64,000 bases of DNA from Rhodopseudomonas palustris (GTDB lineage: Bacteria > Pseudomonadota > Alphaproteobacteria > Rhizobiales > Xanthobacteraceae): contig NZ_QYYD01000014.1 of the NCBI RefSeq assembly GCF_003591005.1, forward strand, positions 1 through 64,000. Reading direction: 5' to 3'. The stretch's first letter is position 1. Every line of letters begins with the position of its first letter. Made by a program: the position numbers and the translations under genes. Below the pieces are notes generated by a model. That model was given only the letters and a program-made list of their open reading frames with translations. It was not told where the DNA came from and ran no database searches. Below are positions 1 through 64,000 of this stretch, piece after piece.

Positions 1-141
1 GGCTCCCTCGTTTGAAGTTTGCAACAACCTCAATCTGGCACAATGCGATGCCGTTGGGGGCCGTCCACCCCATCACCCCTGCGTTCGTGTTGAACATAGG
101 AGTTACACCGGCTGTGCCGACACGCACGCACAGAGGTTATG

Positions 142-198
142 GATTCCGGGCCTGCCCCTTCATCGGCTTCGCCGACGAAGGGGCATCCCGGAATGACG
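142..198. repeat. Intergenic palindrome, family C
   Basis: A long hairpin: ATTCCGGG and GCCCCTTC on the left arm pair with GAAGGGGC and CCCGGAAT on the right, around a short GC-rich loop. It lies just past the 3' end of the minus-strand binding-protein gene. REP-like palindromes of this kind are common between genes in Bradyrhizobium and Rhodopseudomonas. The rest of positions 1-221 shows no convincing gene. Confidence 0.6.
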
Positions 199-221
199 AA
201 CGTTGAGGTGGTCGCTGACCA

Positions 222-1403
222 TCAATTCGTCAGCGGCAGGATTTCGTCGCCTTTGAAGTAGGTGAAGATGTAGTCTTCGGGCGACAGCGCGTCGTGGTTG
301 TCCTTGGTGAAGGGCTTGCTGTAGCTCTTGATCAGGCCGTCGTAGCTGCCGATCTCGTAGAAGCCGTCGCGGATCTTGGTGCCGTCGGTCGAGCCGGCCT
401 TGGCGATCGCCAGCGCGGTGAGATGCATGGCGTCGTAGGCGTTGGCAATGCCGACGGCGGGGGTGACGTCGGCGGCCGATTTGATCTGCGGATACTTCGC
501 CTTCAGCGCATCGAGCACCGCCGCCGCCTTCGGGCTGGGGTTGCCGGAGAAGCTGAAGGTCTGGATGAAGTGCACCTTCTCGGCGCTCGGCCCGGCGAGT
601 TCGGTGAAGCGGCCGCCGGCCGGCCCCCAATGCGACACCACCGGAACGTTCCAGCCCATGCGGTCGAGCGACTTCACCACCTGCGCCGACGGGGCGACGT
701 TGGCGACCATGAACAGCGTATCCGCGCCGGCGTCCTTCAGCCGGGTGAGCTGCGGCACCAGATCGACGTCGCCGCCTTCGAATTTCTCGACGCCGGCGTT
801 CGGCATGTTCTTCGCGGAGAGTGCCGCCTTCAGTCCGGCCTCGTTGGACTCGCCCCAGGGATTGTTGATCAGGATCATGCCCGGCTTCTTGGCCGCGTAC
901 TTCTTGACCGCGTAGTCGACCAGCGCGACATCGACCAGCGCATCGACGGCGGAGACGCGGAACACGTAGTTCTCGGCGGCGCCGTTGCGGGTGATCGGCG
1001 TGCCGGCGGCCCAGACGCCGACGAACGGAACCTTCGACTGGTTGGCGAACGGCACGATCGCCATCGACACCGGCGTATCGATGCCGCCGAAATACGCCAC
1101 CACTTTCTCGCGCTGCACCAGCTCGCGCGCCGCGATCACGCCCTTGGCCGGGTTGCTTTCGTCGTCGCGGACCACCAGCTCGACCTTCTTGCCGAGCACG
1201 CCGCCCTTGGCGTTGATCTCGTCGATCGCCAGCGACAGGCCGCGGACGATCGCCTCGCCCGACTTGGCCGATTGGCCGGACATCGCCGCGACCAATCCGA
1301 CCTTGACGGTCTCCTGCGCAAAGGCCGGCACCGCGGCCAGCGCCAACGACGTTGCGCCTGCGGCAATCAGCAAGCGGCGCGAAATTCTCGGCAATGCGAA
1401 CAT
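222..1403 (-). CDS. LIV-type ABC transporter substrate-binding protein
   Basis: Periplasmic binding protein of about 393 residues, of the family that feeds branched-chain amino acid/amide (Liv) importers. The start is taken at the ATG giving MFALPRISRRLLIAAG, because it has a GAGAGGG ribosome site and opens a twin-arginine-like signal peptide ending near AVPAFAQ. The mature part begins with the family pattern VKVGLVAAMSGQSAKSG and contains the ELVVRDDESNP strand typical of type I Leu/Ile/Val-binding folds. No permease or ATPase gene adjoins it, so it probably shares the Liv channel encoded at 4672-8078 or one elsewhere. The ligand is unknown. A GntR-like operator lies about 150 bp upstream. 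Confidence 0.9.
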   Translation of the reverse strand: MFALPRISRRLLIAAGATSLALAAVPAFAQETVKVGLVAAMSGQSAKSGEAIVRGLSLAIDEINAKGGVLGKKVELVVRDDESNPAKGVIAARELVQREKVVAYFGGIDTPVSMAIVPFANQSKVPFVGVWAAGTPITRNGAAENYVFRVSAVDALVDVALVDYAVKKYAAKKPGMILINNPWGESNEAGLKAALSAKNMPNAGVEKFEGGDVDLVPQLTRLKDAGADTLFMVANVAPSAQVVKSLDRMGWNVPVVSHWGPAGGRFTELAGPSAEKVHFIQTFSFSGNPSPKAAAVLDALKAKYPQIKSAADVTPAVGIANAYDAMHLTALAIAKAGSTDGTKIRDGFYEIGSYDGLIKSYSKPFTKDNHDALSPEDYIFTYFKGDEILPLTN

Positions 1404-1553
1404 GCTCACGGCCCTCTCCAATGGATGCGAGCTGGAGCTAGCAAGCGGTGTGCCATGTGACGGCAGAGCGGATTCGCAGCGAACACGCCCAAAAGCCCGT
1501 GAGATCGCAGCTTCCACGCTGGAGGCTGCTCAACATGCAGACAGCGGCCGCCC

Positions 1554-1591
1554 AAATCGTATACAATCTAAGCTAGGAACGAATACGATTT
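1554..1591. promoter_or_regulatory. Possible GntR/FCD operator between divergent genes
   Basis: AAATCGTAT at 1554-1562 is repeated inverted as ATACGATTT at 1583-1591. The left arm runs into TCGTATACAA, which fits the T-N-G-T-n-A-C-N-A consensus of FadR/FCD-type GntR operators. It sits between the divergent binding-protein and SnoaL-like genes, and a GntR/FCD gene lies 0.6 kb away. That this regulator binds here is inference. Confidence 0.4.
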
Positions 1592-1643
1592 CTGGCACCG
1601 GGCTTGCTTGACCGGGCGTCAGGCAAAACAAGGAGACCCGCTC

Positions 1644-2078
1644 ATGCCCCAAGCCCAGACGATTCCGGCGCCCGCCCGGAGCGACGACACGGCCGCCGCG
1701 GCGGCGCTGGTCGAGCGCTTTCTGGTCGCGTCGATGGTTCCTGATCCGGAGACGGCGGCGACCTTCATGGCGTCAGACGTCGCCATCACCTTCACCGGCG
1801 GCCGCAAGTTCACGCATCCGCGTGACGCCACCGCGTTCAACGCCAAACGCTACAAATGGGTGAAGAAGAAGATGGAGCGCACTGACGTCGCCCCCGGCGA
1901 CAGCGAGACGGTCGTGTACAACACCGGCACGCTGTACGGCGAATGGCCCGACGGCACGCCGTTCGAAGGCAACCGCTATGTGGACCGTTTCGTCGTCCGC
2001 GGCGGCAAGATCGTCAAGATGGACGTCTGGAACGACAGCGCGGAGCGGCTGCTGACGCAGCGGGGGATCGAGGCGTAG
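1644..2078 (+). CDS. SnoaL-like (NTF2-fold) protein
   Basis: A 144-residue protein of the NTF2/SnoaL-like fold, with no signal peptide, so cytosolic. The start is the ATG giving MPQAQTIPAP, preceded by AAGGAG at a good distance; upstream codons in frame have no ribosome site. The body shows the cone-fold pattern: an N-terminal helix with LVERFLVASM, the strand VAITFTGG, and C-terminal strands NRYVDRFVVRGGKIVKMDVWNDS. Members include small isomerases, cyclases and dehydratases acting on cyclic substrates, but many have no known activity. It is divergent from the binding-protein gene and may act on the same imported compound; this is inference from position. Confidence 0.75.
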   Translation: MPQAQTIPAPARSDDTAAAAALVERFLVASMVPDPETAATFMASDVAITFTGGRKFTHPRDATAFNAKRYKWVKKKMERTDVAPGDSETVVYNTGTLYGEWPDGTPFEGNRYVDRFVVRGGKIVKMDVWNDSAERLLTQRGIEA

Positions 2079-2122
2079 GAGACGTTGGACGCATGCGCTT
2101 GAGTGGGACGAGAAACTCTCCT

Positions 2123-2207
2123 CGTCATTGCGAGCGAAGCGAAGCAATCCAGAAACGCCGTGCACGGCGCTGGATTGCTTCGTCGGCTTCGCCTCCTCGC
2201 AATGACG
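2123..2207. repeat. Intergenic palindrome, family A copy 1
   Basis: Begins CGTCATTGCGAGCGAAGCGA and ends with its near reverse complement CCTCGCAATGACG; the inner arms are GCAATCCAG and CTGGATTGC. It lies between the convergent SnoaL-like and GntR genes. Four more copies occur in this window (near 13800, 25582, 27400 and 37796), always outside genes. Confidence 0.8.
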
Positions 2208-2219
2208 AACTGAGAGGCA

Positions 2220-2957
2220 CTACGTCCTTCTCGAAGAAGCCTTCTTGCCCTTCACCTGCGCGGCATCCTTCACGTACGGCTCCAGGATGTCCTGGATGTC
2301 GCGCTCCGGCAGGGGATGTTCGAAGATCATCGCGCGGTCGGCCACCGCGTCGAGATGATGATCCATCAGCGTCATGGCCGCGGGAACGTCGTTGGATGAC
2401 AGCGCCGCGATCAGGGCGCGATGCTCGCTGACCGCGCAATCCGACGAATGCGGCCGGCTGAACCGGGCCAGGATCAGTCCGCAACGCGACGCAACTTCGC
2501 TGACGTAGCGTGCGAGCACCGGATTGCCCGTCATTCCCGCAAGCTTGATGTGAAAGTCCGTCGCGAGCCGAATCGACAGCGGCACATTGCTGCCGCGCGC
2601 CTCTTCCTCGGCATCGACGTGTTGCTTCAGCTGCTTGATCTGCTCGCGCGTCAGCCGGCCGGCGAGCCGCGCCACCACCAGACGCTCGAGGCCGATCCGC
2701 ACGTCGAAGATATCACGCGCCTCGTTCCAGCTCGGCGTCGCCACCGCCGCGCCGCGATTGCGCCGCAGCTCGACCAGGCCTTCGGCCGCCAGCCGCGTCA
2801 GCGCCGCGCGTACGATGGTGCGGCTGGCGCCGAACTTCTCGCCGATCGCATCCTCGGGCAGCTTGGCGCCGGGCTGCAGCGCCTGCTCGATGATGGCGTG
2901 CCACAGCGCCTTGTAGATCACTGCGCCGCGATCGGGCGCTGCTTGCTTGTCGGCCAT
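2220..2957 (-). CDS. GntR family regulator, FCD (FadR-type) subgroup
   Basis: Transcription factor of 245 residues. Residues 10-75 form the winged helix (AIGEKFGASRTIVRAALTRL is the recognition part). Residues 90-220 form the all-helical FCD sensor, with its metal-binding set visible as D-x3-H in TDFHIKLAG, the H of SEHRALI and the H of MDHHLDAV. FCD proteins usually sense small carboxylates and repress catabolic or transport genes. The C-terminal tail is Lys/Ser-rich. Its neighbours are the alpha/beta hydrolase on the other strand and the SnoaL/binding-protein pair, so it is the natural candidate regulator for them. The effector is unknown. Confidence 0.9.
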   Translation of the reverse strand: MADKQAAPDRGAVIYKALWHAIIEQALQPGAKLPEDAIGEKFGASRTIVRAALTRLAAEGLVELRRNRGAAVATPSWNEARDIFDVRIGLERLVVARLAGRLTREQIKQLKQHVDAEEEARGSNVPLSIRLATDFHIKLAGMTGNPVLARYVSEVASRCGLILARFSRPHSSDCAVSEHRALIAALSSNDVPAAMTLMDHHLDAVADRAMIFEHPLPERDIQDILEPYVKDAAQVKGKKASSRRT

Positions 2958-3134
2958 GATGTTCTATGCCGCTGGACTGTTCGGATGAATTGCCACAGCC
3001 GCGATCCGAACGCAATTTGCGACGCGTAGCAAGCCTGATGCGCGATGCGGCAGATGCCGCAAAAATGCGATCGACACGCACGGCGCTTTGCTGCCATGGT
3101 CGAGGGCAAAGACACCAACAAGGAATGATGCGCG

Positions 3135-3980
3135 ATGACGAGTGCCCGCCCCGCCGACCCCCGCAACACCTGGGCGCAGCTGTCGCAGAGCGAGCGTGAC
3201 GCGGCCTATGACAACAACAGCGCGGTCAAGAACAGCCCGGAACTGATCGCCGAGCGCAACGCGTCATCGGCCAGGACGCGTGCGAGTTTGAAGTCGGTGC
3301 TCGACCTGCCTTACGGCGATCGCCCGAACAACAAGATCGACCTCTATCCGGCAGCCGAACGCGACGCGCCGTGCCTGGTGTTCTGGCACGGCGGCTATTG
3401 GCAGAAGAATTCGCGCGAGCTGTTCGCCATGCTGGTCGAAGGCATCGCGGCGCACGGCTGGTCGGTGGCGATCCCGGGCTATTCGCTGGCGCCGGACGTG
3501 ACGCTGACCACGATCGTCGACGAGAGCCGCGCGGCGCTCGACTGGCTCGCGGCGCATGGTCCGGAGCACGGCGTCGCCGGTCCGGTCGTCACGTCGGGCT
3601 GGTCGGCCGGCGGTCATCTTGTTGCGATGACGCTGGATCATCCGCTGGTCACCGCCGGACTGTCGATCTCCGGCGTGTTTGATCTCGGCCCGATCCGCGA
3701 CACCGGGCTCAACAAAGCGCTGCAGCTCACCGACGACGAGATCGCCAAGCTGTCGCCGCTGCGCCTGCCGGTGATCGACAAGCGCCTCGACCTCGCCTAC
3801 GGCGCTAACGAGCTTCCGGCGCTGGTGCTGGATTCGACGAACCTGCACGCGCAGCGCGACGCCGCCGGCGCACCGGGACGGCTGCTGCCGCTCGCCGGTC
3901 ACGATCACTTCTCGATCCTCGCCGAACTGCGCAAATCCGACGGCGCGCTGGTGAAGGCGGCGCTTGAACTGGTTGACTAA
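3135..3980 (+). CDS. Alpha/beta hydrolase, kynurenine formamidase-like
   Basis: Serine hydrolase of 281 residues without signal peptide. The oxyanion motif H85-G-G-Y-W89 and the nucleophile elbow G-W-S157-A-G-G are plain, and the likely catalytic His lies in GHDHFSIL near residue 260. HGGYW with GWSAGG is the pattern of bacterial kynurenine formamidase and BD-FAE-like esterases, which cleave arylformamides or small esters. The start has AAGGAA upstream. It is divergent from the GntR gene and lies before the Liv/molybdenum hydroxylase operon, so it may hydrolyse an amide or ester in the same pathway. No kynureninase or tryptophan dioxygenase gene is in the window, so a kynurenine role is not supported by context. 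Confidence 0.85.
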   Translation: MTSARPADPRNTWAQLSQSERDAAYDNNSAVKNSPELIAERNASSARTRASLKSVLDLPYGDRPNNKIDLYPAAERDAPCLVFWHGGYWQKNSRELFAMLVEGIAAHGWSVAIPGYSLAPDVTLTTIVDESRAALDWLAAHGPEHGVAGPVVTSGWSAGGHLVAMTLDHPLVTAGLSISGVFDLGPIRDTGLNKALQLTDDEIAKLSPLRLPVIDKRLDLAYGANELPALVLDSTNLHAQRDAAGAPGRLLPLAGHDHFSILAELRKSDGALVKAALELVD

Positions 3981-4319
3981 GAGCCCAAACGCTCCATTGA
4001 AACGATGGCGCCGACGTCACCTGAAGCGCTGAATCGCCATCCTAAGCGTCTGACTCAAAACTAAAGCCGACTGATCAGCCACATTTTGCGGTCGGCTAAT
4101 CAGCTCACAAACTCCGTCATGGCCGGGCTTGTCCCGGCCATCCACGCCTTTGCTGCGTTTCCTTCAGCAAAGGCGTGGATGCCCGGCACAAGGCCGGGCA
4201 TGACGCGTGGATAGGAAAGTGCCTGATTGCAAAGGCCGCATTTTCGGCCAGGCTCTGAGGTGCGCGCGCCTCAGAGTGACGGCAGTGAATATATCGCCGG
4301 CAGGATAACTGTTGTCGCG
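3981..4319. other. Gene-free stretch with a family B palindrome
   Basis: This 339-bp gap separates the convergent hydrolase and Rieske genes. It contains the family B hairpin at 4115-4205. No other gene, RNA or clear terminator was seen. Confidence 0.6.
4115..4205. repeat. Intergenic palindrome, family B copy 1
   Basis: CGTCATGGCCGGGCTTGTCC on the left and GCACAAGGCCGGGCATGACG on the right are near reverse complements; the inner arms ATCCACGCCTTTGCTG and CAGCAAAGGCGTGGAT also pair. A second full copy, with a longer middle, is at 22655-22792, and a fragment is at 34551-34579. Confidence 0.8.
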
Positions 4320-4679
4320 TTACGGCTTCAGTGCCGCGGCGTTGATGAAAACTTCGCCGCGCTCGACACGCACCGGATAGAGCCGTAGCGGCCGGCTCGG
4401 CCAGCCGTCGGAGATGGCGCCGTCGACCAGGCTGAACGAGGCGTCGTGGAGCGGACAGGCGAGCCGGCCGTTGACGACGCGTCCGCACGCCAGGTCAGCT
4501 TGCTCGTGCGGACACGCCCGCTCGCAGGCGGACACCACTCCACCAACCGAAACCAAGGCGAGATCGACACCGGCAACACGCACCGCGACGATGCCGGCTT
4601 CTGCCAGCCGCGGAAGGCTGCATACCGGCAGCCACTGCTCCCGTGACCGCGAGAGATCGGCCGCCCAGTCGTCAGCCAC
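4320..4679 (-). CDS. Small Rieske-type [2Fe-2S] ferredoxin
   Basis: A 119-residue Rieske protein. The cluster ligands are visible as C-P-H in ERACPHEQADL and C-P-L-H in RLACPLHDASF. That spacing fits ferredoxins that feed electrons to ring-hydroxylating or other oxygenases. The start is a GTG overlapping the end of the livF gene (GGTGGCTGA), so it is translationally coupled and is the last gene of the Liv operon. No oxygenase component is in this operon, so its partner is elsewhere or it serves the molybdenum hydroxylase pathway indirectly; the latter is speculation. An upstream in-frame ATG also exists inside livF, but the coupled GTG is more natural. Confidence 0.85.
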   Translation of the reverse strand: MADDWAADLSRSREQWLPVCSLPRLAEAGIVAVRVAGVDLALVSVGGVVSACERACPHEQADLACGRVVNGRLACPLHDASFSLVDGAISDGWPSRPLRLYPVRVERGEVFINAAALKP

Positions 4680-5376
4680 CGAGATACGCCTTGCGCACAT
4701 GCGGGTTGGCGATGAGTTCCGCGCCGCTGCCCGACAAAACGATGCGGCCGCCCTCGAGCAGATAAGCGTGGTCGCACATGTCGAGCGCCGCAAACGCATT
4801 CTGTTCGACCAGCAGGACGGTCGTGCCATTGTCGCGGATGCGGCGGATGATCGCGAAGGTGCGCTCCACGATGTTCGGCGCCAGCCCGAGCGACGGCTCG
4901 TCGAACATCACCAACCTCGGCCTGCTCATCAGTGCGCGTCCGATTGCCAGCATCTGCTGCTCGCCGCCGGACAGCGTGCCGGCCGCCTGCTTGCGGCGCT
5001 CGGCAAGCCGCGGAAACTCCCCATAGATCCGGTCGCGGTCGGCTGCGACCTCGGAGCGGTCGCTGCGCAAGTAAGCGCCCATGTCGAGATTCTCTTCGAT
5101 GGTCATATGCGGGAAGACGCGACGGCCCTCCGGACAATGCGCGATGCCGGCTTTCAGAATCCGCGGCGGTCGCGCGCCGGTCAGCACCTCGTTGTCGAAC
5201 CGCAGCGCGCCGGCGCGCAGCGGCACCAGGCCGGAGATGGCGCGCAGCGTCGTGCTCTTGCCGGCGCCGTTGGCGCCGATCAGCGCGACCAGCTGACCGG
5301 CCTTGACCTCGAAGGTGATGCCCTGCAGCGCGGTGACGCCGCCATAGCCGCACTCGGCGTTGATGAGCTCAAGCAT
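4672..5376 (-). CDS. livF: Liv-type ABC transporter ATPase (LivF)
   Basis: A 234-residue ATPase subunit of a branched-chain amino acid/amide-type importer, at the inner face of the membrane. Walker A is GANGAGKST, the signature is LSGGEQQMLAIGRAL, Walker B is RLVMFDEPSLGLAP, and the H-loop region is VLLVEQN. The combination of EGRRVFPHMTIEENLDMGAY and LLVEQN is typical of LivF. Its start overlaps the end of livG by 8 bp, and its end overlaps the Rieske gene. The substrate depends on the binding proteins encoded at 8147 and possibly 222. Confidence 0.93.
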   Translation of the reverse strand: MLELINAECGYGGVTALQGITFEVKAGQLVALIGANGAGKSTTLRAISGLVPLRAGALRFDNEVLTGARPPRILKAGIAHCPEGRRVFPHMTIEENLDMGAYLRSDRSEVAADRDRIYGEFPRLAERRKQAAGTLSGGEQQMLAIGRALMSRPRLVMFDEPSLGLAPNIVERTFAIIRRIRDNGTTVLLVEQNAFAALDMCDHAYLLEGGRIVLSGSGAELIANPHVRKAYLGG

Positions 5377-6175
5377 GCTTCACCCCTTGGCCGAGATAGG
5401 CTTCGATCACGGCGGGATCGTTGCGGATCACGTCCGGCGTTCCTTCGGCGATGATCCGCCCGTAGTTCAGCACGACGATCCGATCGGACACACTCATCAC
5501 CATCGGCATGTCGTGCTCGACCAGCAGAATGGTGATGCCGCGATCGCGGATCTTGCGGATAAGCTGCACGAAGGTGTGCGTCTCAGACGCGTTCATGCCG
5601 GACACCGGCTCGTCCAGCAGCAGCATCGACGGCTCGGCGGCGAGCGCGAGCGCGACGCCGACCAGCCGTTGCTCGCCATACGACATCGACCCCGCAAGAT
5701 CGTTGGCCCGACGACCAAGGCCGACCCACTCGACCAGCTCGGCGGCCTTCTCCCTCAGCTCCGCCTCCACCCGCCGCACCCGCGGCAGGCCGAGCACCGA
5801 TGGCAGCACGCCGACGCGGCCGCGGCGATGCAGCCCGATCAGCACGTTGTCGTAGACAGTGTCGTTCGGAAACACGCTGGTGCGCTGGAAGGTGCGGATC
5901 AGGCCGAGATCGGCGATCGCCTGCGGCTTCATCCCGCGCAGCGACTGGCCGCGATAGGTGACGTCGCCGTGGGTCGGCGTCAGGAAGCCGGTGACGACGT
6001 TGAACGCCGTGGTCTTGCCGGCGCCGTTGGGGCCGATCAGGCTGACGATCTCGCCCTCGCCGACCGAGAACGTCATGTCGGAGATCGCAACCAGACCGCC
6101 GAAATGCATCGCGACTTTTTCGACGCTGAGCGCGGTCTGCACCGCAGGTTGCTTCAAAGCTGCTGCAGCCCCCAT
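5369..6175 (-). CDS. livG: Liv-type ABC transporter ATPase (LivG)
   Basis: Second ATPase, 268 residues from the ATG that overlaps the livM stop codon (ATGA). Walker A is GPNGAGKTT, followed by AFNVVTGFLTPTHGDV as in LivG. The signature region MSYGEQRLVGVALAL is slightly diverged, with SYGEQ in place of LSGGQ, which is common in this family. Walker B is MLLLDEPVSGMN, and VEHDM is the H-loop. Upstream in-frame codons lie within livM and are not a likely start. It pairs with LivF to power the LivHM channel. Confidence 0.93.
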   Translation of the reverse strand: MGAAAALKQPAVQTALSVEKVAMHFGGLVAISDMTFSVGEGEIVSLIGPNGAGKTTAFNVVTGFLTPTHGDVTYRGQSLRGMKPQAIADLGLIRTFQRTSVFPNDTVYDNVLIGLHRRGRVGVLPSVLGLPRVRRVEAELREKAAELVEWVGLGRRANDLAGSMSYGEQRLVGVALALAAEPSMLLLDEPVSGMNASETHTFVQLIRKIRDRGITILLVEHDMPMVMSVSDRIVVLNYGRIIAEGTPDVIRNDPAVIEAYLGQGVKHA

Positions 6176-7209
6176 CACGCGCTCTCCTCGACGCCGCGCT
6201 TGGCAAAGCTCGGCGCAGTCGCCGGCCTCATGCGCGGAAACCACTGCACCAGCGCCGGCACGATGCCGCGCGGCATGATGAACAGGATGACGATCAACGC
6301 GCCGCCATAGGCGATCCATTGCGCCTCGGGTGCCATCACCGGCCGCAGCGCCACCGGCATCAGCCCGAAGATCAGTCCGCCGACCACCGGCCCGGCCAGC
6401 GTGCCCTTGCCGCCGGCCACCACCATGATCACCATCGTCACCGTATTGATGAAGGTGAACACTTCGGGATCGATGATCTTCATGTAGTGCGCGTACAGGC
6501 TGCCGGCAGCACCGCAGATGCCGGCCGAGACCACGGCGGCGAGCGTCAGCGTCTTGGTGACGTCGATGCCGATCGACACCGCCAGCGTCTCGTTCTCCAT
6601 CAGCCCGCGCATCGCCCGGCCGACATGCGAATGCACCAGCCGCGCAATCAGGAGATAGCAGGCGACGGCCACGCCGAGCACCAGATAGTAGTTGTGCAGC
6701 TTGGTGCGGAAAATGAACTCACCGAGGCCCGGAAAGCCGACCTGCATCGGCGGAATGCTGGTCAACGCCAGCGGTCCCTGGGTCAGTTCGACCCAGTTCA
6801 ATGCCACCAGCCGGACCACTTCGGCGAACGAGATGGTGACGATGACGAAATATGCGCCGCGCACCCGGAACGACAACCGCCCGACCAGATAGCCGCACAG
6901 TCCCGACACCAGCACGGCGATCGCGAAGCCGGCCAGCGGCGGCCACGGCTCGTGCACGATTTGCAGCCCGAACGGCAGGCTGACGCTGAAGCCGAGCGAG
7001 GTCAGCGCGCTGACATAGGCGCCGATGCCGAAGAAGGCGATATGGCCAAGACTGAGCTGGCCGGTGAAGCCGAGCAGCAGATTGAGGCTCATTGCCCCGA
7101 TCACAAAGATCCCGGTGGTGATCAACGCGTTGAGCAGATACGGATCGCTCAGCCACATCGGAACGGAAGCGAGTGCAGCGATGACGACGATCGACAGCAG
7201 CAGTCTCAT
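6175..7209 (-). CDS. livM: Liv-type ABC transporter permease (LivM)
   Basis: A 344-residue inner-membrane permease with about nine hydrophobic segments. The family motif TGQLSLGHIAFFGIGAYVSA is near residues 50-69, and the EAA-like loop includes LAVSIGIDVTKTLTLAAVVSAG. It ends with the pattern GGKGTLAGPVVGG and a long helix before a polar tail. The start codon overlaps livH by 4 bp (ATGA), so translation is coupled. It forms the heterodimeric channel with LivH. Confidence 0.92.
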   Translation of the reverse strand: MRLLLSIVVIAALASVPMWLSDPYLLNALITTGIFVIGAMSLNLLLGFTGQLSLGHIAFFGIGAYVSALTSLGFSVSLPFGLQIVHEPWPPLAGFAIAVLVSGLCGYLVGRLSFRVRGAYFVIVTISFAEVVRLVALNWVELTQGPLALTSIPPMQVGFPGLGEFIFRTKLHNYYLVLGVAVACYLLIARLVHSHVGRAMRGLMENETLAVSIGIDVTKTLTLAAVVSAGICGAAGSLYAHYMKIIDPEVFTFINTVTMVIMVVAGGKGTLAGPVVGGLIFGLMPVALRPVMAPEAQWIAYGGALIVILFIMPRGIVPALVQWFPRMRPATAPSFAKRGVEESA

Positions 7210-8078
7210 CCGACGCGCTCCGCACGAGGAAACAGCCCGGTCGGGCGGAAGATCAACACGGCGATGATGATCAGGAAGCCCATCGCGTCGCGATAGCCGG
7301 ACGAGATGTAGCCGGCGCCCAATTCCTCAGCGAGCGCCAGGATGAAGCCGCCGATCACGGCGCCGGTGATGTTGCCGAGTCCGCCGAGGATGACGATGGC
7401 GAATGCCTTGACGGCGGCGAGATCGCCCATCGACGGGTAGACCACATAGACCGGACCAAGCAGCGCGCCGGCCGCGGCGGCGAGGCTCGAGCCCATCGCG
7501 AAGGTCGAGGTGTAGATCAGATTGACGTTGACGCCCATCAGCGCCGCCGTGTCCTGATCCTGGAACGTCGCGCGCATCGCGCTGCCGAGCCGGGTGCGGT
7601 TGATCAGCACGTAAGTCAGCACGATCAGCGCGCCGGCGGCGAGCAGCACGAACAGCCGCAGCCACGACACCGAGACCGGGCCGATCTCGAGTGGAGCATC
7701 CGGAAACGGCGTCGGCACGGATTTGGCGACGCCGCCCCACACCCACAGCGTCGCCGACTGCATCGCGATCCATGCACCGATCATCACCAGCATGGTGGTG
7801 TCGATGTCGGAGCCGCGCAGCGGTCGCAGCAGGGTCAATTCGACCAGGGCGCCGAGCGCCCAGCCGCTGGCGATCGCCAAAGGCAACGCGACGAAGAAGT
7901 TCAGTTCAAACTTCTGCACCACGATGAACATCACATAGGCGCCGAAGGTGTAGAGAATGCCGTGCGTGAAATTGACGACATTCATGATGCCGAAGATCAG
8001 CGTGAGGCCGATGCCGAGCAGCGCGTAGGTGCCGCCGAGCACGAGCGTGTTAATGAGATGCTGGAGAAACTCGCCCAA
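7206..8078 (-). CDS. livH: Liv-type ABC transporter permease (LivH)
   Basis: A 290-residue permease with the LivH hallmarks TYALLGIGLTLIFGIMNVVNF and HGILYTFGAY at the N-terminus, and GGLGNITGAVIGGFILALAEEL near the C-terminus. The start is a TTG preceded by GAGGAT at five bases; no nearby ATG fits. It is separated from the binding-protein gene by 68 bp and overlaps livM. Segments are strongly hydrophobic throughout, consistent with eight membrane spans. Confidence 0.92.
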   Translation of the reverse strand: MGEFLQHLINTLVLGGTYALLGIGLTLIFGIMNVVNFTHGILYTFGAYVMFIVVQKFELNFFVALPLAIASGWALGALVELTLLRPLRGSDIDTTMLVMIGAWIAMQSATLWVWGGVAKSVPTPFPDAPLEIGPVSVSWLRLFVLLAAGALIVLTYVLINRTRLGSAMRATFQDQDTAALMGVNVNLIYTSTFAMGSSLAAAAGALLGPVYVVYPSMGDLAAVKAFAIVILGGLGNITGAVIGGFILALAEELGAGYISSGYRDAMGFLIIIAVLIFRPTGLFPRAERVG

Positions 8079-8146
8079 GGTCGATCCTCACGGCTGCAGG
8101 GAAAGACGAGGCGCTGGTCGCGCCTCGCCGGGTTCTCGCGTCGCGA

Positions 8147-9301
8147 TCAGAGGTCCTTCATGCCGACTTTGCCGTCAGCGATCTCGATCAGGTACACGTT
8201 GGGCTGGCTCTGGCCGCTCTCCTTGCCGGTGGGGCCGGACTTCTGGAACGCGATGTCGCCGTTGAGGCCCTTCAGCTTGATGTCCCACAGCGCCGCCTTG
8301 ATCGCAGCCGGCTCGGCCTTGCCGGCCTTCTCGATCGCCGCCGCCGCGGTGCGGATGCCGTCATAGCCGCGGAAGCTCTCGGTGCAGCCGGCGAAGTCGA
8401 AGCCGCGCTTTTTCCATTCGGAGACGAAGTACGTGGTCGCTTCCGGGTTCGGCGTCTTGTCCGGGAACCACGGCAGGAAGGTCGTCAGATGCATCGTGCC
8501 GTTGGCGGCAGCGCCGGCCTGGGCGATGATCTGGTCCGGGTTCTGCGAGCCGCCGGTGGTGATGATGCGCTTTTTGAGCCCGAGCGCGGCGGCCTGCTTG
8601 AACAGCAGCGTCAACTGATCGACCGCAGCGGTGACGATGATCGTCTCGGAATCCGAGCCCTTCAGCTTGGAGAGCTGCGCGCTCATGTCCTGCGCACCCT
8701 GGTCCATGGTCTCGACCAGGCCGACCGCGATGCCCTTCTCCTTCATCATCTTGCCGAAGTCCTCGGCGGCGCCGCGGCCCCAATCATTGTTGATGACCAG
8801 AAAGTCGACCTTCTTCAGGCTGAGTTTGTCGACGATCTTGGCGAAAGCCGCGGCCTCGATCGCCGACGGCGGCGAGATGCGGAAGATGTAGGGATTGCCC
8901 GTCGTGGTGATCTTGCCGGACGACGAGGTCTCGACGATCATCGGCACTTCGTATTCCATCAGCTTCGGCATCACCGCCAGCGTCAGGCTGGAGCCCCAGG
9001 CGCCCATCATCACCGGCGTCTTGTCGCGGGTGATCAGCTTCTCGGCGACCGCCGCCGCTTCGGTCGGGTTGCTCTTGTTGTCCTCGATCACCAGTTCGAT
9101 CTGCTTGCCGAGCACGCCGCCCTTGCCGTTGATCTCGTCGGCGGCGATCTTGGCGCCGTTGACGACGTAAGTGCCGGACGCGGCGAAGGCGCCGGTCAAG
9201 GGCTCGTTGACGCCAATCTTGATGGTCTCGGCCGAGGCTGTGCCCATCAGCACAGCCGTCGCCAGCGCGATCAGTGAAGCAGTCCGCAGGTGTCGCATCA
9301 T
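8147..9301 (-). CDS. LIV-type ABC transporter substrate-binding protein, operon copy
   Basis: A 384-residue periplasmic binding protein heading the Liv operon. The first of two ATGs at 9301 is chosen because GGAG lies nine bases upstream. A signal peptide MMRHLRTASLIALATAVLMG ends at ASAE. The mature N-terminus IKIGVNEPLTGAFAASG and the strand ELVIEDNKSNP match the family. It is distinct from the protein at 222-1403, since only the general fold pattern is shared, so the cluster has two ligand receptors. The ligand is not predictable from sequence; co-transcription with a molybdenum hydroxylase and amidohydrolase hints at a cyclic or amide compound. Confidence 0.92.
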   Translation of the reverse strand: MMRHLRTASLIALATAVLMGTASAETIKIGVNEPLTGAFAASGTYVVNGAKIAADEINGKGGVLGKQIELVIEDNKSNPTEAAAVAEKLITRDKTPVMMGAWGSSLTLAVMPKLMEYEVPMIVETSSSGKITTTGNPYIFRISPPSAIEAAAFAKIVDKLSLKKVDFLVINNDWGRGAAEDFGKMMKEKGIAVGLVETMDQGAQDMSAQLSKLKGSDSETIIVTAAVDQLTLLFKQAAALGLKKRIITTGGSQNPDQIIAQAGAAANGTMHLTTFLPWFPDKTPNPEATTYFVSEWKKRGFDFAGCTESFRGYDGIRTAAAAIEKAGKAEPAAIKAALWDIKLKGLNGDIAFQKSGPTGKESGQSQPNVYLIEIADGKVGMKDL

Positions 9302-9372
9302 TCTCGTTTCTCCGTGATCGGTGTTGTTTGAGGACGCCATTCGCGGCATCCGTCCTTGCAACTTGCGCGCCG

Positions 9373-10554
9373 CTAGTGGCGCGATGGTCCTCCCAGCCAG
9401 CGCGGCAAACGCGCGCGCAGCACGGCGAGTAGCAGCGTCAGCCCGTTGAGCTGGTGACTTGCGGCGACGGCAGAGATGCTCTGACCCGACAGCCTGCGTT
9501 CGAGATTGCCGGCGAATTGCTCGACTAGGCGCCGCGCCAGATCGCGCACCAGGCCGCTGCGCCCGACCTGCGCCAGCAGGCCGGTGAGCGTGTAGCCGAT
9601 GCTCAGCTCGACGCGCGTCGCCTGGCCGCCCTGCAGCGGCGTCAGCCGGTAGCGGATTTCGCCTTGGGTCGATGACCGGCTGCGGCGATCATTGCCGGCG
9701 CCGATGATCCGGCCCGACAGGCCGTCGGCCGAACGCTCGACGCGCGCCACCCCGGCGAACTGCGCGGCGATCGGCCCGACCTGCACGCGGATCTCGCCTT
9801 CGATCCGCGCCGGATCGGCGGCGTTCGTCAGCGTCACCCCCGGCAGGCACGCCGCAACGACGGCCACGTCGATGAACAAAGCGGCGACCTGCGCCGGCGG
9901 ATGCTGCACCTCGAACGCCTGCTCGATCGTCGCAGCCGGGGTGAAGTCGGCGATGGTGATGCCGGCCGCGGGCGCCGCAGCGGCCGGCACAGCCGTCGCG
10001 GCACGTCCCTCGGTCGGCGTCGCGCCGTGACCGGAGCCGACCGGACCCAGCGCGGTGTGGCCGCCGCCGAGTTCGGGCGCGATGCCGCGCGCGCGGCGAT
10101 CGGCGATCACGGCGGTCACCGCGCGAATGATGCCGACATAGCCGGTGCAGCGACAGAGATTGCCGCTCATGCCGACTCGAATGGCGCGGTCGTCCGCCTC
10201 CGGCAGCCGCAGCACCAGATCGCGCGCCGACACCAGCATGCCGGGCGTGCAATAGCCGCACTGCAGCGCGTGCTCGCGCGTGAAGGCGGCGCGCAGCTCG
10301 GTGGCGATCTCGTCGTCGTCGAGGCCTTCGATGGTGGTGACGGCGGCGCCGTCGCAAGCCGCCGCGAAGGTGATGCAGGACCGCGCCGGCACGCCGTCGA
10401 TCAGCACGGTGCAGGCACCGCAGACGCCGTGCTCGCAGCCGAGATGCGTGCCGGTGAGATCGAGATGATCGCGCACGACATCGGCGAGGCTGGTGCGCGG
10501 CTCGGCAGAAAGATCGACCGCGCGACGATTGACTGTGAGCGCCAGCGTGCTCAT
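9373..10554 (-). CDS. Molybdenum hydroxylase [2Fe-2S] subunit fused to a CoxG-like domain
   Basis: Residues 1-155 are the small subunit of the xanthine oxidase family. The plant-type cluster uses C40, C45, C48 and C60; the second cluster uses C99, C102, C134 and C136. After a Gly/Ala/Pro-rich linker (about 155-200), residues 205-355 resemble CoxG (SRPBCC fold), with a hydrophobic segment near 370-385 that could anchor the enzyme to the membrane. In most operons CoxG is separate, so this fusion is notable. CoxG in CO dehydrogenase systems is needed to bring the enzyme to the membrane; here that role is inferred. The start overlaps the FAD subunit by 4 bp. Confidence 0.88.
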   Translation of the reverse strand: MSTLALTVNRRAVDLSAEPRTSLADVVRDHLDLTGTHLGCEHGVCGACTVLIDGVPARSCITFAAACDGAAVTTIEGLDDDEIATELRAAFTREHALQCGYCTPGMLVSARDLVLRLPEADDRAIRVGMSGNLCRCTGYVGIIRAVTAVIADRRARGIAPELGGGHTALGPVGSGHGATPTEGRAATAVPAAAAPAAGITIADFTPAATIEQAFEVQHPPAQVAALFIDVAVVAACLPGVTLTNAADPARIEGEIRVQVGPIAAQFAGVARVERSADGLSGRIIGAGNDRRSRSSTQGEIRYRLTPLQGGQATRVELSIGYTLTGLLAQVGRSGLVRDLARRLVEQFAGNLERRLSGQSISAVAASHQLNGLTLLLAVLRARLPRWLGGPSRH

Positions 10555-11381
10555 GCGGCCTCCTGCAGCGCGCGCTTCAGCACGGTGAGATGGATGTGGC
10601 GGTGAACGGCGTCGGCGATGCCGGCTGCGCTCAGCAGTTGATCGGCAACCCGCGCGTCAAATCGGGTCTTGTAGTCGGCGGCGATGCGGCCGCCGAACAG
10701 TTCGGCCGGCTGCGCGATCAGGATCGGCGCGGCGTCGATCGCGCCGATGACAATCCGCGCGGTGCCCGCGGCCGGGTCGATCAGCACCGCGCATTGGCCG
10801 TGCGCGAACTCGCCGGTCTTGCGGCAGGTCTTGACGTAACCCCACTGCGCCGTCGCGGCGCGCTTGGGCACGTGGATTGCCGTGAGCAGTTCGCCCGGCT
10901 TCAGGCAGCTCTGCAGCGCGCCGGTGATGAAGTCGGCCAGCGCGATCTGGCGCGTGCCCGCGGCGCTGCGCAGCGTCACGCGCGCGCCGAGCGCGGTCAG
11001 CGCCGATACCCAATCCGCCGCCGGATCGGCATGCGTCAGCGAGCCGCCGAGCGTGCCGCGATTGCGCACCGCGCGATAGGCGATGTTGGCGGCGACGCCG
11101 CGCATCGCGCCGCGCGTGACGTCGGGGACGCGGCCGTCCTCGATATCGGCGTGAGTGATGCAGGCGCCGAGCACCAACTCGTCGCCGCTGATCTCCGCCT
11201 GCTTCAGCTCGGCGATCGCGGTGATGTCGACGATCTGCTCGGGCTGCGCAAGCCGCAGATTGAGCATCGGCCCGAGCGACTGGCCGCCGGCCATCACCTT
11301 GGTGCCGTCATGGCCACCGAGCAGCGTCAACGCTGCTGTGAGGTCGCGCGGACGCGCATAGTCGAACGCAACGGGCTTCAT
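10551..11381 (-). CDS. Molybdenum hydroxylase FAD-binding (medium) subunit
   Basis: A 276-residue subunit that carries FAD and passes electrons from the 2Fe-2S subunit to an acceptor. The two family motifs are visible: AGGQSL near residues 31-36, and NRGTLGGSLTHADPAAD near 111-127, which contains the TLGGS flavin loop. It overlaps both flanking subunit genes by 4 bp (ATGA), a clear L-M-S operon order read from the minus strand. Length is close to the usual 270-290. Confidence 0.92.
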   Translation of the reverse strand: MKPVAFDYARPRDLTAALTLLGGHDGTKVMAGGQSLGPMLNLRLAQPEQIVDITAIAELKQAEISGDELVLGACITHADIEDGRVPDVTRGAMRGVAANIAYRAVRNRGTLGGSLTHADPAADWVSALTALGARVTLRSAAGTRQIALADFITGALQSCLKPGELLTAIHVPKRAATAQWGYVKTCRKTGEFAHGQCAVLIDPAAGTARIVIGAIDAAPILIAQPAELFGGRIAADYKTRFDARVADQLLSAAGIADAVHRHIHLTVLKRALQEAA

Positions 11382-13750
11382 GCGGCCGCCCTCCCCGCAT
11401 CGCGCGCGGCGATCAGCGCTTCGACCACGCGGAACGGCGTGATCGGCGAGCGCATCAGCTCGGTGCCGAGCGGGCGCAGCGCGTCGTTGACGGCGTTGGC
11501 GATCGCGGCCGGCGGAGCGATCGCACCGCCCTCGCCGATGCCCTTGACGCCGAACTTGGTGTAGGGCGACGGCGTCTCCATGTGATCGAGCCGCGGCGCC
11601 GGCACTTCGGTCGGTCCTGGCAGCAGGTAGTCGGCGAACGTCGTCGCCAGCGGCTGGCCGGCGGCGTCGAACGGCATCTCCTCGTACAGCGCGGTGCCGA
11701 TGCCTTGCGCGAGGCCGCCATAGATCTGGCCGTCGACCACCAGCGGGTTGAGCAGCACGCCGCCGTCCTCGACGATCACGTAGTCGAGGATCTCGACATT
11801 GCCGAGATCGGGATCGATCGCCACCACCGCGGCATGCGCCGCGTAACTGAAGGTGCCGCTGTCGCGCTGCGGCTTGAATCCCGAGGTGACGTCGAGGCCG
11901 CCCGGATCGACATCCGGCGGCAGATCCTGTGGGCGGCGATACCAGGTGTGCGCGATCTCGCGCAGCGTCACGCTGCCGGTGCTGCCGCGGACTTCGCCAT
12001 CAACGAATTCGACCTCGGCGACGTCCTGTTGCAGCAGCTTGGCGCCGATCCGCTTGATACGATCGCCGAGATCGCCGCAGGCGGTCGCAACCGCGCCGCC
12101 GGCCATCACCGCGCAGCGCGAGCCCCAGGTGCCGGTCGAATACGGCGTCATCGCCGTATCGCCGAGGATGATCCGCACCTTGGCGACGTCGATGCCAAGC
12201 ATCTCGTGCGCCACCTGCGCAAGCGTAGTTTCCATGCCCTGACCGTGCGAATGCACGCCGACGCGAAGTTCGAGGCCTCCGTCCGGCGTCAGCCGGGCCG
12301 TCGCCTGCTCATGGCCCGGCACCATCGGAATGCCCCAGCCGGCGTACACCGAGGTACCGTGGGCGGCCTGTTCGCAATAGATCGACAGGCCCAGGCCGAT
12401 CCGGCGGCCGTCCGGCTCGCCGCGCTGCTGACGCGCGCGCACGGCATCGATGTCGATTGCGCTCAGCGCACGGTGCACCGCCTGTAGATAGTCGCCGCTG
12501 TCGAAATGCTTGTTGGTGATGTTGTTGAACGGCATCTGTTCGGGCGGCACCAGATTGCGCAGCCGCACCTCACTCGGCTCCAGCCCGGCTTCGGCGGCGA
12601 CCAGATCGAGCATCAGTTCGAGCGCGAAGCAAACGCCGGTGCGCGCGACACCGCGATACGGCAGGATCGGGCATTTGTTGGTAGCGACGGAGTACGTGCG
12701 GCAGCGATAGGCCGGCATCACATAGGGCCCGGGCAGGATGCTGGCGACCTGCGCGGCCTCGAGGCAGGCGGAGAACGGATAGGACGAGTACGCGCCGGAA
12801 TCGACGGTAGCCTCGCAATCGATGCCGCGCAGCTTGCCGTCGCGATCGGCATAGAGCGTGATCTTGTAATGATGCTCGCGGCAATTGGCGCTGGCGGTGA
12901 GATGCTCGCGGCGGTCCTCGATCCAGCGCACCGGATGGCCGAGCCGCATCGTCAGCCACGACAGACAGACTTCTTCCGGCAGCAGAATGCCCTTCTGGCC
13001 GAAGCCGCCGCCGACATCGGGCGAAATCACGCGGATGCGGCCCTGATCCAGGCCGAGACATTCGGCGAGGCCGGTGCGGTTGATATGCGGCATCTGCGCC
13101 GAGGTGGTGACGATCAGCTGATCGACGCGGTGATCGTAGGTCGCGACCGCGCCGCGGCCCTCCAGCGGCGCCATGCACTGCCGGGCCGTGGTGATCTCGC
13201 GCGACACCTTGATCGGCGCGTCCAGAGCGGCGCTGATATCGACTTCGAAATTGGTTTCGAGGAAGACGTTGTCGCCCCAATGCTCGTGCACCAGCGGCGC
13301 GCCCGGCGCGCGCGCCTGCAGCATGTCGGAGATGGCCGGCAACTCTTCGAGGTCGAGCACGACCGATGCCGCGATATCTTCGGCCTCGGCGCGGGTCGGC
13401 GCCACGCACATCGCGATCATCTCGCCGACCTGGCGGACCTTGCCGCTTGCCAGCACCGGTTGTTCGGAGATCTTGAAGCCCGGAAGTCCGGACACCGCGC
13501 GGATCGGGTTGACATCGACGAGATCGGCGGCAGTGAACACCCGATCGCGATACGCCTTCGGCACGTGAATGCCGCGGATACGCGCATGAGCGACCGGACT
13601 GCGCACGAAGGCGACGTCCTGCATGCCCGCGAGACGGACGTCGGCCACATACTGACCGCGCCCGCGCATCAGCCGGTCGTCCTCCTTGCGCGGCAGCCGT
13701 GCGCCGACGCCCTGCCCGCTGCCTTGATGCTTGTCGACGCGTCCGTGCAA
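11378..13750 (-). CDS. Molybdenum hydroxylase large (molybdopterin) subunit
   Basis: A catalytic subunit of about 790 residues that hydroxylates its substrate with water-derived oxygen. Motifs seen: PRKEDDRLMRGRGQYVADV at the N-terminus, GGGFGQKG for cofactor binding, and the catalytic-Glu loop KGIGEGGAIAPPAAIANAV at the C-terminus. The AYRCSFR loop of true CO dehydrogenase (CoxL) is replaced by PYRGVARTG, so CO oxidation is unlikely; an aromatic or N-heterocycle hydroxylase is more probable. The TTG at 13750 is preferred because GGAGAAGATAAG precedes it; an upstream TTG at 13783 would add 11 residues. Confidence 0.9.
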   Translation of the reverse strand: MHGRVDKHQGSGQGVGARLPRKEDDRLMRGRGQYVADVRLAGMQDVAFVRSPVAHARIRGIHVPKAYRDRVFTAADLVDVNPIRAVSGLPGFKISEQPVLASGKVRQVGEMIAMCVAPTRAEAEDIAASVVLDLEELPAISDMLQARAPGAPLVHEHWGDNVFLETNFEVDISAALDAPIKVSREITTARQCMAPLEGRGAVATYDHRVDQLIVTTSAQMPHINRTGLAECLGLDQGRIRVISPDVGGGFGQKGILLPEEVCLSWLTMRLGHPVRWIEDRREHLTASANCREHHYKITLYADRDGKLRGIDCEATVDSGAYSSYPFSACLEAAQVASILPGPYVMPAYRCRTYSVATNKCPILPYRGVARTGVCFALELMLDLVAAEAGLEPSEVRLRNLVPPEQMPFNNITNKHFDSGDYLQAVHRALSAIDIDAVRARQQRGEPDGRRIGLGLSIYCEQAAHGTSVYAGWGIPMVPGHEQATARLTPDGGLELRVGVHSHGQGMETTLAQVAHEMLGIDVAKVRIILGDTAMTPYSTGTWGSRCAVMAGGAVATACGDLGDRIKRIGAKLLQQDVAEVEFVDGEVRGSTGSVTLREIAHTWYRRPQDLPPDVDPGGLDVTSGFKPQRDSGTFSYAAHAAVVAIDPDLGNVEILDYVIVEDGGVLLNPLVVDGQIYGGLAQGIGTALYEEMPFDAAGQPLATTFADYLLPGPTEVPAPRLDHMETPSPYTKFGVKGIGEGGAIAPPAAIANAVNDALRPLGTELMRSPITPFRVVEALIAARDAGRAAA

Positions 13751-13799
13751 CTTATCTTCTCCGAGGCAAGACGAACTAATCAAGAGAGCGCCCTCTCCC

Positions 13800-13882
13800 C
13801 GTCATTGCGAGGAGCGAAGCGACGAAGCAATCCAGCTCCGAGCACTGGGCTCCTGGATTGCTTCGCTTCGCTCGCAATGACG
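13800..13882. repeat. Intergenic palindrome, family A copy 2
   Basis: CGTCATTGCGAGGAGCGAAG at the left end mirrors CTTCGCTCGCAATGACG at the right, with inner CAATCCAG and CTGGATTG arms. It lies between the amidohydrolase and large-subunit genes. Confidence 0.8.
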
Positions 13883-13917
13883 GGGAGATGCAGCATCTAC
13901 TCGCTCACGTTCGTTAT

Positions 13918-15195
13918 TTACGCAGCCACCGCTTCCGGCAAAATCGACGCGTCGGCGTCGTAGCGGATGCCGGCGCGGAGGCAGAACACGGGCTGCAGCA
14001 GGCTGTCGGCAATCACTTCGGTGCTTTCATTGTCGCGCAGCACGTAGCGGCCCGGACGCTGCGTCAGCACCGAGACGTCGGCGTCCATGCCGACCTTGAG
14101 AGCACCGATCTCGTCCGAGCGCGCGATCATCTTGGCCGGATTGGCGGTGACCATCGGCACCACCTGTTCGAGCGACAGACCGAGCGCCATCATCGAACTC
14201 ATCGCCTGCACCAGGCTGAACTTGGCCTGGCCGGCGAACGGATGGTTCTCTTCGTCCTCGTGCTGATCCGGCGTGCCGGCCGGCGCCGGAACGTGGGTGT
14301 TGTAGCCATGGATGTCGGCGCCGAGCGTGTTCGGCACGATGCCGCCAGCGATTGCCATCTTGGCGAGGCGATAGGAGAAGTGACTGCCGTGACCGACGTC
14401 GACCTTGAGGCCGCGATCGAGCGCCGCCTGAATCACCGGATGAACATCGCCTTCGCGATTGATGAAGCCGCCGGGATGCCGCGTGAACGGATGCGCCAGC
14501 ACGTCGCCTTCCTTGAGCAGCGGAATGACGCGCGTGAGGATCGTATCGGCATCCTCGCCATTGGCGCCGCTTTCCGGCAGCCCCCAGAGCTGGCCGAAAT
14601 GCACATAGACCGGCAGCTCGGCCTGTCGGCCGATCTCGGCCGCCATCTCGATAACGCGAATGCCCCAGCGCGCGAAGCCGCCGATTTCGGCGTGAGCCTT
14701 GATGCCGCGCACGATGTCCGGATTGGCGCGCGCCGCCTTCACGGTCGCGTCGATGTCGACACCATCCGGGCTGTACAGCTGCGGATAGAAATGGCCTTCC
14801 AGACCGCCCACCAGATAAGCGGACAGGAACGCATAGACGCGCGACTTCGCCGGCTCGGCGATAAAGTGGCGGAAGCCCGGCAGCGTCATGCAGGACGGGC
14901 CGCCCTGATCGATCAGCGCGGTGACGCCGGAGCGGACGCCGACCATATCCGGCTCCATGCCGAACCGGCCGGAGACGTACTGATAGATATGCGCGTGGGT
15001 GTCGATCATGCCGGGCAGCACCAGCTGCCCCGAGACGTCGACAACCTCCTTGGCGCTCGACGGCAGAATGTCTTTCTGGACGGCGGCGATCTTGCCGTTG
15101 CGCACCGCGACGTCGAACGCGCCATCAATGCCGGACGCGGGACAAATCACCCGCCCGCCGCGCAACAGAACATCAAAGCTGGCACTCACCGACAT
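13918..15195 (-). CDS. Amidohydrolase/deacetylase family metallohydrolase
   Basis: A 425-residue TIM-barrel metal hydrolase. The metal motif is D65-T-H67-A-H69 in LPGMIDTHAHI; downstream histidines in KAHAEIGG, YVHFGQ and DIHGYNTH fit the other metal ligands. The DIHGYNTHV segment and overall layout resemble the deacetylase/dihydroorotase-like subgroup rather than urease-type enzymes. No signal peptide. It is the first gene of the minus-strand run before the molybdenum hydroxylase and faces the MarR gene across a 170-bp region holding a palindrome. It probably opens a ring or removes an acyl or amide group after hydroxylation; this is inference. Confidence 0.87.
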   Translation of the reverse strand: MSVSASFDVLLRGGRVICPASGIDGAFDVAVRNGKIAAVQKDILPSSAKEVVDVSGQLVLPGMIDTHAHIYQYVSGRFGMEPDMVGVRSGVTALIDQGGPSCMTLPGFRHFIAEPAKSRVYAFLSAYLVGGLEGHFYPQLYSPDGVDIDATVKAARANPDIVRGIKAHAEIGGFARWGIRVIEMAAEIGRQAELPVYVHFGQLWGLPESGANGEDADTILTRVIPLLKEGDVLAHPFTRHPGGFINREGDVHPVIQAALDRGLKVDVGHGSHFSYRLAKMAIAGGIVPNTLGADIHGYNTHVPAPAGTPDQHEDEENHPFAGQAKFSLVQAMSSMMALGLSLEQVVPMVTANPAKMIARSDEIGALKVGMDADVSVLTQRPGRYVLRDNESTEVIADSLLQPVFCLRAGIRYDADASILPEAVAA

Positions 15196-15230
15196 CGGAC
15201 CGCTCTCCTTCGAAAATCCGGATCAAATTA

Positions 15231-15244
15231 CGAAGCATGCTTCG
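15231..15244. promoter_or_regulatory. Palindrome CGAAGCATGCTTCG, possible MarR operator
   Basis: A perfect 14-bp palindrome in the intergenic region between the divergent amidohydrolase (starting 15195) and MarR gene (starting 15366). MarR proteins usually bind such symmetric sites between their own gene and the genes they control. Binding is inferred, not shown. Confidence 0.45.
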
Positions 15245-15342
15245 CATTTGCATCTAGCAAGGCTTATGCCAAAGTCTAAGATACGGATGGCAGCGCAAAT
15301 CGCGCTATTGCGTTCGCCACCTCAACGGGCTTCGCGGCCTTG

Positions 15343-15361
15343 AAAAGAGAGAGAGAGAGAA
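15343..15361 (+). repeat. AG dinucleotide tract before the MarR start
   Basis: About eight AG units directly precede AACGGTTG, the start of the MarR gene. The purine run may serve as its ribosome site. Because it is a short tandem repeat, slipped-strand changes in its length would alter leader spacing. Confidence 0.6.
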
Positions 15362-15365
15362 ACGG

Positions 15366-15860
15366 TTGCGGCAGAAGCATTCCCGCGCAGTCAAAGCGAC
15401 ACTTGAACCATGGCCGCTCGCCGAGCGGCCTGGCTTCCTGATCCGGCGACTGCATCAGATCCACGCCTCGCTGTTTCAGCAGGCCTGTGGTCAATTCGAT
15501 GTCACGCCGCTGCAATACAGCCTGCTCTCCGCGCTTGCCGCGCGGAAGACCGCGGATCAGACCACATTGGCCGCTGATATCGCGCTCGACCGGACGACGA
15601 CGACCGGCGCGCTCAAGCGATTGGAGGCTCGGCAACTCGTTGAGCGCCCGATCAACGAAGCGGATCGGCGCGCGAGGCTGTGCCGTCTCACTCGCGCTGG
15701 CGCGGCACTCCTTGCCAAAATTGAAGGCGCCGCGCGGGCCGCGCACCAGAGCACGCTCGACGGCTTGTCGGAGCGCGAACGAAGTCAATTCGTCGCGATG
15801 ATGCAGCGCATCGTCGCCGCCAACGGCAATCAGGATACCGCGGCGCCTTTGCTCGAATAG
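15366..15860 (+). CDS. MarR family transcriptional regulator
   Basis: A 164-residue winged-helix protein. The MarR core is clear: helices with LIRRLHQIHASLFQQACGQF, the recognition region LAADIALDRTTTTGALKRLE, and the wing with the D-R-R motif in INEADRRARLCRLTRAG. The predicted start is a TTG directly after an AG tract; no better ATG fits. MarR proteins generally repress a divergent gene until an aromatic or phenolic ligand binds. Here the divergent gene is the amidohydrolase leading into the hydroxylase and transporter genes, so it is the likely local switch. Confidence 0.88.
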   Translation: MRQKHSRAVKATLEPWPLAERPGFLIRRLHQIHASLFQQACGQFDVTPLQYSLLSALAARKTADQTTLAADIALDRTTTTGALKRLEARQLVERPINEADRRARLCRLTRAGAALLAKIEGAARAAHQSTLDGLSERERSQFVAMMQRIVAANGNQDTAAPLLE

Positions 15861-15929
15861 CTCGCCTGCTGATTTTCTGAACGGGACTTGCCTAGGAGTT
15901 AGGCGCCCGTCGCGAACGGGCGATCATCC

Positions 15930-16796
15930 TCAGGCGAGAAACGCATCCGACGTCGTCAGCACCACGCCCCGCGTCGCCATGTCGCGCAGGAACTGATCGG
16001 CCAGCGCTGGGAAGTCGGGAGACCCCGGCGTCGCCGGGACCGGCGACATGCAATCCGTCAGCAGATGGATTCTCGACCAATGTCGCTCGCCGATATGGTC
16101 GACCAACTGATTGACCGTGGTGGCGACACAATGTGACGACGCTTCGCCGGCGATCGCGATGACGTCCGCCTGCTGCAGCGCCGACATCAGCTCGCGATTG
16201 AGCTGCGTCGACGGATCGGTCGGATCGGGCACCTCGGCCAGCAGCGCGCCGTAATGCTCGGTGAAGGTGTTGATGCCCTTGGTGACGAACTCGGTGGTCA
16301 CGCCGTTGTCGCGTTCCCAGCGCGACAGGGCATCGCGAAGGCCATCGACGATGTTGTGTCCCCAACTCCCGATCAGACAATGCTCCGGCCACACCATCAG
16401 CACGAACCGACCGGCATTCTCCAGCTCGGCCGTATAGTCCAGCATCCGGCTCTTCCAGTCCGGATTGCGCGGCGCCCAGGTCCCGGCGACGACGTCCGCA
16501 TGACTGATCATCGTGAACGGCGGTGGGGCATGACCGTTGCCGTCGCGCCAAAACGCCGGATGAGCAACATCGATCACCCGATGCGTATCGAGCGTCACGT
16601 GGACCCGGCTCAGGCGCGGCCCGATCCGGCCGATTGTTGTCGCGAGCCGATCCATATCGGTGAGCGCACCGGGCACCGGCAGCGCTGAGCGGAAACGCGG
16701 ACCGTTCGACTGTTCGAAAAGGATCGGATCGGCATCCGCCGGAATATCCATGAAATCGTTCTGCGGATCGATCACCAGGAGATGAGTCTCGAGCAC
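15930..16796 (-). CDS. Nicotinamidase-like cysteine hydrolase (isochorismatase fold)
   Basis: A 288-residue hydrolase. The GTG start at 16796 is chosen for its strong AAGGAGG site. Catalytic Asp lies in VIDPQNDF, Lys in FVTKGINTF, and Cys in GEASSHCVATT. The metal set D-T-H and H-P-A-F in VTLDTHRVIDVAHPAFW, and VWPEHCLIGSWG, match nicotinamidases. The family removes ammonia from nicotinamide or related amides. It is longer than typical PncA (about 210), so the substrate may differ. Close to the amidohydrolase, hydroxylase and MarR genes, it may be a pathway amidase. Confidence 0.82.
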   Translation of the reverse strand: MLETHLLVIDPQNDFMDIPADADPILFEQSNGPRFRSALPVPGALTDMDRLATTIGRIGPRLSRVHVTLDTHRVIDVAHPAFWRDGNGHAPPPFTMISHADVVAGTWAPRNPDWKSRMLDYTAELENAGRFVLMVWPEHCLIGSWGHNIVDGLRDALSRWERDNGVTTEFVTKGINTFTEHYGALLAEVPDPTDPSTQLNRELMSALQQADVIAIAGEASSHCVATTVNQLVDHIGERHWSRIHLLTDCMSPVPATPGSPDFPALADQFLRDMATRGVVLTTSDAFLA

Positions 16797-17003
16797 AAGC
16801 GACCTCCTTCGCCGGTCAGCCGATCGCCGCCACGAACCGCGAATAGAGTCCAACTGATCCCTGCCTCAACTGTCGACGATCGCCGGGATCAGGTCAATCG
16901 CAACTGGCCGGGTTCGCGTACTCCTGCCGCGTTGACGGGGGTCAGGCCGCTTTGGCATAACAGATAGGCGCAACCGGTAATTGATCGGCGCGCGGGGGAC
17001 ACA

Positions 17004-17354
17004 ATGAGAAACGGTTTGTATTCGGTCCACGCGGACCTGCTGGACGGCCGCTCGGGCAAGGGCAGCGGCGTCGCGTTATTTCGAAACGGCAAGATTTTGG
17101 GCGGCGATGCATATCTCTATTACACCGGCAGCTATGTCACGACTGGCAATGCATTCAAAGGCGAAGTCACGATCAGCCAGCACACGCCCAGCCCCGACGC
17201 CAATCCGCTGTTCGGCGGCCAAAAGGAGCCGGTCGGCATTGGCGTTTCCGGCACCTGGACCGACACCTCGGCTGTGATGCAGGGCACAGCTCTGGTCGGC
17301 AAGTCGAGCCAGTCGTTCAAGGCGACGCTGCGCTGGCTCGCTGAGGCCGATTGA
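17004..17354 (+). CDS. GrlR-like regulatory domain protein
   Basis: A 116-residue single-domain protein. The pattern MRNGLYSVHADLLDG, GKGSGVALFRNGKILGGDA and YLYYTGSY matches the GrlR family, first known as a repressor of type III secretion in enteropathogens. It is widespread in rhizobia and relatives, where its role is unknown. The beta-barrel fold has lipocalin-like character. No secretion genes and no GrlA partner are nearby. It is flanked by the hydrolase and the histidine kinase, without evident operon links. Confidence 0.75.
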   Translation: MRNGLYSVHADLLDGRSGKGSGVALFRNGKILGGDAYLYYTGSYVTTGNAFKGEVTISQHTPSPDANPLFGGQKEPVGIGVSGTWTDTSAVMQGTALVGKSSQSFKATLRWLAEAD

Positions 17355-17415
17355 ACGACTGCTGTTCAGTTTGGCCGACGCCAATTGAGCGAGCTACCTT
17401 GAGGCTCGAGCAGCC

Positions 17416-20121
17416 TCAGGCGCGGGCGCCGGCGACCGCGCTTTGATCGACCTCCATCGGAGCGACCCGCGGCAGGATCATCTGGATTTGCGTGCCGCCG
17501 CCCGGCTCCGACCGCAGTTCGAGCCGTCCACCGAGGCGATTGGTGACGATGCTGTAGACGATGTGCAGGCCGAGCCCTGTGCCGCCCTGGTCCCGCCGCG
17601 TGGTGAAGAACGGGTCGAACGCGCGCCGCCGCACGTCCAGACTCATGCCGCAGCCGTCATCCGCATAGAGGATCTCGACCTGATCGGCGTTGGCAGCGCG
17701 AACCTTGATTTCGACCATCCCCGGACGGCCGTTTGGAAAGGCGTGCGCGACCGAGTTCAGGAATAGATTGGTCAGCACCTGCCCGTACGGACCCGGATAC
17801 GAGTTCATCGTCAGGCCGGGCTCGCAGTCGACGTTGAGCGTCAGGTTCTGCTTGCGCAGCCCCGGCCGCAGGCTCATCACCACCTGCTCGGTGAGGTCGC
17901 CAAGATCGAACATGCGCTGGTCCGAGTAGTTGCGGTCGGCGGCGACCTGCTTGAACGATTGGATGAGCTCGGCGGCGCGATTGAGGTTGGCAACCAGCTG
18001 GGCCGACGCATCGCGCGTGCTGGTGAGGAATTCGTTGAGCCGCGAGCGCTTCAGTTCGCCGCGCTCGACCTCCCCGGCGAACACCGCCGCCTTGCGGTCG
18101 AGCGCGGAGGCTACCGTCAGGCTGATGCCGACCGGATTGTTCACTTCGTGCGCGACGCCGGCGACCAGCCGGCCGAGCGCTGCCAGTTTCTCGGCTTCGA
18201 TCAAGGATTGCTGGGTCTCGCGCAGATTGCGGAGAGCAGCCTCTGCGGCGTCCTTGGCCTGCCGCATCTCGAGCTCGCCGCGCTTGCGTTCGCCGATATC
18301 GAGCGCCACCGTCGCAATTCGCTCGATCCGTCCGTCCGCGTCCTTCAGCGGCATCTTGTTGACCAGCCATTGCCGCATGGCGCCTGTGGCGTCGCGATAC
18401 TCCTCCTCGTAGAATCCGAGCCCTTCTCCAGTCGCGATCACCCTCTTGTCGTTGGCGTCGGTCTTGTGCGAGCCATAGCGCGACATCAGCTCGGTGGTGG
18501 TCCGCCCGATCGCCTCCTTCGGATTGATGCCGAAGATCGTGGCCATGTAGCGATTCATCAGCACGTAGCGCAGTTCGGTGTCCTTGACGTTGATCACAGC
18601 CGGAACGGTGTCGATCACCTGCTGCAGCAGCCGCCGCCCCTCGGCGATCGCGGTCTCGGCGCGCTTCTGATCGGTGATGTCGCGAACGGTGCCCTCGTAG
18701 CGCACCACCGTCCCGGTCTCATCGCGGATCGCGCTGGCGCTGTCCGACAGCCAAAGCACGTCGCCATTCCGCTTGCGGGCCTGGTACTCAAATTCACGTA
18801 CCATGCCGTCGCGCTCCATCAGGTCGCAATACTCGGCCCGCTTGCTCGGATCGACATAAATGTTGCCGGCGACGTCGGAGGCCGCGCGCATCAGCTCGGC
18901 CGGGGTTTCGTAGCCCATCATCCTGGCCAGCGCCGGGTTTGCGTTCAGCAGAGCCCCCTCCGGCGTGGTGACGTAGATGCCGTCGATCGAGCCCTCGAAC
19001 AGCTTGCGATAGCTCTCTTCCGCCAGCCGCTGCTCCGCCAGCGCGCGTACCGCGGCCTCGCGCGCCGTGTCCGCCTCCACCAGCGTGCGCCGAAACACCT
19101 CGGCTGCACGGGCGATGTCGCCAATTTCGTTCTTGAGGTCGGTGGCCGGAATCGCCGTGTACTGCCGGCCGGCGGCAAGCGAGCGGATCGCTGTGGTGAT
19201 GGCCGACAGCGGCCCGACGGTCCGCCGCACCACGAAGGCGGCCGCCAGCAGCCCGACCAGCACGCCGGCCGAGCCGAGCACGATACTCTGCCATTTGTCC
19301 TCGGTCAGGGTCCGGGCGAGATCGCGCGACAGCACCCGGCCGCGCCGGGCGCTGATGTCCCGCAACAGCTCGGTCACCCGTCCGATCAGCCGCCCCTCGG
19401 CACCGAGGACATTGCGATCCAGCGTCGCGATTTCCTCCTCCACCGCAGTCGTGGAGACGATCACGTCCGCGTAGTCGCGCACGGCCGTTGCAGCGGCGGG
19501 ATCGGCCAGTGGAATGGTCCGCATCCGCTGGGCCGCTTCGCTGGCGCTGGCCAGATCGCGCGACAGCAACGCCGCCGCGATCTTGCTTTGCTCGCCCTGC
19601 AACGCTGCGGCCAGGCTGCGATCCTGCAGTCGGGCGGCAACCGCCTCAAACGCCTCCCGCAGCGGCGGCACGGTTGCGATCATCTCGGCACGGCGCGGCA
19701 TCAACGCCGTGATGCGCTCGAGGCCATCGCGATAGTTGCTTAGGCGCGCGGTCACGCCGTCGATCATTTCCTGCTGATCTGGATCGATCTCCAGCCGGGT
19801 CTTCTTGAGGAGCTGGGTCAGCGCCGAGGCCGCCTCGAACACCCGGCCGGCGGGCTGCGCGCTAGGATCGCTGACCACCTCGCGCGCCGCGAACCGCAGT
19901 TCGCTCATCCGGCGTTCGATCTCCTCGGCGAGGTCGCCGACGCTCTGCAGCCGCTGCAATTCGGCGAAGGTGTTGTCGATGTGGCGGATCGCGATGACGC
20001 TGCCGACGCTGGTCATCGCAATGATCGCCAGCAGCAGCAGGAAGCTGCCAAACGTCATCTGCCGGATCGAGAGCGTGCGCGATCTCACGCTCTGGATGAA
20101 CGCTGACATGGCGTTTGGCAT
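17416..20121 (-). CDS. Membrane-bound hybrid-sensor-free histidine kinase with HAMP and two PAS domains
   Basis: A 901-residue kinase. Membrane segments at about 23-45 and 278-300 bracket a helical periplasmic sensor of some 230 residues. HAMP follows at 298-352, PAS at about 366-485 and 495-612, then a HisKA-type box with phospho-acceptor His658 in GVAHEVNNPVG. The ATPase domain shows N-box LFLNSVAHAF, YADDGCGM and GGTGLGLHIV. The HEVNNP form of the H-box is typical of PAS kinases acting without an obvious local partner. No receiver domain or response regulator gene adjoins it. The signal is unknown. Confidence 0.9.
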   Translation of the reverse strand: MPNAMSAFIQSVRSRTLSIRQMTFGSFLLLLAIIAMTSVGSVIAIRHIDNTFAELQRLQSVGDLAEEIERRMSELRFAAREVVSDPSAQPAGRVFEAASALTQLLKKTRLEIDPDQQEMIDGVTARLSNYRDGLERITALMPRRAEMIATVPPLREAFEAVAARLQDRSLAAALQGEQSKIAAALLSRDLASASEAAQRMRTIPLADPAAATAVRDYADVIVSTTAVEEEIATLDRNVLGAEGRLIGRVTELLRDISARRGRVLSRDLARTLTEDKWQSIVLGSAGVLVGLLAAAFVVRRTVGPLSAITTAIRSLAAGRQYTAIPATDLKNEIGDIARAAEVFRRTLVEADTAREAAVRALAEQRLAEESYRKLFEGSIDGIYVTTPEGALLNANPALARMMGYETPAELMRAASDVAGNIYVDPSKRAEYCDLMERDGMVREFEYQARKRNGDVLWLSDSASAIRDETGTVVRYEGTVRDITDQKRAETAIAEGRRLLQQVIDTVPAVINVKDTELRYVLMNRYMATIFGINPKEAIGRTTTELMSRYGSHKTDANDKRVIATGEGLGFYEEEYRDATGAMRQWLVNKMPLKDADGRIERIATVALDIGERKRGELEMRQAKDAAEAALRNLRETQQSLIEAEKLAALGRLVAGVAHEVNNPVGISLTVASALDRKAAVFAGEVERGELKRSRLNEFLTSTRDASAQLVANLNRAAELIQSFKQVAADRNYSDQRMFDLGDLTEQVVMSLRPGLRKQNLTLNVDCEPGLTMNSYPGPYGQVLTNLFLNSVAHAFPNGRPGMVEIKVRAANADQVEILYADDGCGMSLDVRRRAFDPFFTTRRDQGGTGLGLHIVYSIVTNRLGGRLELRSEPGGGTQIQMILPRVAPMEVDQSAVAGARA

Positions 20122-20195
20122 ATGGCGAAACCGCTGCTCCCGTCGCGGCGACTATCCCACAAAGTCTTCGCGAAGGGTAGAGAGGCCGCAACGGC

Positions 20196-20250
20196 CCGAA
20201 ACGCCAAACGCCGGGTCCCTGATCGGGCCCGGCGCCGGTGGGCGTTTCGG
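20196..20250. terminator. GC-rich hairpin between the PQQ dehydrogenase and kinase genes
   Basis: CCGAAACGCC at 20196-20205 pairs with GGCGTTTCGG at 20241-20250, with further GC pairing inside. It lies just past the 3' end of the PQQ dehydrogenase gene and before the kinase. There is no T-run, so a terminator role is only possible. Confidence 0.35.
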
Positions 20251-20296
20251 ATGCATTCCGCCCCCTCGCAGCGGCGGGAGGACGGGATCACAACCT

Positions 20297-22477
20297 TTAT
20301 TTCGGCCGGATGGCGTCGGCCGTGCCCTGAATGAAGGCCTGGATCTTGACGACGTCGGCGTCGGTCAGCTTGCCGGTGAAGTCCGGCATGCCCTTGTCGC
20401 GGAACGGCCCCTTGAACACGATCTGCTTGAGGTTCTGGATCTTGTCCGGGGTGCTATAGCCGAGATTCTTGACGTTGCCGCCGCGGTCGACGCCGGGCAC
20501 ACCATGGCAGGTCGCGCAGGCCGCGACGTAGATCGCAGTGCCCTCCGGCACGTCCTTGGGGTCGTACTCGATGCCGGCGAGCAGATTGCCCATCTGGTAC
20601 TTGCTGAAGGCCGGCATCGGCGCGTTACCGCCGACCGCGAAGGTGTACACCGTGCCCGGCGCCTCGGTCTCGGTCGCCCGGGCGCTGATGCCGAACACGC
20701 CGCCCCAGCCGACCGCGATCGAGACGTATTGCACGCCGTCGACCATATAGGTCGCCGGCGCCGCGACCGCGCCGGTGCCGAGCGGGCTTTCCCAGAGCTT
20801 CTCGCCGGTCTTGGCGTTGTAGGCGACCAGACGGCCGTCGGCCGTGCCCTGAAACACCAGATTGCCCGCGGTGGTCAGCGTGCCGCCGTTCCAGGGCGAG
20901 ACGTATTCGGCGCGCCAGGCCTCCTTCTGCTGCACGGGATCCCACGCGACCAGCCGACCGAACGGCAGGTTCTTCGGTGGCGTGGCGTTCAGCGCGAAGC
21001 CGACGTTCCACCCGGTCGCGCTGCCGAATTTGAACGGCTCGGTCTTGTTCTGGTTCAGCGCCTTCTCACCGGTGAGGTTCACCGGTACGCCCTGCGCCGG
21101 CAGATACACCAGCCCGGTCTGCGGATTGAACGACATCGGGTGCCAGTTGTGCGCGCCATACGGCCCCGGAATGCTGTCGAACCCCTTGTCCGCCGATCGC
21201 GCTTCGGGATTCTCGATCGGCCTGCCGTCGGCGTCGTAGCCGGTCGCCCAGTTCACATCGACGAAGTTCTTCGCCGAGATGAACTTGCCGTTGGTGCGGT
21301 CCACCACGAAGAAGAAGCCGTTCTTCGGCGCGTGCAGGATCACCTTGCGCGGCTGACCCTCGATGGTGAGGTCGGCCAGAATCATCGGCTGGGTCGAGGT
21401 GTAGTCCCAATTGTCGCCGGGCGTTTCCTGATAGTGCCAGATGTACTTGCCGGTGTCGGCGTTGAGCGCGACCAGCGAAGCGAGATAGAGGTTGTCGCCG
21501 CCAGCCGGGCTTCGTAGATGCCGATTCCACGGCGACCCGTTGCCGGTGCCGATGTAGACCATGTTGAGGTCGGGATCGAACGTGATGGTGTCCCACGCGG
21601 TGCCGCCACCGCCATTGACCCACCATTTCCCGGCCGGATCCCAAGTCTTCGCCGCCTTCTCCATCGACTCGTCTTCGAACGGCTTCGACGGATCGCCCGG
21701 CACCGTGAACCAGCGCCAGGCCTGATTGCCGTTCTCGGCGTCATAAGCCGTAACATAGCCGCGCGCGCCATATTCGGCGCCGCCATTGCCGATCACCACC
21801 TTGCCGTTGAACACGCGCGGGGCGCCGGTGATCGTGTAGGAATGTTCGTGGTCGATCAGTGTGTCCTTCTCCCAGACCTTCTGACCGGTGGCGGCGTCGA
21901 GCGCGACCAGGCGTCCATCATAGGCGCCGACGAACACCTTGCCCTTGTACAGCGCGACGCCGCGGTTCACCGTATCGCAGCAGCCGCGATAGCCCTTCGA
22001 GCGATCGACACCCGGATCGAAGGTCCACAGCTTCTTGCCGGTGCGGGTGTCGATGGCGTGCACCACGCTCCACGACGCCGTGACGTACATGATGCCGTCG
22101 ACCACCACCGGCGTCGCCTCGACGCCGCGCTCCGACTGCAGGTTGTAGCTCCACTTCAAACCGAGCTGCTTGACGTTGTCGGTGTTGATCTTGTCGAGCT
22201 TGCTGAATCGGGTCTCGGCGTAGTCGAGGCCGTAGCTCGGCCAGTCGTTGGTTGTCGTGGCATTGGCGATGATCGCCGCGCCGTCGATCGCGCCGGTGAC
22301 GGCGCGGATATGCTCGGCGGAGCCCTTGGCGCCCTGAGCGAAGGCCGCGCCATGCAGCAGCAACGTGGCCGCGACCGCGGCGACGCCGAACTTGAAGTCC
22401 CTCTGAACGATTGACGCGGAAGCAGGCGTGCGGAGGAATCGGCGCGCTGTCCGCGCGCGACCGGCAAGATCTATCAT
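20297..22477 (-). CDS. PQQ-dependent alcohol dehydrogenase with C-terminal cytochrome c
   Basis: A 726-residue periplasmic quinohaemoprotein. A signal region ends near AAFAQ (about 47). The eight-blade propeller occupies about 50-620; the vicinal cysteines C166-C167 in YRGCCDTV form the ring disulfide seen in this family. The catalytic Asp lies in GDNWDYTSTQP. Two positions on is Thr, where lanthanide enzymes have Asp, so calcium is expected. The C-terminal cytochrome has C654-A-T-C657-H658 and a likely Met ligand in KGMPDF. It oxidises alcohols and passes electrons on through the haem. PQQ synthesis genes are not in the window. Confidence 0.92.
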   Translation of the reverse strand: MIDLAGRARTARRFLRTPASASIVQRDFKFGVAAVAATLLLHGAAFAQGAKGSAEHIRAVTGAIDGAAIIANATTTNDWPSYGLDYAETRFSKLDKINTDNVKQLGLKWSYNLQSERGVEATPVVVDGIMYVTASWSVVHAIDTRTGKKLWTFDPGVDRSKGYRGCCDTVNRGVALYKGKVFVGAYDGRLVALDAATGQKVWEKDTLIDHEHSYTITGAPRVFNGKVVIGNGGAEYGARGYVTAYDAENGNQAWRWFTVPGDPSKPFEDESMEKAAKTWDPAGKWWVNGGGGTAWDTITFDPDLNMVYIGTGNGSPWNRHLRSPAGGDNLYLASLVALNADTGKYIWHYQETPGDNWDYTSTQPMILADLTIEGQPRKVILHAPKNGFFFVVDRTNGKFISAKNFVDVNWATGYDADGRPIENPEARSADKGFDSIPGPYGAHNWHPMSFNPQTGLVYLPAQGVPVNLTGEKALNQNKTEPFKFGSATGWNVGFALNATPPKNLPFGRLVAWDPVQQKEAWRAEYVSPWNGGTLTTAGNLVFQGTADGRLVAYNAKTGEKLWESPLGTGAVAAPATYMVDGVQYVSIAVGWGGVFGISARATETEAPGTVYTFAVGGNAPMPAFSKYQMGNLLAGIEYDPKDVPEGTAIYVAACATCHGVPGVDRGGNVKNLGYSTPDKIQNLKQIVFKGPFRDKGMPDFTGKLTDADVVKIQAFIQGTADAIRPK

Positions 22478-22846
22478 CGTTCACTCCCTTTGGCCTCTGG
22501 CGGGCCTGCCCGAGAGTGTCGCGCGCGTTCCGGAACGCGTCAACTGATCAGTCGATCGCAATGTCTGATTTGATAGCAACACTGCAGCGCAGCAATATCC
22601 ACGCTGCATCGCGGGGCGCGTCGCATTCATACGTCTTTCAGATTGCAATTAGTCCCGTCATGGCCGGGCTTGTCCCGCCTGCGCGGCCGTAGCCGCTTCG
22701 GCGCGGCGAAGGCCCGGCCATCCACGCCTTCTCGCCGCTCGCGCCGCAAGGCGTGGATGACCGGCACAAGGCCGGGCATGACAGGTTGAGATGAAAGCGC
22801 CCATATCCGACCACGATATGCGCGGCTGGGCTCTGTGAGCCCCGAG
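22478..22846. other. Gene-free stretch with a family B palindrome
   Basis: This 369-bp gap between the PQQ dehydrogenase start and the Nudix gene end holds the family B copy at 22655-22792. The part before 22655 is where the dehydrogenase promoter should lie; no convincing -35/-10 pair was picked out. Confidence 0.55.
22655..22792. repeat. Intergenic palindrome, family B copy 2
   Basis: Starts CGTCATGGCCGGGCTTGTCC and ends GCACAAGGCCGGGCATGACA. The middle is longer than in copy 1 and includes an extra GC-rich hairpin (CGCGGCCGTAGCCGCTTCG). Confidence 0.75.
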
Positions 22847-23638
22847 CTAATTGCCGGTGAACTCGAACACTTCGCCGTCGTAGCCGGCATCGGCCGGGAT
22901 CGTCAGCGTGCGCTTGTCGCCGTCGCGGCGCATGATCGGCATCACGGTGGGGACCGGCTTGCCGCGGCTGTCGTCGAGCGCAGCCCGGACGTTCGGCTGT
23001 TTGCCGAGCCGGATCAGATTGCGCGTGGTCGGGAACGGCAGCGTGAAGCGGCCGCTGTCGCCGCCGTCGAGCGCCTCGCGCGGGGACAGCCAGATCGAGT
23101 CGGTCGACTCCTTGCCGTCGTGCATGCCGAGCTGCTCCGGCGGCGCTTCGGCGAGGAAAAACCAGGTGCCGAACCGCTTCGGCAGCTTCTCGGGCGTGAT
23201 CCAGTGCGCATACGGCACCAGCAGATCGAGCGCGAGTACCAGCTGATTGGTCTTCAGGATCTCGGCGAACGAAATCTTATTCTCGCAGAGTGCGGTGCGA
23301 TGCGCGGCCTCGATCTCGGCGGCACGCGCCGCCGCAACCAGTTGATTGCTGCCGCGCGGCCGCGCCAGAAGAATGCCGCTCTCCTCGAAGGTCTCGCGGA
23401 TCGCGGCAATCTGGAATTCGAGCGAAGGCCCCTCGCCCGCCGCGGCGCTGGCGTAAAGTTCGGGCCGGCCGATGATGTCGCGGTCGCCGCCGTCAACGCT
23501 GCCGCCCGGAAACACCAGTGCGCCCGACGCGAACTCGATCTGATAGTGCCGCACCATCATGAAGACGTCGAAGCCGTCGGCGCGGTCGCGCAACAACAGG
23601 ATGGTGGATGCGGGACGTGCCGGGGCTTCGTTCGTCAT
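22847..23638 (-). CDS. Nudix hydrolase, NUDT19-like
   Basis: A 263-residue hydrolase. The Nudix box is visible as AAIRETFEESGILLA preceded by a Gly-rich stretch, and ALVFPGGSVDGGD starts the domain. An early Nudix start and a long C-terminal half resemble the NUDT7/NUDT19-like CoA-diphosphatase subgroup, though a specific CoA motif was not checked. The start lies 5 bp after the DHDPS-like gene, with GGAG inside that gene's end, so the two are co-translated. Pairing with CoA-linked genes downstream supports a CoA-ester housekeeping role; that is inference. Confidence 0.82.
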   Translation of the reverse strand: MTNEAPARPASTILLLRDRADGFDVFMMVRHYQIEFASGALVFPGGSVDGGDRDIIGRPELYASAAAGEGPSLEFQIAAIRETFEESGILLARPRGSNQLVAAARAAEIEAAHRTALCENKISFAEILKTNQLVLALDLLVPYAHWITPEKLPKRFGTWFFLAEAPPEQLGMHDGKESTDSIWLSPREALDGGDSGRFTLPFPTTRNLIRLGKQPNVRAALDDSRGKPVPTVMPIMRRDGDKRTLTIPADAGYDGEVFEFTGN

Positions 23639-23642
23639 TCAG

Positions 23643-24596
23643 TTACTCCGCAGCTTTGACGCGTGGTTCGAAATCCGCGCGCTTGTCGGTGTGCGCCAAA
23701 CGCGACAGCAGATAGTCCACTTCTTCGCGCGCTGTATCGGTGAGGACCGAGCCCGGCTTGCGCTGCGCCGACGAGGCAAGGATACCGCGCTTCTTCAGCA
23801 CGTATTTGCGCACGGCGAGGCCGACGCCCTGCTGCTGCTCGTAACGGATCAGCGGCAGATGCGCGTCGAACAGATTGTGCGCCAGATCACGCTGGCCAGC
23901 CTTGGACAGCTTGACCACGTCTACCAGCATGTCGGGGAAGCAATAGCCGGTCATCGCACCGTCGGCGCCGCGCTCCATCTCGAAGTCGAGGAACAGTCCG
24001 CCATTGCCGGTGAGGATCGACAGCGGCCGCAGCGAGCCGTCTTTCTGGAAAGCGCGCAGCTTGGTGATCTTCTCCAACCCCGGCCAGTCCTCGTGCTTCA
24101 GCATTACGCAGGACCGATTGTCCATCACGATCTGCCGGATCACCTTCGGCGTCATCACCACCGACAAGGTCAGCGGATAGTCCTGCAGGCACCACGGAAT
24201 GTCGTCGCCGATCGCTTCAGCGGCCTGGCGGAAGTAGCCGGTGATCTGCTCGTCGGTGCGCAGGCTCGGCGGCGGCGCGATCATCACGCCGGCCGCGCCC
24301 GCGTCCATCGACGCCCGCGCCAGCGCGCGCATCGTGGCAAAGCCCGGCGCCGAAACGCCGACGATCACCTGCAGCGACTTGGCGCGCTTGACGAACCGCG
24401 TCGCCACCGCCTGCGCCTCGGCGGCGTCGAGCTTCGGCGCCTCGCCCAGAATGCCGAGCACCGTCATGCCGTCGCAGCCGACTTCGGCATAGAAGTCGGT
24501 CAGCCGGTCGATCGAGGCCTCGTCGATCCGGCCGTCGTCGTGGAACGGAGTCGGGGCGATGGCGAACGTGCCGGCGGCGTCGGGGGTGAGTCTCAT
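23643..24596 (-). CDS. Dihydrodipicolinate synthase family lyase
   Basis: A 317-residue (beta/alpha)8 aldolase-lyase. The Schiff-base Lys lies in SCVMLKHED and the conserved Tyr in CLQDYPLTL. The family pattern GILGEAPKLDAAE replaces the canonical GTTGE of true DapA, so it acts on another keto acid. Members at this distance cleave or dehydrate hydroxy-keto acids. AAAGG precedes the start. It is in one run with the Nudix gene and follows the MaoC gene after 80 bp. Confidence 0.87.
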   Translation of the reverse strand: MRLTPDAAGTFAIAPTPFHDDGRIDEASIDRLTDFYAEVGCDGMTVLGILGEAPKLDAAEAQAVATRFVKRAKSLQVIVGVSAPGFATMRALARASMDAGAAGVMIAPPPSLRTDEQITGYFRQAAEAIGDDIPWCLQDYPLTLSVVMTPKVIRQIVMDNRSCVMLKHEDWPGLEKITKLRAFQKDGSLRPLSILTGNGGLFLDFEMERGADGAMTGYCFPDMLVDVVKLSKAGQRDLAHNLFDAHLPLIRYEQQQGVGLAVRKYVLKKRGILASSAQRKPGSVLTDTAREEVDYLLSRLAHTDKRADFEPRVKAAE

Positions 24597-24676
24597 GGAG
24601 TCGGCCTTTCTTCAGGAAGTGCGAGCACCGATACCACCCTCGACCACGGAAGTCTGCCACCTTGCAAAAGCGAGCG

Positions 24677-25537
24677 TCAGCCCAGCACGGTCCGTCCGCT
24701 CTTGATCACCGTGACGTCACGGGCTTTCACCCGTGCCTCGAACGAGATGACGTCGCCGTCCTTCCACAGATCCATCGTCACGGTTTCGCCCGGATACACC
24801 GGCGACGAAAACCGCACCGCGTGCTGCCTGAACGCCGCCGCGTCGTAGTCCGCATAGGTCTGCAGCACGCCGCGGCAGGTGATGCCGTAGGTGCACATGC
24901 CGTGCAGGATCGGCCGCGGAAAGCCGGCCTTGGCGGCGAATTCGGGATCGGAATGCAACGGGTTGCGATCACCGCACAGCCGATAGATCAGAGCCTGGTC
25001 GGGCCGCGTCGAGATGTCGATGCTGCGATCCGGCGCGCGGCTCGGCATCTTGTGCGGCTCGGGCTGTTCCAGCGCAGGGCCGCCGAAACCGCCGTCGCCA
25101 CGGGCGAACCGCGAGGCCAGCAGCGTGGCGAGCTCCGTGCCGCTCTCATCGCGCAGCACGGTCTGGTGACGGATCACCACACCCTTGTCCTTGCCCTTGT
25201 CGTAGACCTGCACGACGCTGGAATCGGCGGTGATGTTCGCCGCCACCGGCATCGGCCGATGGAAGGTGATGTCGCGCTCGCCATCGACCACCAGCAGGCG
25301 GTTGAGATTCATCTCGCCCGGCCCCGCGCCCCACGCCGCGACCGACGCGAAGGTCGGCACCACTTTCAGCGGCCGCTCGGTGTAGGTCGCCTCGTTGACG
25401 AAGGCGAGTTCCTGCTCGTTCATCGGGTCAGCGCCCATGCCGACGCCATAAGCGTACAGCATCACGTCGCGATCAGTGTAGGTGTAGTTCTGACCTTTGG
25501 CAGTCAGGGCCATCAGTTCGTCATAGCGGGCCGACAT
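24677..25537 (-). CDS. MaoC-like (2E)-enoyl-CoA hydratase, double hot-dog
   Basis: A 286-residue protein with two hot-dog halves. The hydratase motif is clear in YRLCGDRNPLHSDPEFAAKAGF followed by PILHGMCTYG, with Asp and His as the catalytic pair. The N-terminal half carries MLYAYGVGMG, as in bacterial and peroxisomal MFE-2-type hydratases. It hydrates trans-2-enoyl-CoA to 3-hydroxyacyl-CoA. Downstream on the same strand lie DUF35 and thiolase-like genes, which with MaoC form a unit typical of side-chain degradation of branched or steroid-type acyl-CoA. Confidence 0.9.
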   Translation of the reverse strand: MSARYDELMALTAKGQNYTYTDRDVMLYAYGVGMGADPMNEQELAFVNEATYTERPLKVVPTFASVAAWGAGPGEMNLNRLLVVDGERDITFHRPMPVAANITADSSVVQVYDKGKDKGVVIRHQTVLRDESGTELATLLASRFARGDGGFGGPALEQPEPHKMPSRAPDRSIDISTRPDQALIYRLCGDRNPLHSDPEFAAKAGFPRPILHGMCTYGITCRGVLQTYADYDAAAFRQHAVRFSSPVYPGETVTMDLWKDGDVISFEARVKARDVTVIKSGRTVLG

Positions 25538-25581
25538 CGGCTTCTCCTTTGTTTATGTCTTTGACGAAGAACGCGGCCTCG

Positions 25582-25738
25582 CCGTCATTGCGAGCCACCG
25601 GGTCGGCGCTCTGCGCCGCCCGATGACAGGCTCCGCGAAGCAATCCAGAGCGCCGAACACCGTGGCTGGATTGCTTCGTCGCGGAGCCTGTGCTCGGACG
25701 GCGCGTTGCGCCGATCCGAGTGCTCCTCGCAATGACGA
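25582..25738. repeat. Intergenic palindrome, family A copy 3 (enlarged)
   Basis: Family A ends (GTCATTGCGAG and CTCGCAATGAC) enclose an enlarged middle; GAAGCAATCCAG and CTGGATTGCTTC remain. The added segments GGGTCGGCGCTCTGCGCCGC and GGCGCGTTGCGCC are themselves hairpins. Confidence 0.75.
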
Positions 25739-25744
25739 GCGCGG

Positions 25745-26140
25745 CTAGGCCACCGTGAAAAACGGCAGCGGCGCGCCGCCGTCGCTGGGTTTGAACACCA
25801 CCTTCACCTTGCCGCCGATCTTCAGCGCCGAAAACTCGCAATCGACGAAATTGGTCAGCACCGACGGGCCTTCGCGCAGCGTGACGTAGCCGATCGCGTA
25901 AGGCCCGGTCGCCGACTTTCGCATCAGGCTGAAGCTGTAGATCTCGCCCTCGCCCTTGCTTTCTTCCCAGACCGTCTGGTCCGAGAAGCAGAACGGGCAC
26001 AGCGCGCGCGGAAAGTAGTGCGCCTCGCCGCAGGCCATGCAGCGCTTGATCAGCAGCTTGCCTTCGCTCGCCGCATCCCAGAACGGCTTGGTTTCCGGAT
26101 TGCCCTGCGGCGCCGGATATTTCACGGGGCTGTTCATCAC
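25745..26140 (-). CDS. DUF35 OB-fold/zinc-ribbon protein, acyl-CoA associated
   Basis: A 131-residue protein. The rubredoxin-like zinc ribbon is seen in IKRCMACGEAHYFPRALCPFC (two C-x2-C pairs), followed by an OB fold with YSFSLMRKSATGPYAIGYVTL. Proteins of this type bind thiolase-like partners and acyl-CoA and complete their active site. The gene overlaps the thiolase-like gene by 4 bp (ATGA), a strong sign of a complex. Confidence 0.9.
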   Translation of the reverse strand: MMNSPVKYPAPQGNPETKPFWDAASEGKLLIKRCMACGEAHYFPRALCPFCFSDQTVWEESKGEGEIYSFSLMRKSATGPYAIGYVTLREGPSVLTNFVDCEFSALKIGGKVKVVFKPSDGGAPLPFFTVA

Positions 26141-27285
26141 ACGCGCTCCAGAATGCAGGTCGAGGCGGCGTGGCGGATGCCGAGCATGCCGCCGGTGCCG
26201 TGAGCCAAAGCGAGATCGCAGTTCGGCACCTGCACCTTGGGGTGCGCCTCGCCGCGCAGCTGACGCACCGCTTCAAGCAGCTTCGTCATGCCGCCGCGAT
26301 TGACCGGATGGTTGCTGCACAGGCCGCCGCCGTCGGTGTTGAACGGCAGCTTGCCGACGCCCGAGATCAGATTGCCGTCGGCGACGAACTTGCCGCCCTC
26401 GCCTTTCTTGCAAAAGCCGAGGTCTTCGAGCTGCATCAGCACCGTGATGGTGAAGCTGTCGTAGATCGACGCGTATTTGATATCCTTCGGCGTGACGCCG
26501 GCCATCTCGAACGCCGCCGGCCCGGACCAGACGCCGGCCGAATAGGTCAGATCGAGATCCTTGCCGCCGCGCGGTCCCTTGATCGCCTCGCCCGCCCCGA
26601 TCATCCGCACCAGCGGCCGCTTCAGACTGCGCGCGATTTCCTCGGTGGTGACGATCAGCGCGCCGCCGCCATCGGTCACGACGCAGCAGTCGAGCCGATG
26701 CAGCGGGTCGGCGATCATCGGCGAATTCAGCACGTCCTCGACGGTGACGACATCGCGCAGCATCGCATGCTCATTGTACTGCGCGTGATGCGACGCCGCG
26801 ACCTTGATCCAGGCGAGCTGTTCGGACGTCGTGCCGTGGTCGTGCATGTGGCGAGCCGCGCACATCGCATAGACGTTGTGCGTAGTGGCGCCGTAGGCGA
26901 GCTCGAAATCACCTTCCGCTCCGATCGGGCGCGGTGGCAGCGCGCCGGTGCGCGGTTTGCCGGCCAGCGTGATCAGCGCGACCGAGCAGCGGCCCGCGGC
27001 GATCGCTTCGGCGGCATGGCCGAGGTGAACCAGATAGGAGCAACCACCGGTGTCGGTGGAATCGAAATGGCGAACCTTGAGGCCGAGATAATCGACCATC
27101 GCCATCACCCCGCCCGGCGCATCGCCGGCGCAGAAGTAACCGTCGATGTCGGCCTTGGTCAGCCCGGCGTCTTCAATCGCGCCCTTGGCGACTTCGGCGT
27201 GCAGCTGGGCGATGGATTTGTCAGGCGCGTGGCGCGTCGGATGTTCGTAGATGCCGGCAATGTAGGCCTTGCCTCTTATGGTCAA
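26137..27285 (-). CDS. Thiolase-like SCP-x/Ltp2-type protein
   Basis: A 382-residue thiolase-fold enzyme. C82 in TGGCSYLV sits at the thiolase nucleophile position. The second conserved segment reads IY275DSFTITV, where typical SCP-2 thiolases have HD(C/A)F; the C-terminal segment is GLCSNHPVNRGG. Loss of the His and presence of Tyr recall Ltp2-type retro-aldolases, which work with a DUF35 partner in steroid side-chain removal. Tight coupling with the DUF35 gene fits this. A plain acyltransferase role remains possible. Confidence 0.82.
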   Translation of the reverse strand: MTIRGKAYIAGIYEHPTRHAPDKSIAQLHAEVAKGAIEDAGLTKADIDGYFCAGDAPGGVMAMVDYLGLKVRHFDSTDTGGCSYLVHLGHAAEAIAAGRCSVALITLAGKPRTGALPPRPIGAEGDFELAYGATTHNVYAMCAARHMHDHGTTSEQLAWIKVAASHHAQYNEHAMLRDVVTVEDVLNSPMIADPLHRLDCCVVTDGGGALIVTTEEIARSLKRPLVRMIGAGEAIKGPRGGKDLDLTYSAGVWSGPAAFEMAGVTPKDIKYASIYDSFTITVLMQLEDLGFCKKGEGGKFVADGNLISGVGKLPFNTDGGGLCSNHPVNRGGMTKLLEAVRQLRGEAHPKVQVPNCDLALAHGTGGMLGIRHAASTCILERV

Positions 27286-27399
27286 CGCAGTTCTCCGCTG
27301 GCGTTTGGTCGGTTGGTTTTTCTGACCGCTCCAGAGGACCTTGGCAAGCGTGTTCGCGGAGGCTTGGAATTTCCGCGAGATGGAATGCAGACTTCACCC

Positions 27400-27479
27400 C
27401 GTCATTGCGAGCGCAGCGAAGCAATCCAGCGCAGTGCACGGCGCTGGATTGCTTCGTCGCTGCGCTCCTCGCAATGACG
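27400..27479. repeat. Intergenic palindrome, family A copy 4
   Basis: CGTCATTGCGAGCGCAGCGA on the left mirrors TGCGCTCCTCGCAATGACG on the right; inner arms are GCAATCCAGCGC and GCGCTGGATTGC. Confidence 0.8.
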
Positions 27480-27498
27480 TGGAGAGGTTCGAGCGGAA

Positions 27499-30400
27499 CT
27501 ACTCCGCCGCCATCTGCCTTGGCGGCGCTGGCTGCGGATCGCGGAGGTTCGAACGCAGCTCCTGGTAACGCGGCTTGGTGTCGTCGACCGACTTCTGCTT
27601 GATCGGGCCGTAGCCGCGGATCAGGTCAGGCATCGACAGCAGGTCGATCGCGGTCTGCAGCGTGGCCGGCGACAGAAGCTGCAGCACGCTGGCGACGTCA
27701 GCCTCGTAGTCGGCGATCAGCTGCCGTTCGAGCTTGCGCTCGGGGTGATAACCGAACACGTCGATCGGCGTTCCGCGGACGAAGCGCAGCGCCTTCAGCA
27801 CCCTGAACACCGGGCGCATGCCCTCACCGAACTGCCGCTTCTTCGGCCGGCCGGTGACGTCGTTGCCGGGAAGGATCGGCGGCGCCAGATTGAAGCTGAC
27901 CTTGTAGTCGCCCTCGAACTGATCCTTGATCTGCTGTTCGAACGACGGCAGCGTCAGCAGCCGCGCCACTTCGTACTCGTCCTTGTAGGCGAGCAGCTTG
28001 GCGTAGTTGATCGCCACCGCGCGCGGCAGCGCTTCGTCGTAGCCACCGGCATCGGCGGCGGCGCGGACCCTGGCGACCAGATCGGCGTAGCGCCGCGCCA
28101 GCCGCTTGCCCTGATAGTCGGTGAGCATCGCGCTGCGATGCGCGATGATCTCGTCGAGCGACATTTCGCCCTGGGTCTTCGGCGCGGCCGGGCTGCCGGC
28201 ACCCTGCAGCAGCGTCGCGAGCCGCTCCGGATCTGCGGCGGCAAGACGGCCGAGCCGGAATGCCTGGGCGTTCATCTTGATCGACACGCCGTTGAGTTCG
28301 ATCGCCTGCTCAATCGCCGTGGCGGAGAGCGGCAGCAGACCGCGCTGATAGGCAAAGCCCATCATCATCATGTTAGTCGCGATGGCGTCGCCCAGCAGCG
28401 TTTCGGCCGCCTTTGTGAAGTCGAGGAACGACGAGTCCTTGGTCAGCGCCGCGGTCAGCACGCTGTTGACCTTGCGGGTCTGGAAATCGAAATCGCGATT
28501 GCGGATGAAGTCCGCGATCGGGATCAGATGGGTGTTGACGACGCCGTGGGTGCGGCCGTTGTCGCACAGCGAAATCGTCTCCTTGGAGATCGCCATCACC
28601 TCGTCGGCGACGATCAGCACGTCGGCCGAGCCGGTGACGATGCGCGAACAAGTGACCTCTTCGGGCTTCTCCGACAGCCGCACATGGCTCAGCACCGCGC
28701 CGCCCTTTTGCGCCAGGCCGGACATGTCGAGGATCATCGAGGCTTTGCCCTCGATATGCGCTGCCATGCCGAGCAGCGCACCGATCGTCAGCACGCCGGT
28801 GCCGCCCACGCCGCCGACCGCGACGTTGTAGGGCTTGTCGAGCCCCGGACGCAACGCCGGCTCGGGCAGATCGCCGAGCGAGCCGAGATCGACCGGCACG
28901 CGCTTGCGCAGCTGGCCGCCGTCGATGGTGACGAAGGATGGGCAGAAGCCCTTGAGGCAGGAGTAATCCTTGTTGCAGCTCGACTGGTTGATGGTGCGCT
29001 TGCGGCCGAGTTCGGTCTCCAGCGGCTCGACCGAGATGCAGTTCGACTGCACCGAGCAATCGCCGCAGCCCTCGCACACGGCCGCGTTGATCATCACCCG
29101 GCGCGCCGGATCCTCCATTGTGCCGCGCTTGCGACGGCGGCGCTTCTCGGCCGCGCAGGTCTGCACGAACACGATCGCGGAGGCGCCCTTGATATCGCGG
29201 CATTCCTTCATCACCGCGTCGAGTTCGTCGCGATGCCGCGTCCGCGTGCCCGGCGCGATGCTATCCGCTGGATAAGCGTCGGGATTTTCCGACACCAGAT
29301 AGATGTCGCGGATGCCTTCGGAATGCAGCTGATAGGTGATCTGCTGCGGCGACAGATCGCCGTCGTGGCGCTGACCGCCGGTCATCGCCACCGCGTCATT
29401 GTAAAGGATCTTGTAGGTGATGTTCGCCTTGGAGGCGATCGACTGGCGGATCGCCAGCGAGCCGGAATGGAAGTACGTGCCGTCGCCCAAATTGGCGAAG
29501 ATGTGCTTCTCCTCCGTGAACGGCGCGATGCCGACCCACGGCACGCCCTCGCCGCCCATGTGGGTGAAGGTTTCGGTGTTTCGGTCCATCCACAGCGACA
29601 TGAAGTGACAGCCGATGCCGGCCAGCGCGCGGCTGCCTTCGGGCACTTTCGTCGAAGTGTTGTGCGGGCAGCCCGAGCAGAAATACGGCGTGCGTATCAA
29701 CGGCACGACGTTCTGAACCTGCGAGGCGTCGCGGCCGTGGAACCAGTCGGCCCTGGCGCGCAGCATCTCGGCAATGGTCGGATCGATTTCCATCGCCAGC
29801 AGCCGGTCGACTACCGAGGTTGCGACCTTGGCGACGCTGAGCTCCTGGGCGAACGGCAGCAGGCGATGATCGTGCTCGTCCATCTTGCCGATCACGCGCG
29901 GACGCTCGCGCAGGCCGAACAGATGCTGCTTGACCTGGTTCTCGACGATCTCGCGGCGCTCTTCGATGACGAAGATCTCCTCGAGCCCGCGGGCGAACTC
30001 GCGCACGCCTTCCGGCTCGAGCGGCCACGGCATGCCGACCTTGTACAGCCGCAAGCCGATGCGGGCCGCGACCTGCTCGTCGATGCCGAGTTCGCGCAGC
30101 GCCTGGCGCACGTCTTCGTAGCTCTTGCCCGAAGCCATGATGCCGAACCGCGCGTTCGGCGAATCCATGGTGATGCGATTGACCTTGTTGGCACGCGCGA
30201 AGGCGATCGCGGCGAAGCCCTTGTAGTCCTGCAACCGGCGGTCCTGATCGTAGCGATCGTCAGGCCAGCGCAGATTGAGGCCGCCCGGCGGCATCTCGAA
30301 ATCGCTCGGAATGACGAACGGCGTCATCTCGTCGGCGAGGTTGATCTCCGCGGTGGTCTCCACCGTCTCGGTGATCACCTTCATGCCGACCCAGCAGCCG

Positions 30401-30984
30401 GAGTAGCGCGACATCGCGATGCCGAGCAGCCCCATCTCGATGATCTCATGGATCGACGACGGATAGAGATACGGCATCAACGCCGCCATGAAGGCATGGT
30501 CGGACTGATGCGGCACAGTCGACGACTTGGCGCCGTGATCGTCGCCGGCGAGGCACAGCACGCCGCCGTTTTTCGCCGAGCCGGCGGCATTGCCGTGACG
30601 GAAGACGTCACCGCAGCGATCCACGCCGGGGCCCTTGCCGTACCAGATCCCGGTGATGCCGTCGTATTGCGCGCCGGGCGAGAGATTGAGCTGCTGCGTG
30701 CCCCAGATCGCGGTGGCCGCAAGGTCCTCGTTCACGCCGGGCTGGAATTTGACGTTGTACTCTTCGAGGTGCCGCCGCGCCGCGATCAGCTGCTGATCAT
30801 AGCCGCCGAGCGGCGAGCCGCGATAGCCGGTGACGAAGCCTGCGGTGTTGAGGCCCGCAGCGCGATCGCGCCGAACCTGCGCCATCGGCAGCCGCACCAG
30901 CGCCTGAATGCCGGTGAGGAAGATGTGGCCCGAATGCTGCGTGTATTTCTGGTCGAGACTGATCGGTCCCTGGTCGATTCCCAT
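27499..30984 (-). CDS. Indolepyruvate ferredoxin oxidoreductase, fused alpha/beta (IorAB type)
   Basis: A 1161-residue single-chain 2-oxoacid:ferredoxin oxidoreductase. The N-terminal pyrimidine-binding part (TGYRGSPLGGYD) and the TPP part (HNTSTKVPEGSRALAGIGCH, GDGTYFHSGSLAIRQS) are followed by cysteine-rich iron-sulfur segments (CEGCGDCSVQSNC, CNKDYSCLKGFC). The gamma-type acceptor domain follows at about 715-900 (GVGGTGVLTIGALLG) and a C-terminal DUF6537-like part to the end. It oxidatively decarboxylates aryl- or branched 2-oxoacids to CoA esters, reducing ferredoxin. It fits CoA-based aromatic amino acid use next to the MaoC/thiolase genes. Confidence 0.92.
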   Translation of the reverse strand: MGIDQGPISLDQKYTQHSGHIFLTGIQALVRLPMAQVRRDRAAGLNTAGFVTGYRGSPLGGYDQQLIAARRHLEEYNVKFQPGVNEDLAATAIWGTQQLNLSPGAQYDGITGIWYGKGPGVDRCGDVFRHGNAAGSAKNGGVLCLAGDDHGAKSSTVPHQSDHAFMAALMPYLYPSSIHEIIEMGLLGIAMSRYSGCWVGMKVITETVETTAEINLADEMTPFVIPSDFEMPPGGLNLRWPDDRYDQDRRLQDYKGFAAIAFARANKVNRITMDSPNARFGIMASGKSYEDVRQALRELGIDEQVAARIGLRLYKVGMPWPLEPEGVREFARGLEEIFVIEERREIVENQVKQHLFGLRERPRVIGKMDEHDHRLLPFAQELSVAKVATSVVDRLLAMEIDPTIAEMLRARADWFHGRDASQVQNVVPLIRTPYFCSGCPHNTSTKVPEGSRALAGIGCHFMSLWMDRNTETFTHMGGEGVPWVGIAPFTEEKHIFANLGDGTYFHSGSLAIRQSIASKANITYKILYNDAVAMTGGQRHDGDLSPQQITYQLHSEGIRDIYLVSENPDAYPADSIAPGTRTRHRDELDAVMKECRDIKGASAIVFVQTCAAEKRRRRKRGTMEDPARRVMINAAVCEGCGDCSVQSNCISVEPLETELGRKRTINQSSCNKDYSCLKGFCPSFVTIDGGQLRKRVPVDLGSLGDLPEPALRPGLDKPYNVAVGGVGGTGVLTIGALLGMAAHIEGKASMILDMSGLAQKGGAVLSHVRLSEKPEEVTCSRIVTGSADVLIVADEVMAISKETISLCDNGRTHGVVNTHLIPIADFIRNRDFDFQTRKVNSVLTAALTKDSSFLDFTKAAETLLGDAIATNMMMMGFAYQRGLLPLSATAIEQAIELNGVSIKMNAQAFRLGRLAAADPERLATLLQGAGSPAAPKTQGEMSLDEIIAHRSAMLTDYQGKRLARRYADLVARVRAAADAGGYDEALPRAVAINYAKLLAYKDEYEVARLLTLPSFEQQIKDQFEGDYKVSFNLAPPILPGNDVTGRPKKRQFGEGMRPVFRVLKALRFVRGTPIDVFGYHPERKLERQLIADYEADVASVLQLLSPATLQTAIDLLSMPDLIRGYGPIKQKSVDDTKPRYQELRSNLRDPQPAPPRQMAAE

Positions 30985-31261
30985 ACGGCCCTCATAGAGC
31001 GTTTCGACCGCGCAACCGTTGCCGCTGCTGCGGTCTTTGGAATCAGTCTAGCGGTTTATATCGCTGGCGCATCACAAAAAGCCGCGACGCAGCTCCGCCC
31101 TGCTTATTTGCAGCTTTCGATCCGTTCTGCGCCCGGTGCTTACGATTTCGTGCGTGCAGGGCGTTCTACGAGAACGAAGATGTCTCTACTGGCGCGTCCG
31201 CGACCACGGCGGAACAGATGAGGCCGCTCGGGATTGACCCGAAACGGAAAGGAGGAACTGC

Positions 31262-31690
31262 ATGGCGCAAGCAAACTTGCAAGACCCGAACGATCCCACC
31301 GGTGCCGAGCCGCGCAACGCGTCGCGCTTTGATTCCGATCTGCAGATTGATCCGGAGTTGCGCGAAGGACGGATCGGGACCGGCCGGATCGTCGCATTCG
31401 CGGCTGCGATCGCCTTACTGTTCGGCGCCGTATTTTACGGAATGAACTCGACCGCAGTGGATCCGAAGACAGCGCCGGTTGCGACCACCGTACCGGATAC
31501 GCCGCTCAGCCCCGCGGCGCAGGAAGCGCAGGCCAAGCAGGGAACCCCCGCAGCAAGCGATCCAGGGCCGCGCGTCAACGGACAAGCGGGCGTCACCACG
31601 GGCTCTGCGCCCTCGCCGGCCACGACGGCATCGCCGCCCTCGAGCCAGCCCAGCGGCAGCGAAATTCATCGCGATAACGCTCCCAAGTAG
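31262..31690 (+). CDS. Single-pass membrane protein with Pro/Ala/Ser-rich exterior
   Basis: A 142-residue protein with a strong AAAGGAGGA ribosome site. One membrane helix (about 42-60, VAFAAAIALLFGAVFYG) follows a polar N-terminus; the C-terminal 80 residues are low complexity, rich in Pro, Ala, Ser and Thr, and probably periplasmic. No enzyme motif is seen. Similar short proteins are common in this family of bacteria; function unknown. Confidence 0.75.
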   Translation: MAQANLQDPNDPTGAEPRNASRFDSDLQIDPELREGRIGTGRIVAFAAAIALLFGAVFYGMNSTAVDPKTAPVATTVPDTPLSPAAQEAQAKQGTPAASDPGPRVNGQAGVTTGSAPSPATTASPPSSQPSGSEIHRDNAPK

Positions 31691-31709
31691 TCCCGGCCAA
31701 TCGATCAGC

Positions 31710-31740
31710 AAACGGCGGATGCACCAGAATCCGCCGTTTT
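31710..31740 (+). terminator. Rho-independent terminator
   Basis: AAACGGCGGAT and ATCCGCCGTTTT form a perfect stem with an 8-base loop, ending in Ts, 20 bp after the stop of the membrane protein gene. Confidence 0.75.
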
Positions 31741-31885
31741 GCGTTGCGGCAATGCGACCGCAGGCGAGGTTTGACCATGCTGCGCAGGGTCGAATCGGCT
31801 AAGCGGAACCTGGGGCGCACCGCTCGCCGACGATTTGGCGGCGGAAGTTTCACCAGCCGCTTCGCGGCCGAAAGAGGAAAATCCG

Positions 31886-32164
31886 ATGAAGATGTTGATC
31901 GCAGCAGCCAGCTTTGCAGCCGCGCTCGGTGCAGCCAGCGCCGCGAGCGCCATGCCGGTGGCACCGCTCGGCGCCGGCAGCGGCGCTGATGTCATCCAGG
32001 TGGCGCAGGGCTGCGGCCCGGGTTGGGCGCGCGGACCGATGGGCCGGTGTCGTCCGATGGTTCGCCGCCCGCCGGTGGTCGTCGTCCCGCCGCGCGTTGT
32101 TGCGCCGCGCGTTTGTCCGCCCGGCTATTTTTGGCGCGGCGGTCGCTGCCTGCGCCGTTACTAA
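31886..32164 (+). CDS. Secreted GCG_CRPN-type small protein
   Basis: A 92-residue protein. The ATG at 31886 has GAGGAAAA upstream and opens a signal peptide MKMLIAAASFAAALGAASAAS. The mature part has QGCGPGWARGPMGRCRPM, the GCG_CRPN pattern, then a Val/Pro-rich spacer and a C-terminal CPPGYFWRGGRC. It is exported and cysteine-containing; the role of this family, common in Bradyrhizobium relatives, is unknown. Confidence 0.8.
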   Translation: MKMLIAAASFAAALGAASAASAMPVAPLGAGSGADVIQVAQGCGPGWARGPMGRCRPMVRRPPVVVVPPRVVAPRVCPPGYFWRGGRCLRRY

Positions 32165-32188
32165 TCGGCAGCATCCAACGAGCATTCG

Positions 32189-32212
32189 AGCCCCGCTTCG
32201 GCGGGGCTTTTT
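32189..32212 (+). terminator. Rho-independent terminator
   Basis: AGCCCCGC-TTCG-GCGGGGCT followed by TTTTT, 25 bp after the stop of the GCG_CRPN gene. It lies right before the convergent DUF1295 gene end. Confidence 0.9.
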
Positions 32213-32216
32213 GCTG

Positions 32217-33029
32217 TCATCGGCCAAATGCCTGCCGCAGCCTGCGCAGCGTGTAGAGCGTCGTGATCGGAAACAGGATCGGCACGGTCCGCACGTACTC
32301 CTGATACGCAGGCAGCGCGCCGTAGCGATCGTCCTGCTTGCGCTCCAGCCCAGCAGCGGCAGCCGTCATCAGCCCGAGAATGTAGAGCAGCCCCAGCGTC
32401 GCCAGCAGCCATGCGGCGCCTGACGTGTAGGCCGATAGCCCCGCCACCCAGACGCCGAACCAGAACAGCATCTCACCGAAGTAATTCGGACAGCGCACCA
32501 TCCGGTACAGGCCTGTGTCGCAATAATGCCCCGGGTCGGCCTGCTTGTACTGATATTTCTGCCAGTCGGCGACGCTTTCGATCACCAGCCCGGCGGTCAT
32601 CAGCATCACGCCGAGCGGCGTCGACGCCGGCCAGACGCCTTCTGCCTGCAGCGAGGCGGCCAGCAGCGCTGGCAGGAAAAGCAGCGTGAACAGCAGGCTG
32701 ACGCCGAGCCAGATCGCTCCCTTCTGCCACAGCTGAACATCCGCGGTGCGTCGCTCCGCGCGGGCGAGTTCGCTGGCGTAGACGGGATTGCGCTCACGCA
32801 TTGCCAGGAAGCCGCCGAGACGGACACCGTAGGCGAGCAGAACCAGCATCATCAGCAGCACCCACCCCTCGATACTGGCGTAGAACACCACCATGAACAC
32901 CAGTGCCTGCGCCGCAATCGCGCCGGCATAGCACAGGCTGACGAAGTAATAGACCCGGCGGAAGCCGGCGGCCGATACGGCGAGACTGATCAGCAGCGCC
33001 AGTCCCACCAGATGCCACGGAAACGTCAT
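32217..33029 (-). CDS. DUF1295 membrane protein (steroid-reductase/methyltransferase-like)
   Basis: A 270-residue integral membrane protein with about seven hydrophobic segments. The conserved DUF1295 core is GLYRMVRCPNYFGEMLFWFGVWVAG, with E and N positions shared with steroid 5-alpha-reductases and isoprenylcysteine methyltransferases. The C-terminal YQEYVRTVPILFPI is also typical. These proteins bind NAD(P)H or SAM-type cofactors within the membrane, but their substrates are mostly unknown. Its end lies next to a terminator from the convergent gene. Confidence 0.85.
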   Translation of the reverse strand: MTFPWHLVGLALLISLAVSAAGFRRVYYFVSLCYAGAIAAQALVFMVVFYASIEGWVLLMMLVLLAYGVRLGGFLAMRERNPVYASELARAERRTADVQLWQKGAIWLGVSLLFTLLFLPALLAASLQAEGVWPASTPLGVMLMTAGLVIESVADWQKYQYKQADPGHYCDTGLYRMVRCPNYFGEMLFWFGVWVAGLSAYTSGAAWLLATLGLLYILGLMTAAAAGLERKQDDRYGALPAYQEYVRTVPILFPITTLYTLRRLRQAFGR

Positions 33030-33164
33030 GTCGCTCGCTCCGATGATCGCCGTCAGCCGGTCTCCCGCGACGCCGGCTAGTTGCTAAGGCACGAACATTC
33101 CAAAGCCCCCGTAGCACGGACGCAACCGCGCCAACCTGATCTGGATCAGACCGCGCGCAGCCGG

Positions 33165-33704
33165 CTATTTTTGCTGGCAGCGCTGACCCGGCACACGCGT
33201 GTCGCAAACCCGTGACGCGTCGAACAGCTTGGTCAGCGCCTTGAGCTGCTTGGCACCCGGCGTATAGCGCTGCGACTTCTGCAGAACGTAGAAGTTCTCC
33301 CGCCCCTGCACCGCCTTTGTCCAGGTCTGCAGCGGCGCCCCGCCGTCTTTCGGCTTGGCGCAGGTCTCGATCCAGGCCGCGACCGGATACAGGTTCTCGG
33401 TGCCGCCCTTCAGTTTCTCGAAGCTCGCGCCCGGACACTCGGCAAGCGCCGCCTTTTCGGCCCGCGCGCGGAAGACTTCGGGCGCCTCGTCGGTTTGCTT
33501 GAACAGCACCTGTGTCGACAGCTTCTCGGTCCAGTTCGCGACGCTCTGCCCTTGCGGCACCAGCACGGTCGTCTTTGTCTTGTCGGTGCTGGACTCCGCC
33601 ACGACCTTGAACCCCTTCGGTGGCGTCAGCAGCATCCGCTCTTCGGCATGGGCAAACATGGTCGCCACTGTCAGCAGCGGCAGGGCGAGGACGAGGCGGA
33701 TCAT
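33165..33704 (-). CDS. Secreted protein of unknown function
   Basis: A 179-residue protein. The ATG at 33704 opens a signal peptide MIRLVLALPLLTVATMFAHA; the longer frame upstream runs through the HigBA promoter palindrome and is unlikely. The mature part begins EERMLLTPPKGFKVV and has four cysteines (ALAECPG, ETCAKP, SRVCDTR, QRCQQK), which suggests two disulfides in the periplasm. No family was recognised. Confidence 0.75.
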   Translation of the reverse strand: MIRLVLALPLLTVATMFAHAEERMLLTPPKGFKVVAESSTDKTKTTVLVPQGQSVANWTEKLSTQVLFKQTDEAPEVFRARAEKAALAECPGASFEKLKGGTENLYPVAAWIETCAKPKDGGAPLQTWTKAVQGRENFYVLQKSQRYTPGAKQLKALTKLFDASRVCDTRVPGQRCQQK

Positions 33705-33803
33705 CGAAATGGGACCTGTGAGGACGCGGCGGCGATGATTTTGACGGAGAAGCACACGGGTTGCAACGAGGACGATGCCCACTCCGTCCAGCACACGCGA
33801 CTT

Positions 33804-33834
33804 GACGAACGTATCGTACCGCGATACGTTCGTC
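33804..33834. promoter_or_regulatory. Perfect 13-bp inverted repeat, likely HigA operator
   Basis: GACGAACGTATCG and CGATACGTTCGTC, 5 bp apart, lie 20 bp before the higB start. HigA-type antitoxins repress their own operon through such palindromes. Confidence 0.65.
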
Positions 33835-33853
33835 ATCTCTCGGAGCAGACGAC

Positions 33854-34138
33854 ATGATCCGCAGCTTTCGAGGAAAGTTCGCTGGGGCTATTTTCTCCGA
33901 ACGCCGTGCACCAAAAGGATTTCCGGCCGATTTGCTTTCCGTATCTCGGCGAAAACTCGTTCAGTTGAACGCGGCCAGTGCTCTGGATGATCTTGCTATC
34001 CCGCCCGGCAATCGACTTGAGCCGCTTAAAGGCGTGTTGAGGGGCTCGCATTCGATCCGGATCAACGATCAGTGGCGGATCGTCTTCCGCTGGACCGATT
34101 CCGGCCCGGAGGACGTCGAAATCATCGATTATCACTAA
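33854..34138 (+). CDS. higB: HigB-type (RelE-fold) toxin
   Basis: A 94-residue plasmid-maintenance killer-type toxin. The core is RKLVQLNAASALDDLAIPPGNRLEPL, GVLRGSHSIRINDQWRIVFRW and VEIIDYH. HigB toxins cleave mRNA on the ribosome. It has GGAG at eight bases and is 10 bp upstream of higA, the usual toxin-first order. It is intact in length and motifs. Confidence 0.92.
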   Translation: MIRSFRGKFAGAIFSERRAPKGFPADLLSVSRRKLVQLNAASALDDLAIPPGNRLEPLKGVLRGSHSIRINDQWRIVFRWTDSGPEDVEIIDYH

Positions 34139-34148
34139 GGAGGCCAAG

Positions 34149-34451
34149 ATGACGAAGAAGCTTTCCCCGGTTCACCCCGGCGAAATCCTCCGCGAAGAAT
34201 TTCTGACCCCGATGCAGCTGACGCCCTACTCGGTCGCCGCAGCCTGCGGCGTGCCGCGCACCCGCATCGAACGCCTCGCCCGCCAAGAAGCGCCAGTGAC
34301 GGCCGACACTGCGCTGCGGCTGGCTAAGTACTTCGGCACGACGCCGGCGTTCTGGATGAATCTACAGGCGCAGCACGATCTCGAAGTGGCGGAGGATCGG
34401 AGCGCGGAAGAGCTCAAGCTAATCAAGCCGATCAAAGCGAAGGCCGCGTAG
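34149..34451 (+). CDS. higA: HigA-type antitoxin
   Basis: A 100-residue helix-turn-helix antitoxin starting from a strong AAGGAGG site. LSPVHPGEILREEFLTPM and the helix-turn-helix YSVAAACGVPRTRIERLARQEAPVTADTALRLAKYFGTTPAFWMNLQ are family hallmarks. It neutralises HigB and probably represses the operon at the palindrome in front of higB. Confidence 0.93.
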   Translation: MTKKLSPVHPGEILREEFLTPMQLTPYSVAAACGVPRTRIERLARQEAPVTADTALRLAKYFGTTPAFWMNLQAQHDLEVAEDRSAEELKLIKPIKAKAA

Positions 34452-34464
34452 CAACGATCTCACT

Positions 34465-34579
34465 GTAGCCCGCATGAGCGCAGCGACATGCGGGTACTGA
34501 AAGCGCCCCGGATATCGCTACGCTCATCCGGGCTACCGGCCTAGAACGTTCATGCCCGGCACAAGGCCGGGCATGACAG
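34465..34579. repeat. Intergenic repeats: family D and a family B fragment
   Basis: GTAGCCCGCATGAGCGCAGC, its short hairpin mate ACATGCGGG, and CCCCGGATATCGCTACGCTC with CCGGGCTAC form a family D element at 34465-34537. The half palindrome CATGCCCGGCACAAGGCCGG at 34551-34579 is a piece of family B. Confidence 0.65.
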
Positions 34580-34642
34580 TTTGAGATTCTCTTCGCACGT
34601 GAACTGCTCCTCACCGCGAAGTCGATGAATTGAAATCACCAC

Positions 34643-36175
34643 TCACAACGGCATGTTGTCGTGCTTCTTGGCCGGGATTTCCATCTTCTTGTCGCGCAGC
34701 ATCGCGAGCGCGCGGGCGATGCGGCGGCGGGTGGCGTGGGGCATGATGACGTCGTCGATGTAGCCGCGTTCGGCGGCGACGAACGGCGACAGGAAGCGGT
34801 CCTCGTATTCCTTGGTACGGGCCGCGATCTTGTCGGGGTCGTTCATGTCCTGGCGGAAGATGATCTCGACCGCGCCCTTGGCGCCCATCACGGCGATCTG
34901 CGCGGTCGGCCAGGCGTAGTTGATGTCGGCGCCGATTTCCTTCGACGCCATCACGTCGAAGGCGCCGCCGTACGCCTTGCGGGTGATCAGCGTCACCAGC
35001 GGCACGGTGCATTGCGAGAACGCGAACAACAGCTTGGCGCCGTGCTTGATCAGCCCGCCATATTCCTGCGCGGTGCCCGGCAGGAAGCCCGGGACGTCGA
35101 CGAAGGTGACGATCGGGATGTTGAAGCTGTCGCAGAACCGCACGAACCGCGCCGCCTTGCGCGACGCGTCGCTGTCGAGCACGCCGGCCAGCACCATCGG
35201 CTGGTTGGCGACGAAGCCGACGGTGCGGCCGGCGATGCGGCCGAAGCCGGTGATGATGTTCTTGGCGAACGCCTCCGACATCTCGAAGAAATCGCCCTCG
35301 TCGACGACCTTGAGGATCAGCTCCTTCATGTCGTAGGGCTTGTTCGGATTGTCCGGGATCAGCGTGTCGAGCGAAAAGTCCTCGCGCTCGATGTCGTCGA
35401 AGCTCGGCCATTCCGGCACGCCTTCGGACGAATTGGCCGGCAGGAAGTCGACCAGCCGGCGCATCTGCAGCAGCGTCTCGACGTCGTTCTCGAAGGCGCC
35501 GTCGGCGATCGAGGATTTGGTGGCGTGCACCGAGGCGCCGCCGAGTTCTTCCGGCGTCACCACCTCGTTGGTCACCGTCTTGACCACGTCGGGGCCGGTG
35601 ACGAACATGTAGCTGGTGTTCTTCACCATGAAGATGAAGTCGGTCATCGCCGGCGCGTAGACGTCGCCGCCGGCGCAGGGGCCCATGATGACGCTGATCT
35701 GCGGGATCACGCCGGAGGCCTGGACCACGCGGCGGAAGACGTAGGAGTAACCCGCGAGGGCCGCGACGCCCTCCTGGATGCGCGCGCCGCCGGCGTCGTA
35801 CAGGCCGATGATCGGCGCGCGGGCCTTCAGCGCCATGTCCTGGATCTTGGTGATCTTCGCCGCGTGGGTCTCGGACAGCGAGCCGCCGAACACGGTGAAA
35901 TCCTTGGCGAACACGAACACCTTGCGGCCGTTGACCGTGCCCCAGCCGGTGACCACACCGTCTCCCGGAATTTTGGTCTTCTCCATCCCGAATTCGGTCG
36001 AGCGGTGCTGGACGAACATGTCCATCTCCTCGAACGAATGCTTGTCGAGCAGCAGCTCGATCCGCTCCCGCGCCGTCAGGCGGCCGCGCGAATGCTGCGC
36101 GTCGATGCGCTTCTCGCCGCCGCCGAGTTTGGCCGCTGCCCGGCGTTCGTCGAGTGCTTCTAGGATGTGTTTCAT
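34643..36175 (-). CDS. pccB: Propionyl-CoA carboxylase beta subunit (carboxyltransferase)
   Basis: A 510-residue carboxyltransferase. It transfers CO2 from biotin to propionyl-CoA, giving methylmalonyl-CoA. The N-terminal half shows [18 protein letters not shown] and [20 protein letters not shown], the second half [28 protein letters not shown]. The oxyanion loops [19 protein letters not shown] and [11 protein letters not shown] are typical of acyl-CoA carboxylases. Length and end ([22 protein letters not shown]) match PccB. The biotin carboxylase subunit gene is not in the window. Confidence 0.93.
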
Positions 36176-36462
36176 GGGATTTCAGCCGCGCTTCTTGATG
36201 TCGTTGGTCTGCCGCAAGGCGTTACCGGACTTGTGCCCCCGGATCGCCCCGATAATCAAGGCCTTCTAGCACGGTTTCGGGGCGACGAAACCGCCTTGGC
36301 GCGGCAACGGAATAGCCCTTTCGGAGCGTTTCGCCGCCGCCGCAACCGGTTTGCAGATGCGCGGGCCGCCTGCGCCGCCAAAACTGCATCGGAAGAATGC
36401 GAAAGCGCGATGGCGCGGCGCAGCAAACCGACCTATACCGCGAGCCCTTTGAGGAGGCCGCG

Positions 36463-36891
36463 ATGACCGAGCGCACCATCGACCCGAACAATCCCGGCGC
36501 AGCGACGGGCGGCATGACGTCACTGCTGCGCGGCGAAGGCGCAGCGCTGTTCTTCGGCACCACGCTGTTCTACATCATCTCCGACTCGCCGTGGGAGCTG
36601 TATGCGCTGCTGTTCTTTGCGCCCGATCTCGGCTTTCTCGGCTACCTGGCTGGGCCGCGCGCCGGCTCGCTGATCTACAATGCGCTGCACACCACGATCG
36701 CGCCGCTGCTGCTGGCGATGGCCGGCATCGTGATTTTGTGGCCGCTGGCCGGCACGATCGCGCTGATCTGGCTCGCCCATATCGGCTTCGACCGCATGCT
36801 CGGCTACGGGCTGAAATACGGCACCAGCTTCCACGACACCCATCTCGGCCGCATCGGCCGGCGCAAGGCGGCCGCCGCGCCGACGACCTGA
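36463..36891 (+). CDS. DUF4260 membrane protein
   Basis: A 142-residue protein. The ATG at 36463 has GAGGAGG upstream. Four hydrophobic stretches and the pattern ALLFFAPDLGFLGYLAGPRAGSLIYNALHT followed by HIGFDRMLGYGLKYGTSFHDTHLGRIGR are diagnostic of DUF4260. It is an inner-membrane protein with no known function. Confidence 0.85.
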   Translation: MTERTIDPNNPGAATGGMTSLLRGEGAALFFGTTLFYIISDSPWELYALLFFAPDLGFLGYLAGPRAGSLIYNALHTTIAPLLLAMAGIVILWPLAGTIALIWLAHIGFDRMLGYGLKYGTSFHDTHLGRIGRRKAAAAPTT

Positions 36892-36895
36892 GCGA

Positions 36896-37711
36896 TCAGA
36901 TCGCCCCGATATCGCCGAGCAGTTGCTGCGCCAGCGTCATGCGGCTGGCGACATGACGTGGCTCGCGCGTGTCGAGATTCAGCGCGAACACCGTCTGCTG
37001 ATCGCCCTTTTCGGCCCAGCCGACCAGCCAGCCGAGCGACGGCTGTCCACGCTCGGCGCCGAGCAACCCGGACTTGGCGCGGATCGTCGCGTCGCCCACT
37101 TTGGTCACCGGCAGGATGTCGACGACCAGATCCTGGCTGCGTTTCGAAATCGGCAGCACGCGACGGCGCAGCCGGTCGAGGAAGTCGATCTGCTGAATGC
37201 AGTCGATCCGCAGATCGCCGGTCAGCCAGAACTGATCGATGCCACCGCCGATGTTGCGATTGCCGTAGTCGAACAGATCGACGTATTTCTGCATCCGCTC
37301 GGCGCCGATCCGCCGCGCGATCTCCTGATACACCGGCACCGCCGATGCGGCGATCGCGCTGCGCAGCGTGTGATCGCGATTCCATCCTTCAATGCTGCGG
37401 GTGACGCCGTCCCACTTGAACACGTCCTTGTCGGGATCGGCGACGACGCCGGTCTCGAGCGCGATCAGCGAGTTCGGCACCTTGAAGGTCGAGGCCGGCA
37501 GAAACGCTTCACCCGAGCGCTGCGCGTCGCTGGCGATGATCAAGTAATCGTTGGTCTTGTAGCCGACGAACGTACCTTCCGTGCCTTCGTCCGCGAACCG
37601 CTTGGCCAGGCTGGCCCGGATTTCGCTGCGCGGCGGCGCCACTTCGGCGAAGGCTCGCGGCGGGATCAGCGTTGCGGCGCAGAGGCCGAGGGTGGTGCGG
37701 CGGGTCAGCAA
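36896..37711 (-). CDS. Class D (OXA-type) beta-lactamase
   Basis: A 271-residue serine beta-lactamase. The active-site S-T-F-K in PASTFKVPN, the S-A-V motif, the Y-G-N motif in FDYGNRNIGGG, and K-S-G in RAKSGLLG are all in place. A signal peptide with TRRTTLGLCAATL suggests periplasmic export. The TTG at 37711 has GAGG nearby and gives the usual length; an ATG at 37759 would add 16 residues. Being in a chromosomal setting with no mobile element, it is probably intrinsic. Whether it gives resistance cannot be seen. Confidence 0.9.
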   Translation of the reverse strand: MLTRRTTLGLCAATLIPPRAFAEVAPPRSEIRASLAKRFADEGTEGTFVGYKTNDYLIIASDAQRSGEAFLPASTFKVPNSLIALETGVVADPDKDVFKWDGVTRSIEGWNRDHTLRSAIAASAVPVYQEIARRIGAERMQKYVDLFDYGNRNIGGGIDQFWLTGDLRIDCIQQIDFLDRLRRRVLPISKRSQDLVVDILPVTKVGDATIRAKSGLLGAERGQPSLGWLVGWAEKGDQQTVFALNLDTREPRHVASRMTLAQQLLGDIGAI

Positions 37712-37795
37712 GACGATATCCTCAAGATCAGCAAAGCGAGGAAGATGCGCGCAGCTCATGGTGAAACGATGGCGAGACGAAGTACAAAGGTCTCT

Positions 37796-37872
37796 CGTCA
37801 TTGCGAGCGCAGCGAAGCAATCCGGAAGCGCAGTGCACCGGAGTGGATTGCTTCGCTCCGCTCGCAATGACG
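37796..37872. repeat. Intergenic palindrome, family A copy 5
   Basis: CGTCATTGCGAGCGCAGCGA on the left mirrors TTCGCTCCGCTCGCAATGACG on the right; inner arms are AAGCAATCCGG and GTGGATTGCTT. Confidence 0.8.
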
Positions 37873-37877
37873 AAAAG

Positions 37878-38147
37878 TTATCTCGGCGCCCTGCCCGACA
37901 GCTTCAGCACGAACACCAGTACTTCGGCGACGGCCTTGTACAGCTCCTCCGGAATCTCGTCGCCGAGCTCGACGTGCGACAGTGCGCCGGCCAGCACCTC
38001 GTTTTCCTCGATCGGAACGTTGTTGGCCTTGGCGACCTCGATGATCTTGGCGCCGATCGAGCCCTTGCCCTTGGCGACCACACGCGGCGCGCCGGACCGA
38101 TCGTAGTGGAGCGCGACCGCGACCGGGTTTTTGACGTCGATCGTCAT
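37878..38147 (-). CDS. FhlB/EscU-like export switch domain protein
   Basis: An 89-residue protein matching the cytoplasmic C-terminal domain of FlhB/YscU export switches, without the membrane part. N-P-V-A-V-A-L-H-Y is visible near the N-terminus, but the autocleavage site NPTH is absent, since the chain begins past it, at KNPVAVALHY. FhlB-like paralogues of this size can partly replace the FlhB C-terminal domain. It overlaps the FliK-like gene by 4 bp (ATGA). Confidence 0.85.
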   Translation of the reverse strand: MTIDVKNPVAVALHYDRSGAPRVVAKGKGSIGAKIIEVAKANNVPIEENEVLAGALSHVELGDEIPEELYKAVAEVLVFVLKLSGRAPR

Positions 38148-39886
38148 AGCGCGCGATCCAAAAAATGCCCGGCGCCGGCCGGGGGCGGCGCGTTCGGTGA
38201 TCCTTCGCGAATGATGATGTCGCCGGGAATGAGATCGGCGCGGCTGAGCGCGGTGGTGAGCTGGACCGCGCCGGCGCGGAGCTGCGCCGCGGTGGACGGC
38301 CGCTCCGCCCACATCTTCACCGACGTCTTCTCCCCCTGCAATGAGATCAGTGCGTGCACCGGGCCGGCCGGTTCAACGTCGAGTGAAAACCGCGCACGCC
38401 ACACCCGGCTCGCCGATGCCGCGGACTGCGCCTCCTCGCCGTCGCGCGAGATTTCGAACTGCGCCACCGCCGTGCCTTGCGGCGTAGTGAACGGGATCTC
38501 GAAGCTCCAGCGCGGCTGCAGCGCATCGGATCGCGCGGCGCCGTCGCTGCGATCGGGCAGCGAGGCGACCTGCAGCAGCGTCTGCCGCGCCAGCGAGCCC
38601 TCCGTCTCGGCCAACACCCGGCGCAGTGCGGTGTCGAGCGGAGTATGCGGATCGAGGCTCGCCGGCATCACCGGCTGAGCCGCGGGCAACGCACCGGCGA
38701 TCGGCGGCGGCGGCGTGTTGGTGCGCGCCACCGCGTCGTCGTCGACCCTGCCGATCCGGGCGCCGCTGGTCGCGTTCAGCAGTGACAGCAGCAACGGGTT
38801 GGCGGCGAAGCCGGTCCTCGCCAGCATCGCCGCCGTCTGCGGACTGTTCTGTACCGCGACAAGCAGCGCGCTCGGCGTCTCGGCGGTGCCGGCGGTTGCC
38901 GCTTTCGTCGTGGTCGGCGGTGCGCTGACATCGCTGAGCTGATCAATGACGCTGCGTAGCATCGTCTGCTCGGCCGTCTCGGTCGCGGATGGCGCGGTCG
39001 TCATCGTCATCGCCGCCAGCGTCGGCGCAGTGGTCGCGCGGTCGGCGGCAATGAACGGCGCGGCGGGTCGTGCCGTCGTGTCGGCGTCGGCAGCGAGCAA
39101 ATCGTTCTGCGCGGCGAGCAGCGTGGTCTGCGCCAGCAGCTGGCCGTTCTGCAGCAGCGGCGTCGGCATCGGCGTCGTGGCGACATTCGCCGCCGCCGTG
39201 CCGCCGAGCGCGCTGCCGAGGACCTGGCGCAGCACGATCAGCGCCGCCTTCATATCCATGCCGGCCGTCGCCGGCTGTGCGCTCGCCAGCGACGCTTCGA
39301 GGAAAATGCCCGAGCTCTGCACCGCGCGCTGGATGTCGGCGCCGGTCAGCGCCGGTGTCAGCGCGGTGCGCAGCGACTGCAGCTGCGCCACCGCCTGACG
39401 CACCGCTTGCGGCAAGCTTGCGACGTCGGCGATGGCGTCCAGATTGGCGAACAGCGACGACAGCCCGGTCTGCTGCGTCGCCGCGGTCTGCGCTGCGTTG
39501 CTGACGACTGCAACCTGCAGCGGCGTCAGGCCGCTGCTGGTCGGCACGACGCTCGGCGCGGCCTGTGGCGCCAGCGTGACCGTTTCCAGCGCAGCGCTCG
39601 TCGCGACAAGATTGGCCGGCGCGTTGGTCGTCACCGGCTGATTGACGATCGCAAGGCGGACGCCCTGATCGGTTTGTGAGACAGCGACCTGCAGCGTCTG
39701 GCCGGCTTGCAGCGGCACCTGCGTGGTTGCCTCGACGGTCTGGCCGCCGATCGCGATGCGGACCTGATTGCCGTCGAGCACCGCCAGCACTTTGGCCTGA
39801 ACCACCGCGCCGGGCTGCAACGTGACGTCGGCCGTCATGCCCTGCAGAGCGACGAGGGGCAGGTTCGGATTGACGGAGATCGCCAT
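38144..39886 (-). CDS. FliK-like hook-length control protein
   Basis: A 580-residue protein from the ATG at 39886, with AAGGGG upstream. The middle is Ala/Thr/Val-rich low complexity (about 100-420), and the C-terminal 120 residues (LQPRWSFEIPFTTPQGTAVAQFEISRD, VHALISLQGEKTSVKMWAERP) form the FliK-type C-terminal domain. The N-terminal QKAKV-like barrel part VVQAKVLAVLDGNQVRI is typical of FliK-like proteins. FliK sets hook length by talking to FlhB; pairing with the FhlB-like gene fits. No other flagellar gene is nearby. Confidence 0.82.
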   Translation of the reverse strand: MAISVNPNLPLVALQGMTADVTLQPGAVVQAKVLAVLDGNQVRIAIGGQTVEATTQVPLQAGQTLQVAVSQTDQGVRLAIVNQPVTTNAPANLVATSAALETVTLAPQAAPSVVPTSSGLTPLQVAVVSNAAQTAATQQTGLSSLFANLDAIADVASLPQAVRQAVAQLQSLRTALTPALTGADIQRAVQSSGIFLEASLASAQPATAGMDMKAALIVLRQVLGSALGGTAAANVATTPMPTPLLQNGQLLAQTTLLAAQNDLLAADADTTARPAAPFIAADRATTAPTLAAMTMTTAPSATETAEQTMLRSVIDQLSDVSAPPTTTKAATAGTAETPSALLVAVQNSPQTAAMLARTGFAANPLLLSLLNATSGARIGRVDDDAVARTNTPPPPIAGALPAAQPVMPASLDPHTPLDTALRRVLAETEGSLARQTLLQVASLPDRSDGAARSDALQPRWSFEIPFTTPQGTAVAQFEISRDGEEAQSAASASRVWRARFSLDVEPAGPVHALISLQGEKTSVKMWAERPSTAAQLRAGAVQLTTALSRADLIPGDIIIREGSPNAPPPAGAGHFLDRAL

Positions 39887-39946
39887 GAGCACCCCTTCGC
39901 CGCGCGACAATCCGACCGAGGCTACCTGATCGCCGTAAACCCCTCG

Positions 39947-40726
39947 TTAACTTCCGCGCAATGCCGCGAGCACCTGGGCAGCGGCCTTGAACTCGATCGA
40001 TCGTGCGGCGCGGCGTGCGGCGGCTTCGTCATCGAGGCCCCACTGCTCGATGTTCCAGTCCTCGTCGACATGCGCGGCGGCCCAGACCTGATCGGCGTCG
40101 CGCTCGCCCTTCGCCAAGGCCAGCGCCAGCAGTGCCGAGCCGGTGATGGTCGTCACCACGTGAAAGGCGCCGATCGACCAGGCGTCCTGCGGCATCGCCG
40201 CGCGTGCCGCAGCGATCGCCGGCTCCGGCTGCGCGACGTGCATGATGCCTTCGGCGAGGATGAAGTGCGCGTTGAGCTCGCTCGCCGCCCAATACAACAC
40301 CGGATCCCAGTGCTGCGCCTCCATCGCGACCAGACCTTCGGGATGGCCGGCGCGATAGAACAGCAGATCCGAGCCGAAGTAATTGGCGACGTCGGAAGCG
40401 ACCTCGTCGATGCGGCCGACCACGCCGTCGAGCACGCTGTGCGCGAGCCGCGTCATCGGCATCGTCATCGGATCGATGTGCTCACCCTGCGCCTGCCATT
40501 CGGCTGCGATGACGTCGGCGATTTCGCGTGTCGGCGCCGCCAGCGCGTTGCGCGATGGCGTCTTCACCGGGCGGCCGTCGAGCGTGATCGCGAAGCCGTC
40601 CGGCGTCTCTGCTACTTCGGCGCTTGTGTAGAACTTCTTCGGCAGCGCCGTGCGCGAGGTGCGCCGCACCGCCTCTTCCGGCTCGAGTTGTGACTTGCCG
40701 GCGACGTCGTCGATGAGGTCACGCAT
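39947..40726 (-). CDS. ATP12 family chaperone for F1-ATPase assembly
   Basis: A 259-residue protein. LPKKFYTSAEVAETPDGFAITLDGRPVKTPSRNAL and VADVIAAEWQAQGEHIDPMTMPMTRLA match ATP12 proteins, which bind the alpha subunit during F1 assembly. Such proteins are found in alphaproteobacteria and mitochondria. It lies just downstream of the RluA-type synthase run on the minus strand, a common order in this family. Confidence 0.9.
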   Translation of the reverse strand: MRDLIDDVAGKSQLEPEEAVRRTSRTALPKKFYTSAEVAETPDGFAITLDGRPVKTPSRNALAAPTREIADVIAAEWQAQGEHIDPMTMPMTRLAHSVLDGVVGRIDEVASDVANYFGSDLLFYRAGHPEGLVAMEAQHWDPVLYWAASELNAHFILAEGIMHVAQPEPAIAAARAAMPQDAWSIGAFHVVTTITGSALLALALAKGERDADQVWAAAHVDEDWNIEQWGLDDEAAARRAARSIEFKAAAQVLAALRGS

Positions 40727-40750
40727 CGGCTAGTATCCTTGCTGAGCGCC

Positions 40751-41062
40751 CTACTGATTGGCGCAGGCGCGCGAATAGGCGGCGCGGTCGTTGGGGGAGA
40801 GCTGCGCGGCATTGCCGTCGCTGAGGCAATCCACGACGCGGTCGCCGAACGAGCGGCGGCTGCGGGTCGGCAGCTGGGCCCGGGGGGTGGGCTGCGGCGC
40901 GTCGAGCTGCGGCACCGCCGGTACCACCACGGGGGGTGGCGGCGGCGGCGGAGGTGGCGGCGGCAGCGTGGTCGGCAGCGGCCCCGGCGACAGCTGCGCC
41001 AGCGCGGCGCCGGGGGCGGCGATCAGCGCAAACACAAGAAGAACTGAAGCGATCCTTTTCAT
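40751..41062 (-). CDS. Secreted protein with polyproline run
   Basis: A 103-residue protein. The ATG at 41062 begins a signal peptide MKRIASVLLVFALIAAPGAALA; a second ATG lies three codons up. A run of eleven prolines follows residue 34. The C-terminal part has two cysteines (VVDCLSDG, SRACANQ) and no known motif. GC-rich Pro codon repeats may vary in number between strains. Cellular role unknown. Confidence 0.7.
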   Translation of the reverse strand: MKRIASVLLVFALIAAPGAALAQLSPGPLPTTLPPPPPPPPPPPVVVPAVPQLDAPQPTPRAQLPTRSRRSFGDRVVDCLSDGNAAQLSPNDRAAYSRACANQ

Positions 41063-41118
41063 GGCGTGCATGTCGTGATCGCCCGCCGCTCGCGCAAGCC
41101 ATACTGGCGCGCGTCGGC

Positions 41119-42411
41119 TCATTCCTCCGGCGCATGCTCGATCGGATCGAAGCGGTCGTGCTCCAGCCCGAGCAGGTTCCAGCTTTGCAGCATGTGCGCC
41201 GGCAGTGGCGCCGAGACGTCGATGACGCCGCCGCGCGGATGCGGGATGACGATGCGGCGCGCCAGGAGGTGCAGCCGGTTCTGCAGCCCGCCGGGCAACT
41301 GCCAGTTCTCGATGTTGAAATATTTCGGATCGCCGACGATGGCGTGGCCGATATGCGCCATGTGGGCGCGCAGCTGATGGGTGCGGCCGGTCACCGGCTT
41401 CAGCGACACCCAGGCCAGCTTCTGGCCGGAGGTCTCGACCACCGCGTAGTACGTGACAGCGTGGCTGGCGCCGTCGTCGCCGTGCTTGGCGACGCGCATG
41501 ATCGAATCCTCTTCGCTCTCGTCCTTGGCGAGATACGTCGAGATCCGCCCCTGCTTCGGCTTCGGCACGCCGGCGACCAGCGCCCAGTAGATCTTGCGCG
41601 CCGAGCGGTGGCGGAACGAGCCGGTCAGCGCGGTGGCGGCGAAGCGGGTCTTGGCGACGAGCAGACAGCCGGCGGTCTCCTTGTCGATGCGATGCACCAG
41701 GCGCGGCTTCTGGCCCTTGGCGTCGCGCATCACCTCAAGCATCTGGTCGATGTGCTTGGTGGTGCCGCTGCCGCCCTGCACCGCGAGGCCGGCCGGCTTG
41801 TTCAGCACCAGCACATCGGCGTCCTCGAACAGCGTCATCTCCTTGAGCGCCACCAGCGTCTTCTGTTCGGCTTCGGACAGATGGCCGGGCAGCTTCGGCG
41901 TGTCGAGCTTGAGCGGCGGAATTCGGACGCTCTGGCCCTCCTCGAGCCGATCCTTCGAGTCGGCGCGCTTGCCGTTCACCCGCAGCTCGCCTTTACGGAC
42001 GATGCGCTGGATGTGGGAGAACGACAGCCCGGGAAACCGCGCCTCGAGGAAGCGATCGACCCGCATGCCGTTCTCGTCGGCGGTTACGGTGACGGTCTCG
42101 ACCTTGGTCGGCAGCGGCGCGTCAGGCTTGGCGGCTTCGGGCGCCGGCACAGGTTCGGGCCGCGGACGCGGCGCCGCGCTGGACCGTCCGGCAAAGCGCT
42201 CGGGGCTCGGCCGCTCGGCGGCAGGCCGTTCAGATCGCTTGCGCACCGGCCGCGCCGACAGCGGACGGCCATCCTCGCCGCGATTGCCGCGCACCGGCCC
42301 GGCCTTGGCCGCACCCGCCTTCGCCGGCCGGCCGGCCGCTTTGGCGCCGCCTTTGGGGCGATCGCCGCTAGCGCCACGTTTGGCGAGGGGTTTCTTGGTA
42401 CGACGGCTCAT
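41119..42411 (-). CDS. RluA-family 23S rRNA pseudouridine synthase
   Basis: A 430-residue enzyme. Residues 1-95 are a Lys/Arg/Pro/Ala-rich extension. The S4 RNA-binding domain follows at about 112-165 (RFLEARFPGLSFSHIQRIVRKGELRVNG). The catalytic domain has the motif VHRIDKETAGCLLVAKT with its essential Asp, and KPVTGRTHQLRAHMAHIGHAIVGDPKY. It changes uridines to pseudouridine in 23S rRNA; RluC versus RluD type cannot be fixed from sequence alone. Confidence 0.9.
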   Translation of the reverse strand: MSRRTKKPLAKRGASGDRPKGGAKAAGRPAKAGAAKAGPVRGNRGEDGRPLSARPVRKRSERPAAERPSPERFAGRSSAAPRPRPEPVPAPEAAKPDAPLPTKVETVTVTADENGMRVDRFLEARFPGLSFSHIQRIVRKGELRVNGKRADSKDRLEEGQSVRIPPLKLDTPKLPGHLSEAEQKTLVALKEMTLFEDADVLVLNKPAGLAVQGGSGTTKHIDQMLEVMRDAKGQKPRLVHRIDKETAGCLLVAKTRFAATALTGSFRHRSARKIYWALVAGVPKPKQGRISTYLAKDESEEDSIMRVAKHGDDGASHAVTYYAVVETSGQKLAWVSLKPVTGRTHQLRAHMAHIGHAIVGDPKYFNIENWQLPGGLQNRLHLLARRIVIPHPRGGVIDVSAPLPAHMLQSWNLLGLEHDRFDPIEHAPEE

Positions 42412-42490
42412 CGATCAGGCGCTCCGGAGGTTGAGGCCGTGCCTAGCGCAAAAGCACCGTCCGGTCACGGCGGAATCTGAGTGGTCGGCC

Positions 42491-42572
42491 TGTAGCCTGG
42501 ATGCAGCGAAGCGAAATCCAGGAGCACCGCACGCGGCCGTTGCCCGGATGAGCGCAGCGACATCCGGGACCG
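42491..42572. repeat. Intergenic repeat, family D copy 2
   Basis: TGTAGCCTGGATGCAGCGAA and GAAATCCAGG pair, then CCCGGATGAGCGCAGCGACA with CATCCGGG. It resembles the family D element near 34465. Confidence 0.6.
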
Positions 42573-42627
42573 CCCCTGCTGCGCGGCTCGGAGCGCGCGC
42601 CCCGGCGCGGCCAAGCCGCCGCCGAAC

Positions 42628-42677
42628 TGTAGCGCGCAAATTCGAATGTCTTGGTGCGCAAGTTCGGATGTCAGTGG
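42628..42677. repeat. Two 22-bp iterations next to TGT: candidate Mu-like phage end
   Basis: GCGCAAATTCGAATGTC at 42634-42650 is repeated as GCGCAAGTTCGGATGTC at 42656-42672, 15 of 17 bases the same, with a period of 22 bp. A TGTAGC lies just before the first copy at 42628. Mu-like phages end in 5'-TG and carry 22-bp transposase sites in series. It lies 50-100 bp past the last phage gene. A direct link to a transposase is inference. Confidence 0.4.
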
Positions 42678-42724
42678 GGTCTGAGGTCGAGTTTGGGGCC
42701 TTTCAGGCGGGGTTGAAGCGCGGT

Positions 42725-43825
42725 TCACGGCAGCTGGGCGCCCCAGAAATAGTTTTCGTCGGCCAGCACGCGGCCGGTGTTGCCGGTGAACAGGATCTTG
42801 CCGCGCACCGTGTCGCCGGCCGCCAGCTTCAGGCAGGCGGTGGTGGCGCAGGAGGTCTTGCCGCTGGTGATGGCGGCGTCGCCGGTCGAGGTGACGGTGT
42901 CGGGGGTCGGCGCCGCGTTGTTCACCGACAGGCCGATCTGCATCTTGGTAGGGATGCTGCCGGGTGTCTCGAAGGTAGCGCCGAGGCCGAACATGAAATA
43001 GCCGGCGATCGGCGCGGTGAAGATGCCGACATTGCCGACCGAGGCGAACGCCGCCTTGTCGTTGTGTCGGGTGTTGTTGGCGTACAGCTCCTGCCAGGCG
43101 CCGGCGGCGTAGTTCTGGCCGAAATTGCACCACGCCGAGAATTTGGCGTGCGCTTCGCAAGTGACCCTGCCGGTCGACCTGTCGACCGTGAGCGCGGTGC
43201 GGAATGTCGAGCCGTCGGGCGACACCTTGACGGTGAAGTTGTCGTCGCCGAGCAAGCCGAACAGCGCCCGGGTGCTGTAGCCGTCCTGGAATACAAAGCA
43301 CGCATCGCGGGCCGCCGCGCTCTTGTTGAGCGTCAGGCGAAGATGCCCGGTGCCCGGCGTGACGTCGTCGTGGGTGAACAACGCGGCGTCGGACTTCAAG
43401 GTCAGGCGATTGGTCGTGTCCGCGGCGGCGTTGATGCCGAGCTTCTTCACCGTCCCGGCCGCCAGCATCGTCAGAAAACCGCTCGATGCACTGAGATCGA
43501 TCCAGCCCGCAGCGGTCTTGACCGTGAACGCGCCGGAAGCTTCGTCGAAGCACAGCCAGCCGTTCTGCGGCACGATCTTGCTCCAGGCACCGTCGGTGAA
43601 CAGCGCGATGTTCAGATCCCAGCCGGCCCAAGCGCCCGTCGCACCGGACGCGACCTTGTAGCGGTCGCCTTCGGCCGGCGACGCCGGCGGCGCGGCGTGG
43701 ATCGAGTCCTTCACCGACAGCTGGACAACCGAGTCGAGCACGATGATGGCCTGGTTGTGAGTCACGTGCTTCTGCGCCTGGCTGGCCGCGATCAACGGCA
43801 TGCCGAGATGAGGCGAACTGGTCAT
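42725..43825 (-). CDS. DUF2793 phage tail/fibre-region protein
   Basis: A 366-residue protein. The start ATG has AGGAG at nine bases and lies 2 bp after the hub gene stop. The N-terminal 150 residues show the DUF2793 pattern MPLIAASQAQKHVTHNQAI, SPAEGDRYKVASGATGAWAG and GAWSKIVPQNGWLCFDEASG. The C-terminal part (about 220-366) resembles a C1q-like or trimeric receptor-binding end, with GYFMFGLGATFETPG. It is the last gene in the tail run and a candidate host-binding protein. Confidence 0.85.
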   Translation of the reverse strand: MTSSPHLGMPLIAASQAQKHVTHNQAIIVLDSVVQLSVKDSIHAAPPASPAEGDRYKVASGATGAWAGWDLNIALFTDGAWSKIVPQNGWLCFDEASGAFTVKTAAGWIDLSASSGFLTMLAAGTVKKLGINAAADTTNRLTLKSDAALFTHDDVTPGTGHLRLTLNKSAAARDACFVFQDGYSTRALFGLLGDDNFTVKVSPDGSTFRTALTVDRSTGRVTCEAHAKFSAWCNFGQNYAAGAWQELYANNTRHNDKAAFASVGNVGIFTAPIAGYFMFGLGATFETPGSIPTKMQIGLSVNNAAPTPDTVTSTGDAAITSGKTSCATTACLKLAAGDTVRGKILFTGNTGRVLADENYFWGAQLP

Positions 43826-43827
43826 CG

Positions 43828-46800
43828 TCACGCTCTCCTGTCGTCGTAGAGTTGCGCGGTCGCCGCGGCGCCGCGCCCGTAGCTTGGGCTGATCTGAAAA
43901 ACCCGGAGCTTCAAGGTGGTCTGCAACGCCCCGAAATCGGTGATCTGCATCGCTGCGGCATAGCCGAAATTCGGCGACGCGGTGCTCGCCGTGCGAACCA
44001 CGGCGCCGGTTGCGGGATGCAGGATCTCGACGTGGTAGCTTTCGGTCTCCTCGCCGAGCGGCACCTCCAGCGCGTCCCAGCTGTCGCCATCGATCCGGGT
44101 CCGGCGAATCCAGCCGATCTCGATGCCGCCATCGCTGCGCCATAGGCCGCGCAGATGCGCCGGCGCGTAGGGTCGCAAGCCGATGCCGCTGAAACTGACA
44201 TTGGTGGTCCGATAAGCCTCGTCGTCGATAGCGCGGCCTGCCGGTCCCCATTTCCAATTCAGCGGCGCGCCGCGCTGGCCTGCGCTGACGCCGGCGGGAA
44301 CGACAGCGGAATCCAGCAACACGAAGGCAGCGCCGGCCGCCACCGGATCGCGCATCGCGGATTCGCTCCCGAGTTGGCCGCGCAGCAAATTGGTCAATCG
44401 GTAGAGACCTGCACCAATCAATTCGGCCGCGGCGAACTGCAGCACTTCCCATTCGCCGTCGCCGTTCTGCACCGCGCAGGCATTGGCGCCCGACAGAATC
44501 AGCGCTTCATCGGCCGACGCCAGCGCCTTGCTGGTCGGCACTTGTACATAAAGGCCGTTGACCCGATCCCACCGCCACAGCGGCCCTGAGAACAGCGGCG
44601 CAGTAGTGAGACCTATCGTCGATGCGTTCGGCAACAGCTGGTCAAGCACGTAGCCGGTGGTCGTCGGCGAGCGATACACCGCGACGCCGGCCCAGGGCTC
44701 GGCGAAAGCGGCGAGCCGCGGGCGGCCCGGGCTGTCGGCCGAGGTCAGCATCGGCAGGTCCATGATCTTCAGCACCGCCGGACCCGGTTCGGCCCGAGAC
44801 GTCGACAATCGCGGCCGCGGCACGCCCTCGGTCGCCACATAGGTGGCGGCGTCACTCCGGCGCAGCACGGCTGCCCGTCCCTGATCGGTGCCGAGCTGCT
44901 CGATCCGCAGCTGTGCCCTGCGGCCGTTCAGCACCAGCTCGATCATGTCGGTGGGCTCCAGCGCGTAGGCCGACGGCGGCAGCGTGATCTGCGCCGCTTC
45001 GCGCATCACCCAGGCATCGACCAGCAGGACCTCGACAATGCCCTGAGCCTCCGCCGGGTCCAAAGCGATCGCCGGCGTGATCTCGATCGCCTTCTGGCTC
45101 GATCCCCGTAGCCGTCGCGCGTAGACATCGGCGACCTGGTAGTCGTTGTCAGGATCGAGAAATTTGAGGTGCGCGGTGCGCGGCAGATCGGTCTCCTGCG
45201 CCCGCGTCAGCGTGTAAAAACCACCGACGTCGCGCTGGTTGCCGTCGGCCAGATCGTCGGCGGTGAAGCTGGCGACGACCGGGCCGCCGCGGTGAATGAA
45301 CCTGATTCGACCGCCGGATTCGACCGCGTCGAACATGTAGATCGTCATCAGCGTCGATAGCGCCGCACGGGCGCTCATGATCGCGTCGATCGTGTAGCCG
45401 CGCACGACGCCGTAAAGCGCGGAGACATCGACCTCGACGCCAAGGCCACGCGTCAGGTCGGCGACGACGTCGGGCAGCAGCGCGAGCCCGAGGCGGCCGG
45501 TCAGCCAATGGCCGCGGCGCCAATTGCCGCCATCGCGCCACACCGAGCTCTGCGCCGGGAACTGCGGGTATGGTCTCGCGTCCCAGGTCCAGGCGTAGCA
45601 GCAATCCGTGGCGATCATCGGTGCGTGATACACCGCCGAGGTCGGATTGCGGCCGGCGGCAGGGTCCCAATATTCGATCAGTGCCTCGAGATAGCTGCGC
45701 TGGCTGAGATCGTCGCGGCGGCCGCGCGAGAAATATGGGAGGAAGCTCTCCGACGATTTCGGGTCGTAAAACACATTAGGCTGGTTCGTGCCGCGGTCGA
45801 TCGCGGGACAGCCGAATTCGGTGAACCACACCGGCTTGGATTGCGGCTGCCACGCGGTCGAAGCTGCGCTGCGGACGCCTCCGGGGCGGTTGTGGTGGGG
45901 GCTCAGCCACCATCCTCTGATGTCCTTGTAGCGAAACACCCAGGGCTCGCCATAGGCGGTATCGGTCACCGCTGTGCGGACTTGGGCGGTCCGGTCCGCC
46001 GCCGACGCGTAATACCAATCATAGAGTTCGCCGCCTTCGATGTTCGACTGCAGATAGTCCCGATCGTAGATCGAGCGTGCCTCTGCGGCGTCGATGTGAT
46101 CGCCGTCGCGCCAATCCGACAGCGGCATGTAGTTGTCGATTCCGATGAAATCGATCGCGCTCGACGCCCATAGCGGGTCGAGATGGAAGTAGACGTCGTT
46201 GCTGCCATCGCGCGGACGATAGTTGGCGTATTCCGTCCAGTCGGCGGCGTAGCCGACCTTGCAGCCGCCGACGATCGCTTTGACGTCCGCAGCCAGTGTC
46301 ACTAATCGATCGACCGCAGGGAACGAGCCCGCGCCGGAACGGATGGTGGTGAGGCCGATCATCTCGGACCCGATCAGGAATGCGTCGACCCCGCCAGCCG
46401 CTACGGCCAGCTTGGCGAGGTGCAACACCATGCGGCGATACGACCATTCCGATGGGCCGCTGTAGGCGATGGTGTCGCCGCTCCACGGTCCGAAATGCGA
46501 CGCCGCCGCGGAGCCGAAGAATGCCGCGACCTGCGCGCTTGCTGTCGCCGTCTTGTCCACCGTGCCGGCAAAGCCCGGCGCCGGTGAGCACGTGATCCGG
46601 CCACGCCACGGAAATGCCGGCTGGCCGACGCCGGCCGCGTTGTCGCTGTAGGGATTGGGCAGATGGTTGCCCGGCGGCACGTCCATCATCACGAAGGGAT
46701 AGAGCACCACCCGCAAGCCACGCGCCTTGAGTTCGGTGATGGCCTGCACCACCGAGCGGTCCGCCGGCGCGCCGCCGAGCAGCACGCCGACGGCATCGCG

Positions 46801-47745
46801 CGAAACCACTTCCGCCGACTCGCGGTCGATCCCGCTGACCTGCCAGCTCCAGGGTGTGGTGAATTTGAAGCCGGCCTCGACTTTCGGTTTGATCTGACAG
46901 TTGCCGCAGCGCAGGTCGGTACCGTGCCATGCTACGACCAACGACACGGTCTTGATGTTCGGCGCGACGGTCTGCAGCTGGTCGAGAGCGACCAGGAAAT
47001 CCGCCTTGGCGGCGTTGGCGTAGCGATTTTGGGCATCGCTGTTGGCAAACAAGGCATTGTAGACGGTGTCGGTCGCATAGGCGAATTCGCCCAGCGAAGG
47101 GATCATCGACACGCCCTTCAACAGCTCTTCAAGCTGCGGACGGTCGCGACGCGGCCGCCGAATGGTTTCCACCGAGATCATCGGAATGCGATTGCCGAAT
47201 TGCTCCAGCGGCAGCTCTTCGAAGACGATGTAGGCCAGTCCGCGGAACGCCGGCACCCTGCCGGCGCCCTCGACCGCTTCGATCTTCGGATCGGGTCCCT
47301 GAGCCTCGTCGCCATAGTACAGCCGCCAGGTCAGCTTGGAGACGTCGAGCCGGTTGCCATCCGCCCAGATCGCGCCGATGCCCATGATCGGGCCTTCGCA
47401 CAGCCCGACAGCGATCGATATGTAGTAACTGTACGTTGTCGTGGTCGTCTGCTGGCTTGGCGTGCCGCCCTTGCCACCGCCGACCGTCTCCGAGCTGGCC
47501 ACTTCGCGAAACCGGCTCGCCCAGATCAGCTGCGTATCGAGTCGCATCCGGCCGAACGTCCGCAGCACCGCCTCACCCTCGGAGGCCTTCATCACCGACA
47601 GTTTTTCGAGGCGCGGGCCCTCGGCCCGGTTTTCCTTGGTGCCGGCAATCGCGCGGTCGATCAGGCTGCCGGCGAGCGTGCCAAGCAGCCCGCCCACCGG
47701 ACCGCCGAATGCCCAGCCGACCAATCCCAGGCTCAGCGCCGCCAT
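43828..47745 (-). CDS. GTA-type TIM-barrel tail hub/host-specificity protein
   Basis: A 1305-residue tail-tip protein. The N-terminus MAALSLGLVGWAFGGPVGGLLG opens the GTA hub pattern; residues about 400-720 form the GTA TIM-barrel-like domain (FLIGSEMIGLTTIR, VWFTEFGCPAIDRG, YCAWTWDARPYPQFP-like segment). The rest resembles phage tail proteins with fibronectin-type ends. It matches the RcGTA gp15-type megatron and lambda J in role: it forms the tail tip and contacts the host. Confidence 0.88.
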   Translation of the reverse strand: MAALSLGLVGWAFGGPVGGLLGTLAGSLIDRAIAGTKENRAEGPRLEKLSVMKASEGEAVLRTFGRMRLDTQLIWASRFREVASSETVGGGKGGTPSQQTTTTTYSYYISIAVGLCEGPIMGIGAIWADGNRLDVSKLTWRLYYGDEAQGPDPKIEAVEGAGRVPAFRGLAYIVFEELPLEQFGNRIPMISVETIRRPRRDRPQLEELLKGVSMIPSLGEFAYATDTVYNALFANSDAQNRYANAAKADFLVALDQLQTVAPNIKTVSLVVAWHGTDLRCGNCQIKPKVEAGFKFTTPWSWQVSGIDRESAEVVSRDAVGVLLGGAPADRSVVQAITELKARGLRVVLYPFVMMDVPPGNHLPNPYSDNAAGVGQPAFPWRGRITCSPAPGFAGTVDKTATASAQVAAFFGSAAASHFGPWSGDTIAYSGPSEWSYRRMVLHLAKLAVAAGGVDAFLIGSEMIGLTTIRSGAGSFPAVDRLVTLAADVKAIVGGCKVGYAADWTEYANYRPRDGSNDVYFHLDPLWASSAIDFIGIDNYMPLSDWRDGDHIDAAEARSIYDRDYLQSNIEGGELYDWYYASAADRTAQVRTAVTDTAYGEPWVFRYKDIRGWWLSPHHNRPGGVRSAASTAWQPQSKPVWFTEFGCPAIDRGTNQPNVFYDPKSSESFLPYFSRGRRDDLSQRSYLEALIEYWDPAAGRNPTSAVYHAPMIATDCCYAWTWDARPYPQFPAQSSVWRDGGNWRRGHWLTGRLGLALLPDVVADLTRGLGVEVDVSALYGVVRGYTIDAIMSARAALSTLMTIYMFDAVESGGRIRFIHRGGPVVASFTADDLADGNQRDVGGFYTLTRAQETDLPRTAHLKFLDPDNDYQVADVYARRLRGSSQKAIEITPAIALDPAEAQGIVEVLLVDAWVMREAAQITLPPSAYALEPTDMIELVLNGRRAQLRIEQLGTDQGRAAVLRRSDAATYVATEGVPRPRLSTSRAEPGPAVLKIMDLPMLTSADSPGRPRLAAFAEPWAGVAVYRSPTTTGYVLDQLLPNASTIGLTTAPLFSGPLWRWDRVNGLYVQVPTSKALASADEALILSGANACAVQNGDGEWEVLQFAAAELIGAGLYRLTNLLRGQLGSESAMRDPVAAGAAFVLLDSAVVPAGVSAGQRGAPLNWKWGPAGRAIDDEAYRTTNVSFSGIGLRPYAPAHLRGLWRSDGGIEIGWIRRTRIDGDSWDALEVPLGEETESYHVEILHPATGAVVRTASTASPNFGYAAAMQITDFGALQTTLKLRVFQISPSYGRGAAATAQLYDDRRA

Positions 47746-47748
47746 CGC

Positions 47749-48207
47749 TCACTCCGCATACGGAAAGCGGAACGCATAGGCCGTCCGCCGGCGCCACGCG
47801 TCCGGCAGCGCGCACTCCTGAACCGCATGTCGATCGTAAGCGTGGACGATCCGCCCGGGCTCGACCAGGATCGCCGCGTGCTTGGCCGGGCCACGATCGC
47901 GCACGCGGATCAGGATCACATCTCCGGGCATCGCCGCGGCGACATCGATCTCGATCAGATGCCGGCGCGCCGCATCGCGCAGGGTTTCCTCGCCGCTCTC
48001 CTCGGCCCAGCTCTGGCCGTAGGCCGGCGGGATCTCCGGCTCGTGGCCGTACAGCGCCCGCCATACGCCCCGCACCAGTCCGAGACAGTCGGCGCCCGAT
48101 CCCTTGCACGAGGCTTGGTGAACATAGGGCGTACCAATCCATCCGCGCGCTTCCGCGACGATGCGGTCTCTGATGGCAGCGCCGGCAATCACTTCTCGCT
48201 CTGCCAC
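47749..48207 (-). CDS. NlpC/P60 family tail peptidase (GTA gp14-like)
   Basis: A 152-residue cysteine peptidase. The catalytic C41 lies in SGADCLGLVRG and His near 110 in GPAKHAAILV, with a third polar residue in AYDRHAV. WIGTPYVHQASCKG at the N-terminus is typical of GTA and phage tail-tip peptidases. It probably cuts peptidoglycan during DNA entry. It overlaps the DUF2163 gene and is followed by the hub gene. Confidence 0.9.
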   Translation of the reverse strand: MAEREVIAGAAIRDRIVAEARGWIGTPYVHQASCKGSGADCLGLVRGVWRALYGHEPEIPPAYGQSWAEESGEETLRDAARRHLIEIDVAAAMPGDVILIRVRDRGPAKHAAILVEPGRIVHAYDRHAVQECALPDAWRRRTAYAFRFPYAE

Positions 48208-49091
48208 TGCGAGCCTCCTCCCTTGTCATTGCCGGTCCTGCCTGGGTACGAGGTCAGAATGTCGTTGCCGGGCAGGAATGGAAAACCGCGGAAGTTTGCG
48301 ATGTTGCCGAACTTGGCGGCACAGCTCTCGGTGCTCTTGTCGCAGCCGGCGGCGACGTTGAAGGCGTCGCCCGGCGCGATGTCGTAAGGCATCGTCTCCC
48401 AAAGGGTGAACGATGTGTGGACGTCGTCGCGGGTATGAAACTTGACCTCCATCGCGGCGCCGCGGTTCTCGCCCGAGATCCACACCAATCGGCCGCGGTC
48501 AAATCGGCCTTCGGCGAAGCCCGTCAAGCCGCTTGCCAGGAATGTGCTGTTCGACGTCGCTGCCGTCACGGTCCCGGCGCCGGTGTTCGCCGGTGAGCCG
48601 AGATCAACGCCGCAGCGATCATCGCCAAGGTCGGCATCGCAGCAGCGTTGATACAACCGGCCCACTGGTTGGTTGAGCGCATGGGACAGTCCGCGCATCT
48701 CACACGTGAAACCGGTGCGGCCGCGAGATACTTCGCCGATCGAGCCAGCGAAGAGGATGTCGCGATTCTCCGGCGCGCTCCAGTCGACCACGAACAGCGT
48801 CAGCGCGGCATTGTCGTACAGCCCGCCAGCCAGATCGGCTTCGTTCAGGTGATCACTCTGCAGCGCGCCGGAGATATCGGTGGTGTCGATATTCAGTGCT
48901 CCGGTCGCGTTGATGGCCGACGCCGTCATGCCGGCTTCGGCCTCGTAGGTCACGCCATCGAAGGCCAGGTCGCGGTCGTGGTCGGTAAAGCCCAGCACCA
49001 GGCCGTCGACGCGTTGCAGTCGCCAGCACCGGCACAGCGTAGTCACCCCCGACAGCAGCGACGCCTCAAGGTCCGGCGGCAGAATCTTCAC
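48189..49091 (-). CDS. DUF2163 tail protein (GTA gp13-like)
   Basis: A 300-residue protein. LLSGVTTLCRCWRLQRVDGLVLGFTDHDRDL at the N-terminus is diagnostic of DUF2163. The C-terminal part has four cysteines (YQRCCDADLGDDRCGVD, GCDKSTESCAAKFGNIANFRGFPFLPG), as in the GTA iron-sulfur tail-tip protein. The start overlaps DUF2460 by 4 bp, and it overlaps the NlpC/P60 gene at its end. It sits at the baseplate-like tail tip. Confidence 0.9.
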   Translation of the reverse strand: MKILPPDLEASLLSGVTTLCRCWRLQRVDGLVLGFTDHDRDLAFDGVTYEAEAGMTASAINATGALNIDTTDISGALQSDHLNEADLAGGLYDNAALTLFVVDWSAPENRDILFAGSIGEVSRGRTGFTCEMRGLSHALNQPVGRLYQRCCDADLGDDRCGVDLGSPANTGAGTVTAATSNSTFLASGLTGFAEGRFDRGRLVWISGENRGAAMEVKFHTRDDVHTSFTLWETMPYDIAPGDAFNVAAGCDKSTESCAAKFGNIANFRGFPFLPGNDILTSYPGRTGNDKGGGSQWQSEK

Positions 49092-49720
49092 AGCCGTAGC
49101 TCCTTGAGTGGGATCGAAGGTATATCACCGATCGGACCGCGGATCTGTGTCTGGTCGAGGCGGCTATCGAACCGCACCGGCACGTGAAACTGGCCGCCCC
49201 ATGTCAGCACTGCACCGGCGGGCGGCGCCGATCCGAACGTCACCACGCCGGACGCCAGGTCGACCACAAAACCGCTGAAGATCTGCGTGCCGTCGATGGC
49301 GATCAGGATCGAGCCGTAAGGCTTGGTGATGCGACGGTCGAAATGGTGCCCGGCGAACCGATAGCGCTTGCTCAGCGCAAAGCTGGTCGTCGTGCCGTCG
49401 CCGCCACCAAGGGCCTGGTCGATTGCGCGCGGCATCTGCTGCGGTGAGCAGGACCGGTAGTCGCTCCAATCCATCAGCCTGAAGCCGCGGAGCCGTCCCA
49501 TCGCGACATGATACAGCGACAGGATTTCGTAGAGTTCGTCCAGTTTTCGAACACCGTACTTAGCGTCGTAGGTGCGCAGCGGCGCGCTCCAGCTGGTGTT
49601 GCGCTGCTCGGCCCCGGAGCCGAGCGTCACGATCTCGGCCGGCCAATCCGGACCGCCGGCCGATCCGTGCGAGATGTGAACCGGAAAGATGACGTCATCC
49701 ATGAAGGAAGTATCCGCCAT
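49088..49720 (-). CDS. DUF2460 distal tail protein (GTA gp12-like)
   Basis: A 210-residue protein. FPVHISHGSAGGPDWPAEIVTLGSG at the start, and FRLMDWSDYRSC followed by ITKPYGSILI are the DUF2460/TIGR02217 hallmarks. It forms the ring joining the tail tube to the tip. It overlaps tape measure and DUF2163 genes by 1-4 bp, so the order tape measure - DUF2460 - DUF2163 - NlpC - hub equals that of RcGTA. Confidence 0.92.
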   Translation of the reverse strand: MADTSFMDDVIFPVHISHGSAGGPDWPAEIVTLGSGAEQRNTSWSAPLRTYDAKYGVRKLDELYEILSLYHVAMGRLRGFRLMDWSDYRSCSPQQMPRAIDQALGGGDGTTTSFALSKRYRFAGHHFDRRITKPYGSILIAIDGTQIFSGFVVDLASGVVTFGSAPPAGAVLTWGGQFHVPVRFDSRLDQTQIRGPIGDIPSIPLKELRL

Positions 49721-51741
49721 CAGCTGTACCGCTGCGCGCGCAAGATGGTGCGATTGACGCCGCGCATCATCGTGGCGCGATCTTCCGCGAAGGAGCGCGG
49801 ATCGGGCGTCGAAATATAAAGATTCGTGACGTGGGCCGCACCTGGCTGGCGATCGGGCGCGGCTGATTGCTGCGGCGGTGTCGCGTTTGATCCGAGTGCG
49901 GCGAGAAACGGCGGTGCAATGCCGACATAGCCGCCGCCCGCGTAGCCCGGAAGCCGATTTTCGTTGATCGCCTTCAACAGCGGGTAGTGCCGCGCGGTCG
50001 ACGCCGCGTTGATCACGAATTCCCGGCCGTGAACAAGACCCGCCACCGCAGTGGTCGGCATGTCGCCGGTGTAACCGCCGATCGCGAACAGTCCACCTGT
50101 CCCCGTCAACGACAGACCAGTGCCGGACGACGATCCGCCGAACAGGCTCCGCAGTACGCCACCGAGACCGCCGAGCGATCCTCCGAACAGACCACCCGAG
50201 CCGCCCAGCAGCGAGCCGAACAGGTTCGAGATCAGGTTGTCCAGAGCTTTACTGGCGAGTTTGTCGACCAGTCGATTGATGGCGTTCTCACCGGCCTTCT
50301 GGAAGGCTTCCCAAGCCGTCGCGCCGCTGCGCAGTTCGGCGCGGAAATCGGCGAGTGCGCCGGTAGCAATCTCAGTCGTGGTCGCCTTCAGCTCCTTCAT
50401 GGCTTCGTTGAAGCGGATCGTCCCGGCGATCGCGCTGTCCATCTGGGCCGTCACGTCGGTGCCGTAGACGCCGCGTAACCGATCCGCCACCACCGCGTCA
50501 GTCGAGCTGCGACCGAGTTGGCTCGCTTCGAACGCGAGGTCGGACTGCAACCGCAATTCGGCAGCTTTCTGCGCCGCTGCGCCCATGCGCTCGGCCAGCT
50601 TTGTAATTCGTTCGGTGAGCTCGGATGTGACGCCGCTGCCTGAGCGCTGCGCGGCATCGAGCAGAACGGTTTCGGCGCGCAACCGCGCGGTCTCGCCGAC
50701 GGACTTTCCAGCGGCCAGCGCCTCGGCCTCCTGCGCGGCGGTCTGGCGCTCGAAGGCCTTGATCAGCCGCTCGATCTCGCCGACGGCGTCGCCGCCGGTC
50801 TGGTCCCCGAGGCCGATGCGGCGGCGATCCTCGGGGCGCGGCTTGCCGTCGAGCAGGCGGCGGGCCGCTTCGTTCTGCTGGACGATCTTGTAGGCTTCGA
50901 ACGCCTCCTTGCCGAGATCAACCACCGTGCCAGCGGCCTTGCGCAGCGCTGGATCGAGCAGCGCGATGCGCGCGACCTCGTCCATGAACGCCTTGACGTC
51001 AGGCGTTCCTGTTTTGAAGCCGTCCTGCAGCTTGAACAGCGCATCCTCGAACGCGACAAACTCCGGCTTCACCTGCTTGACCCCGGACAGGAAGTCGCCG
51101 ATGTCGCCGAACGTGGTGGCGTTGGATATCATTTTGCCGACGCTGGTCTGCAGGGCGGCGGCATCCTTGATGACCTGCAGCTCCAGCTGAAGCCTGGTGA
51201 AGTCCTTACTTTGCTCGAAGAATTCGCCGGCGGTCCGGCCGGCGTCCCGATAGGCATCGCGCACCACGCCGATCAAACGGCCGTGCTCGTCCAATCGCTT
51301 CTGCGCGTTCTCGTTACCGGCACTGACGACGTTGAACAAAACCTGAGCCGCGGTGATCGCGAGGCCGATCCAACCCGTCAGGACCGGAATGGTGCCGGAC
51401 GCCTTGCCGACATCGACGAGGCCCTTGGCGAGCGTTGCCGCGCCACCCGCGGCCTTGGTGAAAGCGCTCGCCGAACCTCCGGCGTTTTCGGCAAGATGGC
51501 TGAGCTTCTCGGCAAGCTCGACTGACTGATTGATGACGTTGTCGTTTGCCGCGTGATGCTTGTTGGCCTCCTCGCTGGACCTCGCGAGCGCGCCTGCCGC
51601 ACGCTTGAAGCTCTCTTCAATCGATCTATTGGTGGCCTCGGTTTGCTTGCCAAGATCGGAAATTGCACGAGACGCAGCGACGGCGGCCTGTTCGGCGCCC
51701 TTGGCATCGCCGTCGATTTGTAACGAAACCCGCATGTTCAA
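49720..51741 (-). CDS. Phage tail tape measure protein
   Basis: A 673-residue protein. Long coiled-coil helices cover about 10-110 and 270-500; a hydrophobic segment TIPVLTGWIGLAITAAQVLFNVV lies near 125-147. The Gly-rich GSLLGGSGGLFGGSLGGLGG and the C-terminal FAIGGYTGDMPTTAVAGLVHGREFVINAAST are typical tape-measure ends. It sets tail length. At three bases per residue and about 1.5 angstrom per residue, a tail of roughly 100 nm is expected; this is an estimate. The start overlaps the chaperone gene by 4 bp. Confidence 0.9.
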   Translation of the reverse strand: MNMRVSLQIDGDAKGAEQAAVAASRAISDLGKQTEATNRSIEESFKRAAGALARSSEEANKHHAANDNVINQSVELAEKLSHLAENAGGSASAFTKAAGGAATLAKGLVDVGKASGTIPVLTGWIGLAITAAQVLFNVVSAGNENAQKRLDEHGRLIGVVRDAYRDAGRTAGEFFEQSKDFTRLQLELQVIKDAAALQTSVGKMISNATTFGDIGDFLSGVKQVKPEFVAFEDALFKLQDGFKTGTPDVKAFMDEVARIALLDPALRKAAGTVVDLGKEAFEAYKIVQQNEAARRLLDGKPRPEDRRRIGLGDQTGGDAVGEIERLIKAFERQTAAQEAEALAAGKSVGETARLRAETVLLDAAQRSGSGVTSELTERITKLAERMGAAAQKAAELRLQSDLAFEASQLGRSSTDAVVADRLRGVYGTDVTAQMDSAIAGTIRFNEAMKELKATTTEIATGALADFRAELRSGATAWEAFQKAGENAINRLVDKLASKALDNLISNLFGSLLGGSGGLFGGSLGGLGGVLRSLFGGSSSGTGLSLTGTGGLFAIGGYTGDMPTTAVAGLVHGREFVINAASTARHYPLLKAINENRLPGYAGGGYVGIAPPFLAALGSNATPPQQSAAPDRQPGAAHVTNLYISTPDPRSFAEDRATMMRGVNRTILRAQRYS

Positions 51742-52160
51742 TCGTTACTCTCGTTCAATGCGGTGCACGCCTCCGCTTCCATGACCCGCAGCCCCGCCCA
51801 TAGCGCGGGCGTCACCGCGATGGCCTCGGCGTCGAGTCCGGCGCGAGCGGCGGTGTAGTCCAGCCCGACGAAAACCGCGCGCGCCGGCGCGTCGCCGCCG
51901 CCAACCGAGACGACGCGCCATTGCGTGGCCACCGCGCAGAATGCTTTGACCGTGTCCCAGTTCTCCGGCCATACGCCGTCGGTCTCGTTCGAGGCTTCGA
52001 ACTGCGCGCAGGCTCCGGCCAGCGCGTCGAGCAGCTGCGCGAGTGACGTGTCGTTCAGTCCGAGCGCGCGAGCTTCGTCCATTGCAGCGGCGGCCTCGGC
52101 GTCGATCGTTCGGGCCGCGGCAGGCGCACCCTTGGCCCAGCGCCGCGCGGCCCATCTCAG
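51738..52160 (-). CDS. Tail chaperone extension (DUF1799-like), reached by -1 frameshift
   Basis: This frame is open from the slippery site to the tape measure start and codes for 140 residues, fused after the upstream 110-residue chaperone (250 in total). GVWPENWDTVKAFCAVATQWRVVS and GLDYTAARAGL are the DUF1799 pattern. An internal ATG at 52082 exists, but it has no clear ribosome site. This matches the lambda G/GT plan, where the T part binds the tape measure. Confidence 0.75.
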   Translation of the reverse strand: MRWAARRWAKGAPAAARTIDAEAAAAMDEARALGLNDTSLAQLLDALAGACAQFEASNETDGVWPENWDTVKAFCAVATQWRVVSVGGGDAPARAVFVGLDYTAARAGLDAEAIAVTPALWAGLRVMEAEACTALNESND

Positions 52161-52489
52161 TTTCCCGCTTGCGCATCGCCATTGACCGCCGCGAAGTACG
52201 CCGTCGCAATCGCCTGCCGCACGTGGCCCAACCGCAGCACAGCGTCGCGCAACTCGGTGCTGTAGGGCAGCGGCCTGTCGTCGACATCTGTGAGATCGTC
52301 GAGCCGACGGACGATCGCTTTCAGGAAGGCGGTGGTGCCGTCCGCCGTTTTCAGATCGAAACGAGCGACCGCGTCGATGTCGAGATAGTTGAAGCTGACC
52401 TTGAGGGTTTCCTTGACGTGACCGCCATCGGCCGGTGTCAGCACCGTGACGTCGCGAGAGAAGATGCGGTCGGCGGCGACCTTGAACAT
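52157..52489 (-). CDS. Tail assembly chaperone (lambda G-like)
   Basis: A 110-residue protein. It lies between the tail tube gene and the tape measure gene, exactly where tail chaperones occur. LTPADGGHVKETLKVSFNYLDIDAVARFDLKTADGT starts it, and it ends AVNGDAQAGN-stop. The last codons contain G GGA AAC, a canonical -1 slippery site, leading to the DUF1799-like frame. It should coat the tape measure during tail assembly. Confidence 0.82.
   Translation of the reverse strand: MFKVAADRIFSRDVTVLTPADGGHVKETLKVSFNYLDIDAVARFDLKTADGTTAFLKAIVRRLDDLTDVDDRPLPYSTELRDAVLRLGHVRQAIATAYFAAVNGDAQAGN
52160..52166 (-). promoter_or_regulatory. Programmed -1 frameshift site GGGAAAC
   Basis: Read on the minus strand, GCG-GGA-AAC-TGA ends the chaperone frame. 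The heptamer G GGA AAC fits X XXY YYZ, so two tRNAs can slip back to GGG AAA and avoid the stop. Lambda uses GGGAAAG in the same place. Confidence 0.75.
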
Positions 52490-52502
52490 GCGAGCCTCCT
52501 TG

Positions 52503-53441
52503 TCAGGTCAGCGTGATCGAAAACTGGTCGTTGCCGGATGCCGGCAGCGGCGTCAGCGTCAAGGGTCGCTCGGCAACGCCCTGGTTATTCTGATAGCCGG
52601 TCGGACGTCGGACTTGGCAAGCCGGCGTCGACACCGTGACGATGTTGCCGGCGGCGACGCCGTGTACGATGGTCGACGATGTCAGCGTCTGGGCGTTAGC
52701 CAGCACGTGCGGGTCGAACACCGACAGCGGGGTGACTTCGACCACGACATCGAGCGTTTCAGCCCGGTCGGTGATCAGGATCGACTCCTGACCCATCAGC
52801 AGCCGGGGCTCGACCTTGTTGCCGAACTTCAGGCTCCAGCTGCGCAGCACCAACGGCACCGCATCGATGGTGAAGGACGGTGTGTTGGCGGCGCTCGCGA
52901 CCAAGGGCTTCTTGAAGGCCGTCAATGACGGAGTCGGCCGAGCGACATCGGTCGGCGCCACCCAAAGGCCGGTAAAGGTCCAGCGGATCGCCGGCACCCC
53001 TTGAGCGTCGATGCTGAGTGTGGCGTCGCCGCGGGCGCCTTTCAGCGCGTGCAAGGTGCCGCCGAGCCAGAACTTAATGGTCAAGCTCTCCATCGCTTCG
53101 GAGATCGGCGAGTAAGCGACCGAGACACCGGTCGAAATCACCTCGGCACAGCCGCAGCCTCGCAGCAATGGTCCCCAAGCCGGCGCGCTGCCGGCGGCGC
53201 CGGAGCCCGCCAGCTCGGTCGAGAACTCAATAATGGTGTGCAGACCAGTCGGGATTGTCGCCTGGCCACCGAGATAGTGCTGGATGAGGTCGCGCGAGAC
53301 GTCCTGGCCTTCCATCGGCCGGATCGTGACGTCCTTGGCCAGGATCGCGTTGGCGGCACCGGTCAAAGTCGGGTCGACGCCGTAGCTGGATTCGAGCTTG
53401 GCCAGCAACACTTTTAAGCGGAAGAAGACGGGATCGACCAT
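52503..53441 (-). CDS. Major tail tube protein
   Basis: A 312-residue protein. FRLKVLLAKLESSYGVDPTLTGAANAIL, a start seen in siphophage tube proteins, is followed by beta-rich segments; no DNA- or sheath-type motif appears, which fits a non-contractile tail. It lies between the 47-residue protein and the chaperone, the usual place for the tube gene. Its N-terminal half matches the phage tail tube family in Mu-like siphophages. Confidence 0.8.
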   Translation of the reverse strand: MVDPVFFRLKVLLAKLESSYGVDPTLTGAANAILAKDVTIRPMEGQDVSRDLIQHYLGGQATIPTGLHTIIEFSTELAGSGAAGSAPAWGPLLRGCGCAEVISTGVSVAYSPISEAMESLTIKFWLGGTLHALKGARGDATLSIDAQGVPAIRWTFTGLWVAPTDVARPTPSLTAFKKPLVASAANTPSFTIDAVPLVLRSWSLKFGNKVEPRLLMGQESILITDRAETLDVVVEVTPLSVFDPHVLANAQTLTSSTIVHGVAAGNIVTVSTPACQVRRPTGYQNNQGVAERPLTLTPLPASGNDQFSITLT

Positions 53442-53445
53442 GGGT

Positions 53446-53589
53446 TCACTTCTCCGCCTTGCTGCGCTTCAAAGGCTGCGACGAGGCGCTCGCGGGTTCG
53501 GGTTGAACCGCCGGCGGTTCGGCCCGCTTCAGCGAACCGTCGGGCTGCCGGATGTAGCTGCCGCCGCGCTGTGGTTGTTCGTCGCTCAT
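53446..53589 (-). CDS. Small phage protein, 47 residues
   Basis: A short gene overlapping the upstream tail terminator-like gene by 4 bp (ATGA). GGSYIRQPDGSLKR is the only recognisable piece and recurs in small proteins of alphaproteobacterial phages. The end is Pro/Ser/Lys-rich. Likely a structural accessory; function unknown. Confidence 0.6.
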   Translation of the reverse strand: MSDEQPQRGGSYIRQPDGSLKRAEPPAVQPEPASASSQPLKRSKAEK

Positions 53590-54029
53590 CGCTCGATCCT
53601 CAACTGATCGACCAGCACGAAGTCGATCTGGTAGATCACCAGCCCTTTGTTCACCGAGACGAGACGGCCGCGGCTGGTCCGAAACACGCCGACGACGTGG
53701 TCCGGCGCCCAGCCGACCAGGGCGTCGATCACCTGATCCTTCAAGCCGTCGACCGCCGGCACGGCGCGCCGCGCCTTGGCGTCGCCGAGCGACTTCACGC
53801 ACAGGATGACTCCGACAGATTCGGCGATCAGTTGCGTATGCAGCCCGGCTGCGGCGTCGCCGCCGCGATCGTCGAACCCCAGCGGCACGACGAAGGCGGC
53901 GACGTCACGCTGCGGCATCGCTCCCTCGGACATCAGCGCTGCAAGATCGGCGATGGTTTCGATGCGCTTGTGCAAGGCAGCGACCTCGGTATCGAGGCGA
54001 TCGGCTACACTTTCGATCAGCGTCGTCAT
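53586..54029 (-). CDS. Tail terminator/gp37-like phage protein
   Basis: A 147-residue protein between the virion morphogenesis gene and the tail tube. LIESVADRLDTEVAALHKRIETIADLAAL and later beta segments (FVVPLGFDD, GLVIYQIDFVLVDQLRI) fit the tail terminator fold seen at this position in siphophages and Mu-like phages (gp37 region). Overlaps of 4 bp on both sides support one transcript. Confidence 0.7.
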   Translation of the reverse strand: MTTLIESVADRLDTEVAALHKRIETIADLAALMSEGAMPQRDVAAFVVPLGFDDRGGDAAAGLHTQLIAESVGVILCVKSLGDAKARRAVPAVDGLKDQVIDALVGWAPDHVVGVFRTSRGRLVSVNKGLVIYQIDFVLVDQLRIER

Positions 54030-54589
54030 TGCGGCGCTCCGGTTTGCTCGCCGCCGATCCAGTCGTCGGCGAGTCGCAGGATCTCGCGCGTGTCTTCGTC
54101 ATCGAGACCAAGAAATGGCCGCGCCGGCATGTGAACGGTGCGAGCGCCGATCTCCGCCTTTCGGGCACGATCGGCCTTGCTTGGTGGAGCGAAGCGGCTT
54201 TGGCCGGTGCGCTTGTTGGTCTTGAAATGCAGCACGGCGGTCCGCGGCTGTTGATGGATGTCACCGCCGAATTGATGGATCGCCGCATAGACGACGTTGC
54301 TGCCAACCTCGACGCCCGTCGCCTTCGCCACGTAGCTGATCGAACGCATCAGCCGCGCCGTCAGCACCAGGGTCAATCCGCCTTCGTGCTGGACTCGCAA
54401 CGACGGCGGCCACGGCGAACCGGTGGGTGCAACCGAAGTTTCGAAGCGGTGCTGCGTCGAGGTGACCAGCGACATGCCGATCTGTTCGAACAGCCCTTGT
54501 GGATCGCGCGCCCGTGCGACATAGCCGCCGAGCTCGGCCAGCGCCGCCTCGGTCTCGATCAGCTCGACACGAAAGCTGGCGCCGCTCAT
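54026..54589 (-). CDS. Phage virion morphogenesis protein (tail completion S-like)
   Basis: A 187-residue protein. MSLVTSTQHRFETSVAPTGSPWPPS, RLMRSISYVA and VYAAIHQFGGDIHQ are the Phage_tail_S/virion morphogenesis hallmarks, and PARPFLGLDDED is the usual C-terminal piece. In Mu-like phages it lies near the head-tail joining genes. Overlap of 4 bp with the next gene; shares its last base with the gp36-like gene. Confidence 0.9.
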   Translation of the reverse strand: MSGASFRVELIETEAALAELGGYVARARDPQGLFEQIGMSLVTSTQHRFETSVAPTGSPWPPSLRVQHEGGLTLVLTARLMRSISYVAKATGVEVGSNVVYAAIHQFGGDIHQQPRTAVLHFKTNKRTGQSRFAPPSKADRARKAEIGARTVHMPARPFLGLDDEDTREILRLADDWIGGEQTGAPQ

Positions 54590-55017
54590 CAGATGAAGCC
54601 CCTGAGATTGTCGGCGGTCAGTGGGCGATCGCGGTCGGTGATGCGGACGCCGTGAGCGCCGCTCGCGGCCGGCTCGGCGCCGGCCACGTCGAGCTGCACG
54701 GTGCCGCTGGAAATCAGATTCAAGGTCTTCAGCGCGTCGACATAATCCGACTTGATCTTGTCGCTGACGGTGTCGCGATGCAGCTTGTAGACGGCGATGG
54801 CCTGGGCGAGATCGCGCAGCAATGGCGGAACGGTCGGCAGCGGCAAGGCATAGCGGCTCTTGAGATAGCCGTCGATTGCCGCGTCGGTGTCGGCCAGCGC
54901 GCGTGCCACCACCGCTGCGTCGATTGCGCCGACCGGCGGATCGGCGCGATCGGTCAGATCAATCAGCATCGCACCGCCGTAACGTTCGACCAGGTCGGCC
55001 TGGCTGGTGTAACTCAT
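54589..55017 (-). CDS. Mu gp36-like DUF1320 protein
   Basis: A 142-residue protein from the ATG at 55017, which overlaps the upstream gene (ATGA). MSYTSQADLVERYGGAMLIDLTDR and IDAAVVARALADTDAAIDGYLKSRYALPLPTVPPLLRDLAQAIAVYKLH are diagnostic of DUF1320 (Mu gp36). It is a head-tail connector-type protein. Confidence 0.92.
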   Translation of the reverse strand: MSYTSQADLVERYGGAMLIDLTDRADPPVGAIDAAVVARALADTDAAIDGYLKSRYALPLPTVPPLLRDLAQAIAVYKLHRDTVSDKIKSDYVDALKTLNLISSGTVQLDVAGAEPAASGAHGVRITDRDRPLTADNLRGFI

Positions 55018-55310
55018 CGCCGCGCTCCGATGCATTCAACGGAGGCGCGGATGCGTGGAGCGGCCTCGCCGGGCCCCGTCGAAGCCGGACCGGCCGGAGG
55101 TTCGCGCAGATGATCGAGCAGCCCGTCGAGAAAGCCCAGCGCGCCGCTGAAGATCTGCCCTTCGGCAACGTCGTCGAGGTCGGATTTGGCGATCTGGTCG
55201 ACGATCGCGCGCAGACTGCCGCCCCGCGCAAACGCGGCGCGGCCCTCCTGGTAGCTGGCATCGTCGATCTGCAATGGCTGATGAACAGGCATAAGGTCCT
55301 CGCGTGACAT
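55014..55310 (-). CDS. Hypothetical phage protein
   Basis: A 98-residue protein between the gp35-like and gp36-like genes. DDASYQEGRAAFARGGSLRAIVDQIAKSDLDD is its most regular piece. It overlaps the gp36-like gene by 4 bp. No known family; probable structural accessory. Confidence 0.65.
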   Translation of the reverse strand: MSREDLMPVHQPLQIDDASYQEGRAAFARGGSLRAIVDQIAKSDLDDVAEGQIFSGALGFLDGLLDHLREPPAGPASTGPGEAAPRIRASVECIGARR

Positions 55311-55354
55311 AGCCCGGATAGCAGCGCCGGTCGGCGCCGTCGGCTCGCGGAAGC

Positions 55355-55867
55355 TCAGGAATTAGTGGCGAGCGGATTGACCTCGTGACTCTCCGCCGCC
55401 AACGCCGCGGGCACATAGAGCTGCACGATCAGTTCGGTGTCGGCGACGAGCGCGTCGAAGTTCTCCGACGACAAAGCCGCGAGTGGAATGACGCTACGTT
55501 CGCGCGTGAACACGCGCCTGATGCGGCGCCGGCCGCGGTCTGATTTGCTCCGGATCTGCAACTCGCCAGCAGCAAGGATTGCTGGGCTCAGCGCTGCTGG
55601 GGATGCCGGCAGCGGAACGGCCACCATTTGGACGATCGACGTTGCGGCGGATTGTGGGGCGAGAACGCTCCCCGACGCGGCTGCGACCGCATTGGCGACG
55701 AGATCCGGCGCGGGCATCGGGTCCGCCAAAACTGCTGGCGTACCCGCAGCTGACAGATCCACGGCTGGCGGCTCCGCGGATTGCACGGCCGCGCCGACTG
55801 CGGCCTGCGCGGGCGCGTCGGGTGCCGACGCGGCGCCCTTCGGTTTGTCGAGTTTGGTGCGGGCCAT
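55355..55867 (-). CDS. Mu gp35-like/HI1506-type hypothetical
   Basis: A 170-residue protein directly after the head gene. The ATG at 55867 is 8 bp after the gpT stop. The first 100 residues are Ala/Pro-rich; the last 70 have RIRRVFTRERSVIPLAALSSENFDALVADTELIVQLYVP, as in the HI1506/gp35-like proteins of Mu-like phages. Function unknown. Confidence 0.7.
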   Translation of the reverse strand: MARTKLDKPKGAASAPDAPAQAAVGAAVQSAEPPAVDLSAAGTPAVLADPMPAPDLVANAVAAASGSVLAPQSAATSIVQMVAVPLPASPAALSPAILAAGELQIRSKSDRGRRRIRRVFTRERSVIPLAALSSENFDALVADTELIVQLYVPAALAAESHEVNPLATNS

Positions 55868-55875
55868 TGCGGACC

Positions 55876-56769
55876 TCACGCCAGCCAGGGCACGACCAGC
55901 AACTCGGCGGTGCCCTTCCATTCGTTGGTGACGCCGCCGCTGCCATATTCAGAGTTGAGCAGTTTGCGGCCGGCGCTCTCGTTCGCCGGGCCGACCACCA
56001 GGAGATTTGGCATCAGCCCGAGCGGCTGGCCGTGGTCGCCTTTCATGCCGCTAATCGCTGCGCGCGCGGTGGCGTAGTGCGCGGCGTCGAGCGCCTGCTT
56101 GGAGCCCCAGCAGAATTGCCAGAATCCGAAGCCGACATTGCCGCGGGCGTCCGCACCGTGCACGAATGTCTTGTTGAAAAATACGTTGTCGTCGTCGGGC
56201 TTGTCCTTCGACACGAACTCGAACGCCTTGCGCTTCTGAAAGATGATCGGCTTCAGTGCGCGCGACGCATCCATCAGAAACCACGGTGCACCGGAGCCGC
56301 CGTCGGTGTTGGCGACCGATTGCGGCCGGCCCTGGTCGTCAAGCACCGGATGGTCGGTGTCGAAATAATTCTGGCCATCGTAGCAGATCGTCGAGAAGCC
56401 GGCCTTCAGCAGCGAAAAGCACAGCGTGTCGGGATGCGCCGCGGTGGACCGGCCCAATTCCTCGAACAGCGGCGTGTAGATGCCGAGATTGTCGTCCTCG
56501 ATGTCGTCGCGGTCGACTTCGACGGTGATCTCGAACGCCTTGTTCCTGATGGCGTAGTCGTGCTGCTCAAGGTTGTGCAGCATGCGCGGGCCGATCCATT
56601 CCCGGACCTGCGGGATCTTGCCCAGCCAACCGTATTTCTCCTCCTTGGCGGTCGACGGAACCTCGGTGGCGATGCGCGCATAGGACGAGCTCGCCATACC
56701 AAGGCCGCGCTGAAACGAGGTCTTGAAGCCGACGCGCAGCGCGTCGAGATTGGCACGATTGATCAGCAT
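55876..56769 (-). CDS. Mu-like major head subunit (gpT)
   Basis: A 297-residue capsid protein. MLINRANLDALRVGFKTSFQRGL, EKYGWLGKIPQVREWIGPRMLHNLEQHDYAIRNK and FEITVEVDRDDIEDDNLGIYTPLFEELG are the Mu gpT hallmarks. The end has WKGTAELLVVPWL. It is intact in length. It lies directly downstream of the protease and a decoration-like gene, as in Mu. Confidence 0.95.
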   Translation of the reverse strand: MLINRANLDALRVGFKTSFQRGLGMASSSYARIATEVPSTAKEEKYGWLGKIPQVREWIGPRMLHNLEQHDYAIRNKAFEITVEVDRDDIEDDNLGIYTPLFEELGRSTAAHPDTLCFSLLKAGFSTICYDGQNYFDTDHPVLDDQGRPQSVANTDGGSGAPWFLMDASRALKPIIFQKRKAFEFVSKDKPDDDNVFFNKTFVHGADARGNVGFGFWQFCWGSKQALDAAHYATARAAISGMKGDHGQPLGLMPNLLVVGPANESAGRKLLNSEYGSGGVTNEWKGTAELLVVPWLA

Positions 56770-56807
56770 CGGCGGATTTCCTCAGGAGCTGGATTCGGGA
56801 GACGCGG

Positions 56808-57581
56808 TCAGTCGAGCTCGATTTCGAACAGTGCGTTGGCGGCAGTGGCGGTGGCGTTGCTGCCGCCGACGGTCAGCGACAGCTCGTCGCCCACGGCGAC
56901 GATGTTGGCTGCACTCGGCTCGGCGCTGTCCTTGTCGCCGGCCGCGGAGCCGGCTTGCGTGATGGTGACAACGCCGCCGGTGATCGGCACGCCGTTGATC
57001 TTGGCGGTGAGCGTGGCGTCGCCGGTGCTCAGCGCGCCCTCGATCACCGACCAGATCCGGACGACCCGTCCGGTCTGGATCGACAGCTGGCGATAGACAT
57101 TGGCGCCGACCAGCGTCGCGACGCGCAGCGGCACCGCGACGCGGCGGCCCGCCAGATGCGCGGCAAGATCAGCGTCGTCGAGACTGACCCAGACGCCGAG
57201 CGCGTCGACGCCGGCGATAACGCCGGCCGGCGAGCGGGTGCTGCCACCATGGGTTCTGGCGACGGTCTGATCGTCGACCGCGTAGCAGATCCGACCGATG
57301 TCCACAGCGGTGATCTCGTCGGCCGCTGCCGAATTGGCAAAGCGGAACACCCCGGTGGAGAATTGGATCGACTGATCGCCGGCGCTTCCTGCGGCGTTGT
57401 CGACCTGCTGCTCGGCGCGGCCGCAGCCGCGTAGTCCGAGCGCCGTCTGACCCTTGGTGACAAAGCCGGCGGCGTCGCGCATCACAAGGGCGCCGGCGTA
57501 AATCTTCACCGCGGCGGCAAGCCCGGATCGGGTGCGCCCTTCGATCCGGGGCGTGTTTCGGTCGGCGGTCAAGGCCGTCAT
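56808..57581 (-). CDS. Capsid decoration-like protein
   Basis: A 257-residue protein between protease and major head. The first 160 residues (LAAAVKIYAGALVMRDAAGFVTKGQTA, QFSTGVFRF, DIGRICYAVDDQTVART) resemble capsid cement proteins. The last 90 (GDATLTAKINGVPITGGVVTITQAGSAAGD) look like a small beta-sandwich that could stick out from the shell. Mu itself has no such extended gene here. Confidence 0.7.
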   Translation of the reverse strand: MTALTADRNTPRIEGRTRSGLAAAVKIYAGALVMRDAAGFVTKGQTALGLRGCGRAEQQVDNAAGSAGDQSIQFSTGVFRFANSAAADEITAVDIGRICYAVDDQTVARTHGGSTRSPAGVIAGVDALGVWVSLDDADLAAHLAGRRVAVPLRVATLVGANVYRQLSIQTGRVVRIWSVIEGALSTGDATLTAKINGVPITGGVVTITQAGSAAGDKDSAEPSAANIVAVGDELSLTVGGSNATATAANALFEIELD

Positions 57582-57626
57582 CGTGGTCTCCTGTTCGCGG
57601 CGTGGCCGCGCGGTTGATGGGCGCGC

Positions 57627-58724
57627 TCAGTCCGCGCGTTCGGCGGCCAGCGTCTTGGCGTAATCTTCGGCGGCGATACCAAGCAGCCGGGCGGCGGTGA
57701 TGTGTTCGGCGTTGAGTTGCAGCTTGCCGTCGCCGGCGTCGGGCGGGACCTGCAGCGCGCCGGAGGCGCCGAGCGTCGGCAGCGCGCCGATCTCCTTCTC
57801 GACCCGTGCCGGATCGGCCTGGTGCATCTCGATGTAATGCTCGCGCAGCGCCTTGACGCCGACTCGCCCTCTGGCGATCTCGCCGTCGACGTAAGCGACC
57901 GCCTTATCCTTGGCGGTGGCACTCATCACCGTGTTGAGCCGGGTGGTGACATCCTTGAGCTCGGCCTGCAGACCGGCGATCACCGTGGATGATTCGGTCT
58001 GGCGCGCTGCGGCAAGTCCGGTCACGGCGGCGAGCACGGTCTGCGCGGTGGTCTCGGCGCCGTCCGGCATGCCGACGGCTCTGGCGATGGGAGCGAGGAT
58101 CTGCGATGCCATCGCGACCTGATCGGGCGGCGTGGCGAGCGTCTTGATCTTGGCCAGCACCTCACTTTCACTCGCCGCTTCCGGCAGGCCGAGCAGTTGC
58201 CGCAGTTGCGCCAGCAGATCCATCGGAGTCGGCTCCTGTCGAGAGTTGAGCGCGGCCATGCCACGCAGATTGGGGGTGTTGGTGAGCGCGGCGCGCAGCA
58301 GACGCTGGACGTTGCCGGCGGCGTCGGTGGTGAACACCGGCGAGATGAAGCGATAGGCGTGGTCCGCCATCAGCGCGGCGCCCGGGGCGCTCCATTCGAC
58401 CTTCGCCCAGATCCCGTCATCGCGAGCCTGCAGCTCCGTCATCCAGCCCCGCGCTGGCGAAGGGCCGCCGTTCGGCGCGGACAGATCGGTGGCGTGGTTC
58501 TCGTCAATCGGCAATCGCCCGCCGCTGTCGGCCAGGCTGTCAGCGGCGAGCGTGGCAAAGTCGGCGACGCGGAACGGCCCGCGCGCATCGACGGTCGAAA
58601 TCACCCCGCTTTGCCCACGCGGCAGCAGCATTACCCAGTCGGGGGCGGCGTTCGCACGATCGAACCCGATCGGGACGCCGGCGCCGCAGGCGATGAGGTG
58701 ATGGATTGCGATTTGCCCTGACAT
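57627..58724 (-). CDS. Mu-like prohead protease/scaffold (I protein)
   Basis: A 365-residue protein. FDRANAAPDWVMLLPRGQSG, LPIDENHATDLSAPNGGPSPARGWMTEL and YRFISPVFTTDAAGNVQRLLRAALTNTPNL are diagnostic of the Mu I protease. The second half is helical, ending in ITAARLLGIAAEDYAKTLAAERAD, the scaffold part. It cuts scaffold and head protein during prohead maturation. It is the first phage gene in the block; the genes that should precede it are not there. Confidence 0.93.
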   Translation of the reverse strand: MSGQIAIHHLIACGAGVPIGFDRANAAPDWVMLLPRGQSGVISTVDARGPFRVADFATLAADSLADSGGRLPIDENHATDLSAPNGGPSPARGWMTELQARDDGIWAKVEWSAPGAALMADHAYRFISPVFTTDAAGNVQRLLRAALTNTPNLRGMAALNSRQEPTPMDLLAQLRQLLGLPEAASESEVLAKIKTLATPPDQVAMASQILAPIARAVGMPDGAETTAQTVLAAVTGLAAARQTESSTVIAGLQAELKDVTTRLNTVMSATAKDKAVAYVDGEIARGRVGVKALREHYIEMHQADPARVEKEIGALPTLGASGALQVPPDAGDGKLQLNAEHITAARLLGIAAEDYAKTLAAERAD

Positions 58725-58760
58725 GCGGGCAGTTTGGCGGGAGCGCGCGGGATGCGTAAG

Positions 58761-58776
58761 ACTGACAGGTGTCAGT
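58761..58776. promoter_or_regulatory. Palindrome at the prophage-island junction
   Basis: ACTGACA-GG-TGTCAGT is a perfect 7-bp inverted repeat between the protease start and the OLD-type gene end. It could be an operator or a join relic. Confidence 0.3.
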
Positions 58777-58825
58777 ACGAAAGCACTTGCCCCGCGCGAG
58801 CGCGATTGAAAAGACTTCTATTTGC

Positions 58826-60478
58826 TTAACGTGTCCCGAGCCGTGCGGGATCTTCGATCCAGGCGAGGATTTTTCGGATGAACTCCCAAACGTCGCCTGC
58901 GGCGGGCGTGACATAAGAAGCCGAACTGGGATCGCCACCTAACCGTTCCAGCATGGCGACAGTCCAATCGGTTTTCTTTCCAGCGACACCGAGTTGTGGC
59001 AGCCAATTCTCCAGCTCGCCCCCTCTCACCGGAAATACGCCAAAGCGTTCGAGATTATCGAATAACTGACAGGCTGCGATTTGCTCATCTGCACCGAGAA
59101 GGTTGATGCCCCCATCGGTTTTCATGTTTTTTCCAGTGGCCTTGAACGCCTCATTAATTGCAGCTCGTTGTTGGCCATATCCGACGTGAAGAGCACTTGG
59201 TATCTGCGAGCTCTTGAGCCAGTCGCCCCAAGTACTCCCGCCGTCTTTCACAAAATCAAGATCAACTATCGCTGCAGCAGGAACGCCGAACTGACGAAGC
59301 GGCCCAACAATATCCCTGATCGTCTGCTTATTCTGCGCGTTGATGAATAATACGGAAGGGCAGCGCGGGTTTGCCTCCGAGATGCGGTGATAGATCTCCG
59401 CATAGAATGCGCGATCGTTGTCAGACTCGGTAACAACCACACCGTCGTGGAAGAGGCCGGAGACAACGTTAGCGCTCCGCATCAACGGCCGCTTGAAGAG
59501 CAACGATAGCGCTTGTGAGTCAATGATCCGCCCCCGCGATTTTCCTTGACTATATTCGAGGCGAACCACGCGCACCGATGCTGATGCTTGTATGCACCCC
59601 ATCAAAAAGTCTGCGCTATGTGTCGAAGCCATCAACACTCCGCCTCTTTCTGCTGAAAGTGCCGCCAGATTTTTACCTAGCTTGCGTGCAAGTGGCGGGT
59701 GTAAAAACGCCTCTGGTTCGTCGATCAACACGGTGTGAAAATCACCTGCCAACACAGCGGTCACGATTCCCGTGAACGCTTGCACACCGTCACTAGCATT
59801 TTGGATGTGGATCGCCTTGGCATAAAATTGTCTCGCTTCAGCATTTAGTGACTGCTCATCCCCCGGCGGGGGCTCGCTAGCTAGGCGGATGCGCAACTGT
59901 CCTAGGCTCGTCGGATCGACTACAAAAGTTAACCCGAAAGCATCTTCAATGAGCGTCCGAACCTTGCGGCGACGAGCGTCATCTTGAAAAAGGTGAGCCA
60001 ATACATTGCTGGGCGCCTGTAAGAGATCGCCACCCTCGCGATCGTTCGTTAGGTTGAACCTGGAGCGGCCATCGAGGCGGATAACGCCCCACCGCAACCA
60101 TTGCGTGACCAACCAATTTTTGTCGCTTCTATTGTTTACTATCTGCAGGGTGGTGTTCTCGTCGAACATCTCCGTTTCAAGCTGGCCGCCCGAATTAATC
60201 CAGCGGATTACATACCGGCCCAGCGGGATATCTCGCGGCCCGGAAATCTTCGCTCTTTCGATTGCTTGTTTCACCGTTTCAATCGTTGGCCATTCAACCT
60301 CGTAGTCTCTCAGAATAAGCGTTCCTCTCGGAAACGGATGCTCACGAAAGGCGCGCTCTACCTCGCGCAGCACCAGGCTCTTTCCCGAATTGTTAGGCCC
60401 TACAAAGAGCGTGATGCCCTCAACGGGAAGCACGAGCTCACCGGTCTCAGTAAATTGAAGCTTTATCGATTTCAGCAT
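58826..60478 (-). CDS. OLD-type ATPase with TOPRIM nuclease domain
   Basis: A 550-residue protein. The ABC-type ATPase has Walker A G27-P-N-N-S-G-K-S34, a signature-like SDGVQAF near 229-235, Walker B VLIDEPEAF with D253-E254, and H-loop STHSAD. The C-terminal TOPRIM has E351 in VVTESDNDRAFYAEI and D406-L-D408 in AIVDLDF, the metal ligands. It resembles class 1 OLD nucleases, which act in phage defence. No UvrD-type helicase (Gabija) adjoins it. Base composition is well below that of its phage neighbours, so it was likely acquired. Confidence 0.85.
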   Translation of the reverse strand: MLKSIKLQFTETGELVLPVEGITLFVGPNNSGKSLVLREVERAFREHPFPRGTLILRDYEVEWPTIETVKQAIERAKISGPRDIPLGRYVIRWINSGGQLETEMFDENTTLQIVNNRSDKNWLVTQWLRWGVIRLDGRSRFNLTNDREGGDLLQAPSNVLAHLFQDDARRRKVRTLIEDAFGLTFVVDPTSLGQLRIRLASEPPPGDEQSLNAEARQFYAKAIHIQNASDGVQAFTGIVTAVLAGDFHTVLIDEPEAFLHPPLARKLGKNLAALSAERGGVLMASTHSADFLMGCIQASASVRVVRLEYSQGKSRGRIIDSQALSLLFKRPLMRSANVVSGLFHDGVVVTESDNDRAFYAEIYHRISEANPRCPSVLFINAQNKQTIRDIVGPLRQFGVPAAAIVDLDFVKDGGSTWGDWLKSSQIPSALHVGYGQQRAAINEAFKATGKNMKTDGGINLLGADEQIAACQLFDNLERFGVFPVRGGELENWLPQLGVAGKKTDWTVAMLERLGGDPSSASYVTPAAGDVWEFIRKILAWIEDPARLGTR

Positions 60479-60538
60479 TTAATTCTCTTCCTAAGCGAAT
60501 TTTTGTCGTCGGCAAATCTAGCAGCTGAGTGCGGCTCG

Positions 60539-61174
60539 TCAGTCATTCTTTTGACCGCGAGCCACAACCATCAAAACTTCATTCGGTAACGGGCGCTGTA
60601 GCGCCGACGCCTCGGCCCACGGCGCGCGCATCCAGACATCGAACTCCTCGGCTGTGGTCAGGATCACCGGCATCGCCTTTGGATGCACGGGCGCCACGAC
60701 GTCGTTCGGCTCGGTGGTAAGGAAGCCGAACAGCCGGTGCGTGCCTTCGACAGGATTGGCCTTGGTGCCGCGGGTGCCGCTCCACTCCGTCCAAACGCCC
60801 GCGAAGGCGAGCAACGGCCGGCTGTCGTCGAGCGCGAACCAGGTCGGCGTCTTCTTCGGCTTGGTGTCGGCGTATTCGCAGAACGAACTGAACGGCACTA
60901 GGCAGCGGCTTTCGGGTTTGAGCCAGCGCCGCCAGTGCGGCGACTTGGTGTTGCGGATGTTGGTGATGGGCGCGCCGCCAAATTGCGGCGGTCCGGGCAT
61001 CCCCCACCGCATCATCGTCAGCTCTCGGTCGTCGTCAGGCCCGCGCACCACGGGTGCGAGGCCATCCGGAAACACCGCCGGTAGCGGCGGCAGATTGCCG
61101 GTGCTGTCCCGCATCACCCGGAACAGCTGCCGAATCGCATCCTGATTCTTGCTAATGCTGTAGAGATTGCACAT
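60539..61174 (-). CDS. yedK: SRAP/YedK abasic-site-processing protein
   Basis: A 211-residue protein. The ATG at 61174 gives [11 protein letters not shown] with catalytic Cys2, required to bond to abasic DNA; the upstream in-frame ATG is discarded for this reason. [29 protein letters not shown] and [10 protein letters not shown] are family motifs, including the catalytic Glu/His regions. It shields abasic sites in single-stranded DNA. It lies directly downstream of the OLD gene start, 60 bp apart, on the same strand. Confidence 0.93.
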
Positions 61175-61262
61175 TGGCGCGCGAGCTCTTGGGCGTGGAA
61201 CAGGTCGAGGCATCCAATCCTAGTGGCATTGCCTAGCTTGGCAAGGCGCGCTTGATGACAGG

Positions 61263-61676
61263 ATGGGGACCAAGTCACGCGAGGCGATCTTCGGCGGCCG
61301 CTTGCACGGTGCGCGGATCCGCGCCCGCGCCGCGCGCGAGGAAGTGGTTCTGGCGGTGCGCAAGGCCGACCGCGCCGAGGCCGAACAGTGGTCGCTTCAA
61401 CTGCAAACCTACGGTGGCCCGGCTCAGCCATCTCCGACCATTGGCCAATGTCTCAACGGCGGCCTTGGTTGGCTTGAGGTCGAGTGCCTGCGCTGCCGTA
61501 CCCAGGCCAGCCTGCCGCTCGACGCCATCCGCAGGACCCGCGACACGCCAATCTGGAAGCTTGAAGCCTCGCTCCGCTGCCGCAACTGCGCGACGCGGCG
61601 CTATCGGCCACCTGTAAAGTTGGTGAAGTTGACGGCAGAGCGGGAGATCGAGCGATACGCTTTGGATAGGCTGTAG
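61263..61676 (+). CDS. Hypothetical protein with two CxxC pairs
   Basis: A 137-residue protein. ECLRCRTQASLPLDAIRR and ASLRCRNCATRRYRPPVKLVKLT show two C-x2-C pairs, a likely zinc ribbon. This pattern is common in Bradyrhizobium and relatives, always as small proteins of unknown role. It faces the SRAP gene head-to-head. Confidence 0.72.
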   Translation: MGTKSREAIFGGRLHGARIRARAAREEVVLAVRKADRAEAEQWSLQLQTYGGPAQPSPTIGQCLNGGLGWLEVECLRCRTQASLPLDAIRRTRDTPIWKLEASLRCRNCATRRYRPPVKLVKLTAEREIERYALDRL

Positions 61677-62046
61677 CGGACGCGATGAGGCAGCTCGAGC
61701 TCTGGAACCATCGCGGCGGCCTGCGTGGACCAGATTCAATTCAGTCAGCATACAAAAGTCGAACTGCGCGACGCTGACTGGATAGTGAGAGGTTCGGTCG
61801 GAATTCTCCGAAACCAGACTCAATCAGTTCATTTTGTCCGAACATCGTCCCCTAAAAGTCCGCGATTTTTAGCTCGACAATGAGACAGAGAAGATTGTTT
61901 CTCTAAATCATGTAACAATCAACGTCGGAGATTATTCCCGTTGACGGCCGCTGATGACCCGGACACCACCGTTTGATTGAGGTTTCCGACAATAGTGCCA
62001 ATCGCTGCCACCCTGGCGGCTGTTCAAGCTAAAGGGGATTTGAGCG
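61677..62046. other. Gene-free stretch of lower GC
   Basis: This 370-bp stretch is richer in A/T than the phage block. Short repeats of TTGTCCGAACATC and TAACAATCAACG kind are seen, but no gene, RNA or terminator can be supported. Confidence 0.45.
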
Positions 62047-62247
62047 ATGCAATCTAATACACGACATTTCGACGCTTTATTTGATCATCTCGAAGCAGCC
62101 GCCGCGATTGCCACACTTCTGAATCTTAAGCATCTCCGCTATATCCTATCGATGGCAACGATCGAGTCGACTGAGCGCTTTGTCGAACTTTCAGGAGTCT
62201 CTGTGACAGACCTCTCAAGTTCGACAGAGGCCTCGCAGCGCGGCTAG
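62047..62247 (+). CDS. Small ORF of 66 residues, uncertain
   Basis: The ATG has AAAGGGGA eight bases upstream. The product HFDALFDHLEAAAAIATLLNLKHL-type helix is amphipathic. The 3' end overlaps the convergent AAA_13 gene by 33 bp. It may be a small partner or an accident of an open frame. Confidence 0.35.
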   Translation: MQSNTRHFDALFDHLEAAAAIATLLNLKHLRYILSMATIESTERFVELSGVSVTDLSSSTEASQRG

Positions 62248-64000
62248 ATGGCTCGGATCGACCGTTTCCATAAGGCCGATGAGGGCTTTAGTTGCCGCTT
62301 TACTTTCCTCAAGTGTCATCGATGAAAAGCCAATGAGATCGTCAAGACTGTCAGAATGTGATTCGAGCTGAACGAGACGCTCCAGCGCGCTCACTCGTTC
62401 GCCATCAAGTTTATGAAAGTCTTTTCTAAGCCGTTCCATTTTAGATGAAAATCCGTCGCTGCCCGGACAGCGGAAAGCGAGGAATACGTCCAAAACCCGC
62501 CGCAGAACGTTTGGCATCATATAAGCATACTCGTAGTCCGCGTCGCTGCTCGCCTCAAACTTGAGGACGTGGTCTACAAGATAGTGGTACTCCGAGTCAT
62601 ACTCGCGGAGTAATCTTGACATCTCTACAATTGTGGTGGCCCGCGTTTCTGTACCAGGCGTAAGTCTAACGTCGAGAAATAGAAAGCATGCGGAAGGCAA
62701 AGTTGCTTTGTTGCGCGGCCGATGGAAACGGCTCCATGCCTTCTTGAATTCGTTCATGCAATTCTGATTGTGGGTCATAACAAAAACTTGCGCAGCTTGC
62801 CCCAGTCGACTGATAAGCAGTGCGCAGGCGTAGTTAAGGGCTTTGCTATCCAAACTTGAAATCGGATCGTCCACAACGACTATGCAATCTTGTATTGACA
62901 GTCCGTCGGATTCGAGCGTGGACAGGAAATAACATATCGCGATTGCTGTCTTCTCGCCTTCACTAGGGCTGCCTTCAATTGGACGGCCTCGTCGATGAAT
63001 TTCGTATCCATTGTCTACGCTGACAATCGACAGTTCCTTGTGGCCAAGATATGCTTCGATTAGTCGATTAATCTTTTCAGCTGCTCGCCCGTGCTCTTTA
63101 ACGCGGATGCTCAATTCCCGCACCTTTGACTGAATATCCTCCAACGCAATCTTTGCAGCTTTGAATTCGTTTGCTGCGCTAGTCGCTTCGCTGAGGAGTT
63201 CGTCATAGCGAGCTTTGTTCTTGAACAAGTGGTCCCTGCGCAGTGCTAGTTGCGCTTCTTCCTGTCGCTTTAAGAAGCTTTCGCATGCCTCATTGTGCTT
63301 GTCGATTTGAAGGTTCAATACGCCAAACCAGGATTCGATCAGACTGAAAGCTCTGTCAGCTCGATCTATGACGGATGCGCAATCCTCAGGGTCAGGCATC
63401 AAGGTGGGTCTGGCCAGTTTTTCTTCAATGTCAGATATTGCTGTGTCAAAAACTTCTGCAATTGCAGCCGAGAGCGCATCCTTGATCGAATTGGAAGCCT
63501 TGTCGTAAGCTTCACGTCGATCCGCTATGATGTCCTTGGGGGACGGAATTGCCAAAGCTAATTGCTGAAAGTAAATCCGTTCCTTTTCGAACGTTTGCTT
63601 TGCTGCGGTGAGCGCGTTTTGAAATTGTGCGAAACCCTCGTCTAAGGCGCTTGCCAATAGTTCTTTTCGTTTGGCCGATAGCGGACCGCCGCACAGCAGA
63701 CACTCGTTAAGATCGTGGTCCCCGTGGTACTCCGCCCCTTCGTGCACCCAACGTAACATTTCCGAATGTGTCTCTAATTCGGGAATTATCGTGAGACTGG
63801 GCGTCTCCTGCATCAAGCTTCCTGTCTTCAGAAGAACGTCGCGTATTGATGCCGTGTCGAAGTCCAGTTTCAGAAGTGCCGGCATCGCCTCTTCGCGCCG
63901 GCAGACCTCCCTTACCGCCGACAGAATCGTCTCGTCGAGCAACGATTTCGCGTCAAGTTCGAGTGTCGCATAGTCCGTGGTTAGTTGTGGAGCTTCGTAT
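62215..64000 (-). CDS. AAA_13 ATPase (RloC/PrrC-like), 5' part outside the window
   Basis: The frame stays open to the window edge, so the N-terminus with Walker A is missing. Numbering from the TTG at 63942: a zinc-hook-like C81-L-L-C84 in ECLLCGGPLS flanked by coiled coils (90-300), ABC signature SPSEGEKTAIAI (about 324-335), Walker B CIVVVDDPISSLD (353-365), H392 in MTHNQ. The C-terminal 130 residues carry MPNVLRRVLDVFL and R522-x6-H529 in RLVQLESHS, fitting a HEPN-type RNase. RloC and PrrC are such anticodon nucleases. GC is low here, suggesting transfer. Confidence 0.82.
   Translation of the reverse strand, partial: YEAPQLTTDYATLELDAKSLLDETILSAVREVCRREEAMPALLKLDFDTASIRDVLLKTGSLMQETPSLTIIPELETHSEMLRWVHEGAEYHGDHDLNECLLCGGPLSAKRKELLASALDEGFAQFQNALTAAKQTFEKERIYFQQLALAIPSPKDIIADRREAYDKASNSIKDALSAAIAEVFDTAISDIEEKLARPTLMPDPEDCASVIDRADRAFSLIESWFGVLNLQIDKHNEACESFLKRQEEAQLALRRDHLFKNKARYDELLSEATSAANEFKAAKIALEDIQSKVRELSIRVKEHGRAAEKINRLIEAYLGHKELSIVSVDNGYEIHRRGRPIEGSPSEGEKTAIAICYFLSTLESDGLSIQDCIVVVDDPISSLDSKALNYACALLISRLGQAAQVFVMTHNQNCMNEFKKAWSRFHRPRNKATLPSACFLFLDVRLTPGTETRATTIVEMSRLLREYDSEYHYLVDHVLKFEASSDADYEYAYMMPNVLRRVLDVFLAFRCPGSDGFSSKMERLRKDFHKLDGERVSALERLVQLESHSDSLDDLIGFSSMTLEESKAATKALIGLMETVDPSHLAALRGLCRT

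Follow-up and report, generated by a model that had tools for sequence, protein, structure and literature searches.

A predicted programmed -1 frameshift between two tail assembly chaperone parts in a Rhodopseudomonas palustris prophage, with a stop codon that touches the slippery heptamer

Introduction

A short tail chaperone gene in a Rhodopseudomonas palustris prophage ends in a TGA that directly touches the heptamer GGGAAAC, and this raises two questions: whether ribosomes slip back one base there and join the chaperone to the open frame beyond, in the manner of lambda G/GT, and whether a stop codon in that position is part of the signal. An earlier note, made from the DNA letters, had answered the first in the affirmative. 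From the sequence and its relatives, we consider it very probable that the locus makes two tail assembly chaperones by a programmed -1 frameshift of the lambda G/GT type. The anatomy of the locus, its conservation and the constraint on its codons are direct observations.

Results

The arrangement of the cassette and its neighbors is given in Table 1. The 110-codon ORF closes with GCG GGA AAC TGA, and GGGAAAC thus stands in the X_XXY_YYZ register of the chaperone frame, directly ahead of the TGA of a 110-residue chaperone, as the earlier note had it. After a -1 slip the reading would be GGG AAA CTG AGA TGG..., with the final C of the heptamer used a second time as the first base of the extension, and it stays open until TGA 51740-51738, which overlaps the TTG and ends two bases ahead of the ATG that are the candidate tape measure starts. 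The same note had claimed a -1 frame open to the tape measure start, a DUF1799-like domain within it and a 250-residue product, and all 3 agree with the sequence: the frame runs for 140 codons, reaches the tape measure gene and is conserved as protein; PF08809 scores 50.3 bits against a curated cut-off of 26 (E 2.8e-13); and 110 plus 140 codons predict a fusion of 250 residues. Gene order, frame, heptamer and DUF1799 all fit the lambda G/GT arrangement that had been proposed, with the slip itself a prediction.

Table 1. Predicted frameshift cassette of the R. palustris prophage and the genes on either side
Feature	Position	Strand	Basis
Tail protein, major-tail position; phrog_290, there named minor tail protein	52503..53441	-	Role by position
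AGGAGG ribosome-binding motif of chaperone gene	52495..52500	-	Sequence; 5 nt ahead of ATG
Tail assembly chaperone (G-like), zero frame, 110 aa	52157..52489	-	Sequence; phrog_569 E 2e-12; BFVD fold likeness
Slippery heptamer G_GGA_AAC	52160..52166	-	Sequence; XXXAAAC kept in relatives
Zero-frame stop TGA, touching heptamer	52157..52159	-	Sequence; abutment common in relatives
Predicted stem-loop, -30.4 kcal/mol, begins 6 nt past heptamer	52112..52153	-	Folding
-1 frame extension (T-like), 140 codons from CTG, then TGA	51738..52160	-	Sequence
DUF1799 domain (PF08809) in -1 frame	51762..51977	-	Pfam; phrog_680 E 2.6e-20 for extension
Tape measure protein, TTG 51741 or ATG 51735	49720..51741	-	PHROG tape measure families

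Within the window, by which we mean the whole 64,000-nt stretch of DNA analysed, the cassette sits between the tail protein gene, whose major tail role is assigned by position, and the tape measure gene. Upstream, Pfam and PHROG profiles recognize a Mu-like gpT, a Mu-like protease, gp36, Phage_tail_S and a tail terminator; downstream of the cassette are the tape measure, DUF2460, a phiJL001 Gp84/BR0599 protein, NlpC/P60 and a GTA TIM-barrel (GTA_TIM) protein. No portal gene was seen among the scanned ORFs of the window. Mu-type head genes and GTA-type tail-tip genes are both present, and these profile matches show the prophage to combine a Mu-like head and a GTA-like tail tip, the context given in the earlier note. 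In the phage collection searched, only the Rhodobacter phage RC1 and the Rhodovulum phage RS1 have a recognizable chaperone relative, and these two, with Thiobacimonas phage vB_ThpS-P1, rank highest by DUF1799 E-value among 26 matching phage records; RC1 and vB_ThpS-P1 have been placed in a Mu-like head group (PMC5488378). The head region also carries an AAA ATPase with an OLD-like TOPRIM domain (58826-60478, minus strand), adjoining the Mu-like protease gene, a SRAP peptidase (60539-61213, minus strand) and an AAA_13 protein (62215-63942, minus strand); the genes in 58826-63942 are possible cargo or defence genes.

From one genome little can be concluded. GGGAAAC occurs 321 times in the 5.6-Mb genome (187 in a reversed control) and GGGAAACTGA 4 times (2 in the reversed control), so that one such motif counts for little. 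Nor does the open -1 frame carry much weight by itself, because frames stay open in GC-rich DNA: at this locus the -1 frame is open for 254 codons and the third frame for 191. It is conservation, not the motif in a single genome, that decides whether the heptamer is real.

Relatives were therefore collected in several ways, always with patterns or a profile lying inside DUF1799. Viral contigs were scanned with a peptide pattern, and the best 80 of 458 relatives were retained; a Pfam scan of 198 own-family genomes gave 9 more loci besides the R. palustris one; with nine phages and the R. palustris locus this made 99 loci, or 71 after dereplication at 90%. Left out before the count of 71 were L010, identical here to L009, and L103, which is the R. 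palustris locus itself. Pfam scans of 385 genomes class-wide and 398 phylum-wide added 57 places outside the own family, 48 of them with loci examined, including two (L125 and L156) that score below the Pfam cut-off. Of 26 phage records matching DUF1799, ten were examined.

All ten phage records have an in-frame XXXAAAC at the end of the chaperone gene, GGGAAAC in eight and AAAAAAC in two (the RC1 and RS1 sequences are identical at this site). XXXAAAC is present in the right frame in 70 of the 71 dereplicated loci, a set drawn in part from the best 80 of 458 relatives, as GGGAAAC in 56 and AAAAAAC in 14; the sole locus without it, L038, is cut by a contig end and was excluded from the codon, RNA-structure and 94-site analyses. 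Every one of the 48 further genome loci carries a slippery heptamer, which is XXXAAAC in 46, AAAAAAT in one and AAAAAAG in one. When the 118 sites are reduced to 94 at 70% identity, 92 read XXXAAAC (the viral-contig loci coming from the best 80 of 458 relatives). In the 500-nt stretches read for the 118 loci, the two remaining phases gave no XXXYYY site with a stop touching it (0/118 in each). The earlier note had proposed comparing the heptamer across relatives and had named relatives lacking it as grounds for rejection; the comparison favors the frameshift, and no untruncated relative lacks a heptamer. Lambda itself has GGGAAAG, with the stop some codons later. The description of the R. palustris heptamer as different from that of lambda stands, but GGGAAAC is not unusual, having been reported for KL1, CcrColossus and HCTV-1 (PMC3483164, PMC3556154, PMC5009743). 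On the other side, ribosomes in E. coli slip less readily on A_AAA_AAC than on A_AAA_AAG (PMC5009743).

The codons at the site are also informative. A site was scored only if the codon ahead of Gly/Lys ends in X, and agreement at the found sites is thus built in; what carries weight is that all 70 untruncated loci have a site, with 20 different combinations of codon and heptamer, and that local codon use would produce the third-base agreement in 70/70 with a joint log10 probability of -31.4, a figure that ignores relatedness. Moreover, GGA is the Gly codon at all 56 GGGAAAC sites, whereas in the rest of these chaperone genes it makes up only 29 of 393 Gly codons. On this codon evidence, the third-base match and the rare GGA are needed by slippage and not by the protein sequence alone. 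The same observations bear on the notion that the heptamer is kept only for the residues it encodes, Gly-Asn at the end of one protein and Gly-Lys-Leu in the other, with no slippage at all. K and L are indeed invariant in the T alignments, as is N at the G end in two alignments, but conservation also covers the last position of the codon ahead and the uncommon choice of GGA, and with neither slippage nor a start there would be no T protein to constrain; we regard this account as very improbable. Least credible of all is that the slippage is transcriptional rather than ribosomal. Part of the DUF1799 family does have A6C sites, but the R. palustris site is only G3A3, and transcriptional slippage has been linked to A runs longer than 7 (PMC3711429).

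A more familiar proposal, and the one annotated in several phage deposits, is that the DUF1799 part is a separate gene, with its own start or with re-initiation after the chaperone stop. Taken by itself, the R. palustris locus may have such a start: an ATG lies in frame at 52082, although the nearest GAGG ahead of it is distant. Across 69 dereplicated loci with a recognizable TQW/SQW motif (a set drawn in part from the best 80 of 458 relatives) some ATG, GTG or TTG precedes the domain in the -1 frame in 49, an ATG in 30. Against this, 20 of the 69 have none of these codons between heptamer and domain, and an SD-like motif lies ahead of a possible separate start in only 4; the well-supported ribosome start that the earlier note had named as its other grounds for rejection is thus without support. 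The RC1 and RS1 deposits must start the second gene at a CTG whose first base closes the heptamer, which is a sign of annotation that missed the frameshift, and a separate start would leave the conserved XXXAAAC unexplained. We consider a separate gene improbable, if slightly less so than the two accounts above, and return to the frameshift.

The position of the stop is a second conserved feature. It abuts the heptamer in 9 of the 10 phage records, with one codon between in PseuP_222; in the 70 loci (drawn in part from the best 80 of 458 relatives) it is abutting in 60, one codon later in 8 and twelve later in 2; and it abuts in 40 of the 48 further genome loci. At 70% dereplication the stop abuts at 82 of 94 sites and T directly follows the heptamer at 92 of 94, the viral-contig loci again coming from the best 80 of 458 relatives. 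As a control we used PF06223, the lambda-T family, a T domain distinct from DUF1799. In 398 genomes, 18 of 20 PF06223 loci have a site, with a median slip-to-stop distance of 7 codons among the 18, and the stop abuts in only 3 of 20; the difference from the 40/48 of DUF1799 is significant by Fisher's test (p 2e-7, neither set dereplicated). Mean slip-to-stop distances in two published sets of tail chaperone frameshifts are 26 and 36 nt (PMC10885494). Our literature search, which did not take in Xu et al. 2004, found no statement that stop-abutment is a rule of the DUF1799 family. The stop touching the heptamer is a more distinctive trait than GGGAAAC itself. Among the non-abutting loci, seven (L113, L119, L129, L145, L155, L039 and L046) have TCC, TCG or TAC as the next codon and keep both the T and the -1 frame Leu; L147 (AAC) and L156 (GGA) are the exceptions to the kept T.

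Abutment might be a mere by-product of the protein read in the -1 frame, where a Leu codon (CTN) follows the slip in 70/70 loci. Keeping that Leu forces a T after the heptamer, and part of the abutment is thereby explained, but only part. A occupies the third position of the Leu codon in 55 of 70, and an Arg that comes after the Leu is encoded by AGA or AGG in 13 of 15 cases, versus 50 of 626 Arg codons elsewhere in T (p 5e-13). Both biases speak against a by-product, so that, as far as codon choice can tell, the stop at the heptamer itself seems selected. Economy, there being no reason for G to extend past the slip, is an alternative to a role in recoding.

A stable stem-loop just past the heptamer is favored beyond codon choice, family-wide. 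In 70 dereplicated loci (the best 80 of 458 viral-contig relatives included before dereplication), the 42 nt starting five bases past the heptamer are more stable than synonymous shuffles, with a mean z of -1.11 and 30 of 70 below -1.5 (Wilcoxon p 3e-9, which is optimistic as the loci are related); the mean z is 0.07, 0.14 and 0.31 in windows placed 51, 102 and 153 bases farther downstream. Dinucleotide shuffles give a mean z of -1.07 for the same 42 nt versus -0.38 to 0.16 in four other windows. The excess is found with stop-abutting GGGAAAC (mean z -1.35, n=47) and with AAAAAAC (-1.02, n=14), and is absent in nine GGGAAAC loci with a later stop (-0.32). The R. palustris stem-loop has a z of -1.57 against dinucleotide shuffles; against synonymous shuffles it is unexceptional, at -0.96 to 0.57 depending on length and at -0.58 and -0.11 for two near offsets. 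RNAalifold, run on 27 chosen loci, found no common fold or covariation.

The two halves were also compared with protein families and models. Besides the profiles in Table 1, phrog_17368 matches both halves of the phage set (G in 6/10, T in 7/10), as would be expected of a family built on joined proteins. The 110-aa protein had no match to Phage_TAC_4 (PF08748) at an E limit of 1 or 0.01, and that profile does match 8 proteins of 10 in one alignment and 22 of 46 in another. Structure prediction with AlphaFold2 was confident on both halves, with pLDDT values of 88.2 and 90.7. In BFVD, the chaperone model matches three unnamed predicted viral proteins at E <0.001 and, more weakly, the tape measure chaperones of Solomon, Ec_L1 and Scapp (E 0.026 to 0.11); the match to the CcrColossus pre-tape measure chaperone is weak (E 0.21). 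Positions 76-123 of the extension profile A4 gave a weak match to ribosomal protein L20 (E 0.005), probably by chance. For vB_ThpS-P1, the virion proteome has no peptides for ORF43 and ORF44 and 84 for ORF45, the tape measure (PMC5488378). By reversed numbering we infer that ORF43 and ORF44 are the chaperone pair, and their absence from virions is what lambda-type chaperones show.

In 9 of the 10 phage records the chaperone pair is followed by a tape measure gene or by one of matching size and position. In Pseudomonas phage PS-1 (L016, 2775-5114) none follows within the stretch, and partition and anti-repressor genes are annotated; vB_ThpS-P1, Smarc2 and HK639 have an extra ORF between tail protein and chaperone. 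Only the record of Serratia phage Smarc2, of the ten, joins the parts as a frameshift protein; others name the halves hypothetical or tape measure protein. PHROGs 569, 680 and 17368 label both chaperone halves "tail length tape measure protein", and the records of L009, L010, L014, L016 and L018 bear that label on one or both halves; this is a naming error worth correcting.

Discussion

We infer the slip itself, its rate, the parts played by the stop and the stem-loop, and the function in assembly as follows. Most ribosomes would read the 110-residue protein and end at the TGA. A minority would move back by one base at G_GGA_AAC, where tRNA-Gly would pair anew with GGG and tRNA-Asn with AAA, and would continue in the -1 frame to make the 250-residue fusion with DUF1799. 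In lambda, gpG attaches in many copies to the tape measure protein and gpGT contacts the major tail subunit through its T part, at a gpG:gpGT ratio of 30:1 and with neither in the virion (PMC5009743); by analogy, the short form would coat the tape measure protein and the fusion would recruit the major tail subunit. The stem-loop, 6 nt downstream, probably slows the ribosome.

As to the stop, when AAC is in the P site UGA would be in the A site, and since the TGA abuts the heptamer, slippage is probably in competition with release factor 2, which would thereby help to determine how much of each product is made. In a bacterial system, a stop placed after the HIV slip site lowered slippage, and raised release factor 2 abolished it (PMC4373837); by analogy with these results, the release factor probably competes in the DUF1799 family and keeps the fusion rare. 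A doubtful extension is that DUF1799 cassettes form a distinct, widespread class of bacterial -1 signal in which the stop is a working part: with the stop codon occupying the A site, the two tRNAs in the E and P sites would slip, and release factor availability would set the ratio. Abutment is common to most relatives and is thus a family trait worth testing, and the family offers natural sites at which to ask whether bacterial -1 slippage can follow translocation with a release factor competing.

The device is not new in kind, since a heptamer directly ahead of the stop has been published for two phages. Burkholderia phage KL1 is like the R. palustris locus in that gp18/gp19 (142 and 264 aa) have a predicted GGGAAAC directly ahead of the TGA of the shorter protein, with a -1 shift; it differs in having an extra gene ahead of the tape measure (PMC3483164). 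In Acinetobacter phage Loki, gp12/gp13 likewise have a heptamer adjoining the chaperone stop, but it is AAAAAAC, and again an extra gene lies ahead of the tape measure (PMC5313236). RC1, RS1 and vB_ThpS-P1 carry relatives of the R. palustris G and T proteins and have GGGAAAC followed by TGA, but their deposits annotate two separate genes, and the word "frameshift" does not occur in the main text of PMC5488378. Hence the R. palustris locus is best seen as a further, solid instance of a device long known in phages, adding a well-supported predicted fusion product of a kind that annotation often misses. With lambda G/GT it would share the design of a low-abundance fusion (PMC5009743). For the stop as next codon, the likeness is to RSV and BYDV, unrelated RNA viruses of eukaryotes, which naturally have a stop right after the slippery heptamer (PMC4373837); if the stop is indeed a working part, the DUF1799 cassettes would be a natural bacterial version of that design, which has been built artificially with the HIV site in E. 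coli.
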